A stretch of DNA of 48,406 bases from Marinitoga sp. 38H-ov. Its GTDB lineage: Bacteria > Thermotogota > Thermotogae > Petrotogales > Petrotogaceae. Each line of letters starts with the position of its first letter. The first letter of the stretch is position 1. Below, piece after piece: positions 1-48,406 of this stretch. Under the pieces are notes generated by a model. That model ran no database searches. It had not been told where the DNA came from and saw only the letters and a list, made by a program, of their open reading frames with translations. Location of the stretch: the NCBI RefSeq assembly GCF_011057715.1, contig NZ_LNGH01000012.1, positions 1 to 48,406 on the forward strand, given 5' to 3'. The position numbers and the translations under genes were made by a program.

Positions 1-46
1 AATAATCAAGTTTATCTTTAGAAACATCGATACCAACAAACAACAT
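1..46 (-). mobile_element. IS110-family transposase, N-terminal fragment cut by window edge
   Basis: The first 46 bases read on the minus strand as MLFVGIDVSKDKLDY, starting at an ATG at 46. This is the classic start of IS110/IS1111 DEDD transposases (piv/MuvB type), with the first catalytic Asp in GIDVSK. The rest of the gene lies outside the window, so whether it is intact is unknown. The 190 bases upstream are highly structured and look like the non-coding end of the element. Family assignment rests on this short but very characteristic motif. Confidence 0.8.
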
Positions 47-238
47 AGAAACACAACCTTTCAGAATTAGATTCTAACTCTGGGTATATAAGAAAAGAGC
101 CTCGTTATATGTAAGAGCTATAGCTCATTCTCCGGTAGCAATTCAACTTATATACCAAAGTTAGTCAGACTATTCAAGGCACTTAAGTGCAGGAGGTGAC
201 AGAATTACTTTAGTTATATAATAACTCAGAGTTAGAAT
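47..238 (-). ncRNA. Non-coding end of IS110 element, candidate bridge RNA
   Basis: This stretch upstream of the transposase start has no ORF but many inverted repeats: 12-bp arms at 71-82 and 227-238 (ATTCTAACTCTG and its complement), 10-bp arms at 83-92 and 147-156, hairpins at 115-126 and 179-190, and a small stem at 212-226. IS110-group elements are known to encode a structured bridge RNA in the non-coding end 5' of the recombinase, on the same strand. Position, length (about 190 nt) and folding agree. The outer 12-bp repeat may mark the element end near 238. RNA identity is inferred. Confidence 0.5.
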
Positions 239-306
239 TATTTTTTTAAAAATAAATATCAGATTTATTAATTATATGAAAACATTATACACGAGGAGGA
301 GATATT

Positions 307-597
307 ATGAAAAAAGTAATTATTATTGAAGGTATGTCATGTGAGCATTGTGTAAAAAGAATAAGAAAAGAATTAGAAAAATTAGAAAATGTAAATGTGT
401 TATCTGTTGAAATTGGAAAAGCAGTTATAGAAGGAAGTGTTTTAAAAGATGAAGCTATTAAAGAAGCTATAGATGAAGCAGGTTATGATGTTAAAGAAAT
501 AAAAGATGAGGATGATGAACATCATGAAAACAATCATGAAAGTCATGAACATCATATGAAACATAAAAAAATGCATCATAAAGGTCATTGTCATTAA
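307..597 (+). CDS. HMA-domain copper chaperone with His-rich tail
   Basis: The protein has 96 residues. Residues 1-65 form a heavy-metal-associated (HMA) domain with GMSCEHC, the CxxC that binds Cu(I) in CopZ/Atx1 chaperones. The last 30 residues are almost all His, Lys, Met, Asp and Glu and end in HCH, a likely extra metal buffer. It should carry copper in the cytoplasm to the P-type ATPase encoded at 5.2-7.2 kb, whose N-terminus is similarly His-rich. An AGGAGG site lies just before the ATG, and a hairpin follows the stop, so it may be partly uncoupled from csoR downstream. CopZ-like, but the tail is unusual. Confidence 0.88.
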   Translation: MKKVIIIEGMSCEHCVKRIRKELEKLENVNVLSVEIGKAVIEGSVLKDEAIKEAIDEAGYDVKEIKDEDDEHHENNHESHEHHMKHKKMHHKGHCH

Positions 598-630
598 AAA
601 ATCTAAGGAGAGGACTTCTCCTTAGATTTT
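598..630 (+). terminator. Intrinsic terminator or attenuator after HMA gene
   Basis: A 13-bp perfect stem (598-610 with 618-630), 7-nt loop, begins right after the stop codon. The 3' arm ends in TTTT but is followed by A's, so termination may be partial and the downstream csoR could still be cotranscribed. Confidence 0.6.
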
Positions 631-650
631 AAAAAACGAGGTGAAAAACA

Positions 651-950
651 ATGAATAATAATTTGAATAAAAATAGTTTAAAAAATAAAAATAGTTTAAA
701 TATATTAAAAACAGCAAAAGGTCAAATTGAAGCGGCTATAAAAATGGTTGAAGATAATCGGTATTGTATTGATATATCAAGACAGATATTAGCTTCTATT
801 GCATTGTTAAAAAAAGCAAATACTAAAATTTTGAACAATCATCTTGAAAGTTGTGTCAAAAATGCAGCCTATTCAAATGATATAAACGAAATTAACATGA
901 AAATAGAAGAATTAGAAGAAGTAATGAATTACATAAGTAAAAATTTTTAA
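651..950 (+). CDS. csoR: CsoR/FrmR-family metal-sensing repressor, copper type
   Basis: The 99-residue all-helical protein matches the DUF156 (CsoR/RcnR/FrmR) family. The CsoR Cu(I) ligands Cys-His-Cys are visible as Cys39 (RYCID), His64 and Cys68 (NHLESC, H-x3-C), so copper is the likely effector. An Asn/Lys-rich extension of about 15 residues precedes the domain. CsoR proteins repress copper export genes and release DNA on binding Cu(I). Placement between the chaperone and the other copper genes supports autoregulation of the cluster. Candidate G/C-tract operators lie at 1241-1256 and 7275-7289. Confidence 0.9.
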   Translation: MNNNLNKNSLKNKNSLNILKTAKGQIEAAIKMVEDNRYCIDISRQILASIALLKKANTKILNNHLESCVKNAAYSNDINEINMKIEELEEVMNYISKNF

Positions 951-964
951 TTAGGAGGGATATT

Positions 965-1195
965 ATGTTACCAGAAATAAATGAAAATATGACTTTAAAA
1001 GAAATTATGGATATGGATAATAAATTATTTGATGAATTAAAAAATTTTGGTTTTGATATTTGTTGTGCAAAAATGAGTAGTTTAAAAGATAGTTGTAAAG
1101 ATAAAGGACTTAATGTAAATGTTGTAGTTAAAAAACTAAATGATGTTGTTGAAGAAATAAATTATATAGAAAAATTAATATCTGAAAATGAATAA
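965..1195 (+). CDS. DUF1858/ScdA-N-like small Cys protein
   Basis: The protein has 76 residues. It resembles the DUF1858 / RIC (ScdA) N-terminal domain: an N-terminal MTLKEIM segment, then FGFDICCAKMSSLKDSC with a Cys pair and a third Cys, then a helical end. Domains of this kind occur alone or fused to redox and metal proteins, and their exact role is not settled. It has a strong AGGAGGG site and follows csoR by 14 bases, so it belongs to the copper operon. The Cys residues could bind metal; that is inference. Confidence 0.6.
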   Translation: MLPEINENMTLKEIMDMDNKLFDELKNFGFDICCAKMSSLKDSCKDKGLNVNVVVKKLNDVVEEINYIEKLISENE

Positions 1196-1224
1196 ATTTT
1201 AAGGAAATTCTAAGGAAAAAGTGT

Positions 1225-1256
1225 TATACTACAAGAGTCCCACCCATGTAGGGGTG
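1225..1256 (+). promoter_or_regulatory. Candidate promoter -10 with CsoR-like operator
   Basis: TATACT at 1225-1230 is followed by the inverted repeat CACCC-N6-GGGTG (1241-1256), at a plausible start-site position before the DUF302 gene. CsoR operators typically carry a C-tract and a G-tract facing each other. No clear -35 is seen. A related repeat (CCCTA-N5-TAGGG) sits at 7275-7289. Binding is inferred. Confidence 0.4.
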
Positions 1257-1281
1257 TAAAATAAAAAAAGGAGGGAAAATT

Positions 1282-1665
1282 GTGAGGTATGGAATAATAA
1301 AAGAAACAAATTATGAATTTGAAAAAGCAATAAAAAAACTTGATGAAAATTTGCAAAAGGAAGGTTTTGGTATTTTATCTAGAATAAATTTAAATGAAAA
1401 ATTTAAAGCAAAATTGGGTATTGACTTTAAAAAATATACAATTTTGGGAGCATGTAGTCCTAAAAATGCACATAAAGCTATATTAGCAGAAGAGAATATT
1501 GGTTTGTTTTTACCATGTAATTTAATAGTATATGAAAAGGATGAAAAAACAATTGTTGCAGCTATTAAACCTACTGTGGCTATGGAATCAGCTAATAATG
1601 AAAAGGTATTAGAAATTGCTAAAGAAATAGAGGAGTCGTTAGCAAGAGTTATTGATAACCTTTAA
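1282..1665 (+). CDS. DUF302-family protein
   Basis: The protein has 127 residues and starts at GTG after AGGAGGG. The fold features of DUF302 are seen: the central phrase YTILGACSPKNAHKAILAEENIGLFLPCNLIVYE, the family's GACNP-like and PCN signatures (here GACSP and LPCN, one Cys each), and a C-terminal helix. DUF302 proteins are cytoplasmic and of unknown biochemical role; they are common next to metal, sulfur and redox genes. An operator-like repeat precedes it. It starts a second transcription block in the copper cluster, reading on into the SHOCT genes. Confidence 0.8.
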   Translation: MRYGIIKETNYEFEKAIKKLDENLQKEGFGILSRINLNEKFKAKLGIDFKKYTILGACSPKNAHKAILAEENIGLFLPCNLIVYEKDEKTIVAAIKPTVAMESANNEKVLEIAKEIEESLARVIDNL

Positions 1666-1682
1666 AAAAGGGAGATGAGATT

Positions 1683-1937
1683 ATGATGCATGGATGGTAT
1701 GGACCATATAACTTTGGAGGATACGGATTAATAGGATCATTTATAAATTTCATATTTTTAATTGTATTTCTTGTAGTAATTTATTTTTTAATAAAAAAGA
1801 TGTTTTTTAATGGTAATTTTGAATTTAAAAGTAATGAAGATTATGACGTTTTGAAGGTTTTAAATGAAAAATTTGTTAAAGGTGAAATTACAGAAGAAGA
1901 ATATCTTAGAAAAAAAGAATTAATTTTGAAAAAATAA
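1683..1937 (+). CDS. Membrane-anchored SHOCT-domain protein (copy 1)
   Basis: The protein has 84 residues: a Gly/Tyr-rich start (MMHGWYGPYNFGGYG), one hydrophobic helix (about 18-42), a short linker, and a C-terminal SHOCT motif (LNEKFVKGEITEEEYLRKK). SHOCT is a short oligomerisation motif found at the end of many small membrane proteins. It is one of four SHOCT genes within 2 kb here (1683, 1967, 2624, 3479), so the products may assemble together at the membrane. Start codons at 1683 and 1686 are both possible. Confidence 0.8.
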   Translation: MMHGWYGPYNFGGYGLIGSFINFIFLIVFLVVIYFLIKKMFFNGNFEFKSNEDYDVLKVLNEKFVKGEITEEEYLRKKELILKK

Positions 1938-1966
1938 ATAAAAAAATTTAATGTGAGGTGATTGGT

Positions 1967-2158
1967 ATGATGTTTTTCTTTCTTTTGTTAATAATATTAA
2001 TTTTGTGGTATTTTATGAAAAATCCTGATGCTGCTAAAAAAATAGGTGATTTTAATAATGATCCAAAAAATGAAGCTTTAAAATTATTAAATGAAAAATT
2101 TGTAAATGGAGAAATTACAGAAGAGGAATATTTAAGAAAAAAGAAACTTATAGAATAA
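1967..2158 (+). CDS. Small SHOCT-domain membrane protein (copy 2)
   Basis: About 63 residues: an N-terminal hydrophobic helix (MMFFFLLLIILILWYF), a short polar linker, and a SHOCT end (LLNEKFVNGEITEEEYLRKK). The ATG at 1967 is preferred over an in-frame GTG at 1958 because GAGGTG lies 6 bases before it. It is close to the first copy in the motif but lacks the Gly/Tyr-rich head. It should be a single-span membrane protein, probably an oligomerisation partner of the neighbouring SHOCT proteins; role unknown. Confidence 0.75.
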   Translation: MMFFFLLLIILILWYFMKNPDAAKKIGDFNNDPKNEALKLLNEKFVNGEITEEEYLRKKKLIE

Positions 2159-2179
2159 ATTGTGTATAAGGTGATTTTT

Positions 2180-2612
2180 ATGAATGAATTAATGAGAATA
2201 GTTGATATAGATGGAGAATATGTATATTTACAAGCTCTTGAAGCATTAAATTGTACATCGTGTGCAATAAAAGGTTCATGTAATTTAACAGGAGATCCAA
2301 ATAGAAAAATTAAGGTATAAATAAAAATAATTTAAAGTTAAATAGAGATGAATTCGTATATATAAAAAAATAGACTCACTTGAATCAAAAGTAGCATTTA
2401 TAATGTATGGAATACCTTTGCTGACAATGGTTATAATTACTGTACTTCTATTCTCATTTGGTTTAAATGAAATAATATCTTTTATTTTAGGATTAACTGG
2501 TATGTTTGTTTCATATTATTTCATTCATTTATATGATAAGAAAGTTGCAAAAATTAAGTATGTTCCAGAAATCATAGAAAAAGTTGGAATTTATAGAAAT
2601 TTTCAGGTGTAG
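2180..2612 (+). pseudogene. RseC/MucC-like membrane protein, two frameshifts
   Basis: Three consecutive reading frames join into one protein. Segment 1 (2180-2320) is a 46-residue head with Cys residues spaced as CTSCAIKGSC, like the RseC N-terminus. Segment 2 (about 2314-2373) reads NNLKLNRDEFVYIKK, matching the RseC phrase before the membrane part. Segment 3 (about 2370-2612) holds two hydrophobic helices and a KVAKIKYVPEI tail. Each junction needs one missing base. The second lies in A7 (2364-2370), directly before a TAG. RseC-family proteins act in SoxR reduction or sigma-E control and contain a Cys cluster. Decay is most likely, but slippage is possible at the second site. Confidence 0.6.
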
Positions 2613-2623
2613 GAGGTGAGAAT

Positions 2624-2872
2624 ATGTCATGTGGAGGCGGAATATTTGGTTATCACGGGAGAGGATTATTAAATAATCGACATCATAATTCTGAGGATTA
2701 TCCTAGAAGATCAGAAGATTATTATAGACAAAACCGACAGCCGATGTTAGAAGAAACTAATAGAAAAAGTAAAGCACTAGATATATTAGATGAAAAATTT
2801 GTTACTGGAGAAATAACCGAAGAAGAATATCTCAGAAAGAAAAAAATTATATTAAGTAATATCGCAGGATAG
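2624..2872 (+). CDS. Soluble SHOCT-domain protein (copy 3)
   Basis: The protein has 82 residues. The N-terminus is MSCGGGIFGYHGRG and is followed by a polar Arg/Asp/Tyr-rich linker (about 17-50), with no membrane helix, unlike its three relatives. The end is the SHOCT motif LDEKFVTGEITEEEYLRKK. An AGGAGGTG site precedes the ATG. It is likely a cytoplasmic member of the SHOCT group in this operon. The Cys/Gly/His head might bind metal, but nothing proves this. Confidence 0.75.
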   Translation: MSCGGGIFGYHGRGLLNNRHHNSEDYPRRSEDYYRQNRQPMLEETNRKSKALDILDEKFVTGEITEEEYLRKKKIILSNIAG

Positions 2873-2887
2873 AAAGAGATGATTAAT

Positions 2888-3463
2888 ATGAAGAAATTAA
2901 TATTAGTATTTGTTATGTTGAATTTGATAATATTTTCGTTTAGTAATATTATAGATTTATCTGTTGAAAAAGTATATAAACCATATCTTAACGATGAAAG
3001 TAAGGGTTATTTTGATATTTATGGAAGAGTTAGCGTATTTTCATTATATACAAACATACCATTGGCACTTAATAATTTTTATAAGACAGATTTTAGTGAA
3101 ATCAGAATATATCCAGATAAAAATTTAAATTTAGAAAATATAAAAATTGGAGTAGATGTTGTAAATACAAGTTTTAAAACAAATAGATTAACTTTTTTTC
3201 CTATGATGCATATGATGTATTTTAGAAAAGTAAAAAGAGAAAATAATATTGAAAATAACATATATATTCCTTTTAGATTTGCTGTAGAAAATGAAATTAA
3301 AAATTTAAATGATTATAAGAAAATAGAAGTTGTTTTAAGTAGTGGAATTGTATTTAAAGACAAATATATGATAGAAGTGGGAGTAAAAGATAATATAGAA
3401 AATATTATAAACTCATCATTTAAAATTAATTGGTTAATAGGTTTTAGATACAATATATTTTAA
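2888..3463 (+). CDS. Secreted or outer-membrane protein, uncharacterised
   Basis: About 191 residues. It begins MKKLILVFVMLNLIIFSFS, a signal peptide, and continues with alternating hydrophobic/polar segments. It ends in FRYNIF; a final aromatic after an amphipathic strand is typical of outer-membrane beta barrels. The ATG at 2888 is chosen over 2879 because it starts the signal peptide and has GAGATG upstream. A short run, FFPMMHMMYF (about 103-112), is rich in Met and His and might touch metal. No family recognised. It lies between two SHOCT genes in the copper cluster. Confidence 0.65.
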   Translation: MKKLILVFVMLNLIIFSFSNIIDLSVEKVYKPYLNDESKGYFDIYGRVSVFSLYTNIPLALNNFYKTDFSEIRIYPDKNLNLENIKIGVDVVNTSFKTNRLTFFPMMHMMYFRKVKRENNIENNIYIPFRFAVENEIKNLNDYKKIEVVLSSGIVFKDKYMIEVGVKDNIENIINSSFKINWLIGFRYNIF

Positions 3464-3478
3464 TTGGGAGGTGAAATT

Positions 3479-3730
3479 ATGCCATGTTGGGGTTGGAGTG
3501 GATTTTATGGATATGGAATAATTGGCTCTTTAGTTGGATTTGGATTTATGATTTTATTTTTAATAATAATTTATTTCATATTTAAAAATTTATTTAAAAA
3601 CAATCATTCAAAACAAAATCAGAAAAATAAAGTAAGTAATGAAGATGTCTTAAAAATTTTAAATGAAAAATTTGTTAAAGGTGAAATAACCGAAGAAGAA
3701 TATATAAGAAAAAAGAAACTTATCGAATAG
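3479..3730 (+). CDS. Membrane-anchored SHOCT-domain protein (copy 4)
   Basis: About 83 residues with the same plan as the copy at 1683: a Gly/Trp/Tyr-rich head (MPCWGWSGFYGYGIIGS), one long hydrophobic helix, a Lys/Asn-rich linker and a SHOCT end (LNEKFVKGEITEEEYIRKK). The ATG at 3479 has GGGAGGTG 7 bases upstream and is preferred over an in-frame TTG at 3464. The motif stretch is nearly the same at nucleotide level as the other copies, which suggests recent duplication or gene conversion within the operon. Confidence 0.8.
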   Translation: MPCWGWSGFYGYGIIGSLVGFGFMILFLIIIYFIFKNLFKNNHSKQNQKNKVSNEDVLKILNEKFVKGEITEEEYIRKKKLIE

Positions 3731-3741
3731 GAGTGAATAAT

Positions 3742-4245
3742 ATGAAAAGTAGATTTTTATTGAGTTTAATGTTAATTTTTAGCTTATCATTAATTTTCGC
3801 ACATGGTGGAGATATAGAAAATCAGAGTAATGGATATTATACAAATATTCCAACAGTTAGTATAGATTTAAAAATTATGGAAATAAACGAGCAGGTACCT
3901 ATAGCATTGGCTATTGATGAAAAAGGAACATATTATATATTAAGATTAGAAAATATGTTTATGTTTTATAATAATTTACCAATAGAAGCTGGGAAAGAAG
4001 TAAACGTAAAAGCAACAACATTATATAGTTTTTCAAAAGTAGAAGAATTATTAGTAACATCGATTGAAATAGAAAATAAAGAATATATTATACCTAAAAA
4101 CTTTGGCTACGGATACCCAGGAATGATGGGTAGAAATATGATGAATGGCTACGGATACCCAGGAAATATTAATAATTATTGGTACCCAGATACCCCAGGT
4201 AATACACAAGAACCAGAAATGAATAATATGATGGGAAATAATTAA
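3742..4245 (+). CDS. Secreted Met-rich protein, possible envelope copper binder
   Basis: About 167 residues. The signal peptide is MKSRFLLSLMLIFSLSLIFAHGG, with likely cleavage around Ala-His. A beta-rich middle (about 30-115) is followed by a low-complexity tail with a repeated GYGYPG unit, MMGRNMMNGYG and MNNMMGNN. Met-rich tails of this kind bind Cu(I) in periplasmic copper proteins such as CopC/PcoE types, and the copper operon context agrees; function is inferred. The ATG at 3742 is chosen because AGGAG (3730-3733) overlaps the previous stop at the right distance. A strong terminator follows. Confidence 0.65.
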   Translation: MKSRFLLSLMLIFSLSLIFAHGGDIENQSNGYYTNIPTVSIDLKIMEINEQVPIALAIDEKGTYYILRLENMFMFYNNLPIEAGKEVNVKATTLYSFSKVEELLVTSIEIENKEYIIPKNFGYGYPGMMGRNMMNGYGYPGNINNYWYPDTPGNTQEPEMNNMMGNN

Positions 4246-4265
4246 AAGTAAATAATTATATAAAA

Positions 4266-4299
4266 GCCCCCTTAATAATAAGGTTAATGGGGGCATTTT
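4266..4299 (+). terminator. Intrinsic terminator of the SHOCT/copper operon
   Basis: GCCCCC(TTAA)/(TTAA)GGGGGC stem with one bulge, followed by ATTTTG. It separates the operon from the RND relic. Confidence 0.8.
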
Positions 4300-4331
4300 G
4301 ATAATATTTATATAAGGAGCGAATCTAAACA

Positions 4332-4678
4332 ATGAAAAACAGAAATCTATTTAGATTTATTATAAAATACCGGCTCTGGATAATTATTATTTCAATAATT
4401 CTTACAATTTTTTTGGGCATATTTGCCAAATATTGATATTTGGGACCTACACATTATTGCCAGAGAATGATCCGGAAATAATTAAATTCAAACAAATATC
4501 TGAAAATTTTGGTGGTTTCGATAATTTAATTATTACAATAAAAGGAAATGACAATTTAAAAATGGAACAGGCAACTGAAGAAATTGCCAAAAAAATGAAA
4601 GGATTATCGGAATTTATAAAATATGTTGATTATAAATATCCTGTAGATTTTATAAAAGAAAATATTTTATATAAATGA
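4332..4678 (+). pseudogene. RND/MMPL-type exporter, 5' fragment with frameshift
   Basis: The ATG at 4332 begins MKNRNLFRFIIKYRLWIII and a first membrane helix, then stops at about 4433 after a frameshift. The next frame continues with TLLPENDPEIIKFKQISENFGG and the start of the extracytoplasmic domain. This order is typical of MMPL/RND exporters, which run to about 700-1000 residues; only about 115 remain. The reading stops at 4678, where an alkaline phosphatase fragment begins. A deletion probably joined two unrelated genes. Confidence 0.7.
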
Positions 4679-5097
4679 TGATTTATTTTATAAAAGCGTT
4701 GAACTTCTAAAAAATAATCTTGATACATTAGTGGTAATAACAGCAGATCATGAAACGGGTGGATTAGGCCTTTCAACAGGTGGATATTATTTTGATGTTG
4801 AAAAGGAATTTTACTAAAAATACATATTTTATAGCTAAACGAGAAAATAATGATAAAAATAAAGTAAAAGAATTAGTAAAAAATATTATAATATTGATTT
4901 AACAAATGAGAATATGGAATATTTTGATACGCTTGTTAAAGAACAGGGTGGTTATTGCTGCTTATGCTTTTGGTTCTGGATCAGAGAATTTTAGAGGTTT
5001 TTATGATAATACTGATATACCAAGAATTATAGGAAGAATAGCGGGATATTCTTTAACATACCCTGTTTATGAACTACCTATAACAGGAAATCATTAA
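4679..5097 (+). pseudogene. Alkaline phosphatase (PhoA type), 3' fragment with frameshifts
   Basis: Frames join to DTLVVITADHETGGLGL, the conserved metal-binding TADHETGG of PhoA-family alkaline phosphatases, followed after two or more frameshifts by AYAFGSGSENFRGFYDNTDI near the end, which matches the family's last conserved His/Gly region (here degenerate). Only about the last 130 residues are left of the usual 450-500, so the gene is dead. It is fused head-to-tail to the RND fragment upstream. A hairpin terminator follows the stop. Confidence 0.7.
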
Positions 5098-5103
5098 AAA
5101 GAT

Positions 5104-5144
5104 AATATGACATTTGGAAATTTTCAATATGTCATTATTTTTTT
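5104..5144 (+). terminator. Intrinsic terminator after phosphatase relic
   Basis: Stem ATGACAT/ATGTCAT (5107-5113 with 5129-5135), followed by a run of T's. Confidence 0.65.
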
Positions 5145-5165
5145 GATAAAGGATTGGGGAAACAT

Positions 5166-7202
5166 ATGGATAAAGAGGGAATGAATATGAGTCATGATCA
5201 TCATAATATGAAAGATGATCATTCAGAACATAATGACGAACATTCAATGAAACATAATCATGAACATCATGCTCATATGGTAGAAGATTTTAAAAAGCGA
5301 TTTTGGATATCCTTAATTTTAACAATTCCTGTTTTAATGTTATCACCATTAGTTCAGAAATTATTTAGATTAGAGTTTTCTTTTCCGGGTGATTTATATA
5401 TTCTTTTTATAATTTCAACCTTTATCTATTTTTATGGAGGATATCCGTTTTTAAAAGGTTTTTATGAAGAAGTCAAAATTAATAAACCTGGAATGATGAC
5501 TTTAATAGCTGTTGCAATTAGTACAGCATATGTATATAGTAGTGTGGTAGTTTTTGGTTTAGAAGGGGAAATATTTTTTTGGGAATTAGCAACATTAATT
5601 GATATTATGTTACTTGGGCATTGGATTGAAATGAGATCAGTAATGGGAGCTTCACGTGCATTAGAGGAATTGGCAAAATTAATGCCGTCAGATGCACATA
5701 AGTTTATGCCAGATGGTTCGCTAAAGGATATTCCTCTTGAAGAATTGAAAACAGATGATATTGTTGTTGTAAAACCTGGCGAAAAAGTTCCAGCTGATGG
5801 TATTATAATAGAAGGTGAAAGTTATCTAAATGAATCAATGCTAACAGGTGAAAGCAAGCCTGTATCAAAAAAGAAAAATGATCTCGTAATTGGTGGTTCA
5901 ATTAATGGTGAAGGTTCATTAAAAGTGAAAGTTAAAAATACAGGAAAAGATTCATATCTTTCTCAAGTTATTGAACTTGTAAAAGAAGCACAAGAAAGTA
6001 AATCTAGAACACAGGATCTTGCTAATCGCGCAGCAGTATGGCTAACTTTTATAGCATTATCAGGTGGTGCAATAACTTTTTTTATCTGGACGTTTATAGC
6101 TGAAAAAAGCTTTGTTTTTGCTCTTGAAAGAACGGTTACAGTTATGGTAATAACTTGTCCTCATGCACTTGGTCTAGCAGTTCCATTAGTTTTTGCAGTT
6201 TCAACAGCGATATCTGCAAAAAATGGCTTACTTATTAGAGATCGTGTAGCTTTTGAAAGGTCAAGAAATATTCAAGCTATAGTGTTTGATAAAACTGGTA
6301 CATTGACAATGGGAAAATTTGGTGTAACCGATGTGGTTAATCTTTCAAATGATATAAATGAAGAAGATATTTTAAATTATGCTGCCTCAGTTGAAGCACA
6401 TTCAGAACATCCAATTGCAAAATCTATTGCAAAATCTGCTGAAAATTCAATGAAGGTAGAAAACTTCAAAGCCATTCCGGGAAAAGGAGCTGAAGGTAAT
6501 GTAAATGGAAAACATGTTATGGTAGTTAGTCCTGGGTATTTGAGGGAAAAAAATATAAAAATTGAAAATGAAAAAATAAATGAAATGTTATCAGCAGGAA
6601 AAACAGTAGTTTATGTATTAATAGATTCTGAATTAAAAGGAGCAATAGGTCTTGCTGATATTATTAGACCAGAATCGAAAGAAGCTATAGCAAAATTAAA
6701 AGAAATGGGAATAAAATGTATGATGTTAACAGGCGATAATAGTCAAGTGGCAAAATGGGTTGCTGAAGAATTAGAACTTGATGAATATTTTGCTGAGGTT
6801 TTGCCTCATGAAAAATCACAAAAGATAAAGGAAATTCAATCACGTAATTTAGTTGTTGCGATGACTGGAGATGGAGTAAATGATGCTCCGGCTTTAGTTC
6901 AAGCTGATGTTGGTATAGCGATTGGAGCAGGTACTGATGTTGCTGTTGAATCAGCAGATATAATATTAGTTAGGAGTGATCCGAGAGATGTTGTTTCAAT
7001 AATAGGTCTTGCTAAAAATACCTATAAAAAAATGATACAAAATTTATTATGGGCCACAGGATATAATGCTATTGCAATACCACTTGCAGCTGGTATTTTG
7101 TATAAATGGGGAATTCTTTTAAGTCCAGCAATAGGAGCAGTATTTATGTCTTTAAGTACTGTTATAGTAGCAATAAATGCAAAGTTATTAAAATTAAAAT
7201 AA
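5166..7202 (+). CDS. copB: Copper-translocating P-type ATPase, CopB/CPH type
   Basis: About 678 residues. The N-terminus (about 40 residues) is packed with His, Met, Asp and Glu and replaces the usual HMA domains. Then come P1B-ATPase membrane helices, TGES in the actuator domain (about 227), the metal-site motif CPH (about 331-333), the phosphorylation motif DKTGTLT (about 375) and GDGVND near the end. CPH and a His-rich head define the CopB subgroup (P1B-3), linked to export of Cu(I)/Cu(II) across the inner membrane using ATP. The ATG at 5166 is preferred over a TTG at 5154 (GGGGA 5 bases upstream); later Met starts are possible. All catalytic motifs are intact. Confidence 0.93.
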   Translation: MDKEGMNMSHDHHNMKDDHSEHNDEHSMKHNHEHHAHMVEDFKKRFWISLILTIPVLMLSPLVQKLFRLEFSFPGDLYILFIISTFIYFYGGYPFLKGFYEEVKINKPGMMTLIAVAISTAYVYSSVVVFGLEGEIFFWELATLIDIMLLGHWIEMRSVMGASRALEELAKLMPSDAHKFMPDGSLKDIPLEELKTDDIVVVKPGEKVPADGIIIEGESYLNESMLTGESKPVSKKKNDLVIGGSINGEGSLKVKVKNTGKDSYLSQVIELVKEAQESKSRTQDLANRAAVWLTFIALSGGAITFFIWTFIAEKSFVFALERTVTVMVITCPHALGLAVPLVFAVSTAISAKNGLLIRDRVAFERSRNIQAIVFDKTGTLTMGKFGVTDVVNLSNDINEEDILNYAASVEAHSEHPIAKSIAKSAENSMKVENFKAIPGKGAEGNVNGKHVMVVSPGYLREKNIKIENEKINEMLSAGKTVVYVLIDSELKGAIGLADIIRPESKEAIAKLKEMGIKCMMLTGDNSQVAKWVAEELELDEYFAEVLPHEKSQKIKEIQSRNLVVAMTGDGVNDAPALVQADVGIAIGAGTDVAVESADIILVRSDPRDVVSIIGLAKNTYKKMIQNLLWATGYNAIAIPLAAGILYKWGILLSPAIGAVFMSLSTVIVAINAKLLKLK

Positions 7203-7229
7203 GAATAAAGAAATATGTTTTATAATTTA

Positions 7230-7289
7230 TTGAAAATTTCGTTATGAATATTTAAAATAAATAAAATACAATATCCCTAGATAATAGGG
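7230..7289 (+). promoter_or_regulatory. Promoter with CsoR-like inverted repeat before DUF1450 gene
   Basis: TTGAAA (7230-7235), 17-bp spacer, TAAAAT (7253-7258), then the repeat CCCTA-N5-TAGGG at 7275-7289 just before the ribosome site. It resembles the repeat at 1241-1256 and CsoR operators in its facing C- and G-tracts. Repressor identity is inferred. Confidence 0.5.
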
Positions 7290-7300
7290 GAGGTGAGATT

Positions 7301-7489
7301 ATGATTAAATTATGCAAACACAATAGTGGAACAGAAAAAATGGTAGAGTATTTTGAAAAAGAAGGTATAGAACATACTGTAGAAAATTGTTTAGGAGAAT
7401 GTGATGTTTGTCATTCAAAAGTTTTTGTAAAAAAAGATGAAGAGGTAATTTCAGCTGATACTGTAGAAGAGTTAATAAGCAAAATTTAA
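7301..7489 (+). CDS. DUF1450-like small Cys protein
   Basis: The protein has 62 residues with a compact alpha/beta pattern. The motif CLGECDVCHSKVFV matches the family's C-x3-C-x2-C signature followed by a short strand; another Cys is at position 5. DUF1450 (YuzB-like) proteins are short, thioredoxin-fold-like proteins of unknown function, possibly Fe-S or metal-binding. It has its own promoter with a CsoR-type repeat and its own terminator, so it is a single-gene unit probably controlled with the copper regulon. Confidence 0.72.
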   Translation: MIKLCKHNSGTEKMVEYFEKEGIEHTVENCLGECDVCHSKVFVKKDEEVISADTVEELISKI

Positions 7490-7516
7490 CCCCATGTATA
7501 TGGGGTTATTTTTTTA
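7488..7516 (+). terminator. Intrinsic terminator after DUF1450 gene
   Basis: Stem AACCCCA/TGGGGTT (7488-7494 with 7501-7507), followed by ATTTTTTT. It overlaps the stop codon. Confidence 0.85.
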
Positions 7517-7619
7517 TATATCTATAATTATTTTTAAGTTAATTTTAAGTTTATTATTATATAATAATTATATAAATAAAATATTTATACTTAAGAATAT
7601 TGTAGAAAGAAGTGATAAA

Positions 7620-8797
7620 ATGAAGTTTTTAAAAATTTTAGTTTTTTTATGTTTTTTGTAAGTAGTGTAATTATTTTTTCAAATTATGATTATAATTTAG
7701 TTGAAACAGGTCAAACAAAGGTTTATGATGTTAATGGAAATGAGATAACTTCTTCTAGAGAAGAACTTTACGGTCAAGATGGAGATTATCAAAAAGGTAA
7801 AAAATTTTCTTTTATTGATAATGGTGATGGTACTATAACAGACTTAAATACTGGATTAATTTGGCAAAAAACACCGCCATCAACAGGAATTACATGGGAA
7901 GAAGCATATGAATATTGTGAGAATTTAGAGCTTGGCGGATATGATGATTGGAGGCTTCCAACCGTTAAAGAACTTTTTTCTATCTGGAATGGAGAAGAAG
8001 GATGGCCATACATAGATACAAAATATTTTGATTTAGTTAATGTTGAAGAACTTTCGAAGGATGAGCAATATTGGTCTAGTACAAAATATGTTGGTGTGAC
8101 AGTTGAAGGGAAAGATAATGCAGCTTTTGGAGTTAATTTTGCAACGGGGCATATAAAAGCTTATCCAGCTGGCTCAGATGAAAATAAACCACCTATTAAT
8201 GATTTTAAAAATATAGAAAATTCTAATGTACAAAGACCGCCTAAATCACCTCTTTTAAAATATGTAAGAGCTGTTCGTGGAAATATATATGGAGAGAATA
8301 AGTTTGTTGACAACGGAGATGGTACAATTATTGATGAAAATACAGGTCTTATGTGGTCAAAAATAGATTTTGGGCCAATGGATTGGAAAGAAGCTTTGAA
8401 ATTTTCTGAAGAATCAACATATGCAGGATATGATGATTGGAGACTTCCTAATGTAAAGGAATTATTAAGTATAGTAGATTATTCTCGATCTCCAACAGCT
8501 ATTGATGAAAATAATATTGGTCCTGCAATATCATCAATATTTTCATCTACTCAGATTATAAATGAAGCTGGTGAAACAGATTATCCATATTATTGGACAA
8601 GTACATCAGCAGAATGTTACCGGATCAACCAATGTATTATGCATGTATGTATCTTTTGGAAGAGCAGTTAATTCTGAAGGAGAAGATTTTCACGGAGCTG
8701 GAGCAATTCGCTTTGATACTAAGGTAAAAGATGGTCTGCTGGTGAAGGAGCGGAAAGAATATATAATTATATTCGTTTAGTTAGAGATGCAAAATAA
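7620..8797 (+). pseudogene. Lcl (DUF1566)-domain secreted protein, three frameshifts
   Basis: The true start is ATG at 7620 (MKFLKILVFLCF), a signal peptide broken by a one-base shift between two T-runs near 7640-7655. The main frame then carries two Lcl domains: the first with DNGDGTITDLNTGLIWQK and GGYDDWRLPTVKEL, the second with DNGDGTIIDENTGLMWSK and AGYDDWRLPNVKEL. Near 8620 the frame shifts again into YVSFGRAVN and GAGAIRFDTK, and once more into GEGAERIYNYIRLVRDAK, the normal domain end. Lcl domains are surface-protein modules, with adhesion roles in Legionella. A terminator hairpin follows. It is dead unless slippage or sequencing errors explain the shifts. Confidence 0.75.
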
Positions 8798-8820
8798 GTC
8801 CCGTTTGGGACTTATTTATT
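8793..8820. terminator. Bidirectional terminator
   Basis: 10-bp perfect stem AATAAGTCCC/GGGACTTATT (8793-8802 with 8807-8816) with T's on both sides. It serves the Lcl gene and the converging minus-strand genes. Confidence 0.8.
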
Positions 8821-8852
8821 TTTCAAATAATGATATTTGTTCGGTTTTTTCT

Positions 8853-9070
8853 TTAATAAAATATATCAATATTTGGTGTCTTATATACTTCGGAAGTATC
8901 TTTTTTACTAAAATTAACTAAAGGCTTCATATCCAAACCAGAAGATAAATACCAAAATAATGTTGGTTCTCTTAGCCAATGTTTTTATTGTAATATTCTA
9001 AAATTTCATCCCATTCTTCATATTCATTCCTATTAATAGGTTTTAATTTTTGTAAAAAATCAATAAACAT
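8853..9070 (-). pseudogene. Small unknown gene, frameshifted
   Basis: Read on the minus strand from ATG at 9070, with GGAGG just upstream: FIDFLQKLKPINRNEYEEWD, then EILEYYNKN and a shift, then WLREPTLFWYLSSGLDMKPL and SKKDTSEVYKTPNIDIFY. About 75 residues in all. The good ribosome site and the order after the two minus-strand genes upstream suggest it is the last gene of the helicase operon. No family recognised. The single shift near 8975 may be decay or an error. Confidence 0.45.
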
Positions 9071-9087
9071 ATTTCCTCCATTTTTCA

Positions 9088-9492
9088 CTAATACCAAGTG
9101 ATATTAGTTTCATTATATAATGTATTTTGTCTTCCTTTTCTTGATCCAACTAAGTCCAATTTAATAATAATATCTTCAAATTCTTTATCGTTTTTAGCCT
9201 TATAATAGTATCCGTTATTTCTAGATAATTTATACCCAGGAGATGGAATATGTAAAGTTTTACATTTTCCACAAACAAATATTCTTGGAACAGCTATTGA
9301 ACCGTCTACAGTTGAAAAAGTAAAATCAACACTGAAAACCGTTTTTACCATTAGCCTTCCACATTCAGGACAAACATATGAAGATAAATAGAAGTTATTT
9401 GTAGGTATTGTCCAGAAAGGCATTTTATTTTCTGGAATAACCCCAAAAAATATTTCTCCATCATATTTGTATTTTGTTCTTTCAAAAATCAT
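9088..9492 (-). CDS. Unknown protein with two CxxC pairs
   Basis: The protein has 134 residues with CPEC (Cys41/44) and CGKC (Cys74/77) about 30 apart, a likely zinc ribbon inside a beta-rich domain. The C-terminal third is basic and polar. No family recognised. It lies 80 bases downstream of the helicase-nuclease gene on the same strand with a strong AGGAGGG site, so it may be an accessory factor of that system. Confidence 0.6.
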   Translation of the reverse strand: MIFERTKYKYDGEIFFGVIPENKMPFWTIPTNNFYLSSYVCPECGRLMVKTVFSVDFTFSTVDGSIAVPRIFVCGKCKTLHIPSPGYKLSRNNGYYYKAKNDKEFEDIIIKLDLVGSRKGRQNTLYNETNITWY

Positions 9493-9573
9493 AATAATCC
9501 CTCCTAAAAAATATTTCTTCTTATTTTTTAATGATTTTCTTATAAATTATTTTATCAACTTCAAAATGATTAT

Positions 9574-12500
9574 TTAACTAAGAGCTTCAAATATTTTAAC
9601 ATTTATATCTGCTATATTTAATTCTTTTTCTATTTCGTATTCTATATTTTTTATTTCTTTCTCTTTATTTAACCACCAATTTCTACTCCATATTCTTATA
9701 ATTTTCCAACCTTTTGATTCTAAAAATCTTTGTCTGTGTATATCTCTTTCTCTAGCGCTTTTACTACTATGATATCTTGCACCATCACATTCTATTCCTA
9801 GTATGTATTTTGATTGAACTGGATCATATATACCAATATCAATTCTATATCCAGATGAATTTATCTGGGTATGAATTTCAAGTTTATTATCTTTTATAAT
9901 AAAACTATTAGTTAAATGTTCATATACTTCCTCTTCAAATGGGCTTTCAAATATTATATTTTGGCTTCCCTCTATATTAGAGAGACTATACAATATTCTT
10001 TCTGCTTCCTTTTTATTATCTTGCGAAATTGCTCTTACATATTTTAAATAATCTTTTAAAAATTTTGGACCTCTATTTTTAAAATTATCAACATTTAATT
10101 CTTCTGGTTCAAATGAGGTAACAATATATATTTTTTTCTTTGCTCTTGAAATAGCGACATTTAATCTATTTTCACCACCTTCATTTGATAAAGAACCAAA
10201 GTAAAATCTAAATTTACCTTTTTCATCTTTTGAATAAGCTGTTGAAAATATGATAATATCTCTCTCATCACCTTGCACATTTTCTATATTTTTGACAAAT
10301 AAACTTTTATCTTCTCCATTTTCTGTTCTATTAAGTTCTATATTATATAAATTTTCAAATATCTTATCATTTCTTGCTTCATTATCGAGTAAGTCATATA
10401 TCAAATCTGCTTGATTTATATTAAAAGTTACTATTCCTATAGTCTCATTTTCCTTTCTTTCAAGTAGAATTTTTTTAACAAGAGCAACAACTTCTTTAGC
10501 TTCTTCTAAATTTTGTCTATTTTTCCATATTCCGTTTACTTTTATTCTTTCAATAGCTTTTTCATTAGATATATTTGGTGAAATATATAATTTTCCGTCA
10601 TAAAAAGCATGATTTGAAAAATCAATAAGCTCTTTATATTTTGATCTATAGTGAAAGAGAAGATGTGTTGAATCAAAATTAATTTTTGCAACATCAAGTA
10701 AACTTTCTTCTTCAATTGCTGTTGAAATTTCCATATCAAATTCTTCATCTATTTCTTCTCTAGACATAAATATAGAGGTTGGTTTAAGTTGTTTATCGTC
10801 ACCTGATACAACAACCTTTTTTGCTCTAAAAATAGCAGGAATAGCCTTTTCAACAAATATTTGTGAAGCTTCATCAAATATTATGATGTCAAACAATCCT
10901 TCCTTAAGAGGTAAAATTTCCGAAACACTTTCTGGAGTTGCAAGAAAACAAGGATATAAGTTAAATATTAAATTATCAAAAGTTTCTATTAATTTTCGTA
11001 TAGGTAAGAGTTTGGATTTTTTATGTATTTGTCTTTCAAAATTTTTAGATAATCTATAGTCGCTTCTTAACGCCTTTAAAAAATTACTATTCCATAAAGA
11101 ATTTATATATTTTACAACATCAGTTTTCTTGGTTTCCATGCTTTCGATAACATTTTTCACATATTCATCATACATTTCATATTTTAAAATTTTATTTTTT
11201 TCTTTTTTTTCTATTTCAGTTATTTTCTTTAAAATAAAGAATTTTTCAATTCTTTCAAAAACAAAATTTTCATTAAATCCTTTTTGTAAATATATAAATT
11301 CAAGGATTTCTTTTTCTATTTTTATAAGATTTGAAAATTCAACATTTAGCTTATAATATTCTTCGTAGTTCGTTAGAAAAATTTTTAATTTTTCAAGATA
11401 ATCTTTTAAATCGTATTCATTTATAAGTTTAATTTTAAAATTTTCAAAATCAATAACTTCTTTCAAAAACATTGATTTTGAAATAATATCTTTTGCTAAT
11501 TCAAAATCGTCTTTAATATTATTAAATATATTTTTTTCTTTTTCTTCTATTATTTTTTTTATTTCTTCCCTTTTATTTTTTCTTATGCTAAAAAATAAAA
11601 AATGTAATGGATTGTACCAATTAAATTTTGAAAATTTTTCAAATTTTTTGTATAGCTTTTTATTTTCTTTTTTGTTTAAAATTTTTGCAAAATTTTCCAA
11701 ATTTTGATTTTCAATTAATGCAATTTTTATATCCTCTTTATAATTACTATTGAATGATAACTTTCCTGGAAAATAATCTAAAAAATTAGAGATTTTATTT
11801 AAAGTTTCGTCTATTAAAAATAAATCTAAATCTTTTTTTGTATCTTCTATTTGATTTTTATATTCTTCTTGAATATTTCTATATTTAATATATCTTTCAA
11901 TTTTATCTTTTATATTATTACATGCCTCTTTTATTTCTATATATTTGTAATCTTGAAAATGTTCTCTAAATTTTGAAAATAATTTTTTCTCATCTTCAGA
12001 TAAATCTTGATTTGTTTTTGCATACATATTCGCAAGACTTAACCCAAAATCTCTTTCTTGATACATAATACTACCAAACTCTTCGAGTTCTTTTAGGTTT
12101 TTATTGATTTTTTCTGAATATTTTATTATATTGTTTAATATATCTTTATCTCCATCTTTTATACTTTCAAATTCATCTTTTATTTTTTTATATATTTCTT
12201 TTTTATCTTTCTGTGCATCGTGTATTAGCATTATTTTATTCTTAATAGGTGAAAGTCTATTAAGAATAACATCTAAAGCGGCTCTTTTTTCTGAAACAAC
12301 TAATACTTTTTTTCCTTTAGCTAGATTATGTGTAATAAGATTTGAAATTGTTTGAGATTTTCCTGTACCAGGAGGTCCATATATTACAAGTCCATCTTTT
12401 TCGTCAGACATTTTTATTGCTTTTTCTTGGCTAAAGTCTAGTGTTGATATATAATAAAAATCTTTCTCTTCAATATATTCTTTTTTTAAATCATTATTAT

Positions 12501-13332
12501 TATTATTATTATTATCTTTTTCTCCTAAAAGCAAATATTTTAATAATTTGTTATTTATATTTTGATTTTCAAGGTATAAATAATCATTATATATAGAACT
12601 TGAAAGTTTATAATTTCCAAGTATAAGATAATTTTTTATAACAAGTTTTGGTATTTTAATATCATTTTTCCCTTCAATAAATTTTTCTATAGTATTATTT
12701 TCATATTCTAATTCAATACCCAAATCTTTAAAATATTTTATAATACTTTCAGGTGTATAATCACCTTCATATTCTTTTTCGTTTATTTTTACTTCATTAT
12801 GTTTTTGATATGCAATCAAAAAGACTTTGTTTACTATAACATTTTCATCTTTTAATCTTTGAATATACCAATTTTTATCAATATTAATAAGGCTTATTGG
12901 AAATAAAAATAAAGGAGATTTTACATATGTTTCATCTTTTAATTTTCCTTCTACATATGGATAGCCTATATAAAGTTCATATCTTCCAGTTTCTTTTTCT
13001 ATAGTATTTATTTCTCTTTTTAAAGTTTTTAAAGAATGAGAAAAAGAATCTAGTTTTTCTTTTTTTATATATATTTCATCATCATCATTTTCTAATTTTT
13101 CTCTATTTTCTTTTATAAAAGCATTATAATCCAAAATACATACTTTTTCTTGTTGAGAAGAAATTATATGTTCTAAAATTTCTTTTGTAACACCTTCAAA
13201 GTATTCTTCAAATATTGCTAAATCAAAAGAACGTTTTTTATATAATTTTGTCATGCAAAAAGTTCTATTTTTTGAAGATATATCAATTAATCTATTCTTA
13301 TATTTCTCAAGAACAAAAGAGAAATTTGACAT
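9574..13332 (-). CDS. Large helicase-nuclease (DUF4011-like, SF1 helicase, Vsr-like nuclease)
   Basis: The protein has 1252 residues. The N-terminus has a DUF4011-like start (NRLIDISSKNR). The SF1/UPF1-like helicase core carries Walker A GPPGTGKS (about 319-326), Walker B DEAS (about 820), VVSGDDKQLKP and the motif VI LNVAISRAKKKIYI. A long Lys/Glu-rich coiled-coil-like insert (about 380-780) splits the core. The C-terminal 130 residues match the MTES/Vsr-like restriction fold: SGYRIDIGIYD, GIECDGARYH (Glu1181, Asp1183) and GWKIIRIWS. Similar DUF4011-helicase-Vsr proteins have been linked to phage defence. A run of seven Asn is encoded by (ATT)7 at 12493-12513. AAGGAG precedes the ATG. Confidence 0.85.
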   Translation of the reverse strand: MSNFSFVLEKYKNRLIDISSKNRTFCMTKLYKKRSFDLAIFEEYFEGVTKEILEHIISSQQEKVCILDYNAFIKENREKLENDDDEIYIKKEKLDSFSHSLKTLKREINTIEKETGRYELYIGYPYVEGKLKDETYVKSPLFLFPISLINIDKNWYIQRLKDENVIVNKVFLIAYQKHNEVKINEKEYEGDYTPESIIKYFKDLGIELEYENNTIEKFIEGKNDIKIPKLVIKNYLILGNYKLSSSIYNDYLYLENQNINNKLLKYLLLGEKDNNNNNNNDLKKEYIEEKDFYYISTLDFSQEKAIKMSDEKDGLVIYGPPGTGKSQTISNLITHNLAKGKKVLVVSEKRAALDVILNRLSPIKNKIMLIHDAQKDKKEIYKKIKDEFESIKDGDKDILNNIIKYSEKINKNLKELEEFGSIMYQERDFGLSLANMYAKTNQDLSEDEKKLFSKFREHFQDYKYIEIKEACNNIKDKIERYIKYRNIQEEYKNQIEDTKKDLDLFLIDETLNKISNFLDYFPGKLSFNSNYKEDIKIALIENQNLENFAKILNKKENKKLYKKFEKFSKFNWYNPLHFLFFSIRKNKREEIKKIIEEKEKNIFNNIKDDFELAKDIISKSMFLKEVIDFENFKIKLINEYDLKDYLEKLKIFLTNYEEYYKLNVEFSNLIKIEKEILEFIYLQKGFNENFVFERIEKFFILKKITEIEKKEKNKILKYEMYDEYVKNVIESMETKKTDVVKYINSLWNSNFLKALRSDYRLSKNFERQIHKKSKLLPIRKLIETFDNLIFNLYPCFLATPESVSEILPLKEGLFDIIIFDEASQIFVEKAIPAIFRAKKVVVSGDDKQLKPTSIFMSREEIDEEFDMEISTAIEEESLLDVAKINFDSTHLLFHYRSKYKELIDFSNHAFYDGKLYISPNISNEKAIERIKVNGIWKNRQNLEEAKEVVALVKKILLERKENETIGIVTFNINQADLIYDLLDNEARNDKIFENLYNIELNRTENGEDKSLFVKNIENVQGDERDIIIFSTAYSKDEKGKFRFYFGSLSNEGGENRLNVAISRAKKKIYIVTSFEPEELNVDNFKNRGPKFLKDYLKYVRAISQDNKKEAERILYSLSNIEGSQNIIFESPFEEEVYEHLTNSFIIKDNKLEIHTQINSSGYRIDIGIYDPVQSKYILGIECDGARYHSSKSARERDIHRQRFLESKGWKIIRIWSRNWWLNKEKEIKNIEYEIEKELNIADINVKIFEALS

Positions 13333-13465
13333 AATATACTCCTTTCTATTAATATATTAAAAAGTTTTATATTAGAATTTTACCATTATTAATAATAAAA
13401 ATTAATATATTTTAAAATTTTAATTATATTTTTACATTTTATTTATTAATCATATGATATATGAA

Positions 13466-13510
13466 AATATAAACATTAATAATATAAACATTAATAATAT
13501 AAGACTTAAT
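13466..13510. repeat. Three tandem 15-bp AT-rich repeats
   Basis: AATATAAACATTAAT at 13466-13480 and 13481-13495, with a third divergent copy at 13496-13510, in the 305-bp divergent gap between the helicase and the Cd/Zn ATPase. No ORF is seen in this gap. They may be iterons for a regulator or simple slippage. Confidence 0.7.
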
Positions 13511-13564
13511 AAATATAAATTTATAAATAATAATATCTATTTTTATTATTACTATAATTTATTA

Positions 13565-13612
13565 TTGACTGTAAAAAAATATTTGATATAATATATTTGA
13601 ACAATTATTCAA
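13565..13612 (+). promoter_or_regulatory. Promoter and SmtB/ArsR-type operator of the Cd/Zn ATPase
   Basis: TTGACT (13565-13570), 16-bp spacer, TATAAT (13587-13592). At the start site lies TTGAACAATTATTCAA (13597-13612), an inverted repeat matching the SmtB/CzrA/CadC operator form TGAACA-N2-TATTCA. The regulator is most likely the ArsR protein at 15693-16058. Confidence 0.82.
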
Positions 13613-13637
13613 TTATTCAAAGATAGGAGGTAATAAT

Positions 13638-15677
13638 GTGAAAAAAGAATTAGTATTAGATGGATTAGATTGTGCAAATTGTGCGGCAAAAATAGAAGAT
13701 ACAGTTAAAAAACATGTAGATAATGTGGAGTTAAATTTCATAACAAAAACATTATCCTTTAATGTTAAAGATGAAAATAAAATTGAAGAAATAAAGGAAA
13801 TTATAAAAAAAATTGAACCTGATGTAAATGTATATGAAAAAAATAATAGTAATAAAGAAAGTAGTAAAAAAAGTGAATTTAGTAAAAAAAATGAATTTAT
13901 TAGATTAATTTCTGCTATTAGTATATTTATTGCAGCAATATTCATTAAAAATCCATTTTGGTTACAATTAATATTATATATAATTGCATATTTAATTTCA
14001 GGATGTAATGTATTGTTGAAAACATTTAAAAATAGAGGAAACTTTTTTGATGAAAATTTTTTGATGAGTATTGCAACTATAGGTGCATTCTCAATAGGAG
14101 AATATCCAGAAGCTGTTGGAGTTATGCTTTTTTATGAATTAGGAGAATTTTTACAAAATATGGCAGTGGATAATTCTAAAAGGTCTATTAAAGCATTGCT
14201 TGATATAAGACCTGATTATGCATATCTATTAAAAGATAATAAAGAAATAAAAGTATCTCCAGAAGAAGTAAAAAAAGGTGATTTAATTGTTGTAAAACCA
14301 GGAGATAGAGTACCTTTAGATGGAATAGTTGTTAAAGGAAGTTCTATGTTAGATGTATCTGCTTTAACTGGAGAATCAGTTCCAGTAACAATTAAAGAAA
14401 ACGAGGAAGTCAATAGTGGAGTTATAAATATTAATGGAGTTTTAACTATTAAGGTTGAGAAAGAATATTATGAGTCAACTGTTTCAAAAATATTAGATAT
14501 GGTTGAAAATGCAGCAGCTAAAAAAGCAAAAACAGAAAAACTTATTACTAAATTTGCAAAATATTATACGCCTATAATTGTATTTTCGGCTATTTTTTTA
14601 GCTATATTACCACCATTTATTTTAGGTGAATCATTTAAAGATTGGTTATATAGAGCTTTAATTTTTCTTGTTATTTCATGTCCATGTGGTCTTGTTGTTT
14701 CTATACCTTTAGGATATTTTGCAGGAGTAGGAGCATTATCAAAAAAAGGTGTTTTAGTTAAAGGTGGAAATTATCTTGAAAGATTTAAAAATTTAGATAC
14801 TATAATTTTTGATAAAACTGGTACATTAACAGAAGGAGTTTTTGAGGTTGTTGAATTTAGCAATAATGATGTGCTTAAAATTGCAGCACAAGCAGAATAT
14901 TATTCAAATCATCCTATTGCTGAATCAATAAAAAGAAAGTATGGAAAAGAAATAATTAATAATATAGAAGATTATGAAGAAATTTCAGGTCATGGAATAA
15001 GAGCCAAAATAGAGGGAAAAGAAGTATTAGTAGGAAATAGAAAATTAATGAAAAATATAGAAATTCCAGAAATAGATTTTAATGGAACATTAGTATTTGT
15101 TGCAATTAATGGAGAATTTGCTGGTTATATAGTAATTTCTGATAAACTAAAACGAGGAATAAAAGATACAATAAAAAATATTAAAGATTTGGGTGTGAGA
15201 AAAACAATTATGTTAACTGGAGATAATAAAAAGGTTGCTGAGGCAGTTGCAAAAGAAATTAAAATAGATGAATATTATGCAGAATTACTTCCAGAGGACA
15301 AGCTTGAATATTTTGAAAAGGAAAAAAAATATAGTGAAAATATTGCATTTATTGGTGATGGAATAAATGATGCACCTGGATTAACCAGAGCAGATGTTGG
15401 AGTTGCTATGGGTGGATTAGGTTCAGATGCTGCAATTGAAGCAGCAGATGTTATTATAATGGATGATGATGTTTCTAAATTAATAGATGCTATTAAAATA
15501 TCAAGAAAAACATTAAAAATAATATGGCAAAATATAATATTTGTTCTTGGGATAAAAATATCGTTTTTAACATTAGGTGCATTTGGAAAAACAGATATGT
15601 GGGGAGCTATTTTTGCAGATGTTGGAGTTACATTAATAGCTGTTTTTAATACTCTAAGAATATTAAAGAATGAATAA
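13638..15677 (+). CDS. cadA: Cd/Zn/Pb-exporting P-type ATPase
   Basis: The protein has 679 residues and a GTG start after AGGAGG. It carries one HMA domain with DCANCA (Cys12/15), a Lys/Ser/Asn linker, the P1B helices, TGES (about 244), CPC (348-350) with the P1B-2 phrase SCPCGLVVSIPLGYF, DKTGTLT (392) and GDGINDAP. The last helices hold GAFGKTDMWGAIFADVG, the Lys and Asp conserved in ZntA/CadA. Together these place it with Zn(II)/Cd(II)/Pb(II) exporters rather than copper pumps. The operator upstream and the convergent ArsR gene indicate metal-induced expression. Confidence 0.93.
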   Translation: MKKELVLDGLDCANCAAKIEDTVKKHVDNVELNFITKTLSFNVKDENKIEEIKEIIKKIEPDVNVYEKNNSNKESSKKSEFSKKNEFIRLISAISIFIAAIFIKNPFWLQLILYIIAYLISGCNVLLKTFKNRGNFFDENFLMSIATIGAFSIGEYPEAVGVMLFYELGEFLQNMAVDNSKRSIKALLDIRPDYAYLLKDNKEIKVSPEEVKKGDLIVVKPGDRVPLDGIVVKGSSMLDVSALTGESVPVTIKENEEVNSGVININGVLTIKVEKEYYESTVSKILDMVENAAAKKAKTEKLITKFAKYYTPIIVFSAIFLAILPPFILGESFKDWLYRALIFLVISCPCGLVVSIPLGYFAGVGALSKKGVLVKGGNYLERFKNLDTIIFDKTGTLTEGVFEVVEFSNNDVLKIAAQAEYYSNHPIAESIKRKYGKEIINNIEDYEEISGHGIRAKIEGKEVLVGNRKLMKNIEIPEIDFNGTLVFVAINGEFAGYIVISDKLKRGIKDTIKNIKDLGVRKTIMLTGDNKKVAEAVAKEIKIDEYYAELLPEDKLEYFEKEKKYSENIAFIGDGINDAPGLTRADVGVAMGGLGSDAAIEAADVIIMDDDVSKLIDAIKISRKTLKIIWQNIIFVLGIKISFLTLGAFGKTDMWGAIFADVGVTLIAVFNTLRILKNE

Positions 15678-15698
15678 ACCTCATCATGAGGTTTATTC
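15672..15698. terminator. Bidirectional terminator between cadA and arsR-type gene
   Basis: 12-bp perfect stem (15672-15683 with 15687-15698), loop TCA. It overlaps the 3' ends of both convergent genes and is A/T-flanked in both directions. Confidence 0.8.
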
Positions 15699-16058
15699 AT
15701 TAACATGTATGTATCCAATTTCAATTAATTCTTTTACATGATTATCGTTTAAAGAATAGTATACAACTTTTCCTGTTTTTCTAAATTTAACTAAATTACT
15801 TTGTCTTAATATTCTTAATTGATGAGAAATAGCAGATATTGACATATTAAGAACAGCTGATATATCACATACACATATTTCATCTACTTGCATTAATGTA
15901 TACAAGATTTTCATTCTAGTTTTATCCCCTATTATTTTAAATAATTCGCTTAAATTATTTAAAATCTCCTCATTAGGAGTATTTTCTTGAACTTTTCTTA
16001 TAATATCTTCATGTACTTCAATAGTCTGACATATTTCAATATTCTTCTTTTTTTTCAT
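15693..16058 (-). CDS. ArsR/SmtB-family metal repressor with two metal sites
   Basis: About 121 residues. The start at 16058 (MKKKKNIEIC) is favoured over 16085 by an AAGGGTG site. The winged-helix core has MSISAISHQLRILRQSNLV and KTGKVVYYSL. Two metal sites can be read. The alpha3N (CadC) type has Cys10 plus Cys62-Val-Cys64. The alpha5 (SmtB) type is D105, H107, H118 and E121, the same spacing as SmtB D104/H106/H117/E120. It should release the cadA promoter on binding Cd, Pb or Zn. It sits convergent to cadA. Confidence 0.9.
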   Translation of the reverse strand: MKKKKNIEICQTIEVHEDIIRKVQENTPNEEILNNLSELFKIIGDKTRMKILYTLMQVDEICVCDISAVLNMSISAISHQLRILRQSNLVKFRKTGKVVYYSLNDNHVKELIEIGYIHVNE

Positions 16059-16193
16059 ATAATCACCCTTTAATATACATATCATTTTATTATACCATAT
16101 TTAATAATTTTATATATTAAATTTTTCAAATTCTTCTATTATTTCAATTATTAATAGACTTTGTTAAATTTTTCGTTATGTGATTCAAATTTC

Positions 16194-16222
16194 TTGACTA
16201 ATGTTTACTATAAGAGTATAAT
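16194..16222 (+). promoter_or_regulatory. Promoter of the nad operon
   Basis: TTGACT (16194-16199), 17-bp spacer, TATAAT (16217-16222). TTTAC at 16204-16208 and GGTAAA at 16225-16230 bracket the -10 as an imperfect inverted repeat and could be a NAD-biosynthesis repressor site (for example NiaR); that is a guess. Confidence 0.75.
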
Positions 16223-16251
16223 ATGGTAAAGAAATGTAATGGAGGGATAAT

Positions 16252-17016
16252 ATGAAATTATTTTTTCTTGGTGGAGGTAATTCAGCAAAAATCATTTTAG
16301 AAGAAATGTATGATTATATTGAAAAAGCTTATATATTTGATAAAAACAAAGAACAAGTTGATAAACTAAAGTATATTTTTGATAATGTTGAATACAAAGA
16401 GATAAATGAAATAAAAGATTTAGAAGTTGATTATGTTATTGAGGCTGCATCTGTTGAAGCATTAAAAGAATACGGTTTAAAAATATTAGATATGAATAAA
16501 GATTTGATAGTATTGAGTACAGGAGCTTTTGCAGATAAAATTTTTAGAGAAAAATTTTTGAGTAGGATTAAAAATAATAATATTAATAATAAAGTATATG
16601 TAGTTTCTGGTGCTATTGGAGGTATTGATTTAATAAATGCAATATATGATAAGATTGATAGCATTACTTTAACTACAAGAAAACCACCAAAGAGTTTAGG
16701 TTTAGAAATTGCAGAAGAAAAGATAATTTTTGAAGGAAATGCAGTTGATGCAATTAATAGATTTCCAAAAAATGTAAATGTTGCAGTTACATTGTCTTTA
16801 GCAGTAAGAAGTTTTGAAAAGGTTAATGTTAGAATAGTAGCAGATCCTAATATAGAAAGAAATATACATAGTATAAATATAATATCAAAAGCAGGAAATT
16901 ATAATTTTGAATTTGAAAATTATCCTTCTAATAATCCAAAAACAAGTTATTTAGCTCCATTATCTATAGTAGGATTGTTGAGAAATTTAAATAATAATTT
17001 TAGAATAGGAGGTTAA
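16252..17016 (+). CDS. nadX: L-aspartate dehydrogenase, NAD synthesis
   Basis: The protein has 254 residues. It has a Rossmann start [10 protein letters not shown], the phrase [21 protein letters not shown], and [12 protein letters not shown], all hallmarks of NadX. The enzyme oxidises L-aspartate to iminoaspartate with NAD(P), replacing NadB (L-aspartate oxidase), as in Thermotoga maritima. A Lys/Pro phrase ([10 protein letters not shown]) and a His (NIHSI) near the end fit the catalytic domain. The stop overlaps the nadA start (TAATG), so the two genes are translationally coupled. Confidence 0.93.
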
Positions 17017-17957
17017 TGATGATTACAGATACTGCTATTGAAAAAGAATTAATAGAAAAAATAAAAGAATTAAAAGAAAAAAAAGAATATACTATTTTAG
17101 GTCATAATTATATAATTCCAGAATTACAAGATTTATCTGATATAACAGGAGATTCATTACAATTAGCAAGATTAGCTACAGAAATAGAAAACGATAAAAT
17201 TCTATTTCTCGGTGTAGATTTTATGGCAGAAACATTAAAAATATTAAATCCTAGTAAGAAAATAATAGTTCCAACAAAAGGTTCAACATGTCCTATGGCA
17301 AATTCTTTAACACCGGAGATAATAAAATCTTTTAAAGAAAAATATCCTAATGCACCAGTTGTATTATATGTTAATAGCACTGCAGAATGTAAAGTATTAG
17401 CAGATTATACATGTACCTCTGCTAATGCGGTTGACATTGTAAGTAAAATAGATTCTGATATTATATTATTTGGTCCAGATAAGAATTTAGGTTCATATGT
17501 TGCAGAAAAAACAGGAAAAACTATTATAACAATACCTGGGGATACTGGATATTGTTATGTTCATAATAGATTTTCTGTAAAAGACGTAGATATTGCAAGA
17601 GAAAAATATCCTAATGCAAAGATTATTGTGCATCCTGAAGCTCCAAAAGAAGTTAGGGACTTATGTGAATATATTGGTAGTACTGGACAAATGATGAGAT
17701 TCCCAAAAGAAGATAATACAAAAGAGTATATTATTGGGACAGAAATAGGAATGATTCATAAATTGTCTAAAACATTTAAAGATAAAAAATTCTATCCTTT
17801 AAAAGAATTAGGTATATGTAATAATATGAAAAAGAACAATTTGAAAAATGTATATGAAGCATTGTTAAATGAAGAAAATGAAATTCTTTTAGATGATGAA
17901 ATAATGGAAAAAGCTAAAATCCCTATAATTAATATGTTTAAATTGATGGAGGAATAA
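17016..17957 (+). CDS. nadA: Quinolinate synthase
   Basis: The protein has 313 residues, typical for NadA. It condenses iminoaspartate with dihydroxyacetone phosphate to quinolinate on a [4Fe-4S] cluster. The three cluster cysteines can be matched to those of the T. maritima enzyme: [17 protein letters not shown] and LGICNNMKK. Also visible are the early HNYI, the YVNSTAECK and TSANAV substrate motifs and HPEAPKEV. Start ATGs at 17016 and 17019 are both possible; AGGAGG lies upstream within nadX. Second gene of nadXAC. Confidence 0.95.
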
Positions 17958-17959
17958 TA

Positions 17960-18778
17960 ATGTTTGATTATGAAATAAAATTATTAAAAGAATGGATAGA
18001 GAAAGATAATAATTTTTTTGATATAGCATCATATGAATTAAGGAATAAGGAAACAACAGCAGAAATATTATTAAAAAATAATAATGTTGTAGTATCAGGA
18101 ATAGAAATAATACAAAGATTATTAAGTGAATATAATATTTATTCAGAGTTTTATTATAATGATGGTGATTTTATAAATAATACAATTATAGGAAAAATAA
18201 AAGGAAATGCATATAATATATTGATTGTTGAAAGAACAATGCTTAATGTATTATCATTAATGAGTGCTATAGCAACTAAAACATATAATTTAGTAAGTAA
18301 AATAAATGGAAAAACAAAACTTGCAGCAACAAGAAAGGTTTTTCCAGGATTGGGTAATTTAGAAAAGTTAGCAGTTATTCATGGTGGTGGAGATACTCAT
18401 AGATGGAATTTATCTGAAAGTATAATGATAAAAGATAATCATATAGCATTATATGGTTCTATTGAAAATGCAATAAATGCAGTTAAAAAGTATAAATCAT
18501 TTACAAAAAAAATAGAGATTGAAGTAGAAAATGAAAAAGATACATTTTTAGCAGCAGAAAATAATGTGGATATTATTATGCTTGATAATTTTTCTGCTAA
18601 TGACGCAAAAGAATTAGCTAAAAAATTAAAATATAACTATCCTAATATTATAATAGAAGTATCTGGTGGTATTAGTGAAGATAATTATTTAGATTATGTT
18701 GATGATAATATAGACATTATATCTATGGGTAAATTAACAACAGAAATAAAATATGTTGATTATTCACTTGAGGTTTAA
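17960..18778 (+). CDS. nadC: Quinolinate phosphoribosyltransferase (carboxylating)
   Basis: The protein has 272 residues. It transfers phosphoribosyl from PRPP to quinolinate with loss of CO2, giving nicotinate mononucleotide. The family core AATRKVFPGLGNLEKLAV, then HGGGDTHRWNLSESIMIKDNH, is present; later MLDNF, EVSGGI and ISMGKLT form the barrel end. Two bases separate it from nadA. It closes a complete three-gene route from aspartate and is followed by a strong terminator. Confidence 0.96.
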   Translation: MFDYEIKLLKEWIEKDNNFFDIASYELRNKETTAEILLKNNNVVVSGIEIIQRLLSEYNIYSEFYYNDGDFINNTIIGKIKGNAYNILIVERTMLNVLSLMSAIATKTYNLVSKINGKTKLAATRKVFPGLGNLEKLAVIHGGGDTHRWNLSESIMIKDNHIALYGSIENAINAVKKYKSFTKKIEIEVENEKDTFLAAENNVDIIMLDNFSANDAKELAKKLKYNYPNIIIEVSGGISEDNYLDYVDDNIDIISMGKLTTEIKYVDYSLEV

Positions 18779-18806
18779 GCCCTTGTAGAAATACAAGGGC
18801 GTTTTT
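18779..18806 (+). terminator. Terminator of nadXAC
   Basis: 9-bp perfect stem GCCCTTGTA/TACAAGGGC, GAAA loop, then GTTTTT. Confidence 0.92.
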
Positions 18807-19007
18807 ATGTATATTAGAAAGAATTTCATTAATTATATTATCATTTATTATTTCATTATTATAATATTTAACATTATATGTATTCCAATTATTTCCATAT
18901 GGTAAACATTATTTTTTTATTTTATCCTAAAAATAAATTCAAATACCTAAATTTACTTATAGGTTTTATATTTTTAATAGTTTACAAATACCTCAAAACA
19001 TGATTAT

Positions 19008-19449
19008 TTAATCTTTAAAAGAATTTAGTAACCATAGTACTTCCTCTGTTTTATCGATTAATTTATAAAATGCTTTCATAACTTTATAGTTTTTTTCCCA
19101 AAAATCGCTTGGTAATTCTTTTTGAGTTGCTCTTGAAAAAGAAATTTTCACGATTATCAAAATTAAAATTATCAAATTGTTTATTCTTTTTTTTACTGTT
19201 GTATTCATTAAATATTCTTAATTCTTTTCCCTTAATATCTATATTTTCCAAATTTACTCGTATATCCAAATCAAAATTAAAGAAATTATGAAATGATTTA
19301 TTTCTAGAATTACTTATTTTATTTTTGTATGTTTCTAAATGAGGTTTATTATTGTTTTTTAATAAGTTAAACTTCTTTTATTTTTAAATTTCTCTAAACA
19401 AAATCCATACTGCTTATTTTGTTCTTCAACACGCTCTTTGACTTAATTT
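19008..19449 (-). pseudogene. Unidentified gene remnant, several frameshifts
   Basis: On the minus strand, frames join into one polar protein: KERVEEQNKQYGFCLEKFKN, then PHLETYKNKISNSRNKSFHN, then LENIDIKGKELRIFNEYNSK, and finally QKELPSDFWEKNYKVMKAFY and DKTEEVLWLLNSFKD before a stop at 19008. About 145 residues, with at least two shifts. No family recognised. Reading further left, 18930-18810 can also be read as WNTYNVKYYNNEIINDN, perhaps more of the same decayed locus. The region 18807-19007 otherwise shows nothing. Confidence 0.4.
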
Positions 19450-19452
19450 AGT

Positions 19453-19483
19453 AAAAAAACCGGGCATAATCCCCGGTTTTTTT
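19453..19483. terminator. Terminator of the AAA/PD-(D/E)XK gene
   Basis: AAAAAAACCGGG/CCCGGTTTTTTT-type stem with loop near 19465-19470. It works in both directions and lies just beyond the stop of the minus-strand gene at 19497. Confidence 0.88.
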
Positions 19484-19496
19484 ATTATATAATAAT

Positions 19497-21023
19497 TCAC
19501 ATAATTTTTGATGGACTTTCAAAGTTTGTTTTTATAAACAACACATGAATTTTTACTCCATCTTTTTCTTCTGTAATATATTCAAAATCTTCTATTGTAT
19601 TTGAATATACAATCAACCATCCTTCTTTTAATCCTTTTCTTTTTATGTATTCTATTAATTGTTTTTTTGCTTTTTCATATTCATTTCCTGTTATATCAAC
19701 CTTTACTTCTATTAAATATTCTTTGTTATTCAGGTTTATTAATAAATCTATCCTTCCTCCGCCTACTTCTGTTTCTGGATATACTTTTCCATCTATCGCT
19801 TCTACGTATAAGCTTAGAAATTGATCCAGATTATATTGATATACTCCTTCATAATAATTCCTTCCTTTAAACATTATCGCTCCTCTTTGTTTTATATATT
19901 CTATATATCTTTTTAGTAATTTATTTAAATCAAGACTACCATCTTCTCTTATATACGGCTTTATTGTATCCTTTATTGTTGCCATGTAAGTTTTTTCTCC
20001 ATTTACTTGTGGTTTAAATCTGTCATATAATGCTTTGTAATATAACGGCACTCTTACACAACATTTCCCTTCACAATTATCTATTACTCCATTTAAGTAT
20101 AAGTAATTTATTCTTTCATCATATATATTGAATTCAACACTTTCTGGTTCAAATAATATTTTCATTATTAATTCTTTTTCTTTTTCTGCTTTTGATATTA
20201 TATTTGATATATTTTTATCTATATATTGATGCATAAAATCATATAATGTTTTTTCAAAATGTTTTTCTGTTATTATCTTTTCTCCTTTTGCCTTTTTTGC
20301 CACTAAATCATATGCCAGTGCATTGGTTAATCCCGGCTGCCCTCCCGCATTATGCCATATTAGTTCTTTTACTTTTTCTTCAAACACCTGCCCTGTTTCT
20401 TTTTCATGTTGGTTTAATAAGTCATATACCTGTTCTTTTGTAAAATACGGCACTTCCATATGTTCTGCTATGTTAAACGGACTTGCATTGTCTTCCAATA
20501 CTCCACTTAAATATCCTACACTTATTAATATTACGCTTCTTAGTTTATAACCTTGCCTTGAATGATATATATCTCTTATTACATGCAAAAATTCATTCAT
20601 TAATTTTTCTTCTAATATTTCAAATTCATCTATCATTAATATTACTTCTTTTCCAAATTTTTCATTTATATCCATTATATATTCATCCAGATCGCTTATT
20701 GCTGCTATCTTTTTTGGTTCAAATTCTATCTTCATATTAAAATCAAAGAAATTTTTAATCTTTTTAGTGAATTGTTTTATAAACTTTTCTTCAATTTTTA
20801 TATTCCCAAAACTTTCAAAAGATATAAATATTGGCAAATATTTTTCTTTTATTTTCTCAACTATATCATTCAAGAATGTTGTTTTTCCGCTCTGTCTTGG
20901 TGCAGAGACTGTGAAATATCTCCAATTTTCTATATGATCAAGTGCTTCTTTCATCAATTCCGGTCTTTCCACATAATAACATGTTTTCCTATCAACAGGT
21001 CCGCTTGTACAAAATCTTCTCAT
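19497..21023 (-). CDS. AAA ATPase with C-terminal PD-(D/E)XK domain (paralog A)
   Basis: The protein has 508 residues. The N-terminal ATPase has a CTSGPVDRKTCYYVERPELM start, Walker A APRQSGKTT (about 41-49) and Walker B ILMIDEFEIL. A winged-helix-like middle has a Cys pair (NCEGKCCV). The C-terminus holds a PD-(D/E)XK nuclease core: VGGGRIDLLINLNNK, then YLIEVKVD, with Asp and E-x-K in register. The family (AAA_35-like) is highly copied in Thermotogota genomes and may be selfish or defensive; its role is unproven. An extended -10 (TGTGATATAAT) is found upstream, shared with paralog B at 22771. Confidence 0.82.
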   Translation of the reverse strand: MRRFCTSGPVDRKTCYYVERPELMKEALDHIENWRYFTVSAPRQSGKTTFLNDIVEKIKEKYLPIFISFESFGNIKIEEKFIKQFTKKIKNFFDFNMKIEFEPKKIAAISDLDEYIMDINEKFGKEVILMIDEFEILEEKLMNEFLHVIRDIYHSRQGYKLRSVILISVGYLSGVLEDNASPFNIAEHMEVPYFTKEQVYDLLNQHEKETGQVFEEKVKELIWHNAGGQPGLTNALAYDLVAKKAKGEKIITEKHFEKTLYDFMHQYIDKNISNIISKAEKEKELIMKILFEPESVEFNIYDERINYLYLNGVIDNCEGKCCVRVPLYYKALYDRFKPQVNGEKTYMATIKDTIKPYIREDGSLDLNKLLKRYIEYIKQRGAIMFKGRNYYEGVYQYNLDQFLSLYVEAIDGKVYPETEVGGGRIDLLINLNNKEYLIEVKVDITGNEYEKAKKQLIEYIKRKGLKEGWLIVYSNTIEDFEYITEEKDGVKIHVLFIKTNFESPSKIM

Positions 21024-21061
21024 CTTTACACCTCCATAACTAAATTATATCACATTTCAAT

Positions 21062-21093
21062 AACAAAAACCGGGCATCAAACCCGGCTTTGTT
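21062..21093 (-). terminator. Terminator of the PF09820-type ATPase gene
   Basis: Stem with CCGGG/CCCGG core, overlapping the stop codon at 21092-21094. T-rich on the minus strand (TTTTTGTTA). Confidence 0.8.
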
Positions 21094-22753
21094 ATTTCAC
21101 AATTATTTCCACATTCTTTTTATCAAATGCAATAGCCACTTTTATTACCTTTTCTATCCCATAACTTTTTATTTCTTCTTCATATCCTTTTTCTTCTATT
21201 TGTTTTATTCCTAATTCAGCACTACTTTTTAAATCTCCTTCTTTTATATAATGTTTTTTGAATTCAAATATTATTCCAGGTTCTTTTTTTTCTTTTGGTA
21301 TTAATATTACATCTGCTCTTCCATATCCTGCTTCTCTGTTGCTTTTTACTATGTATTTTTTGCTTAATCCTACTATCATTCCTAATATTAACCCATGATA
21401 AAATCTTTCTGGTTCTTCTCCACTTACGTCAAAATAACTTATTGTTCTTTCCACTATTTTTTTGAAGGCTATTTTGAATTCTTCATAGTTTTCATGTATT
21501 AATTCCATTAATATACTTTCATAATGTATTTTACTTTCTTTTATTATATCCACCACTGTTTTTTTGAAGAATTGTAATGTTTCTTTGTTTGTTATTCTAA
21601 GACTATATCTTGGCTCTCCTTCTTCTCCTGTGTGTTCTACCCATGTCAGATATCCTGTGAATAGAAATAATGTCCATATGCTTTCTTCTGTACTCTTGTC
21701 TAAATCTCCATATACTAAGTTTTCATCTATACTACTTTCTATTGTTTTTCCTTCTATTAATTCTTCTATTTTTGTTTTTACTTCTGCTGTACTCTGTTTT
21801 ATCAATCTTTTTATTAATTCATTTCCACTTGTGTTTATCCAGTAATATTCTATTTTTCCTTTATTCCTTGCCAGGTTTATTATTGAATATGGATTATATA
21901 TTTTCAGTCCTCCAAAATTATATCCGTTATACCATTCTATTACCTTTTCTTTTTCATATTCCAATCCATAATATTTTAATGTTTCTTCTACTTCTTCCCA
22001 GGTTAATCCAAATTTATCTTTGAACAAATCACCTAATACTGTTGAGACATCAAGATTATTTACTCCTGTAAATATGCTTTCTTTTGCCACCCTTGTTATT
22101 CCTGTTAATACTCCCTTTTCTAAATACTCATTGTCTTTTAATGCACATCCTAACATGTTTCCCATGAAATTTATGAATTCTTTATAATATCCATTTAAAT
22201 ATGATTGTTGTATCGGTGTGTCGTATTCGTCTATTAATAGTATTACTTTTTGGCCATAGTATCGGTATAAATATTCTGACATATTTTTTAGACTATTTAT
22301 ATATTCTGCTTCCTCCGCTTTTTTGTACATTATTTTGTTATACACTTCTTTTTCTGGTTCATATAATTTTTCCATTATTTTTTCATTTAATATATATACT
22401 TTTGCTATCGCTTCTATAATTATATCTTTTAATAATTTTATATTATCTGCTTTTGCATCTTTAAAGGTTATATATATTACAGGATATTTATTTAAATATT
22501 TTTCTATTATCTCTTTTTCCTGCCATATCTTCAGGTTTTTAAATAAATGTTTGTTATCCTCTTCATTACTAAAAAAATATTTCATCATGCTCATATTTAA
22601 TGTTTTCCCAAACCTTCTTGGACGGGTTATTAATATTGAATCTCCACTTTCTATTATTTCTTTTATTAACAAGCTTTTATCTATATAATAAATATCATTT
22701 TTAATTATATCTTTAAAATCACTTTTCCCTATTGGTAATCTTTTTAATTTCAT
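21092..22753 (-). CDS. AAA-ATPase-like plus PD-(D/E)XK protein (PF09820/PDDEXK_9 type)
   Basis: About 553 residues. The N-terminal ATPase has the family phrase LPIGKSDFKDIIKND and YIDKSLLIKEII, Walker A TRPRRFGKT and Walker B ILLIDEYDTP. The middle has WYNGYNFGGLKIYNPYSIIN. The C-terminal nuclease-like part has GYGRADVILIP and IIFEFKK, with Asp and E-x-K. Many gut and thermophilic bacteria carry dozens of these; function is unknown. The ATG at 22753 is preferred over GTG 22762 (GAGGTG, 6-base spacing). It lies between two paralogs of a different AAA family on the same strand, 17 bases after the upstream gene. Confidence 0.85.
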   Translation of the reverse strand: MKLKRLPIGKSDFKDIIKNDIYYIDKSLLIKEIIESGDSILITRPRRFGKTLNMSMMKYFFSNEEDNKHLFKNLKIWQEKEIIEKYLNKYPVIYITFKDAKADNIKLLKDIIIEAIAKVYILNEKIMEKLYEPEKEVYNKIMYKKAEEAEYINSLKNMSEYLYRYYGQKVILLIDEYDTPIQQSYLNGYYKEFINFMGNMLGCALKDNEYLEKGVLTGITRVAKESIFTGVNNLDVSTVLGDLFKDKFGLTWEEVEETLKYYGLEYEKEKVIEWYNGYNFGGLKIYNPYSIINLARNKGKIEYYWINTSGNELIKRLIKQSTAEVKTKIEELIEGKTIESSIDENLVYGDLDKSTEESIWTLFLFTGYLTWVEHTGEEGEPRYSLRITNKETLQFFKKTVVDIIKESKIHYESILMELIHENYEEFKIAFKKIVERTISYFDVSGEEPERFYHGLILGMIVGLSKKYIVKSNREAGYGRADVILIPKEKKEPGIIFEFKKHYIKEGDLKSSAELGIKQIEEKGYEEEIKSYGIEKVIKVAIAFDKKNVEIIVK

Positions 22754-22770
22754 CAATCCCACCTCTGGGT

Positions 22771-24297
22771 TTATTGTACTTTCGATGGACTTTCAAAGTT
22801 TGTTTTTATAAACCATATATGCAATTTTTTATCTTCATATTTTTCCAATATATATTCAAAATCTTCTATTGAACTTGAATATACTATTAACCATCCTTCA
22901 TTTAAATCATTCCTTTTTATGTATTCTATTAATTGTTTTTTCGCTTTTTCATATTCATTTCCTGTTATATCAACCTTTACTTCTATTAAATACTCTTTGT
23001 TATTAAAGTTTATTAATAAGTCTATCCTTCCTCCACCTACCTGCGTTTCTGGATATACTTTTCCTTCTGCTGCTTCTATGTATAAACTTAAAAATTGATC
23101 AAGATTATATTGATATACTCCTTCATAATAATTCCTTCCTTTAAACATTACCGCTCCTCTTTGTTTTATATATTTTATATATCTTTTTAGTAGTTTATTT
23201 AAATCTAAGCTTCCATCATCTTTTATATATGGCCTTATTGTATCCTTTATTGTTGCCATGTAAGTTTTTTCTCCATTTACTTGTGGTTTGAAATGATTGT
23301 ATAATTTTTTATAATACAACGGTACTTTCACACAACAATATCCATTACACTCATCTATTACTCCATTTAAATATAAATATTTTATTCTTTCATCACTTAT
23401 ATCAAATTCTATTTTATCTGGTTCAAATAAAATCTGCATTATTAAATCTTTTTCATTTTTTGCTTTTGATATTACATTTTCTATGTTTTTATTTATATAC
23501 TTTTTCAGAAAATCATATAGTGTCTTGTCAAAATGGGATTTTGTTACTATCTTTTCATTTTTTGCTTTTTTGACTACTAAATCATATGCTAATGCATTGG
23601 TTAATCCTGGTTGTCCCCCACCATTATGCCATATGAGCTCTTTTACTTCTTCTTCAAATATCTGTCCTGTTTCTTTTTCATGTTGTATTAATAAGTCATA
23701 TACCTGTTCTTTTGTAAAATATGGCACTTCCATATGCTCTGCTATATTAAATGGACTTGCATTATCTTCTAATATTCCACTTAAATATCCTACGCTTATT
23801 AGTATTACACTTCTTAATCTATGTAACTCTTTTTTATGATATATACTTCTTATTGCATGTAAAAAATCATTTATTATTTTAGAATTTTTAAATCTTTCAA
23901 ACTCATCTATCATTAATATTATTTCTTTTCCTGTTTTCATATGTATTTCTTTTATTAAATCTTTTATTTCATCGGTAATAGTTGGTATTTTTAATTCTAA
24001 ATCTATATTATGTCTATAATTAATATCTTCAATTATATCCTCTGTAAATACCTTTAGAAATTGTTGTTTGTTTTCTATATCATAACTTTCAAAGGATATG
24101 AATATAGGCAAATATTTATCTTTTGTTTTTTCAACTATATCATTTAAAAATGTAGTTTTTCCCGTTTGTCTTGGTGCAGAAACTGTAAAGTATCTCCAAT
24201 TTTCTATATGATCAATTGCTTCTTCCATTAATTCTGGTCTTTCTACATAATAACATGTTTTTCTATCAACAGGTCCGCTTGTACAAAATCTTCTCAT
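22771..24297 (-). CDS. AAA ATPase with C-terminal PD-(D/E)XK domain (paralog B)
   Basis: The protein has 508 residues, the same length as paralog A at 19497 and close in sequence over the whole length. The most divergent part is residues 70-150, after Walker A (APRQTGKTT) and around Walker B (LMIDEFERF), with partial divergence in the winged-helix middle. The nuclease motifs VGGGRIDLLINFNNK and LIEVKVD are kept. The same start phrase (MRRFCTSGPVDRK) and an extended -10 TGTGATATAATT occur upstream. The pair seems to be a duplication, with a different AAA/PD-(D/E)XK gene in between. Confidence 0.82.
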   Translation of the reverse strand: MRRFCTSGPVDRKTCYYVERPELMEEAIDHIENWRYFTVSAPRQTGKTTFLNDIVEKTKDKYLPIFISFESYDIENKQQFLKVFTEDIIEDINYRHNIDLELKIPTITDEIKDLIKEIHMKTGKEIILMIDEFERFKNSKIINDFLHAIRSIYHKKELHRLRSVILISVGYLSGILEDNASPFNIAEHMEVPYFTKEQVYDLLIQHEKETGQIFEEEVKELIWHNGGGQPGLTNALAYDLVVKKAKNEKIVTKSHFDKTLYDFLKKYINKNIENVISKAKNEKDLIMQILFEPDKIEFDISDERIKYLYLNGVIDECNGYCCVKVPLYYKKLYNHFKPQVNGEKTYMATIKDTIRPYIKDDGSLDLNKLLKRYIKYIKQRGAVMFKGRNYYEGVYQYNLDQFLSLYIEAAEGKVYPETQVGGGRIDLLINFNNKEYLIEVKVDITGNEYEKAKKQLIEYIKRNDLNEGWLIVYSSSIEDFEYILEKYEDKKLHIWFIKTNFESPSKVQ

Positions 24298-24385
24298 TAC
24301 CTCACCTCCACAACTGAATTATATCACACTTAGTAACTTCATTTGCAAATAATTCCTCAACTATTCCCAAGCAAAAACACTAAGA

Positions 24386-24410
24386 TATACTACAATTGTC
24401 AGCGCTGGCA
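24386..24410 (+). promoter_or_regulatory. Conserved -10 and palindrome of module copy 1
   Basis: TATACT (24386-24391), followed by ACAAT and TGTCAGCGCTGGCA (24397-24410), one base off a perfect 14-bp palindrome. The same arrangement with the perfect palindrome is at 34713-34737. The position at the start site suits an operator or a 5' hairpin. Confidence 0.6.
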
Positions 24411-24517
24411 AAGAAGAAAAATAAAAAACTAACAATAGACAAGAAAGAAAAATTAAAACAAAAAAAGTAAAACTAAGAAAAGAGAATTTAATAAAAAAAT
24501 TGAAAGGAGATGAGATT

Positions 24518-24733
24518 ATGGCAACTAAAGTTAATTTAGGAGACAAAGTTAGAATATCATTTGATTATGGAGTAGATGGAAATGGGAAACAAATTATAAA
24601 AAGGAAAGCATTTCCAATAATAGCAGGAGCAACAGATGAACAAGTATATACAGCAGCAAGTAAATTTGCATCATTATGTGAAAAAACATTAGTAGAAATT
24701 GAAAAAATAGAAAATTATGAATTACAAGCATAA
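24518..24733 (+). CDS. DUF1659-family small protein (copy 1)
   Basis: About 71 residues (MATKVNLGDKVRISFDYGVD start). Beta-rich first half and a helical second half (DEQVYTAASKFASLCEKTLV) fit DUF1659, short proteins of unknown function common in Firmicutes and Thermotogota, usually paired with DUF2922. The ATG at 24518 is preferred to 24500, as GGAGATGA lies just before it. Followed 16 bases later by the DUF2922 gene. A nearly identical copy is at 34812. Confidence 0.85.
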   Translation: MATKVNLGDKVRISFDYGVDGNGKQIIKRKAFPIIAGATDEQVYTAASKFASLCEKTLVEIEKIENYELQA

Positions 24734-24749
24734 TAGGAGGTGATTTAGC

Positions 24750-24962
24750 ATGGCAAAGAAATTAAGAATGACATTTGTAAATACAGTAGATGGAAAAAGA
24801 AAAACAATATATTTAAATGATCCAAGAGCAGATTTAACAGAAACAGAAGTACAAAACGCAATGGATTCATTTATAGGAGTATTAGTTCCAGCAGGGTATG
24901 AAAAAGATAATGCAACAATAGTAGATACAACATCAAATGAATTATTTGATTTAATTCAGTAA
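24750..24962 (+). CDS. DUF2922-family small protein (copy 1)
   Basis: The protein has 70 residues: a beta hairpin (RMTFVNTVDGKRKTIYLNDP), then a helix (ETEVQNAMDSFIGVLV) and a short end. This matches DUF2922, the usual partner of DUF1659; function is unknown. Only one residue (Thr8 for Ser8) differs from the copy at 35138. AGGAGGTG precedes it and a CCGGGG terminator follows. Confidence 0.87.
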   Translation: MAKKLRMTFVNTVDGKRKTIYLNDPRADLTETEVQNAMDSFIGVLVPAGYEKDNATIVDTTSNELFDLIQ

Positions 24963-24963
24963 C

Positions 24964-24993
24964 AAATAACCGGGGGCAACCCCGGTTTTATTT
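24964..24993 (+). terminator. Terminator of module copy 1
   Basis: ATAACCGGGG/CCCCGGTTTTAT stem with GCAA-type loop. Its relative follows module copy 2 at 35352-35380. Confidence 0.9.
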
Positions 24994-25131
24994 GCAGATC
25001 AATTTAAACTTATATTCAAAATATTTTTAAAAATAGTATTCGTGTCTTAGTGAAATTATTAACTCAAAATCTAAAATAATAAAAATGAGATAAAATAATT
25101 TGGATTTCTTAAAATATTATTATTAAACATA

Positions 25132-25227
25132 ATGGATCAATTTTTTAAAATGCTGACAGAAATTTCAAAAGAAGGAAAAAAAAATAAGAGAACTAAAAAA
25201 GGATTACAGAAAAATTCACCACATTGA
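25132..25227 (+). pseudogene. Remnant of the third module gene (partner of 35450)
   Basis: ATG at 25132 opens MDQFFKMLTEISKEGKKN, then ends after 31 codons. Compared with the gene at 35450, DQFFKMLTE aligns with DYFFKLLTE, and a neighbouring frame (KIRELKKDYRKI) aligns with KIKELKEIQKNF. It is thus a shortened, frameshifted copy, showing that the module once had three genes at both sites. The rest of 24994-25490 shows no other gene. Confidence 0.55.
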
Positions 25228-25492
25228 TTTCTAACTATTTTATAGTAAAAAAGTAATATATATCTTCTAATAATAGTTAAAACAAATAACCCTCAAATTT
25301 TAAGACATTCAAAAGTCAACTCATTTATAAATTTTATACAAAAAATATTATAATCTAGAAAAATATTAAATTATATTTGTTGCACATATTCATTATTTAC
25401 ACAGTATTTTAAAATGACTCGATTTAATTATTAAATCATATTTGTTTAAAATCTTTATAAATTGAAGTAAGTCGTCTTTTTTACAAAAAAAT

Positions 25493-25534
25493 TTGAGATA
25501 AGCTCTTGAGCTTTCATCTCATTGCTTATCTCAA
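25493..25534 (-). terminator. Terminator of the small gene at 25544
   Basis: 11-bp stem TTGAGATAAGC/GCTTATCTCAA (25493-25503 with 25524-25534) with a 20-nt loop, followed on the minus strand by a T-rich run. Confidence 0.6.
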
Positions 25535-25543
25535 TTAGTTTTT

Positions 25544-25717
25544 TTAACGAAATAATGTTTTTCTTAATTTTTCAACACCTTCTTTCTCTCTTTTTGGCGA
25601 TACCAATTTTCTATCTATTTTTATGGGTTTAGAAGGTGTTTGTATTATTCTAATAAAACTTTTTACTTCTTTTTTGCTTTTCAAAGTAAAGTCCCTATCA
25701 AAAGATGTTGTTACCAT
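25544..25717 (-). CDS. Small basic protein, unknown
   Basis: About 57 residues (MVTTSFDRDFTLKSKKEVKS start). A beta start, a short helix (KKEVKSFIRII), then SKPIKIDRKLVSPKREKEGV and a helical end. I recall similar short ORFs in Clostridia and Thermotogota near toxin or mobile genes but know no function. The ATG at 25717 with GAGGTG 6 bases upstream is preferred over GTG 25726. It has its own terminator. It could be an orphan antitoxin; not shown. Confidence 0.55.
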   Translation of the reverse strand: MVTTSFDRDFTLKSKKEVKSFIRIIQTPSKPIKIDRKLVSPKREKEGVEKLRKTLFR

Positions 25718-25984
25718 TATAATCACCTCGCTTCTCGTCTAATTATCTTCTATTATCATTATATAACTTTTTATCAAAAATACAGAATTACCACAAGATA
25801 TAAGAAAAAATATAAGTTTTAGAATCTTTAGAATTTATCAAAATGCAATTGATGTGCAACCTGTTTCTTTTTAGAATTATATTTTTTTTAAATTACATTT
25901 CGTCACACTTTTCATTTCTTTCTAATGTTAGTTAAAAGAAACTATTTATATAAGTAATAGTTTTAAACAAATAAAATTAAAAAA

Positions 25985-26111
25985 AGGCGTTAAGAGCTTA
26001 CGCTCGAAACGCCTATCCACTTTGGGATTAATTTTTCATTCGCTTGGGCCTCTAAGGGCATTAAAAATTTAACTCGCTTGGGCCTCTAAGGGCATAGTAA
26101 TACATAATCAC
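25985..26111 (-). ncRNA. Candidate small RNA with two direct repeats and its own terminator
   Basis: On the minus strand a promoter (26118-26146) is followed by two identical 22-bp units (26074-26095 and 26040-26061, 34-nt period), a small stem (AUCC/GGAU) and a strong terminator at 26014-25985 (AGGCGTT/AACGCCT with inner GAGC/GCTC, then T7). Each unit can fold as GCC(CUUAGA)GGC, with loop CUU able to pair with the following AAG, an H-type pseudoknot. Repeated pseudoknot RNAs are the antitoxins of type III toxin-antitoxin systems. No ORF is present. A PemK/MazF-like gene lies 110 bases upstream on the same strand. Role is inferred. Confidence 0.55.
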
Positions 26112-26117
26112 ATGTAT

Positions 26118-26146
26118 ACTATAACATAAAAACGTCAATTTGTTAA
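26118..26146 (-). promoter_or_regulatory. Promoter of the candidate small RNA
   Basis: Minus strand TTAACA (26146-26141), exactly 17-bp spacer, TATAGT (26123-26118). The start would be near 26111. Confidence 0.65.
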
Positions 26147-26220
26147 ACTGATAATAGTATTATATTGACTGATTTAGCATAATTATATAAAAATATTCTC
26201 AATTACAAACTATTTTCTTG

Positions 26221-26811
26221 TTATTCTTTTGTTTTGCTTTTTTTCTCTGCTTTCCCTATAAAGATTTGTGAAAGAGCATCATCTAACTCTATTAAATGCT
26301 TGGTTTTCAGTTTTGAATATATATACTTATTCCCAAAATCTTTATGCTTTCTTAATCTTAATTTACTTATCGCCCTAATATGCATTAAGTTTATACAGCT
26401 ATTATCTTTTAATTCTGGAATATCATCAACTTTAATTAATCCGTTAAAATTTTTATTTGTTCCCTTTCCATTAAAAGTTGTAATAGGTGCTACAATTAAC
26501 GTATGTGCTTTAGGTGAATTGTATTTTTCTAAAACAACAGCAGGCCTTTTCCCCATTTGCTCAGAACCTAATATCAAACCAAAATCTACATAAATTATGT
26601 CTCCTTTTTTGAATCGTGGAAGATTTTCATATTTGAAAGAAAAATCTTCTAAACTTTTATTTAAATGCTTTTCAAATTCAACAAAAAGATTATTTATCTT
26701 TTTAAGATTATTATTTTTAAGATTAACATTATTTAGAATATTCTTTATGTTTTCTACTATATTCTCTATATTTTTCTTCACATCAGCAATTGTAATCTTA
26801 TTATTGGACAT
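26221..26811 (-). CDS. PemK/MazF-like endoribonuclease toxin with N-terminal extension
   Basis: The protein has 196 residues. Residues 1-65 are a Lys/Asn-rich coiled-coil-like head. From about 68 the MazF fold begins: KKGDIIYVDFGLILGSEQMGKRPAVVLEK, then LIVAPITTF and SCINLMHIRAISKLRL. MazF/PemK toxins cut mRNA, and the Gly-x-Glu-x2-Gly-x-Arg-Pro motif is intact. No protein antitoxin gene is next to it. A candidate structured small RNA lies downstream on the same strand, which is notable because type III toxins share this fold. AAAGGTGG precedes the ATG. Confidence 0.8.
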   Translation of the reverse strand: MSNNKITIADVKKNIENIVENIKNILNNVNLKNNNLKKINNLFVEFEKHLNKSLEDFSFKYENLPRFKKGDIIYVDFGLILGSEQMGKRPAVVLEKYNSPKAHTLIVAPITTFNGKGTNKNFNGLIKVDDIPELKDNSCINLMHIRAISKLRLRKHKDFGNKYIYSKLKTKHLIELDDALSQIFIGKAEKKSKTKE

Positions 26812-27029
26812 TTATATCCACCTTTCCTAATGCTTTAATTGATCAATTTCAATTTACAAAATATTGATTACAACTAGATTCTTAAAAAAAGTATCTCCTT
26901 TACAACGACTGTGAAATTCAAATTTTAGGTAGAGGTAATACTATTTTCAGTAGTTTTACAATAACTTACTAACAATATCACTTTTAATAGTTGATACAAT
27001 AATTAAGGAACTTCTTTAATATAATAAAA

Positions 27030-27057
27030 TAAAAACTGTGGAAAATCCCCAGTTTTA
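27030..27057 (-). terminator. Terminator downstream of gene remnant
   Basis: AAAACTG-TGG/CC-CAGTTTT stem, with T-rich sequence on the minus-strand side. Confidence 0.55.
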
Positions 27058-27102
27058 TCACTAAATCATTTATTGACCCAGATTCTTATTTGCAGTTCTA
27101 CG

Positions 27103-27351
27103 CTATACTTTCCCATTTAACACTTCATTAACTATATCACAAAAAATACTTTCACTCAAAAATTCTTCTATCACCACAGAAAAATTAAATTTAACATTTT
27201 CATCTCCAAAAAAACCTGTGTATTTGTTTATCAAAACTTTTTTATCAGAAAAACTTTCCAATACCTCTTCGGAATTATACCATCTATTATTTTTATTATT
27301 TCAAGAATAACATATAACATAAGATTTTTTCTCCGACGCTGCTAAAAACAT
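27103..27351 (-). pseudogene. Unidentified gene remnant with one frameshift
   Basis: Minus strand from ATG at 27351: MFLAASEKKSYVICYS, a shift, then NNRWYNSEEVLESFSDKKVL, INKYTGFFGDENVKFNFSVV and EEFLSESIFCDIVNEVLNGKV to a stop at 27103. About 80 residues. It may be the tail of a larger lost protein. No family recognised. Of the 900-bp gap 26812-27730 the rest holds only a further minus-strand scrap (HEILAVHGMVGISV near 27425-27470). Confidence 0.4.
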
Positions 27352-27730
27352 TATAAATTATTTTTCCAATTTGATAATATAATATAGCATTAATAATAGA
27401 TTTTTAGTTCAACAATTTGGTCAAACACTTATTCCCACCATTCCATGAACAGCAAGAATTTCATGATCCTTTTTTTTAAAATTAATTAACCAAAATCAAG
27501 ATATAAAGCTATATATGTATTAAACTATTAAATTCGTTTTTTACCTTAATCATTATCTTTTTACAAATTATAATCAAACAATATAAATTATTTTGGTAAA
27601 TAAAATCATTTTCATTGTTTGTATATAATATTATCTAATGATTTTATTCTTTAAAAAGAGAAAGAACTATATTGAATTGACAAATATAAAAAAAACTAAA
27701 AAATTCTTTTAGAATTTTTAGGATTACATT

Positions 27731-28681
27731 TTATAATTTCTCTTTTTTATGCGATATATATTTATTCTCTGTTATTAACGATTGTTCGTAGTCATCATTC
27801 AGAACTTTAACTAAATCATCCAAATCAGTATTTTTATCAATAATTATTTTATTATTTTTAATCTCTACACCAATTGGTATATCTTTTTTTAAAATTTTTA
27901 ATTTTTCCATATCAATTTTTTTATAATATTTATTTCTTTGTGCAGTATACAGTTTGTGTGCAAATCGTTTTGATGTTTCTATTTTAGACAATATTTTATT
28001 CTTTGCCTCATTATCTATTTTTAAGAATGTAATTTGTTCGAACGAATTAATAAAATCTTTTGATTCATTTTGATAATATTCAACAAAATTAAAAATATAT
28101 TCAAATTTTGATAAGTTTTTTGATATGAAAAAATTATCCATTAATATAATATCGAATGTATTTCCCATTCCCAATATATTATCTTTTACTAGTTTAAACT
28201 CATCATTATCTAAAATAAAGAACATCTTTTTTGTATGCATAAATTGTGATTTAATAAATTTTTGAAAAAATAAAAATTGTTTTGTAATTTTATCACTTTC
28301 AAATTCGATTTTTATTATCCAAGCTTTTATTTTATTAATTTCATTTAAAGTATCCTTTGATATTATTTCAGGTTCTTTTTCCTCAGTAATATACGGATAT
28401 ATTTCTTGAAAATCTTTTATTTCAGAGGTATTAATTTTAAAAATAGGTTGTTCTTCATCAGGATTGTAATCAGGTATCTTATTATTTAATTCTTCTATTT
28501 GGTTTATATAATTGTCAATCTCATCCATTAAAATTTTCGATATCTTTTCCCTGATATCTGTACCAAAAAGTAATTTATAGACAACGAAAGGTACTTTTTT
28601 CGTTTCTTTTTTTTCAAATAGATAAATCTTTATTGAAGCACTATCTAATTTAGATTTAATTTCTTCAAAAACATTCTTCAT
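27731..28681 (-). CDS. kwaB: Kiwa anti-phage protein KwaB (DUF4868)
   Basis: The protein has 316 residues, the usual KwaB length. The DUF4868 core is visible: IKAWIIKIEFESDKITKQFL, then FFILDNDEFKLV and FDIILMDNFFISKNLSKFEY with a FEYIFNFV helix, and a C-terminal helical part. KwaB is the cytoplasmic DNA-binding partner that acts with membrane protein KwaA in Kiwa, a two-gene defence system triggered at the membrane during phage infection. The ATG overlaps the KwaA stop (ATGA), the gene order of known Kiwa operons. Recognition is from family features; no search was run. Confidence 0.83.
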   Translation of the reverse strand: MKNVFEEIKSKLDSASIKIYLFEKKETKKVPFVVYKLLFGTDIREKISKILMDEIDNYINQIEELNNKIPDYNPDEEQPIFKINTSEIKDFQEIYPYITEEKEPEIISKDTLNEINKIKAWIIKIEFESDKITKQFLFFQKFIKSQFMHTKKMFFILDNDEFKLVKDNILGMGNTFDIILMDNFFISKNLSKFEYIFNFVEYYQNESKDFINSFEQITFLKIDNEAKNKILSKIETSKRFAHKLYTAQRNKYYKKIDMEKLKILKKDIPIGVEIKNNKIIIDKNTDLDDLVKVLNDDYEQSLITENKYISHKKEKL

Positions 28682-29262
28682 TCAGCATCCCCCCTAAACA
28701 AATATAATCCAGGATTAATCTGTATTATTTTCACCTTTTTTTGCTCTCTAATAAAATTATTCATTTGATAAAAAGATAATTTTGTTAAAAGAATTGCAGA
28801 TTTATTATTTTTCCAGCTGTTCTGTTTAAAATCAAATTCAATTACATGATAACCTAATATCATTAATATAGGATTTACAGCAAACATATCACTTTTTATA
28901 TAAAGAATTGCTATTAAAAATATTAAAATTATCAGGATAATTACATTTTTTCCTTGATTAAATGTTAATAAAGGTAATATATAAGTAACTAAATAGGAGG
29001 TAACTTCGCTATCTATAGTTTTACATGATTTGATTTCTACAATATCAAAATCAGTTGAGCTTTTAAAATACTTTAGCATACAAAAAAGGCATAATATTGA
29101 TAAAGAAAAAAAGAAAAAAACCCAAGATAAAAACGTATTGAAATGAAAAAAAGGAAATTTACAATTAATAGTATTATAATCAATAACCCAGTACATAAAA
29201 TAAAATGGTATATACGAAGTAAGAAACAAAATCACTTTAAATAATAAGCTAAGTTTTTTCAT
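28678..29262 (-). CDS. kwaA: Kiwa anti-phage membrane protein KwaA
   Basis: About 194 residues with four hydrophobic helices: KVILFLTSYIPFYFMYWVI at the start, a second with WVFFFFSLSILCLFCML, a third near VTSYLVTYILPLLTF and a fourth VIILIILIFLIAILYI. A Cys-containing loop and a short cytoplasmic end with GLYLFRGD follow. The SYIP and YLVTYILP phrases and the four-helix plan fit KwaA, the membrane sensor of Kiwa. The ATG at 29262 with GAGGAGGTG upstream is preferred over GTG 29271. Translationally coupled to kwaB. Confidence 0.82.
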   Translation of the reverse strand: MKKLSLLFKVILFLTSYIPFYFMYWVIDYNTINCKFPFFHFNTFLSWVFFFFSLSILCLFCMLKYFKSSTDFDIVEIKSCKTIDSEVTSYLVTYILPLLTFNQGKNVIILIILIFLIAILYIKSDMFAVNPILMILGYHVIEFDFKQNSWKNNKSAILLTKLSFYQMNNFIREQKKVKIIQINPGLYLFRGDAE

Positions 29263-29429
29263 TACCAACACCTCCTCACATATAATGTTTTCGTATAATT
29301 AATAAATTTAATAATTGTTTTTAAGAAAATATTCTAATTCTGAGTTATTATTTAACTATAGTGATTCAATCACTTTTCATGTATTATAAATATATTTAAT
29401 CCAATATTCCTCTCTTCATCTTCTTTTCT

Positions 29430-29609
29430 TTATAAGCGTGTAATAGGATCTTCTGTAATAAGCAATGGTATTGCTTTATTTTTTAATATTTTTTTAATTT
29501 TATTGCATGAGGATATTTATACCTAGAACATTTAGTTGAAATAACAGAAAGTTAGCTATTTTTTCTTTATCTTTTTAAAATCATTTGAATCAATTTTATA
29601 CAAATTCAT
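29430..29609 (-). pseudogene. Unidentified gene remnant between Kiwa and DUF2188
   Basis: Minus strand ATG at 29609 after AAGGTGATT: NLYKIDSNDFKKIKKK, then a shift to IANFLLFQ, and another to KYPHAIKLKKILKNKAIPLL and ITEDPITRL. At least two shifts in 60 codons. No family recognised. The gap 29263-29650 holds nothing else. Confidence 0.35.
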
Positions 29610-29650
29610 TTTCAAAATAATCACCTTCTAACTAATTGAAAAAAACTTTA

Positions 29651-29878
29651 TTAGCCTTTAGGTGGATATGGATCATTACCATAACTATTCTTATCTCTTA
29701 TTTTTCCGTCTTTCCTATGAATTATTAATTCACTTTTTTGGTTTTTAGCTATTTCTTTTCCAAAGTCTATTGCGTCTTTTTGAGTATCAAATTTTTTAGT
29801 TACTTTTTTATTTCCTTCACCTCTAACTGCCCAACCTCCATTATGAGGAACCACGTGTTGATTCTTTTTTTTACCCAT
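29651..29878 (-). CDS. DUF2188-family protein
   Basis: The protein has 75 residues. It matches DUF2188 throughout: KNQHVVPHNGGWAVRGEGNK, the FDTQKDAIDFGKEIAKNQ helix, LIIHRKDGKIRDKNSYGNDP and a PPKG end. These small proteins are found in many bacteria, often beside phage, plasmid or defence genes; function is unknown. It lies between the Kiwa pair and the HEPN-like protein, all on the minus strand, and may simply be a passenger. Confidence 0.85.
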   Translation of the reverse strand: MGKKKNQHVVPHNGGWAVRGEGNKKVTKKFDTQKDAIDFGKEIAKNQKSELIIHRKDGKIRDKNSYGNDPYPPKG

Positions 29879-30105
29879 TTTCTGCCCCCCTTTTTAATCA
29901 TTTTTTTTAAAATTTCCACACACAGTCTTTATTTTATATCTAAAATACATCTTTAAAAATATAAGGTAAATTTTATAATCTAATAATATATAGATTTTTA
30001 ACTTTAAAGGAATAAGTAAATAAAGGTTTTATAAGTTTTTATCTAACGCAATGGTATTTCTAAACCAGAAGTCTTATAATATTCAGTTTAAATTGCATAT
30101 TTTAA

Positions 30106-31461
30106 TTAAATATTTTTTGAATTTCTTAAACTAAAAATTTTATTAAGCATTGCTTTTAGTTCTTTCAAGAGTATTTCCATACTTTCTATAACTTCTAAAT
30201 TTATATCCCAAATTTCATCATCAATTTCGTTTTTTTGAGTAGTGGTAAATTCAAGAAGGGCTTCAATAAGTTCTTTATCTTCAAATTTAAAATTTTGATA
30301 TATAGATTTTTGATTTGATTTAAAATATGAAAATAAAGTTAAATTTCTTAGTTCAATTTTTGTATTTTTAAAGTTTACATCAATTGGCTTATCAATTAAA
30401 AAAAATCTGTGAAATGCATAGTTTCTAGTATCAGCTATAATCTCTCTATATTTATTTAAAGATGGAATTCTTTCACTTCCTTTTAAAATTTTTGGGATTT
30501 TTTTAAATTTTGCTATTAATGAATAAAATTCATAAATTAACATCCATAATATTAAAGGTTTAAGGTCCATTATAGTTACTAAAACTTTTAATAATTTAAT
30601 AGCATCATCTACAAATGCATAAGATAATCTCTTTAGTTCAATAAGGAAGTCGTCCTTTTCTTCATTTTTATTTGCAGATTTATATTTATTTAAATTATAT
30701 ATATATTTCTTTTTTTGTTTTTCAAAGGACTCTATCATTTTATTTATTAAGGAATTATTGTTCTCAAAATTATTTAAAAAATCCATTTGAAAATGAGATT
30801 TTTCTAAAAGTTTTTCAAAACCCTTTGAAACTGCTTCAGTTACAGCTTTTTTATTATCGGTATTTTCAATTTCTAATATTTTTTGAGATATTTCACTTAT
30901 AATTTTTTCAGAATTAAGGGATTTAATAATATAGCATCCAGTTTCCTCATCAACCTTGTTTTCAATACAATTTGGATCATATTTTATTTTTTTTATTTTT
31001 TTAGTATTATTTAAATTTACTTCACAAGGTACATCTTTTAAGTTACCTATTAAAACAAAAATTAAATCTCCAATATTTTCGATTTCTTCTTTAATAATTT
31101 CTTTCCAGGTTCTCCCTTCATTTTTTTCTTTATTATCTTCATTTAATTTTATTATTTCTAAAAAATCTTCTTTTTTAAATATTTTAAAATCTGTTTTCAT
31201 TTCTTTTGATAAAATCCCGATAAAAATATTTTTTTCTTCATCATTAGTGCCACTTGAAAAACAAATATATTTGTCATTTTTTGTTGTACTAACAAAGTTT
31301 TTTCTATTTAAAAAGCTATTATTAATACATATTACCGTATCTTTAGATATTTTTTTTATTTCACCATTAATATGTTTTTCTATTTCATATGAATATTCTG
31401 TAATTAACCTTTCTACTTTTTTAATAATAGTATTTTTAATATCATCATACATTTTTTCCAT
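30106..31461 (-). CDS. Unknown protein with HEPN-like RxxxxH motif
   Basis: About 451 residues, no family recognised. The start at 31461 (MEKMYDDIKN) has AAGGTGAG upstream and is preferred over 31479. The N-terminal 200 residues are alpha/beta (VICINNSFL, YICFSSGTN, DLIFVLIGN). The middle has a Lys-rich coiled region (about 205-270). The C-terminus is helical, with a hydrophobic LVTIMDLKPLILWMLIYEFY and TRNYAFHRF at about 345-353. RNYAFH (about 346-351) fits the R-x4-H active motif of HEPN ribonucleases, common toxic effectors in defence. Neighbours are Kiwa and Gabija. An 11-bp palindrome lies at its start. Confidence 0.5.
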   Translation of the reverse strand: MEKMYDDIKNTIIKKVERLITEYSYEIEKHINGEIKKISKDTVICINNSFLNRKNFVSTTKNDKYICFSSGTNDEEKNIFIGILSKEMKTDFKIFKKEDFLEIIKLNEDNKEKNEGRTWKEIIKEEIENIGDLIFVLIGNLKDVPCEVNLNNTKKIKKIKYDPNCIENKVDEETGCYIIKSLNSEKIISEISQKILEIENTDNKKAVTEAVSKGFEKLLEKSHFQMDFLNNFENNNSLINKMIESFEKQKKKYIYNLNKYKSANKNEEKDDFLIELKRLSYAFVDDAIKLLKVLVTIMDLKPLILWMLIYEFYSLIAKFKKIPKILKGSERIPSLNKYREIIADTRNYAFHRFFLIDKPIDVNFKNTKIELRNLTLFSYFKSNQKSIYQNFKFEDKELIEALLEFTTTQKNEIDDEIWDINLEVIESMEILLKELKAMLNKIFSLRNSKNI

Positions 31462-31481
31462 AATTCTCACCTTGACCATAT

Positions 31482-31507
31482 TTACGATTATTATTAAATA
31501 ATCGTAA
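31482..31507. promoter_or_regulatory. Perfect 11-bp palindrome upstream of HEPN-like gene
   Basis: TTACGATTATT at 31482-31492 with its exact complement at 31497-31507, 4-bp spacer, 20 bases before the start at 31461. Suits an operator or a 5' hairpin; no regulator gene is next to it. Confidence 0.5.
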
Positions 31508-31572
31508 TATCTACCTCATATAATCAGAAACATCACACTAATTTTATAATTTAAAAATTTTTTCCTTTTATT

Positions 31573-31701
31573 TCAAGCTAACTTTACTTCAGTAAAATTT
31601 TCTTCACCAAACAATTCTTTTATATTATTTATCGATTCATTATCTAAATTTGATGTAAAAATAATAGCTAAATTTCTTTTTGCTCTAGAACAAATAACAT
31701 G
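31573..31701 (-). pseudogene. Gabija GajB (UvrD-like helicase), last about 42 residues
   Basis: After the TnpB element, minus strand reads HVICSRAKRNLAIIFTSNLD, then NNIKELFGEENFTEVKLA and a stop at 31573. SRAK plus a hydrophobic strand is SF1 motif VI, as in UvrD/GajB tails. With the GajA relic 1.4 kb upstream this is most simply the end of GajB; the rest was lost or displaced when the TnpB element came in. Confidence 0.6.
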
Positions 31702-31832
31702 AACTACCACACCTTACAGAAGATGTGGCTTCCTGTTTCATCCCATGATAACTCGTAAACCGAAGTTTTCCGTTCCGCCGCCAGTGCATGATCCACAGGC
31801 TTAAATTCGGGCGGTTCCCGCCCTACTACTTA
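31702..31832 (-). mobile_element. Right end of TnpB element, candidate omega RNA
   Basis: Directly after the tnpB stop the minus strand has GC-rich hairpins in an AT-rich setting: AGGGCGGGAACCGCCC (inner GGGCGG/CCGCCC), GAAAACTTCGGTTT, and the end hairpin CCACATCTTCTGTAAGGTGTGG followed by TAGTTCA. IS605-type right ends have this form, and TnpB guide RNAs (omega RNA) come from this same end. The likely element border is near 31701, where the GajB fragment begins; the guide would be the flanking bases. Confidence 0.65.
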
Positions 31833-32937
31833 TTAAAACGCATAATTTGCTAAATTAATTGCTGCATTTATATCTCTATCATTTTCTGTCCCACATTTAG
31901 GACATACCCATTTTCTGATATTTAAGTTCTTAACTTTTTCATTTTTGTGTCCGCAAATATGGCATATCTGACTTGATGCGTAGAATCTGTCTGTTTTGAT
32001 TAGTTCTATTTCCTGTCTTTTTGCTTTGTATTCTAATATTGTTATGAACTTATTCCACGACTGCCAATGAATATACTTTGAAAGTTTTTTATTTTTCAAC
32101 ATTCCTTTGATGTTTAAATTTTCTACCACTATCTTGCCAACTTGGTTTTCGCTGACAATTTTGTGGGTTATTTTATGTATCCAATCTTTTTTAATATTAT
32201 TGATTTTTTCAATGTACTTTGCAAGTTTTATCCTTGATTTTTCTCTATTTTTTGAACCTTTTTGTTTTTTAGACAATTGTCTGTATAATCTTTTCAGTCT
32301 TTTTTCATACTTTTTCAAATTAGGCATACTATATTTTTCGCCATTGCTTAATGTGATTGTATCTTTTACTCCTAAATCTATTCCTAAAATATAATTTGAT
32401 GTATTCGTTATTTGTACATCTGGAACTTCCATAACTATTGATGCATAGTATTTGTTTGTTGTTGTCTTTTCGAAGGTAACGTTCTTGATCTTGAATGTAT
32501 CTGGTAGTGTTCTATGTATGCGTACCTTTATTCCTTCTTTGAATTTAGGCACGAATATATATCCATACTTTATATTGTTCATATACAATTGTATATGCTG
32601 AGGCACTCTAAATGTTTGTCTGTTTTTCTTTTTCTTGGAGTTCGGATATTTAGCTTGTTTTTTGAAGAAATTCTTGAATGTGCGTTCTAAATCTTTGAGT
32701 GATTGTTGAAGTGTTTGAGAATTGACTTTATTACATATTTATCTGTTTTCTTTAACTTCACAAGAACACGAGCCCAATTATTGTAATTAGCTGAAATGTT
32801 CAACTTTTTGTACATAATAGAAGAATAGTTCAAAAATTATATACAAATCGAGCACAACCAAAATGCTTATTTAATTTTTCTTCTTGTTCTTTCGTAAGGT
32901 AAATACGAAATTTGTAAGTTTGAAGTATTTTTTTCAC
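31833..32937 (-). pseudogene. tnpB: TnpB (IS200/IS605 type), broken N-terminus
   Basis: From GTG at 32937: ILQTYKFRIYLTKEQEEKLN, then GCARFVYN, several shifts until about 32740, then an open frame SQTLQQSLKDLERTFKNFFK to the end. The RuvC nuclease parts are intact: GIDLGVKD, VVENLNIKGML, the zinc finger CHICG...CPKCG and a final NDRDINAAINL. The N-terminal 60 residues lie in wrong frames, so activity is unlikely unless the shorter frame (from 32606) is made. No tnpA is seen. It sits inside the Gabija remnant. Confidence 0.8.
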
Positions 32938-33079
32938 TTCCTTGAGACTTAATATATTCTTTTGTATGTATTAATTTCAACCCATGTATCACAATATTTG
33001 CAAATTCATCTCCATATTATAGAAGGTAGTGTCTTCTTTGCAATAAAGCGATAAATATTTTCATCTCTTTTCGCTTAGC

Positions 33080-34509
33080 ATTTTTCTCTATTTATATTAA
33101 TTGAATTAATATCTGTTATAATTAATGTTTTTAAATTTAGAAATTCTAATAGTCCTTTAAACTTATGCATATAAGCTCTTCCAATTTCTACTATTGAAAT
33201 ATATTGATTAGATAATCTTTTTTGAGGATTTTTGTTAAAATCATCTTTATATTTTTCTTCAAATGTTTTAATAAAAAATGAAATAAAATTCTCTCAACAG
33301 TTCCTTCAATTAATACAGCTTTATCTGAAAAAAACAAATCACATTTACCTAAAGTAAGATATTTTTTTTAATATTATCTTCTACATCATTAGATATAAAT
33401 TCTCTTTTATTTCAGTATATCAGAATGAAAAATATTTTATGCTTTCAAATTTCGCATTACCTAAAATGTGTGAAGAATGTGTGGATATTATTATTTGAAC
33501 ATTATCATTATCTTTTTTATTAAAAGTGTTTCTATATTTCTTATAAACACACTTTGCATTTGTGGATGCATATGCGCTTTTTTCTATAAATATATTAGCA
33601 TCATTCCCTGAAACATCATAATAAAAAGACATAAATATAAATAAGATTACTAAATCCCATTCGGGTAATTTCACTCGAGTCATAATATAGTTTTATATTA
33701 ACAAAGACTCTGGTGTAATATCAGAAAGAAGATTCACTTTTTCTGTATTAAAACCCGGGAATCCAAAATTTTCAAATACTTTTACAAAATCTTCCAAAAA
33801 TGGATTTAATTCATCATTAATATCTTTATTAACCTCATCCAACTTTTTCTCTAACTTTATAACTCTATCTTTTTCATTAATTCTTTTATTATATTTAGTA
33901 TTAAACATTTTAGAAAGGGCTGATTGTGTTTTAGGATAATCCACATCTAAAACTCTTTGTGCTTGTATAAATTTTACTTTTATTAAATCTTCTACATATT
34001 TGCTGTTAACTTTTTCTTCCTTCGCTAACAGAATATATATATACTTTGTAATAGTTGTTTATTATTTTTTTTTATTTCCTAAAAAATTCTTTTTCATTAA
34101 TAACTTCTTTCATTTCTTCAAATAAATTTTTTGGGGATTCACAACTATATTCGAATAAAATTTCTATTTTATTATCATCTTTAAGATTTAAGAAAAAAGG
34201 ATATAAAATCGCCCAATTATCTTTTTCAGTATATTCCACAAATAACGATAATATAATTCATTTTTTTATTTCATCAAAAAACATATCTTCATTTTCCAGA
34301 TATTTTTGAAATAATTCATAAAACTTATTATGATTTTCTATGGAGAAATCTTCAAGTCTGAAACTATTTCTGTTTTAAAAAACATATAAAATATAGTGGC
34401 AAATGATGTTTTTCCAGTATTGTTTTTGCCAACAATAACAGTAGTTTTATCTTTCAAATCTATTTTTTAACAATCTAAAATTTTCTACTTTTACTCTTTT
34501 TATTTTCAA
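33080..34509 (-). pseudogene. Gabija GajA (OLD-like ATPase/TOPRIM nuclease), many frameshifts
   Basis: Starts at TTG 34509: KIKRVKVENFRLLKN, then, after a shift, KTTVIVGKNNTGKTS (Walker A, about 34400-34440). Later come FIQAQRVLDVDYPKTQSALS (about 33890-33970), AHMHPQMQSVFIRNIETLL in an alternative frame near 33530-33580 (family EAHLHPQMQ), QIIISTHSSHIL (about 33460-33500) and the TOPRIM part CDLFFSDKAVLIEGTVER, YISIVEIGRAYMHKFKGLLE and LKTLIITDIN (33350-33100). This order matches GajA. At least five frameshifts are present, so the system is dead. The end is taken at about 33080. Confidence 0.8.
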
Positions 34510-34712
34510 TAGACTTACCTCAAAAACTATACACTTTTATTTTACCATTATTAATCTTAAAATTCCTTTTTGTTTCTAAAAGTTACATAATTATAAAATA
34601 AAATTAATTAATCATTTGATATACTAATTTTTCTTCGAAATTTCCCACGTTACTCTTCAGTAACTTCATTCCCAAATAATTTATTAACTATTTCCATGCA
34701 AGAATAATATTT

Positions 34713-34737
34713 TATACTACAATTGTCAGCGCTGACA
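34713..34737 (+). promoter_or_regulatory. Conserved -10 and perfect palindrome of module copy 2
   Basis: TATACT (34713-34718), ACAAT, then TGTCAGCGCTGACA (34724-34737), a perfect 14-bp palindrome. Copy 1 has the same layout with one mismatch. Suits an operator at the start site. Confidence 0.65.
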
Positions 34738-34811
34738 GAGAAGAAAAACAAAGAATAAAAATAAGTAAAAAAAGAAATTAAAGTAAAAACAAATTGAAAG
34801 GAGATGAAAAG

Positions 34812-35027
34812 ATGGCAACTAAAATTAGTTTAGGAGATAAGGTAAGAATATCTTTTGATTATGGAGTAGATAATAATGGAAAACAAATATTAAAAAGAAA
34901 ATCATTTCCAATTATAGCAGGAGCAACAGATGATCAAGTATATACAGCAGCAAATAATTTTGCATCATTATGTGAAAAAACATTGGTAGAAATTGAGAAA
35001 ATAGAAAATTATGAATTACAAGCATAA
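34812..35027 (+). CDS. DUF1659-family small protein (copy 2)
   Basis: About 71 residues (MATKISLGDKVRISFDYGVD start), nearly the same as the copy at 24518; changes are few (for example NNG for GNG, LKRKS for IKRKA). Family and likely partner as for copy 1. The spacing to the DUF2922 gene is 110 bases here compared with 16 in copy 1, so the pair may have separate translation control. ATG 34812 has GGAGATGA upstream. Confidence 0.85.
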   Translation: MATKISLGDKVRISFDYGVDNNGKQILKRKSFPIIAGATDDQVYTAANNFASLCEKTLVEIEKIENYELQA

Positions 35028-35137
35028 TTTTAAAATCTAAAAATTTAAATTATTCAAAATTTTAGATTATATCAAAATGAAAGTATAAAAGAAAATAAAA
35101 AGTATAGAAAATAATAAAAAAATATGGAGGTGTTAAT

Positions 35138-35350
35138 ATGGCAAAGAAATTAAGAATGTCATTTGTAAATACAGTAGATGGAAAAAGAAAGACAATATAT
35201 TTAAATGATCCAAGAGCAGATTTAACAGAAACAGAAGTACAAAATGCGATGGATTCATTTATAGGAGTATTAGTACCAGCAGGATATGAAAAAGATAATG
35301 CAACAATAGTAGATACAACATCAAATGAATTATTTGATTTAATTCAGTAA
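35138..35350 (+). CDS. DUF2922-family small protein (copy 2)
   Basis: The protein has 70 residues, differing from the copy at 24750 only at residue 8. Near-identity, including silent positions, points to recent duplication or gene conversion. GGAGGTG precedes the ATG. A terminator and an AAT repeat follow, then a third small gene at 35450. Confidence 0.87.
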   Translation: MAKKLRMSFVNTVDGKRKTIYLNDPRADLTETEVQNAMDSFIGVLVPAGYEKDNATIVDTTSNELFDLIQ

Positions 35351-35351
35351 T

Positions 35352-35380
35352 AAATAACCGGGGTCAACCCCGGTTTTATT
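35352..35380 (+). terminator. Terminator of module copy 2
   Basis: ATAACCGGGG/CCCCGGTTTTAT stem with TCAA loop; same type as at 24964. Confidence 0.9.
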
Positions 35381-35391
35381 GAAAAAAAAAA

Positions 35392-35434
<43 letters not shown>

Positions 35435-35449
35435 GAAAGGAGATTGAAT

Positions 35450-35674
35450 ATGTGGGAATTTATAAAAATATTATTGCTTAATATAATAGATTATTTTTTT
35501 AAATTGCTAACAGAAGCATTGAATGATGATAATACAGAAGAAAAGATAAAAGAATTAAAAGAGATACAAAAGAATTTCAATAATGAATTAAATAAGCAAA
35601 TAAAGATATTATCAGCTGAAATAGATGAAAAAATAGATGAATTAAAAGAAGAATTAGATGATGTAGAAAATTAA
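35450..35674 (+). CDS. Third module gene: small membrane-helix plus coiled-coil protein
   Basis: About 74 residues. A hydrophobic amphipathic N-terminus (MWEFIKILLLNIIDYFFKLL) is followed by a Lys/Glu-rich coiled coil (KIKELKEIQKNFNNELNKQI to the end). In Firmicutes DUF1659-DUF2922 pairs are often followed by a short YvrJ-type membrane protein; this may be the equivalent, although I cannot confirm the family. A broken relative is found after module copy 1 (25132). The ATG at 35450 is preferred to TTG 35444. The stem at 35673-35696 after it is a weak terminator. Confidence 0.65.
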   Translation: MWEFIKILLLNIIDYFFKLLTEALNDDNTEEKIKELKEIQKNFNNELNKQIKILSAEIDEKIDELKEELDDVEN

Positions 35675-35804
35675 ATCAATTTTTTATAATTGATTTACTA
35701 AGTTTTAAAAAATAACACTTCACATCAAAACGTTTTTGTAGTAAAATATTGTTGTATGATACTTGTATGTATAAAAAATATTGATAGGATAGGGGGATGG
35801 TAAT

Positions 35805-36008
35805 ATGATAACTATACCTTATTTTTGTAAAAAGTATGATTTTCATAATCCAGATATTTTAAGACAACTAGTAAAATATCTAAATATTAAACCAGTAACA
35901 GGTGATTTAGAAACTAGAGGTATGAGGTTTTATAGGGAAGAGGATTTGCTAATCGTATACAAACAGATAATGAAAATGGTGGAAGAAGTTGGAGTTGTGT
36001 ATAAATAA
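35805..36008 (+). CDS. Small putative DNA-binding protein (MerR-like helix)
   Basis: The protein has 67 residues. MITIPYFCKKYDFHNPDILR looks like a helix-turn-helix start and MRFYREEDLLIVYKQI resembles the wing and second helix of MerR/excisionase-type proteins (R-x-Y-x3-D-L). No effector domain. It may be a small regulator or excisionase left by a mobile element at this island edge. AGGGGGATGG upstream; a strong bidirectional terminator follows. Family not certain. Confidence 0.5.
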   Translation: MITIPYFCKKYDFHNPDILRQLVKYLNIKPVTGDLETRGMRFYREEDLLIVYKQIMKMVEEVGVVYK

Positions 36009-36044
36009 TAAGGCATCTGGTTCATCACCAGATGCCTTATTATT
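36004..36044. terminator. Strong bidirectional terminator
   Basis: 18-bp perfect stem (36004-36021 with 36027-36044), 5-nt loop, flanked by A/T on both sides. Confidence 0.92.
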
Positions 36045-36135
36045 ATAACCAATCCCTTATTATTAAAAATTTTACTTGATACTTTTTAAATTAAATAGTA
36101 TAATTAAATTCAGATATTAGAAGAGGAGGATTTAT

Positions 36136-36969
36136 ATGATTGTTGATTTACACTCACACACTACAGGATCAGATGGAACTTTTTCACCAGATGAAATTAT
36201 CAATTTAGCTAATGAAAATAATATAGAAATTTTTTCTATTACTGACCATGACAATATTGATGCTATAAAAGAACTATCAAATATTACAGAGGATATATTT
36301 TTTATACCTGGTGTTGAAATAAGTGCTGAATTTCCAAAAACACTCCATATTTTAGGTTATGGTATAGATATAAATAACAAAGAGCTAAATAATACATTAA
36401 AAGAATTACAAGATTTTAGAAAAAATAGAAATGAAAAAATGCTAAAAAATATGGAAAGTTTTGGTTTCTATATTACTATGGAAGAATTAATAGAAGAAGC
36501 AAAAGGTGAAATTGTTGGAAGGCCCCATTTTGCAAATTTAATGGTAAAAAAAGGATATGTTAAAACATATCAAGAAGCCTTTGATAAATATTTAAAAAAA
36601 GGGGCACCTTTGTATATGGACAAAAAAAGATTAGAACCAGAAAAAGCCATAGAATTAATTCATAATGCAGGTGGAATTACTGTTATGGCTCATCCATACC
36701 AAACAAAATTAGAAGGTAATGATTTAGAAGAATTAATAAGAAAACTTAAATCATATGGATTAGATGGTATTGAAGTATATTATTCACAGCACACAAAAGA
36801 AATGATTGAAGAATATAATTATTATGCTAAAAAATATGAATTAGTAAAAACTGCAGGTTCAGATTTTCATGGAAAAAACAAACCACATATAAGTCTTGGC
36901 ATGGATATAGTGTACAATGAATTGCATGATTTCCTTTGTTTTATAAAAGGAGGATTTAAAATTGGATAA
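36136..36969 (+). CDS. PHP-domain phosphatase (RNase AM/YciV type)
   Basis: The protein has 277 residues. The metal-site motifs of this PHP subgroup can be read: DLHSHTTGSDGT (first His pair), ITDHDNIDAI, GVEISAEF, VGRPHFANLMVK, TVMAHPYQ and GSDFHGK. Relatives (E. coli YciV/RNase AM, C. violaceum Cv1693) remove the 3'-phosphate of nucleoside 3',5'-bisphosphates such as pAp and trim RNA 5' ends. Since pAp is the by-product of PAPS-using sulfotransferases, its place two genes before a PAPS-making operon fits. The stop overlaps the next gene's start. Confidence 0.85.
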   Translation: MIVDLHSHTTGSDGTFSPDEIINLANENNIEIFSITDHDNIDAIKELSNITEDIFFIPGVEISAEFPKTLHILGYGIDINNKELNNTLKELQDFRKNRNEKMLKNMESFGFYITMEELIEEAKGEIVGRPHFANLMVKKGYVKTYQEAFDKYLKKGAPLYMDKKRLEPEKAIELIHNAGGITVMAHPYQTKLEGNDLEELIRKLKSYGLDGIEVYYSQHTKEMIEEYNYYAKKYELVKTAGSDFHGKNKPHISLGMDIVYNELHDFLCFIKGGFKIG

Positions 36970-38464
36970 TGATTACAAAAATTATTTAAAAACAACAGCT
37001 AAACAATCTAGTTTTACTTTTTTAATAAGAATTGTAGCATATGTTTTATCTTTCATCCTTCAAGCTTTATTTGCAAGATACCTGGGATCACAAGATTATG
37101 GACTATATGCTCTTGGGTTTAATATTACAAATATAGGTATTATTTTTACAACCTTCGGAATGCCAGCATCAATGCAAAGATTCCTGGGTGAATATTTAGG
37201 AAAAAAAGAAACAAAAAAAGCACAGTCTATAATAAATGCTGGATTTATTATAGTAACCCTCACAAGCATTATAGCTTTTACTGTTCTCAATATAAACAAA
37301 CATTTTTTTGCAATAAATATTTTTAAGAAACCTGAATTAGAAAACACATTTATTTATTTTAGTTTTATTTTAATAATCATGTCCTATTTAAGCCTTTTCT
37401 CGGGTATATTTATGGGACTAAAACAACCAGCAAAATTTAATTTTCAAAAAGAAATTGTAGAAAGGTTATTGAGAATTGCATTTTTTATACCACTATTTTA
37501 TTTTGGTTATAAACTATACGGCGCAATTATTTCAACAATCATTTCTAATATAATAATTCTTATTATTTTAACCTATCAATTCAAAAAGACAAAATTATTA
37601 GATTTCACAGTTAAACCTGTATTTTCAGAACTCTCAGATGTATTAAAATATTCTGTAAATATGTTTTTTGTAAGTTTTACCTATTTCCTACTTTCACAGG
37701 TAAATATAACCATCTCTGGAATGTATTTGGAATCATCAAAAGTTGCTATATATAGCATTAGCAGTTCTGTAGCCGGACTTTCAGTATTTTTCCTTGTAAG
37801 CATAAATTCAATTTTCGGAACAGTTATTTCTGAACTTTATCATACAAATAAATTTGAAACATTAAAAAAATTATATTCAACTGTAATAAGAATAGTAATA
37901 ACTTCAACTATTCCTTTAACATTATGGATGGTATTATATTCAAAAGAAATTTTAAGCTTTTTTGGTAAAGATTATATGGAAGGATATTTAGTATTATCTT
38001 TCTTAGCAATCGGGCAATTTGTAAACGCAATAGTTGGACCCAATGGCTTAATGCTCTCCATGACAAAACATCAAAAATTAGAACTAATCAATGGAATATT
38101 AATAGCAGCACTAAATATATCTTTAAATATTTTTTTAATTCCAAAATATGGTATTGTTGGTTCTGCGATAGGAGGAACTGTAGCAATAGCATCAATAAAT
38201 ATATTAAAAAGTGTAGAAGTATATATTTTCTTAAAAATACAACCCTATGATAAAAAAATAATAAAACCTATTATTTCTGGAATTATTTTAATATTTGTAT
38301 TACTATTAATTAAAAATGTTATTCATTCATACAATATACTTTTCATTGTTTTAATGTTAATCATCTCATACATGATTTATCTAATAATAATGAGAATATT
38401 AAAATGGAATAAAGAAGATTTAGAGCTATTCAATGCTCTGTTGAGCAAAATTAGGAAAAAATAA
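36962..38464 (+). CDS. Polysaccharide flippase (Wzx/MVF-like)
   Basis: The protein has 500 residues and about 14 hydrophobic helices. Family phrases: FTFLIRIVAYVLSFILQALF, ARYLGSQDYGLYALGFNI, GLKQPAKFN, GTVISELYHTNK, MLSMTKHQK and IPKYGIVGSAIGGTVAIASI. Such MOP-superfamily proteins flip lipid-linked sugar units across the membrane for surface polysaccharides. It starts at TTG 36962 with AGGAGG well placed, overlapping the PHP gene by 8 bases. This links the locus to surface glycans. Confidence 0.87.
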   Translation: MDNDYKNYLKTTAKQSSFTFLIRIVAYVLSFILQALFARYLGSQDYGLYALGFNITNIGIIFTTFGMPASMQRFLGEYLGKKETKKAQSIINAGFIIVTLTSIIAFTVLNINKHFFAINIFKKPELENTFIYFSFILIIMSYLSLFSGIFMGLKQPAKFNFQKEIVERLLRIAFFIPLFYFGYKLYGAIISTIISNIIILIILTYQFKKTKLLDFTVKPVFSELSDVLKYSVNMFFVSFTYFLLSQVNITISGMYLESSKVAIYSISSSVAGLSVFFLVSINSIFGTVISELYHTNKFETLKKLYSTVIRIVITSTIPLTLWMVLYSKEILSFFGKDYMEGYLVLSFLAIGQFVNAIVGPNGLMLSMTKHQKLELINGILIAALNISLNIFLIPKYGIVGSAIGGTVAIASINILKSVEVYIFLKIQPYDKKIIKPIISGIILIFVLLLIKNVIHSYNILFIVLMLIISYMIYLIIMRILKWNKEDLELFNALLSKIRKK

Positions 38465-38504
38465 AATTTTAACATTATAATTCTAATATTTTATCAATTT
38501 TTAC

Positions 38505-38574
38505 TTGCTTTTGGAATAAAAATATAGTATAATAACATAGGCTCCAATTAGAGTGTTGGTGCCTATGTTTTTTT
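38505..38574 (+). promoter_or_regulatory. Promoter followed at once by a terminator-like hairpin (attenuator)
   Basis: TTGCTT (38505-38510), 17-bp spacer, TATAAT (38528-38533), and then from 38535 ACATAGGC/GCCTATGT, inner CCAA/TTGG, and TTTTTTT. A transcript from this promoter would begin with a terminator hairpin, so the following sulfate-activation operon is probably controlled by termination/antitermination. The stem is also the only hairpin after the flippase gene, so it may end that unit too. Confidence 0.7.
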
Positions 38575-38597
38575 AATACTCGAAAGGAGATTCTCCT

Positions 38598-38825
38598 ATG
38601 TCTGAAAAGGTAACAATTAAAATCCCTAAACCATTATATGAAAGTTTAAAAAAAATAATAGAGGGCACAGGATATAGTAGTGTAACAGAATTTGTAATTT
38701 TTGTACTAAGAGATTTGGTTTCTTCTAACGAACCAGAAGATTATAAGGAAAATATAGAGGAATTTACAGAAGAAGAACTTGAAATAATAAAACAAAGACT
38801 AAGAAATTTAGGATACATAGATTAA
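38598..38825 (+). CDS. Small ribbon-helix-helix-like protein (1)
   Basis: The protein has 75 residues. The first half (VTIKIPKPLYESLKKIIEGT, then SSVTEFVIFVLRDLV) is a typical ribbon-helix-helix fold (strand, two helices). The acidic end is EEFTEEELEIIKQRLRNLGYID. A second protein at 43999 has the same layout and end (IIKKRLQDLGYLD). Both lie before sulfate/phosphoryl genes in one operon; they may autoregulate or bind the enzymes. The ribosome site AGGAG is followed by TTCTCC, able to pair with it. Confidence 0.7.
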   Translation: MSEKVTIKIPKPLYESLKKIIEGTGYSSVTEFVIFVLRDLVSSNEPEDYKENIEEFTEEELEIIKQRLRNLGYID

Positions 38826-38844
38826 ACAAAATGGGGGATGGCGA

Positions 38845-39450
38845 ATGCAAGAAAAGTCACCAAATGTAAAGTGGCAACATACAAAAATAAGAAAAGAAGA
38901 TAGAGAAAAAGTTTTAAAACAAAAAGGATTTGTATTATGGTTCACCGGACTTTCTGGTTCGGGAAAGTCAACGATTGCCATTGAAGTCGAATATATTTTA
39001 AATTCAATGGGATACGCTACATATCTCCTAGATGGAGATAATATAAGACATGGTTTAAATAAAGATTTAGGTTTTTCTGTAGAAGATAGAAAAGAAAATA
39101 TAAGAAGAATTTCAGAGGTTGCCTGCTTATTTCAAGATGCTGGAATAATAACATTAGCTACATTTATCTCCCCTTTTAAAAAAGATAGAGAAAATATAAG
39201 AAAATTAATACCTGAAAACAGATTTATAGAAATATATGTTAAATGTTCATTAGAAACATGCGAAAAAAGAGATATCAAAGGGTTATATAAAAAAGCAAGA
39301 GAAGGCATTATAAAAGACTTTACAGGTATATCCTCGCCATACGAAGAACCAGAAAATCCTGAAATAATAGTAAATACAGATAAAGAAACCTTAGAAGAAT
39401 CCATTAATAAAATTATAACATATTTAAAAAATCACCAATTAATCAGGTGA
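38845..39450 (+). CDS. cysC: Adenylylsulfate (APS) kinase
   Basis: The protein has 201 residues. P-loop GLSGSGKST (35-43), DGDNIRHGLNKDLGFSVEDR for APS binding, ENIRRISEVACLF, the ISPFKKDR motif and the lid region GLYKKAREGIIKDFTGISSP with YEEPENPEI are all intact. It phosphorylates APS to PAPS. It follows the RHH gene and precedes the transporter by 4 bases (TGA, then ATG). It is a complete stand-alone enzyme, in contrast to the degraded kinase domain on the CysN protein. Confidence 0.94.
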   Translation: MQEKSPNVKWQHTKIRKEDREKVLKQKGFVLWFTGLSGSGKSTIAIEVEYILNSMGYATYLLDGDNIRHGLNKDLGFSVEDRKENIRRISEVACLFQDAGIITLATFISPFKKDRENIRKLIPENRFIEIYVKCSLETCEKRDIKGLYKKAREGIIKDFTGISSPYEEPENPEIIVNTDKETLEESINKIITYLKNHQLIR

Positions 39451-39454
39451 TTGC

Positions 39455-40813
39455 ATGAAAAGAAAAATAATTTTTCTTATAACAATTATTTTATTTTCCC
39501 TTCCTTTTATAACCAATCCACCAGAAGGTCTTGATTCTAATGGATATAAATCACTTGTAATTTTTCTTGTTTCTATATTATGGTGGAGTACAAAATTTGT
39601 TCCTTTAATGATTACAAGCATACTATCTATAATTTCATTTCCACTGCTTGGAATTCAGAGTTCTGCAGAAGTTTATTCGAAATTTGGGAATAGCGCTGTT
39701 TTTTTTGTTTTGGGCTCATTTATTTTAGCTTCTGCAATGATTAGAAGTGGTTTGAGTAAAAGAATTGCGTTAAAATTTCTCGTAATTTTTGGAAAAACAC
39801 CATTATCATTAGTTTTAAGTTTTCAGTATCTTGCTATAATCATGTCTTTCTGGACATCGGGGCATGCTGTGGCAGCTATGTTGATGCCTATAGTTCTTGA
39901 AATTGGAAATGTTTTGTATGAACAAGAAAATGGAGAAATATATCTAAAGTTTTTAACCCTTTCATCTATGTGGGGATCTATTATTGGTTCTGGAACAACT
40001 TTGCTTGGCGGTGCTAGAGGACCTCTTGCAATAGCTATGTTAAAAAAAATAACAGGTATAAATATATCATTTACTCAATGGATTATTTCAACATTACCGA
40101 TAGTTATTTCTGTCTCAACAATTGCTTCTATAATAATTATAAAAAATACACCAAAAAATATTGATATCTCTAAAGGCATCAATCTTTTAAAAAATAAAAA
40201 TTTAAAACTTTCAAAATTATCTCAAAGAGAATTATATATATTAACTATATTAATAATTACTATGATAATGTGGATAAGTTTTGGCACAAAAATGGGAATC
40301 GCAAATATTGCACTTTTATCAGTAATAATATTATTTATCTTTAGATTAATATCCTGGAATGAAGTTGAAAAAGATGTTAATTGGGGTATCATTCTAATGT
40401 ATGGCGGAGCAATCGCAATGGGAAGCACATTAGCAGAAACTGGAGTTTCAACCTGGATAATGAACTTAATTCCTATATCAAACTCATTACTATTTTTAGT
40501 ATTAATTATAATAATAACCGTATTATTTACAGAGTTTATGAGTAATACTGCTGTTGTTGCATTTTTGTTGCCTATTGTATTATCAACAGGATTATCCTTA
40601 AATATTTTACCGCAAATACTTGTGTTTAGTGTTGTATTACCAGCAGGTTTCGCTTTTATGTTACCAATGAGCACACCAGCTGTTGCTATAATGTTATCAA
40701 CAAATTATATTGATACAAAAGACACTATAAAATATGGAATAATTTTAAATATTACAGGTATTATTGCGACTATACTTTCAATATTAATATATTGGCCTAT
40801 ATTATATAAATAA
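39455..40813 (+). CDS. SLC13/DASS-family anion transporter, probably sulfate
   Basis: The protein has 452 residues and about 11-12 membrane helices. Family features: an early ILWWSTKFVPLMITSILSII, SAVFFVLGSFILASAMIRSG, SGHAVAAMLMPIVLEI, the helix-hairpin GSIIGSGTTLLGGARGP and the second SNTAVVAFLLPIVLS and PAGFAFMLPMSTPAVAI. DASS proteins move sulfate or dicarboxylates with Na+. Being inside the APS kinase-CysD-CysN operon makes sulfate the likely substrate. CAGGTGATT overlapping the cysC stop serves as the ribosome site. Confidence 0.88.
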   Translation: MKRKIIFLITIILFSLPFITNPPEGLDSNGYKSLVIFLVSILWWSTKFVPLMITSILSIISFPLLGIQSSAEVYSKFGNSAVFFVLGSFILASAMIRSGLSKRIALKFLVIFGKTPLSLVLSFQYLAIIMSFWTSGHAVAAMLMPIVLEIGNVLYEQENGEIYLKFLTLSSMWGSIIGSGTTLLGGARGPLAIAMLKKITGINISFTQWIISTLPIVISVSTIASIIIIKNTPKNIDISKGINLLKNKNLKLSKLSQRELYILTILIITMIMWISFGTKMGIANIALLSVIILFIFRLISWNEVEKDVNWGIILMYGGAIAMGSTLAETGVSTWIMNLIPISNSLLFLVLIIIITVLFTEFMSNTAVVAFLLPIVLSTGLSLNILPQILVFSVVLPAGFAFMLPMSTPAVAIMLSTNYIDTKDTIKYGIILNITGIIATILSILIYWPILYK

Positions 40814-40823
40814 GAGGTGCATT

Positions 40824-41258
40824 ATGAATAATATTATTATTAATATAGACATGAAAAAAAACAAAAAGGCACTATCTAGAATATTTAAAAAATATGATAA
40901 TCCAGAGTTTTATCTAATCATAGATGAGAATATAGTATATTTATCCGCTGAGTTCTTAATAAGCAATGGATGGCTTGGAGAAGAAACAATCAATCAACTA
41001 AAAGATGTTTTACTAAATAATTTAACAATTATGAGGGAAAAATGGATAAAATTTTCCAGGGAATTATATCCAAATATACAAATTAAAAAAATTAATGGAA
41101 ATTACAAAGAAATCATTGAAAAAATCATAGAAGAAAAAAATATAGATGAATTAATTATAACTTTCAAAAAAGATTTCAACCCCTACTGGAACATATTAAA
41201 ATATATTTTTGAAAATATTTCAAAAAAGTATAAGGTTAAAATAACCATAATCAACTAG
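40824..41258 (+). CDS. Unknown alpha/beta protein, possibly UspA-like
   Basis: The protein has 144 residues. It alternates strands and helices ([25 protein letters not shown], a central helix [20 protein letters not shown], then [11 protein letters not shown] and KVKITIIN at the end), as in Usp-fold proteins, but the ATP-binding G-x2-G motif is absent. It lies 10 bases after the transporter and 10 before cysD. Some sulfate transporters are paired with Usp-like partners; a role in transport control is a guess. Confidence 0.5.
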
Positions 41259-41268
41259 GAGGTGCACA

Positions 41269-42150
41269 ATGGATCATCTTGAACGATTAGAAGTAAAAAG
41301 CATACATATATTTAGAGAAGCATACGCAAACTTCAAAAACTTATGTATGCTATGGTCAATAGGAAAAGATAGTACAGTATTATTATGGCTTGCCAGAAAA
41401 GCATTTTTTGGGCATGTGCCTTTTCCTTTAGTTCATATTGATACAAGTTATAAAATACCAGAAATGATTGAATATAGAGATAGATTAGCAATGGAATGGA
41501 ATTTAGATATGATATATGGCCAAAATGTAGAAGCACTAAAAACAAAACAAACATTTCCTGATGGAAATGCAACTAGGCTTGAATGTTGTAAAAGATTAAA
41601 AACAGATGCCTTAAGACATACTTTAGATGGAACATGGACGAGATATAGATTAAATCACGCAACTGGTAAATATGAACCAGATCCTAATAGAGAACCTTTT
41701 ACGGGAGTTATCGTTGGTGTTAGAGCTGACGAAGAAGGATCTAGATCAAAAGAAAGGTATTTTTCCCCAAGAGATCAAGAAAATCTTTGGGATATTTCCG
41801 ATCAACCACCAGAATTTTGGAATCAATACAAAACAGATTTTGCACCAGGAACACATTTAAGAATACATCCTTTACTCGATTGGACAGAATTGGATATATG
41901 GAAGTATATCAAAAGAGAAAATATACCCACAGTTTCATTATATTATGATAATGGAAATGGAAAAAGATATAGATCATTAGGATGTTATCCATGTACATTC
42001 CCAATAGATTCAAATGCAAAAAATGTAGATGAAGTAATAGAAGAATTAGAAAGCGGTAAATTAAAAAATATTGCAGAAAGATCCGGAAGAGCACAAGATA
42101 AAGAAGATGGTGGAGGATTAGAAGAATTAAGAAAAGATGGATACATGTAA
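41269..42150 (+). CDS. cysD: Sulfate adenylyltransferase subunit 2
   Basis: The protein has 293 residues. The PP-loop appears as [19 protein letters not shown] (family SxGKDS). Also seen are [51 protein letters not shown], and [15 protein letters not shown], and near the end [14 protein letters not shown]. CysD makes APS from ATP and sulfate, driven by the GTPase CysN downstream. The gap to cysN is 14 bases with AAGGGGG. Nothing missing. Confidence 0.95.
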
Positions 42151-42164
42151 GAAGGGGGATTAAA

Positions 42165-43979
42165 ATGGATAAAATAATAGAAAAACAAGATATGAGTATA
42201 GTTTTTGTAGGACACGTTGATCACGGAAAAAGTACAATAGTAGGAAGACTATTAGCAGATACCAACTCTTTACCTGAAGGAAAACTTGAACAAGTTAAAG
42301 AAAATTGTAGAAGAAATTCTAAACCATTTGAATATGCATTTTTAATTGATGCATTAAAAGATGAACAAGCACAAGGAATAACAATAGATGCTGCAAGGAT
42401 ATTCTTTAAAACAGAAAAAAGAAATTATATAATAATAGACGCTCCAGGGCATATAGAATTCTTAAAAAATATGGTTACAGGTGCATCACATGCTGAAGCA
42501 GCATTACTAGTAATAGATGCAGCAGAAGGAGTTAAAGAAAACTCAAAAAGGCATGGATATATGTTAGCAATGTTGGGCATTAAACAAATAACTGTATTAG
42601 TAAATAAAATGGATTTAATAAACTATGATGAAAAAATATATAATAGTATTGTAAAAGAATATACAGAATTTCTAAATAAAATAAACATTACACCAAAAAC
42701 ATTTATACCAGTATCAGGACTTGAAGGAGATAATATAGCCTCATTATCAAACAAAATGCCATGGTATAATGGTCAAACTGTATTAGAAACATTAGATTCT
42801 TTTGAAACAGAAAAGCTTCCAGAAGACAAACCATTTAGAATGCCTGTACAGGACGTATATAAATTTACTAAAAGTGGAGATAATAGGAGAATAGTTGCTG
42901 GAACTATAGAAACAGGAAAAATTAAAGTTGGAGATGAAGTTATATTCTATCCTTCTGGAAAAAAAAGCAAAGTAAAAACAATAGAAGAGTTTAATAAACC
43001 AATACAAACAGAAAAAAAAGCAGGACAACATTGTGGTTTTACATTAGAAGAACAAATATATGTAAGAAGAGGAGAAATTGCTACAGTAAATGGCGAAAAA
43101 AAACCATTGGTATCTAAAAAAATAAAAGCAAATATGTTTTGGTTAGGAAAAGATCCAATGATTAAAGGTAAAGAATACATATTAAAAATAGGAACAGCTA
43201 AAGTCAGATGCAAAATAGACAAAATAAATATGATATTAGATGCTTCAACATTAGAAAAATCAATAAAAGATAGAATAGATAGACATGATGTAGCAGAAAT
43301 AATATTAAAAACAGAAAAGCCAATAGCATTTGACTTGACATATGAAATTCCTCAAACTAGCAGATTTGTTATAGTAGATAATTATGAAATTTCTGGTGGA
43401 GGAATAATAATTGAACAAGTTAAAGATGAACAATACAATATAAGAGATAAGGTTATATTAAGGAATTACAAATGGATAAAAGGAGATATTTCAAGAGAAG
43501 AAAGAGCAGAAAAATATTCTCAAAAATCAACATTATTATTGATAACAGGAAAAGAAGGAGAAGGAAGAAAAGATATTGCAAGAGCATTAGAAAAGAGATT
43601 ATTTAATGATGGTAAATTTGTATATTTTTTAGGTATAGGAAATATATTATATGGTGTTGATGCTGATATAAAAAATCATGAAGATTCAAAAGTTAAAAAT
43701 AGAGAAGAACATTTGAGGAGAATGGCTGAAATAGCTCATATAATGTTAGATTCTGGAATGATATTAATAATTACAGCAATAGAACTAACAAATAAAGATT
43801 TGGATTTAATTAAAACAATTGTAGACCCAGATTTAATTCAAGTAATATGGGTAGGCGAAGATATAACAACAGACATAAAACCGGATTTACACATCTACGA
43901 TTTTGAACACACAGAATCTGCAATGAATATAATCAAATCAGAATTACAAGAAAAAGGAATAATATTTAAACCCTGGTAA
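42165..43979 (+). CDS. cysN: Sulfate adenylyltransferase subunit 1 with degenerate APS-kinase tail
   Basis: The protein has 604 residues. The GTPase domain has GHVDHGKST (16-24), DALKDEQAQGITIDAARIFF (switch), DAPGH and NKMD, then elongation-factor-like beta domains up to about 445. The last 145 residues align with APS kinase, but the P-loop GLSGSGKST has become GKEGEGRKD (about 462-470): the catalytic Lys is Arg, and the Ser is Lys. Part of the kinase fold remains (REEHLRRMAEIAHIMLDSGM). The tail is thus probably inactive; the free CysC at 38845 does the reaction. It may keep a binding or assembly role. Confidence 0.92.
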   Translation: MDKIIEKQDMSIVFVGHVDHGKSTIVGRLLADTNSLPEGKLEQVKENCRRNSKPFEYAFLIDALKDEQAQGITIDAARIFFKTEKRNYIIIDAPGHIEFLKNMVTGASHAEAALLVIDAAEGVKENSKRHGYMLAMLGIKQITVLVNKMDLINYDEKIYNSIVKEYTEFLNKINITPKTFIPVSGLEGDNIASLSNKMPWYNGQTVLETLDSFETEKLPEDKPFRMPVQDVYKFTKSGDNRRIVAGTIETGKIKVGDEVIFYPSGKKSKVKTIEEFNKPIQTEKKAGQHCGFTLEEQIYVRRGEIATVNGEKKPLVSKKIKANMFWLGKDPMIKGKEYILKIGTAKVRCKIDKINMILDASTLEKSIKDRIDRHDVAEIILKTEKPIAFDLTYEIPQTSRFVIVDNYEISGGGIIIEQVKDEQYNIRDKVILRNYKWIKGDISREERAEKYSQKSTLLLITGKEGEGRKDIARALEKRLFNDGKFVYFLGIGNILYGVDADIKNHEDSKVKNREEHLRRMAEIAHIMLDSGMILIITAIELTNKDLDLIKTIVDPDLIQVIWVGEDITTDIKPDLHIYDFEHTESAMNIIKSELQEKGIIFKPW

Positions 43980-43998
43980 ATAGAAGGAGGTAGTTAAA

Positions 43999-44208
43999 AT
44001 GGCAAAAGAAATCAAAATTTCAGATGAATTATTTGAAAAAATCAAATCAAACCTGGAAGAATATGGTTTTGAAACTGTAGATGAATATGTGGAATTTGTA
44101 TTAAATGAAGTATTAAACTCAGATGAAGAAAATAATGAAGAAGTATTCAATGAAGAAGAAGAAGAAATAATAAAAAAGAGATTACAAGATTTAGGATATC
44201 TTGATTAA
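43999..44208 (+). CDS. Small ribbon-helix-helix-like protein (2)
   Basis: The protein has 69 residues. Strand IKISDELFEKIKSNLEE, second helix TVDEYVEFVLNEVLN, a Glu/Asn-rich link and the end IIKKRLQDLGYLD. It is related to the 38598 protein over the whole length. It lies 19 bases after cysN and 13 before the phosphodiesterase start (ribosome site overlaps its own end). In both cases a small RHH protein comes right before an enzyme gene. Confidence 0.7.
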   Translation: MAKEIKISDELFEKIKSNLEEYGFETVDEYVEFVLNEVLNSDEENNEEVFNEEEEEIIKKRLQDLGYLD

Positions 44209-44221
44209 AGGAGATGCGAAT

Positions 44222-45559
44222 ATGAAAAATAAAAAATTAGTTGTAATAGGGTTGGATTGTGCTGATCCAAAACTCGTTTTTGAAGAGTTTATAGATGAAT
44301 TACCAACAATTAAGAAAATTGCAGAAGATGGAAGTTATGGTCCGTTGGAATCAACAATTCCGCCAATTACAGTTCCTGCGTGGATGTCAATGATGACAGG
44401 TAAAGATCCTGGAACATTGGGGTTTTACGGTTTTAGAAACAGAAAAGATTATTCATATGATTCTGTATTCTTTGCAAATTCAAGACTAGTAAAAGAAAAA
44501 ACAGTATGGGATAAATTAGGTGAAAAGGGTTTAAAATCAATTGTTTTAGGTGTTCCTTTAACCTACCCACCAAAATCAATAAATGGATATCTGGTGACTA
44601 GTTTCTTAACTCCAAGCACAAAATCAGAATACACCTATCCAAAATCTTTAAAAAAAGAAATAGAAAATTGGGTAGGAGAATATATGTTTGATGTTGAAAA
44701 TTTTAGAAGTAATGACAAAGAAAGACTATTAAAAGATTTATATATAATGGAAGAAAAAAGATTCACTGTTGCTAAACATTTATTAACAGAAAAAGAATGG
44801 GACTTTTTCATGATGGTTATAATGGGAACAGATAGATTACATCATGCATTCTGGGCACATTATGATAAAACTCATTTTAAACATGATCCAAATAGTAAAT
44901 TTGTAAATGCAATAAAAGATTATTATAAGTTTATTGATGAGAAAATAGAAGAATTAATAAGTACTCTTCCAGAAAACACAGAAATTCTAATAGTTTCCGA
45001 TCATGGAGTTAAAAAAATGGAAGGTGGAATAGCAATTAATGATTGGTTAATAGAAAAAGGATATTTAGCTTTAAAAGAAAAACCAGAAAAACCTACAAGA
45101 ATTGGTAAATTAATTTCTGAAGATAAAATAGATTGGTCAAAAACAAAAGCCTGGGGAATGGGAGGTTATTACGGAAGAATATTCCTTAATGTTAAAGGAA
45201 GAGAACCAAATGGAATAATTCCAAAAGAAAAATACGAAGAAGTAAGAAACCAATTAATAAAAGACTTATCTGAAATTACAGATGAAAATGGAAATAATAT
45301 AGGTACAGTTTCATTCAAACCAGAAGAAGTATACGAAAAAACAAACAATATTGCACCGGATTTAATCGTTTATTTTGGTAATTTAGACTGGCGTTCAATG
45401 GGAACAGTTGGAAATGAAACAATATGGCTTCATGAAAATGACACTGGTCCAGATGATGCAAACCATGCTCAACATGGAATGATTCTGAGTACTTTGAAAA
45501 ATGTTCCAAAAAAAATTACTGATGTCCACAAATTCATTCTTAATTTTTATAATTTATAA
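44222..45559 (+). CDS. AlkP-superfamily phosphodiesterase/nucleotide pyrophosphatase
   Basis: About 445 residues. Metal-site Asp is in VVIGLDCADPKL (Asp12), the nucleophile is probably Thr50 in PPITVPAWMSMMTGKDPG, and later IMGTDRLHHAFW, EILIVSDHGVKKM and NHAQHGMIL provide the remaining ligands. This is the type I phosphodiesterase/nucleotide pyrophosphatase group. In a PAPS operon it might hydrolyse APS, PAPS or pAp, or act on a sulfated product; substrate unknown. ATG 44222 has AAGGAGATG; TTG 44201 is less likely. Confidence 0.85.
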   Translation: MKNKKLVVIGLDCADPKLVFEEFIDELPTIKKIAEDGSYGPLESTIPPITVPAWMSMMTGKDPGTLGFYGFRNRKDYSYDSVFFANSRLVKEKTVWDKLGEKGLKSIVLGVPLTYPPKSINGYLVTSFLTPSTKSEYTYPKSLKKEIENWVGEYMFDVENFRSNDKERLLKDLYIMEEKRFTVAKHLLTEKEWDFFMMVIMGTDRLHHAFWAHYDKTHFKHDPNSKFVNAIKDYYKFIDEKIEELISTLPENTEILIVSDHGVKKMEGGIAINDWLIEKGYLALKEKPEKPTRIGKLISEDKIDWSKTKAWGMGGYYGRIFLNVKGREPNGIIPKEKYEEVRNQLIKDLSEITDENGNNIGTVSFKPEEVYEKTNNIAPDLIVYFGNLDWRSMGTVGNETIWLHENDTGPDDANHAQHGMILSTLKNVPKKITDVHKFILNFYNL

Positions 45560-45590
45560 ATAACCTGGAGCTTTTTGGCTCCAGGTTATT
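45559..45590. terminator. Bidirectional terminator closing the sulfate operon
   Basis: 13-bp perfect stem AATAACCTGGAGC/GCTCCAGGTTATT, loop TTTTTG, between two convergent genes. Confidence 0.92.
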
Positions 45591-46863
45591 ATTTAGGTAA
45601 TTTATACCCATATAAATTTCTTGAAATTTTATTTTTTAAATATATCTTTCTTTCAAGAATTAACTTATCATTAATATCATTTTGAATTTCACTCTCTTTA
45701 CTGTAATCATATACCTCAATTTTTTTATTGTTTATTTTTGCTATGTTAGTTATTTCATAAACACTATCAATTACAGAACTTCCTATTCTCTTATAACCAA
45801 AAGCTATTTCTTCCCTTGAACTTTCAATAAATATATTCTCTTCTCCAAAAAGATATCTACTAATTATTTCATGAATTCGCCTGGTTGAAAATATTCCTTT
45901 ATCATCTATCTTAATTTTATTTGCATTTTTCCCAATAAAACTTAAAGGAACATGCAAAATTTCTTCTATTAATCCATTTCCAGGATGTTCAAAAATACCA
46001 TTTTCACCAAACGCTTCACCGTGATCAGAAACAACCACTACTAAACTATTTTCCAAATTAAATTTTTTATCTATCTCATTTATTAAAATTTCTAAATTCT
46101 TATCTAAATAATCAACTTCACCTTCATACAACTCTTTCAAAAATTCAATTTCTTTTTTCTTTAAATTTAATGGCATATAATACAATTTCTTAATTATTTC
46201 TTGTGCTTTTTCAAGCTTCTTTTTATTTAAGTAAGGAGCTCCATAAGGTGTATGTGTATCCATAAGATGTATAAATCCAAAATACTTATTTTCTTTAGAA
46301 ATTTCAATATTTTTAAAAGTATTTAAAATTTCTTCTATTCTTACTTTAGTTTCAAATGATGTATTCCTGATATTAAAATCATTTTTTGTTATTTTAAACG
46401 CTATAGGTTTATAGAATTTATTATATACAAGCTTTATTAAAGATTTTAATTTTTTATAATCATTTAAATATTTAATAATTTCATTTTTTTTATTATTATT
46501 TTCTTTTTTTAATCTCATTATTTCACTTTCACTTTTTTCAAAAAAATCGTTAAAATATCCTTTATTAATATAATAACCAAAAGCTCTTGAAGTCACTGTA
46601 TTCCCTGTAATAAATATATCTAAATATTCTAGTTGATTAGCTATTTTTGGTAAAAATGTATATAAGCTTTTCATTATTTTAGAATTTTTTATAATCTGAA
46701 ATGGGTAGGTACCTGTTAATATAGATGGAACAGCAAAAAATGTATTTGGAGCTACTGAATAAGCATTATTGATAGAAAGGTCTACTTTCTTTGAAAATTC
46801 CATTTTATCGAAATAATCTTTTCTTAAACAGTCGGTAATTATTAAAAAAATATTTTTATTCAT
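45589..46863 (-). CDS. Sulfatase-fold protein without formylglycine motif
   Basis: About 424 residues. The start at 46863 (MNKNIFLIITDCLRKDYF) follows AAGGAGAG and is preferred over 46914. Metal-site Asp is Asp11. The nucleophile region reads SVAPNTFFAVPSILTGTYP, with Thr41 where sulfatases have the Cys/Ser of C-x-P-S-R, so formylglycine cannot form. LMDTHTPYGAP and VVVVSDHGEAFGENG supply other ligands. It may be a phosphotransferase, such as one acting on surface glycans, rather than a sulfatase. No signal peptide. Convergent to the sulfate operon. Confidence 0.75.
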   Translation of the reverse strand: MNKNIFLIITDCLRKDYFDKMEFSKKVDLSINNAYSVAPNTFFAVPSILTGTYPFQIIKNSKIMKSLYTFLPKIANQLEYLDIFITGNTVTSRAFGYYINKGYFNDFFEKSESEIMRLKKENNNKKNEIIKYLNDYKKLKSLIKLVYNKFYKPIAFKITKNDFNIRNTSFETKVRIEEILNTFKNIEISKENKYFGFIHLMDTHTPYGAPYLNKKKLEKAQEIIKKLYYMPLNLKKKEIEFLKELYEGEVDYLDKNLEILINEIDKKFNLENSLVVVVSDHGEAFGENGIFEHPGNGLIEEILHVPLSFIGKNANKIKIDDKGIFSTRRIHEIISRYLFGEENIFIESSREEIAFGYKRIGSSVIDSVYEITNIAKINNKKIEVYDYSKESEIQNDINDKLILERKIYLKNKISRNLYGYKLPK

Positions 46864-47337
46864 TAAATCTCTCCTTTTCAAAGCAATATTATTGATTAGT
46901 TTCCAAAAATTCATTTTTTCTTAGTTTTTTAATAATCTTTTTCTTTTTGATATTTAAAAAGATCTTATTATAAATATTTTAATATTTTTATTATTTTATT
47001 TTTATACTATCTCCAAATCACTTTTCTGTTTTATATATTTTGCTCACCATTTTTTCCTCAAACTTTTTATGTCCAACTAGATCACTTTTTTGAGTGTCCT
47101 CACATTCATTCCATTTGAAGATGGAAACCCTATTTTTTAATGCATTCAGGAATTTTTTTCTCATATTCCTTCCAACATAAGAGTCAAATAATCCTACACT
47201 TTTGATTCCAGTGTGTTATAAAATTAGGAAATTTTTTTACTTTAGGTATTCTATATCCGTAATCACCCCATGGAATATTTGGAGAAAAAATAAGAAAATG
47301 ATATCATTAAACTAAAGGAATGAAAGGGGTGTTTGTT
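46864..47337. other. Intergenic region with short coding scraps
   Basis: No intact gene. On the minus strand near 47200-47020 a scrap reads KFLNALKNRVSIFKWNECED, then QKSDLVGHKKFEEKMVSKIY, with stops around it. It may be left over from another mobile gene. The stretch next to 47338 could be the left end of the IS3 element, but I could not find a convincing terminal repeat. Confidence 0.4.
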
Positions 47338-48406
47338 ATGAAAAATAGAAATAAGTATTCTCCTGATTTCAAACTTCAAGTTGTTAAAGAATATCTTAAT
47401 TCTGATAAGTCTTTATCCGATATTGCTATATGATTCCTTCATCTCACACTTTACATAAATGGGTTAAAAAATATGAGGAATCCGGTTATGATGATAATGT
47501 ATTTAATTCTAAGAAAGGAAGGCCTAAGTCCATTATTTCTGATATTTCTAAGGTTCCTCCTTTTATTTATGAGTCTGCTGGTATTGTTAAACCTGATAAT
47601 AATTCCAATGATACTAATTCTTTAAAGAAGAAGATTGAATATTATGAACGTCTTCTTATTGAAAAGGAATTGCTTATTAAAATGCAAGAAGATGAGATTA
47701 ACTTTTTAACACAACTGGAAAAAGTAACTTTTATTGGTGTTTTTTTGATTATTTTTAAATATAGAGATTTTTTCTACTTCTTTTTTACTCAATCGTTATA
47801 ACATTAGTTCCAGTTCAATACCAGGTTGTTTTTTGTTAACCAGAAAGTCTTATTTTAAAGGTCATTCCTATACTGCTGACGGTAAAAAAGTTTCTGATGA
47901 TTATATTAAACAATTGCTTGTTGATTTGTTATCTATTGATGACCCTTTGAATCCTGAGTTCTTTTACAAAACTCTTGGTTCTAAGAAGTTAGCTGCTATT
48001 TTTAGACACAAGTATAAATTAATCACAAAAAGATTCATAGATTAAGAAAAGAATTAAGTCTTATTAGAAATTATCGTCATCATCCAAAACATCCTAAAAG
48101 AAGACCTAAAAATCACGACATTACCAGACCTAATCAATACTGGGAATCATATATTAAATTTATCCCCACTAAATATGATGGTTCGCAATACTTACTATAA
48201 TCGATAGTTTTGATAGGGCTGTTGTTGGTGTTTATATTGGTAATTTGCTAAAGACTTTATTTCAACTTTAAGAAAAGCTATTAAGAGGTGCTACTCCTGA
48301 TAATCTCATTATTAGGTCAGATAATGTCCATTTGCTAAAATTACTGCTGCTTTTATGGATGAATTAAACATTATTCATGAATTTGGTTACAAGAATAATC
48401 CTAACT
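47338..48406 (+). pseudogene. IS3-family transposase OrfA/OrfB, decayed, runs off window
   Basis: ATG 47338 opens NKYSPDFKLQVVKEYLNSDK, the OrfA helix-turn-helix, broken at 47430, then LHKWVKKYEESGYDD and KKGRPKSI, followed by a leucine-zipper-like helix. OrfB fragments follow in other frames: RLRKELSLIRNYRHHPKHPK and RRPKNHDITRPNQYWESYIK, then IIRSDN and a continuing frame at the edge. The catalytic Asp of the W-x-x-D-I motif is Tyr here (WESYIK), and at least five frameshifts occur. Codons end in T more than those of its neighbours, which indicates a foreign source. Confidence 0.78.

Follow-up and report, generated by a model that had tools for sequence, protein, structure and literature searches.

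The locus examined here raises the question of what restrains a toxin of the MazF fold whose gene has a small RNA, rather than a gene for a protein antitoxin, as its neighbor. It lies in the 48,406-nucleotide stretch of DNA from Marinitoga sp. 38H-ov (NZ_LNGH01000012.1) that was analyzed as a whole and is referred to below as the window. Read from the sequence, the minus strand holds a PemK gene (26811-26221) and, 110 nt beyond its end, a predicted RNA in the same orientation. The features of the locus are collected in Table 1.

Table 1. Coordinates of the toxin gene, the predicted RNA and its signals in the window
Feature	Position	Strand	Basis or remark
PemK/MazF-fold toxin gene, 196 aa	26221..26811	-	PF02452, E 2.3e-15; AlphaFold; phrog_1412
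Predicted promoter of the RNA	26118..26146	-	TTAACA-17-TATAGT, extended -10 TG; sequence, and a similar site ahead of the RNA in most relatives
-35 element, TTAACA	26146-26141	-	Read from sequence; 17-nt spacer follows
Extended -10 element, TG-TATAGT	26123-26118	-	Read from sequence
Predicted small RNA, putative antitoxin, ~133 nt	25979..26111	-	Start at ~26111 inferred from the -10 element
Repeat unit 1, AUGCCCUUAGAGGCCCAAGCGA	26074..26095	-	GCC/GGC stem, loop CUUAGA; aligned with homologous repeats
Repeat unit 2, identical to unit 1	26040..26061	-	34 nt further on
Intrinsic terminator	25979..26013	-	28-nt stem-loop followed by U7; folding; same place in relatives

The predicted RNA is built around the 22-nt sequence ATGCCCTTAGAGGCCCAAGCGA, which occurs at 26095-26074 and again at 26061-26040, with a period of 34 nt, and a repeat search returned a 28-nt pair of 93% identity at the RNA. 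A possible degenerate third repeat, TTAATCCCAAAGTGGATAGGCG, is found between repeat 2 and the terminator at about 26010-26035 (minus strand). The stem-loop of the terminator, GGCGTTTCGAGCGTAAGCTCTTAACGCC (26013-25986), precedes a run of seven T residues; it is visible by folding, and the terminator scan did not pick it up because the stem contains an internal mismatch. A simple promoter scan placed the RNA promoter as joint best of 18 sites in the region. According to the same scan, promoter-like sites in the region are no commoner than in shuffled sequence, so promoter strength alone proves nothing, and the evidential weight is instead in the recurrence of a similar predicted site at the same position in relatives. 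An earlier note on this DNA had described the promoter, the two identical repeats and the terminator, all of which are borne out here, together with an RNA of about 125 nt; an RNA is indeed predicted, although its length comes to about 133 nt when counted from the start placed at ~26111. No Rfam family matches the RNA at any locus scanned, the weak matches being noise, and the matches to Spy779816, traJ-II, tRNA and skipping-rope are located beside the RNA and never on it.

The neighboring protein was described in the same note as having the MazF fold and no protein antitoxin partner, and both statements agree with our results. PF02452 (PemK_toxin) is the only Pfam family to score above its cut-off. 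The AlphaFold model (pLDDT 76.8) has its closest fold matches in the MazF proteins of Staphylococcus aureus and Bacillus subtilis, with Z of about 15-16, and PDB profile searches with either Marinitoga or mixed alignments returned MazF/Kid chains. The matches listed by VIA-align are MazF/CcdB-like only, and the absence of ToxN from that list is uninformative. On the evidence of alignment and model, the core of the toxin (residues about 65-187) belongs with MazF/EndoA, and the two N-terminal helices (residues 8-28 and 33-58) are an addition relative to MazF. The position of the MazF catalytic arginine is retained in the Marinitoga members (R89 in the alignment) and is occupied by histidine in many Gram-positive members of the long type defined below, the activity of which could differ. 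The phage protein family phrog_1412 matches residues 12-116 of the window protein (E 7e-14). Many phage records (L042-L044, L049 and L051 here) label long-type PemK toxins "antitoxin mazE-like", probably by mistake; what these proteins contain is the toxin domain of MazF, and the phrog_1412 label is probably reversed. PADLOC has no model for the window toxin or for the two phage members that were tried.

We did not detect a plausible antitoxin ORF between the toxin gene and kwaB, the next gene upstream in the window. Across the loci compared, the upstream neighbor varies and may be KwaB, ImmA, a phage repressor, replication genes, a recombinase or others; these loci have no conserved protein partner. 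The window neighborhood itself contains the Kiwa pair KwaA (28678-29271) and KwaB (27731-28681) on the minus strand (27731-29271); the pair immediately precedes the toxin locus, which hints at a defense island. On the other side, beyond the RNA, MVTTSFDRDFTLKSKKEVKSFI... begins a 60-aa ORF (25544-25726, minus strand) that resembles a small antitoxin and has no Pfam match; no ORF of at least 60 aa is listed after it. Two closely similar 508-aa ATPases of the AAA_35 type with a PD-(D/E)XK-like C-terminus are encoded at 19497-21023 and 22771-24297 (minus strand), separated by a gene for a 556-aa protein that by eye is AAA-ATPase_like/PDDEXK_9-like. A 1252-aa helicase-nuclease-like protein (9574-13332, minus strand) matches the PADLOC candidate defense model PDC-S37 with E 6e-175.

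Evidence that the RNA belongs with the toxin comes from the distribution of both among relatives. A protein search of 103 Thermotogota genomes found homologs of the full-length toxin in the same genome (contig C21), in M. lauensis and M. piezophila, and in the more distant genomes G023 and G060. Downstream of the toxin gene, these loci all have on its strand a promoter, the sequence ACUGUGCCCUUAGCGGCCC...GAAAUUGCCCUUAGCGGCCC... and a terminator, in that order; the first repeat of the Thermotogota long-type loci begins 42-153 nt past the toxin stop codon, and two viral contigs have the same layout of toxin, promoter, repeats and terminator. A PF02452 search listed the PemK genes of the phylum, of which 16 encode short, ordinary MazF proteins (about 110-142 aa) and the rest are of a long type, with about 185-205 aa, two extra N-terminal helices and no protein antitoxin. 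The RNA is present downstream at all seven long-type loci and at none of the 16 short MazF loci in the 103 genomes (Fisher p = 4e-6). R1, a covariance model built for this RNA, matches each intact long-type locus and no short MazF locus; across the same genomes it gave eight strong matches with E < 1e-14, which are the seven long-type loci and one scar, and the next match stands at 2.6e-4. An exact-repeat search of viral contigs and 60 relatives found nothing outside the window, since the RNA changes in sequence too quickly to be traced by pattern matching. The pairing of the RNA with the toxin in the earlier note is supported by these seven of seven long-type loci against none of 16 short ones. 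Of the two alternatives that it offered, the order of RNA after toxin is real and conserved across loci, and an orphan RNA is excluded.

The scar, in genome G022, is an RNA with its toxin absent. G022 is collinear with G023, the flanks being 97% and 86% identical, and about 690 nt that in G023 comprise the toxin gene and the RNA promoter are replaced in G022 by 28 nt. To judge by the leftover RNA, the direction of change is probably deletion in G022. The leftover repeats lack conserved letters (GCCCTTAGCGGTC -> GTACTAAGCGATC), and such decay of the RNA after toxin loss would be the behavior expected of a dedicated antitoxin. A second copy of the module in M. lauensis (L027, at a contig start), about 13 kb from the intact one, has an intact RNA, although its toxin gene is disrupted by frameshifts and stop codons.

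The arrangement extends beyond Thermotogota, to Bacillota, Fusobacteriota and Acinetobacter. Some 40 related loci, on phages, plasmids and chromosomes and spread over four bacterial phyla, have a predicted two-hairpin RNA after the toxin gene. Searches of plasmids and phages with the long-type toxins found long-type PemK on plasmids of Natranaerobius, Bacillus, Sutcliffiella, Rummeliibacillus, Enterococcus, Fusobacterium, Leptotrichia and Acinetobacter, and in temperate phages and satellites of Staphylococcus and Streptococcus. Another 80 loci, many of them near-identical, came from scanning viral contigs with a profile; profiles succeeded where single-protein scans of genome contigs (one scan) and viral contigs (two scans) gave no matches. 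In nearly all of the distinct loci that were read, a sigma-70-like promoter is located close to the stop codon of the toxin gene, and after it come two short hairpins and then an intrinsic terminator. The hairpins of pneumococcal phage 040922 are GGAG-UUUAG-CUCC and GGAU-UUUAG-AUCC; those of S. aureus phage 92 have the stems GCCGC/GCGGC and GUCGC/GCGAC around the same loop, and a Leptotrichia hairpin, GGU-CUUAGC-ACC, has the loop of the Marinitoga RNA. One long-type module (L032, NC_016748.1, 9073-9675, plus strand) is on pMARPI01, the pirate plasmid pMP1 of M. piezophila, which is packaged by phage MPV1; the paper on this plasmid makes no mention of a toxin (PMC11921389). In six streptococcal phages (L041, L043, L044, L051, L066 and L069) the Rfam sRNA Spy779816 matches near the RNA terminator on the opposite strand, in most of them between that terminator and the integrase, and some of these matches are below the gathering score.

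Counts over the wider set of loci show the same architecture. A terminator was found downstream of 30 of 38 long loci and 4 of 19 short loci (p 4e-5), and these counts are lower bounds, the scans having missed several visible terminators, including that of the window with its imperfect stem. Two hairpins are present in 22 of the 28 testable long loci, compared with 5.3 expected from shuffled sequences; the six in which the hairpin scan did not find two are L037, L042, L047, L049, L063 and L064, and in L037 and L042 the loops are larger. Promoters score 10.0 of 12 on average, and shuffled sequences 8.5. The body of the RNA is self-similar at p <= 0.05 in 14 of 38 long loci, a test that is only partly significant because the stems covary instead of repeating exactly, and the hairpin test is the more telling of the two. 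The RNAs of distant groups are not alignable, and R1 and R2 gave no convincing cross-match; it is for this reason that the case for a single RNA family is made from its position and its architecture.

Given seven streptococcal-type phage RNAs, which we excised from their loci and whose alignment and fold were not fitted to the hairpins, RNAalifold predicted two 4-bp hairpins unprompted. In this alignment 96% of the cells are paired and 15 are changed on both sides, a level not reached in any of 500 shuffles, and pairing falls to 29-50% when the register is shifted by one to three columns. The stems of the streptococcal phage group clearly covary through compensatory changes. Stems of the Marinitoga group read GCC/GGC, or GCC/GGU in two units. 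What is conserved is a short stem that closes a loop of about 5-6 nt. The earlier note had also proposed that a CUU loop pairs with AAG to form a pseudoknot like that of ToxI. This pairing, in that register or shifted by one, can be formed by 5 of 15 Marinitoga-type repeat units; other registers would serve some of the remaining units, and several have none. The CUU:AAG pseudoknot is therefore rejected for now as a conserved feature, and a pseudoknot of some kind in the repeats is possible.

The reading that we prefer, with a probability of roughly three in four, is that the locus is a two-part toxin-antitoxin module composed of an endoribonuclease of the MazF lineage and a downstream, separately transcribed two-hairpin RNA, the putative antitoxin. 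Several observations fit an RNA antitoxin that acts on the protein: order and orientation are conserved, as is the RNA architecture with its covarying stem, no protein partner is conserved, mobile elements carry the module, and toxin and RNA decay jointly. We infer transcription, RNA-protein binding, inhibition, RNA instability and a biological role along the following lines. By attaching to the toxin, the RNA repeats would most likely cover the face of the protein that binds RNA or holds the active site, as the ToxI and AbiF RNAs do; one guess is that the N-terminal extension is the part that binds RNA. Because it has its own promoter, the RNA could be produced in excess of the toxin. If the element were lost, or host transcription stopped, for example by a phage, the short-lived RNA would vanish and the stable toxin would be released. 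For the phages, satellites, plasmids and islands that carry it, the module would thereby be a means of addiction or abortive infection.

In the most probable of the alternatives, the RNA works together with the protein without inhibiting it. It would be, for example, a guide, scaffold, cofactor or decoy by which the MazF-like nuclease is positioned or activated, or it would sense phage infection. The conserved linkage of toxin and RNA is equally expected for a partner of this kind, and the replacement of the active-site arginine by histidine in many members may mean that the protein is not a free-acting toxin. However, the Marinitoga members retain the arginine, carriage by plasmids and phages fits an antitoxin better, and to our knowledge the MazF-fold ribonucleases studied so far are free-acting toxins; we regard this alternative as unlikely. 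Less likely again is a type I-like or cis-acting element that pairs with the toxin mRNA or controls the transcription or translation of a neighbor. A small RNA with exposed loops adjoining a toxin gene would suit such a role, as would its location between toxin and integrase in most of the streptococcal and staphylococcal phages read, but the RNA is on the strand of the toxin and not antisense to it, the genes downstream vary by locus, and the stems are conserved while the sequence is not. Moreover, the duplex energy of the RNA with its own toxin leader, calculated for the leader region only, is no better than with shuffled leaders at all seven loci.

A small undetected protein antitoxin, with the RNA as a bystander or as the 3' end of the toxin mRNA, has in our view a very low probability. 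AT-rich DNA allows many small ORFs, and the window has the 60-aa ORF downstream; against this, the interval up to the next upstream gene contains no plausible ORF, the neighbors are not conserved, and the ordinary short MazF loci of the phylum do without the RNA. Chance, or ordinary intergenic repeats, would draw on the promoter-like sites that are common in the AT-rich DNA of the window, and this reading, to which we give almost no weight, is refuted by the presence of the RNA at every long-type PemK locus of the phylum and by the covariance model search of the 103 genomes, in which the next match is weaker by many orders of magnitude.

Searches of open-access literature turned up no account of a PemK/MazF toxin with an RNA partner downstream; a prior description in subscription papers or preprints is possible. 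If the toxin-antitoxin reading is true, many partnerless "type II PemK/MazF toxins", including those beside the integrases of staphylococcal and streptococcal temperate phages, gain an RNA antitoxin; RNA-neutralized toxins gain a family with reversed gene order; and pMP1, the pirate plasmid of M. piezophila, bears an addiction module. It would also point to more than one origin of RNA antitoxins on the MazF fold, and roles in phage and satellite maintenance and in phage exclusion would become directly testable. Somewhat better than even, in our estimate, are the odds for the wider proposal that MazF-type nucleases swapped their protein antitoxin for a two-hairpin RNA transcribed on its own downstream, separately from ToxN, CptN and TenpN, giving rise to a large class, so far overlooked, that spread on phages, satellites and plasmids through at least four phyla.

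Among known systems, type II MazEF/PemIK shares the MazF catalytic core and fold, and differs in that no MazE/PemI protein antitoxin was found at the long-type loci, which have two extra N-terminal helices and an RNA partner. The phage members are covered by phrog_1412, whose entry is labeled antitoxin and does not mention an RNA partner. The Rfam pemK RNA, RF02913, has the name in common only and is a different RNA; it has no match in the window, in the 103 Thermotogota genomes or on the long-type plasmids. Two genuine RF02913 RNAs, in inverted orientation, are found in Enterococcus faecalis (L172, NZ_CP143580.1, 222478-222534 and 224641-224697). They lie among genes for sigma factor, HTH and integrase proteins, in a 6.3-kb stretch with no annotated PemK gene, and each looks like one larger hairpin.

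All type III systems share an order of RNA repeats first, then a terminator and then the toxin, expressed from one promoter (type III review 2016, PMC5086642). Common to ToxIN, CptIN and TenpIN and the module described here are an endoribonuclease of the MazF/Kid/CcdB fold class, a small tandem-repeat RNA, an intrinsic terminator and carriage by plasmids and phages, and the repeat period of 34 nt in the window is within the 34-36 nt of ToxI. In contrast to type III, the RNA is downstream of the toxin and, at most of the loci that were read, has a predicted promoter to itself, the terminator follows the RNA on the side far from the toxin instead of lying between the two, and the toxin scores as PemK/MazF (PF02452) and not as ToxN, CptN or TenpN. 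A ToxI-type pseudoknot, while possible in the repeats, is not conserved in its CUU:AAG form across the Marinitoga-type units. The likeness to type III antitoxins seen by the earlier note holds for the tandem repeats and the MazF/Kid-like fold, and fails for gene order and toxin family, by which the module is not a member of ToxIN, CptIN or TenpIN. Its working mode is probably like that of type III systems all the same.

In the AbiF/RCd22 system of a Clostridioides difficile phage, an RNA neutralizes a toxic protein by direct binding (PMC12373285). That system has an Abi_2/AbiD/F toxin, an upstream RNA cotranscribed by read-through and the motif RF03085 (PMC12373285), of which we found no match in any locus scanned; its toxin is unrelated to the PemK protein. 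What it shares with the module described here is a phage-borne RNA of about 100-130 nt with two repeat motifs, a promoter (a SigA promoter in RCd22) and a terminator (PMC12373285), and in RNA layout AbiF/RCd22 is the nearest known system.
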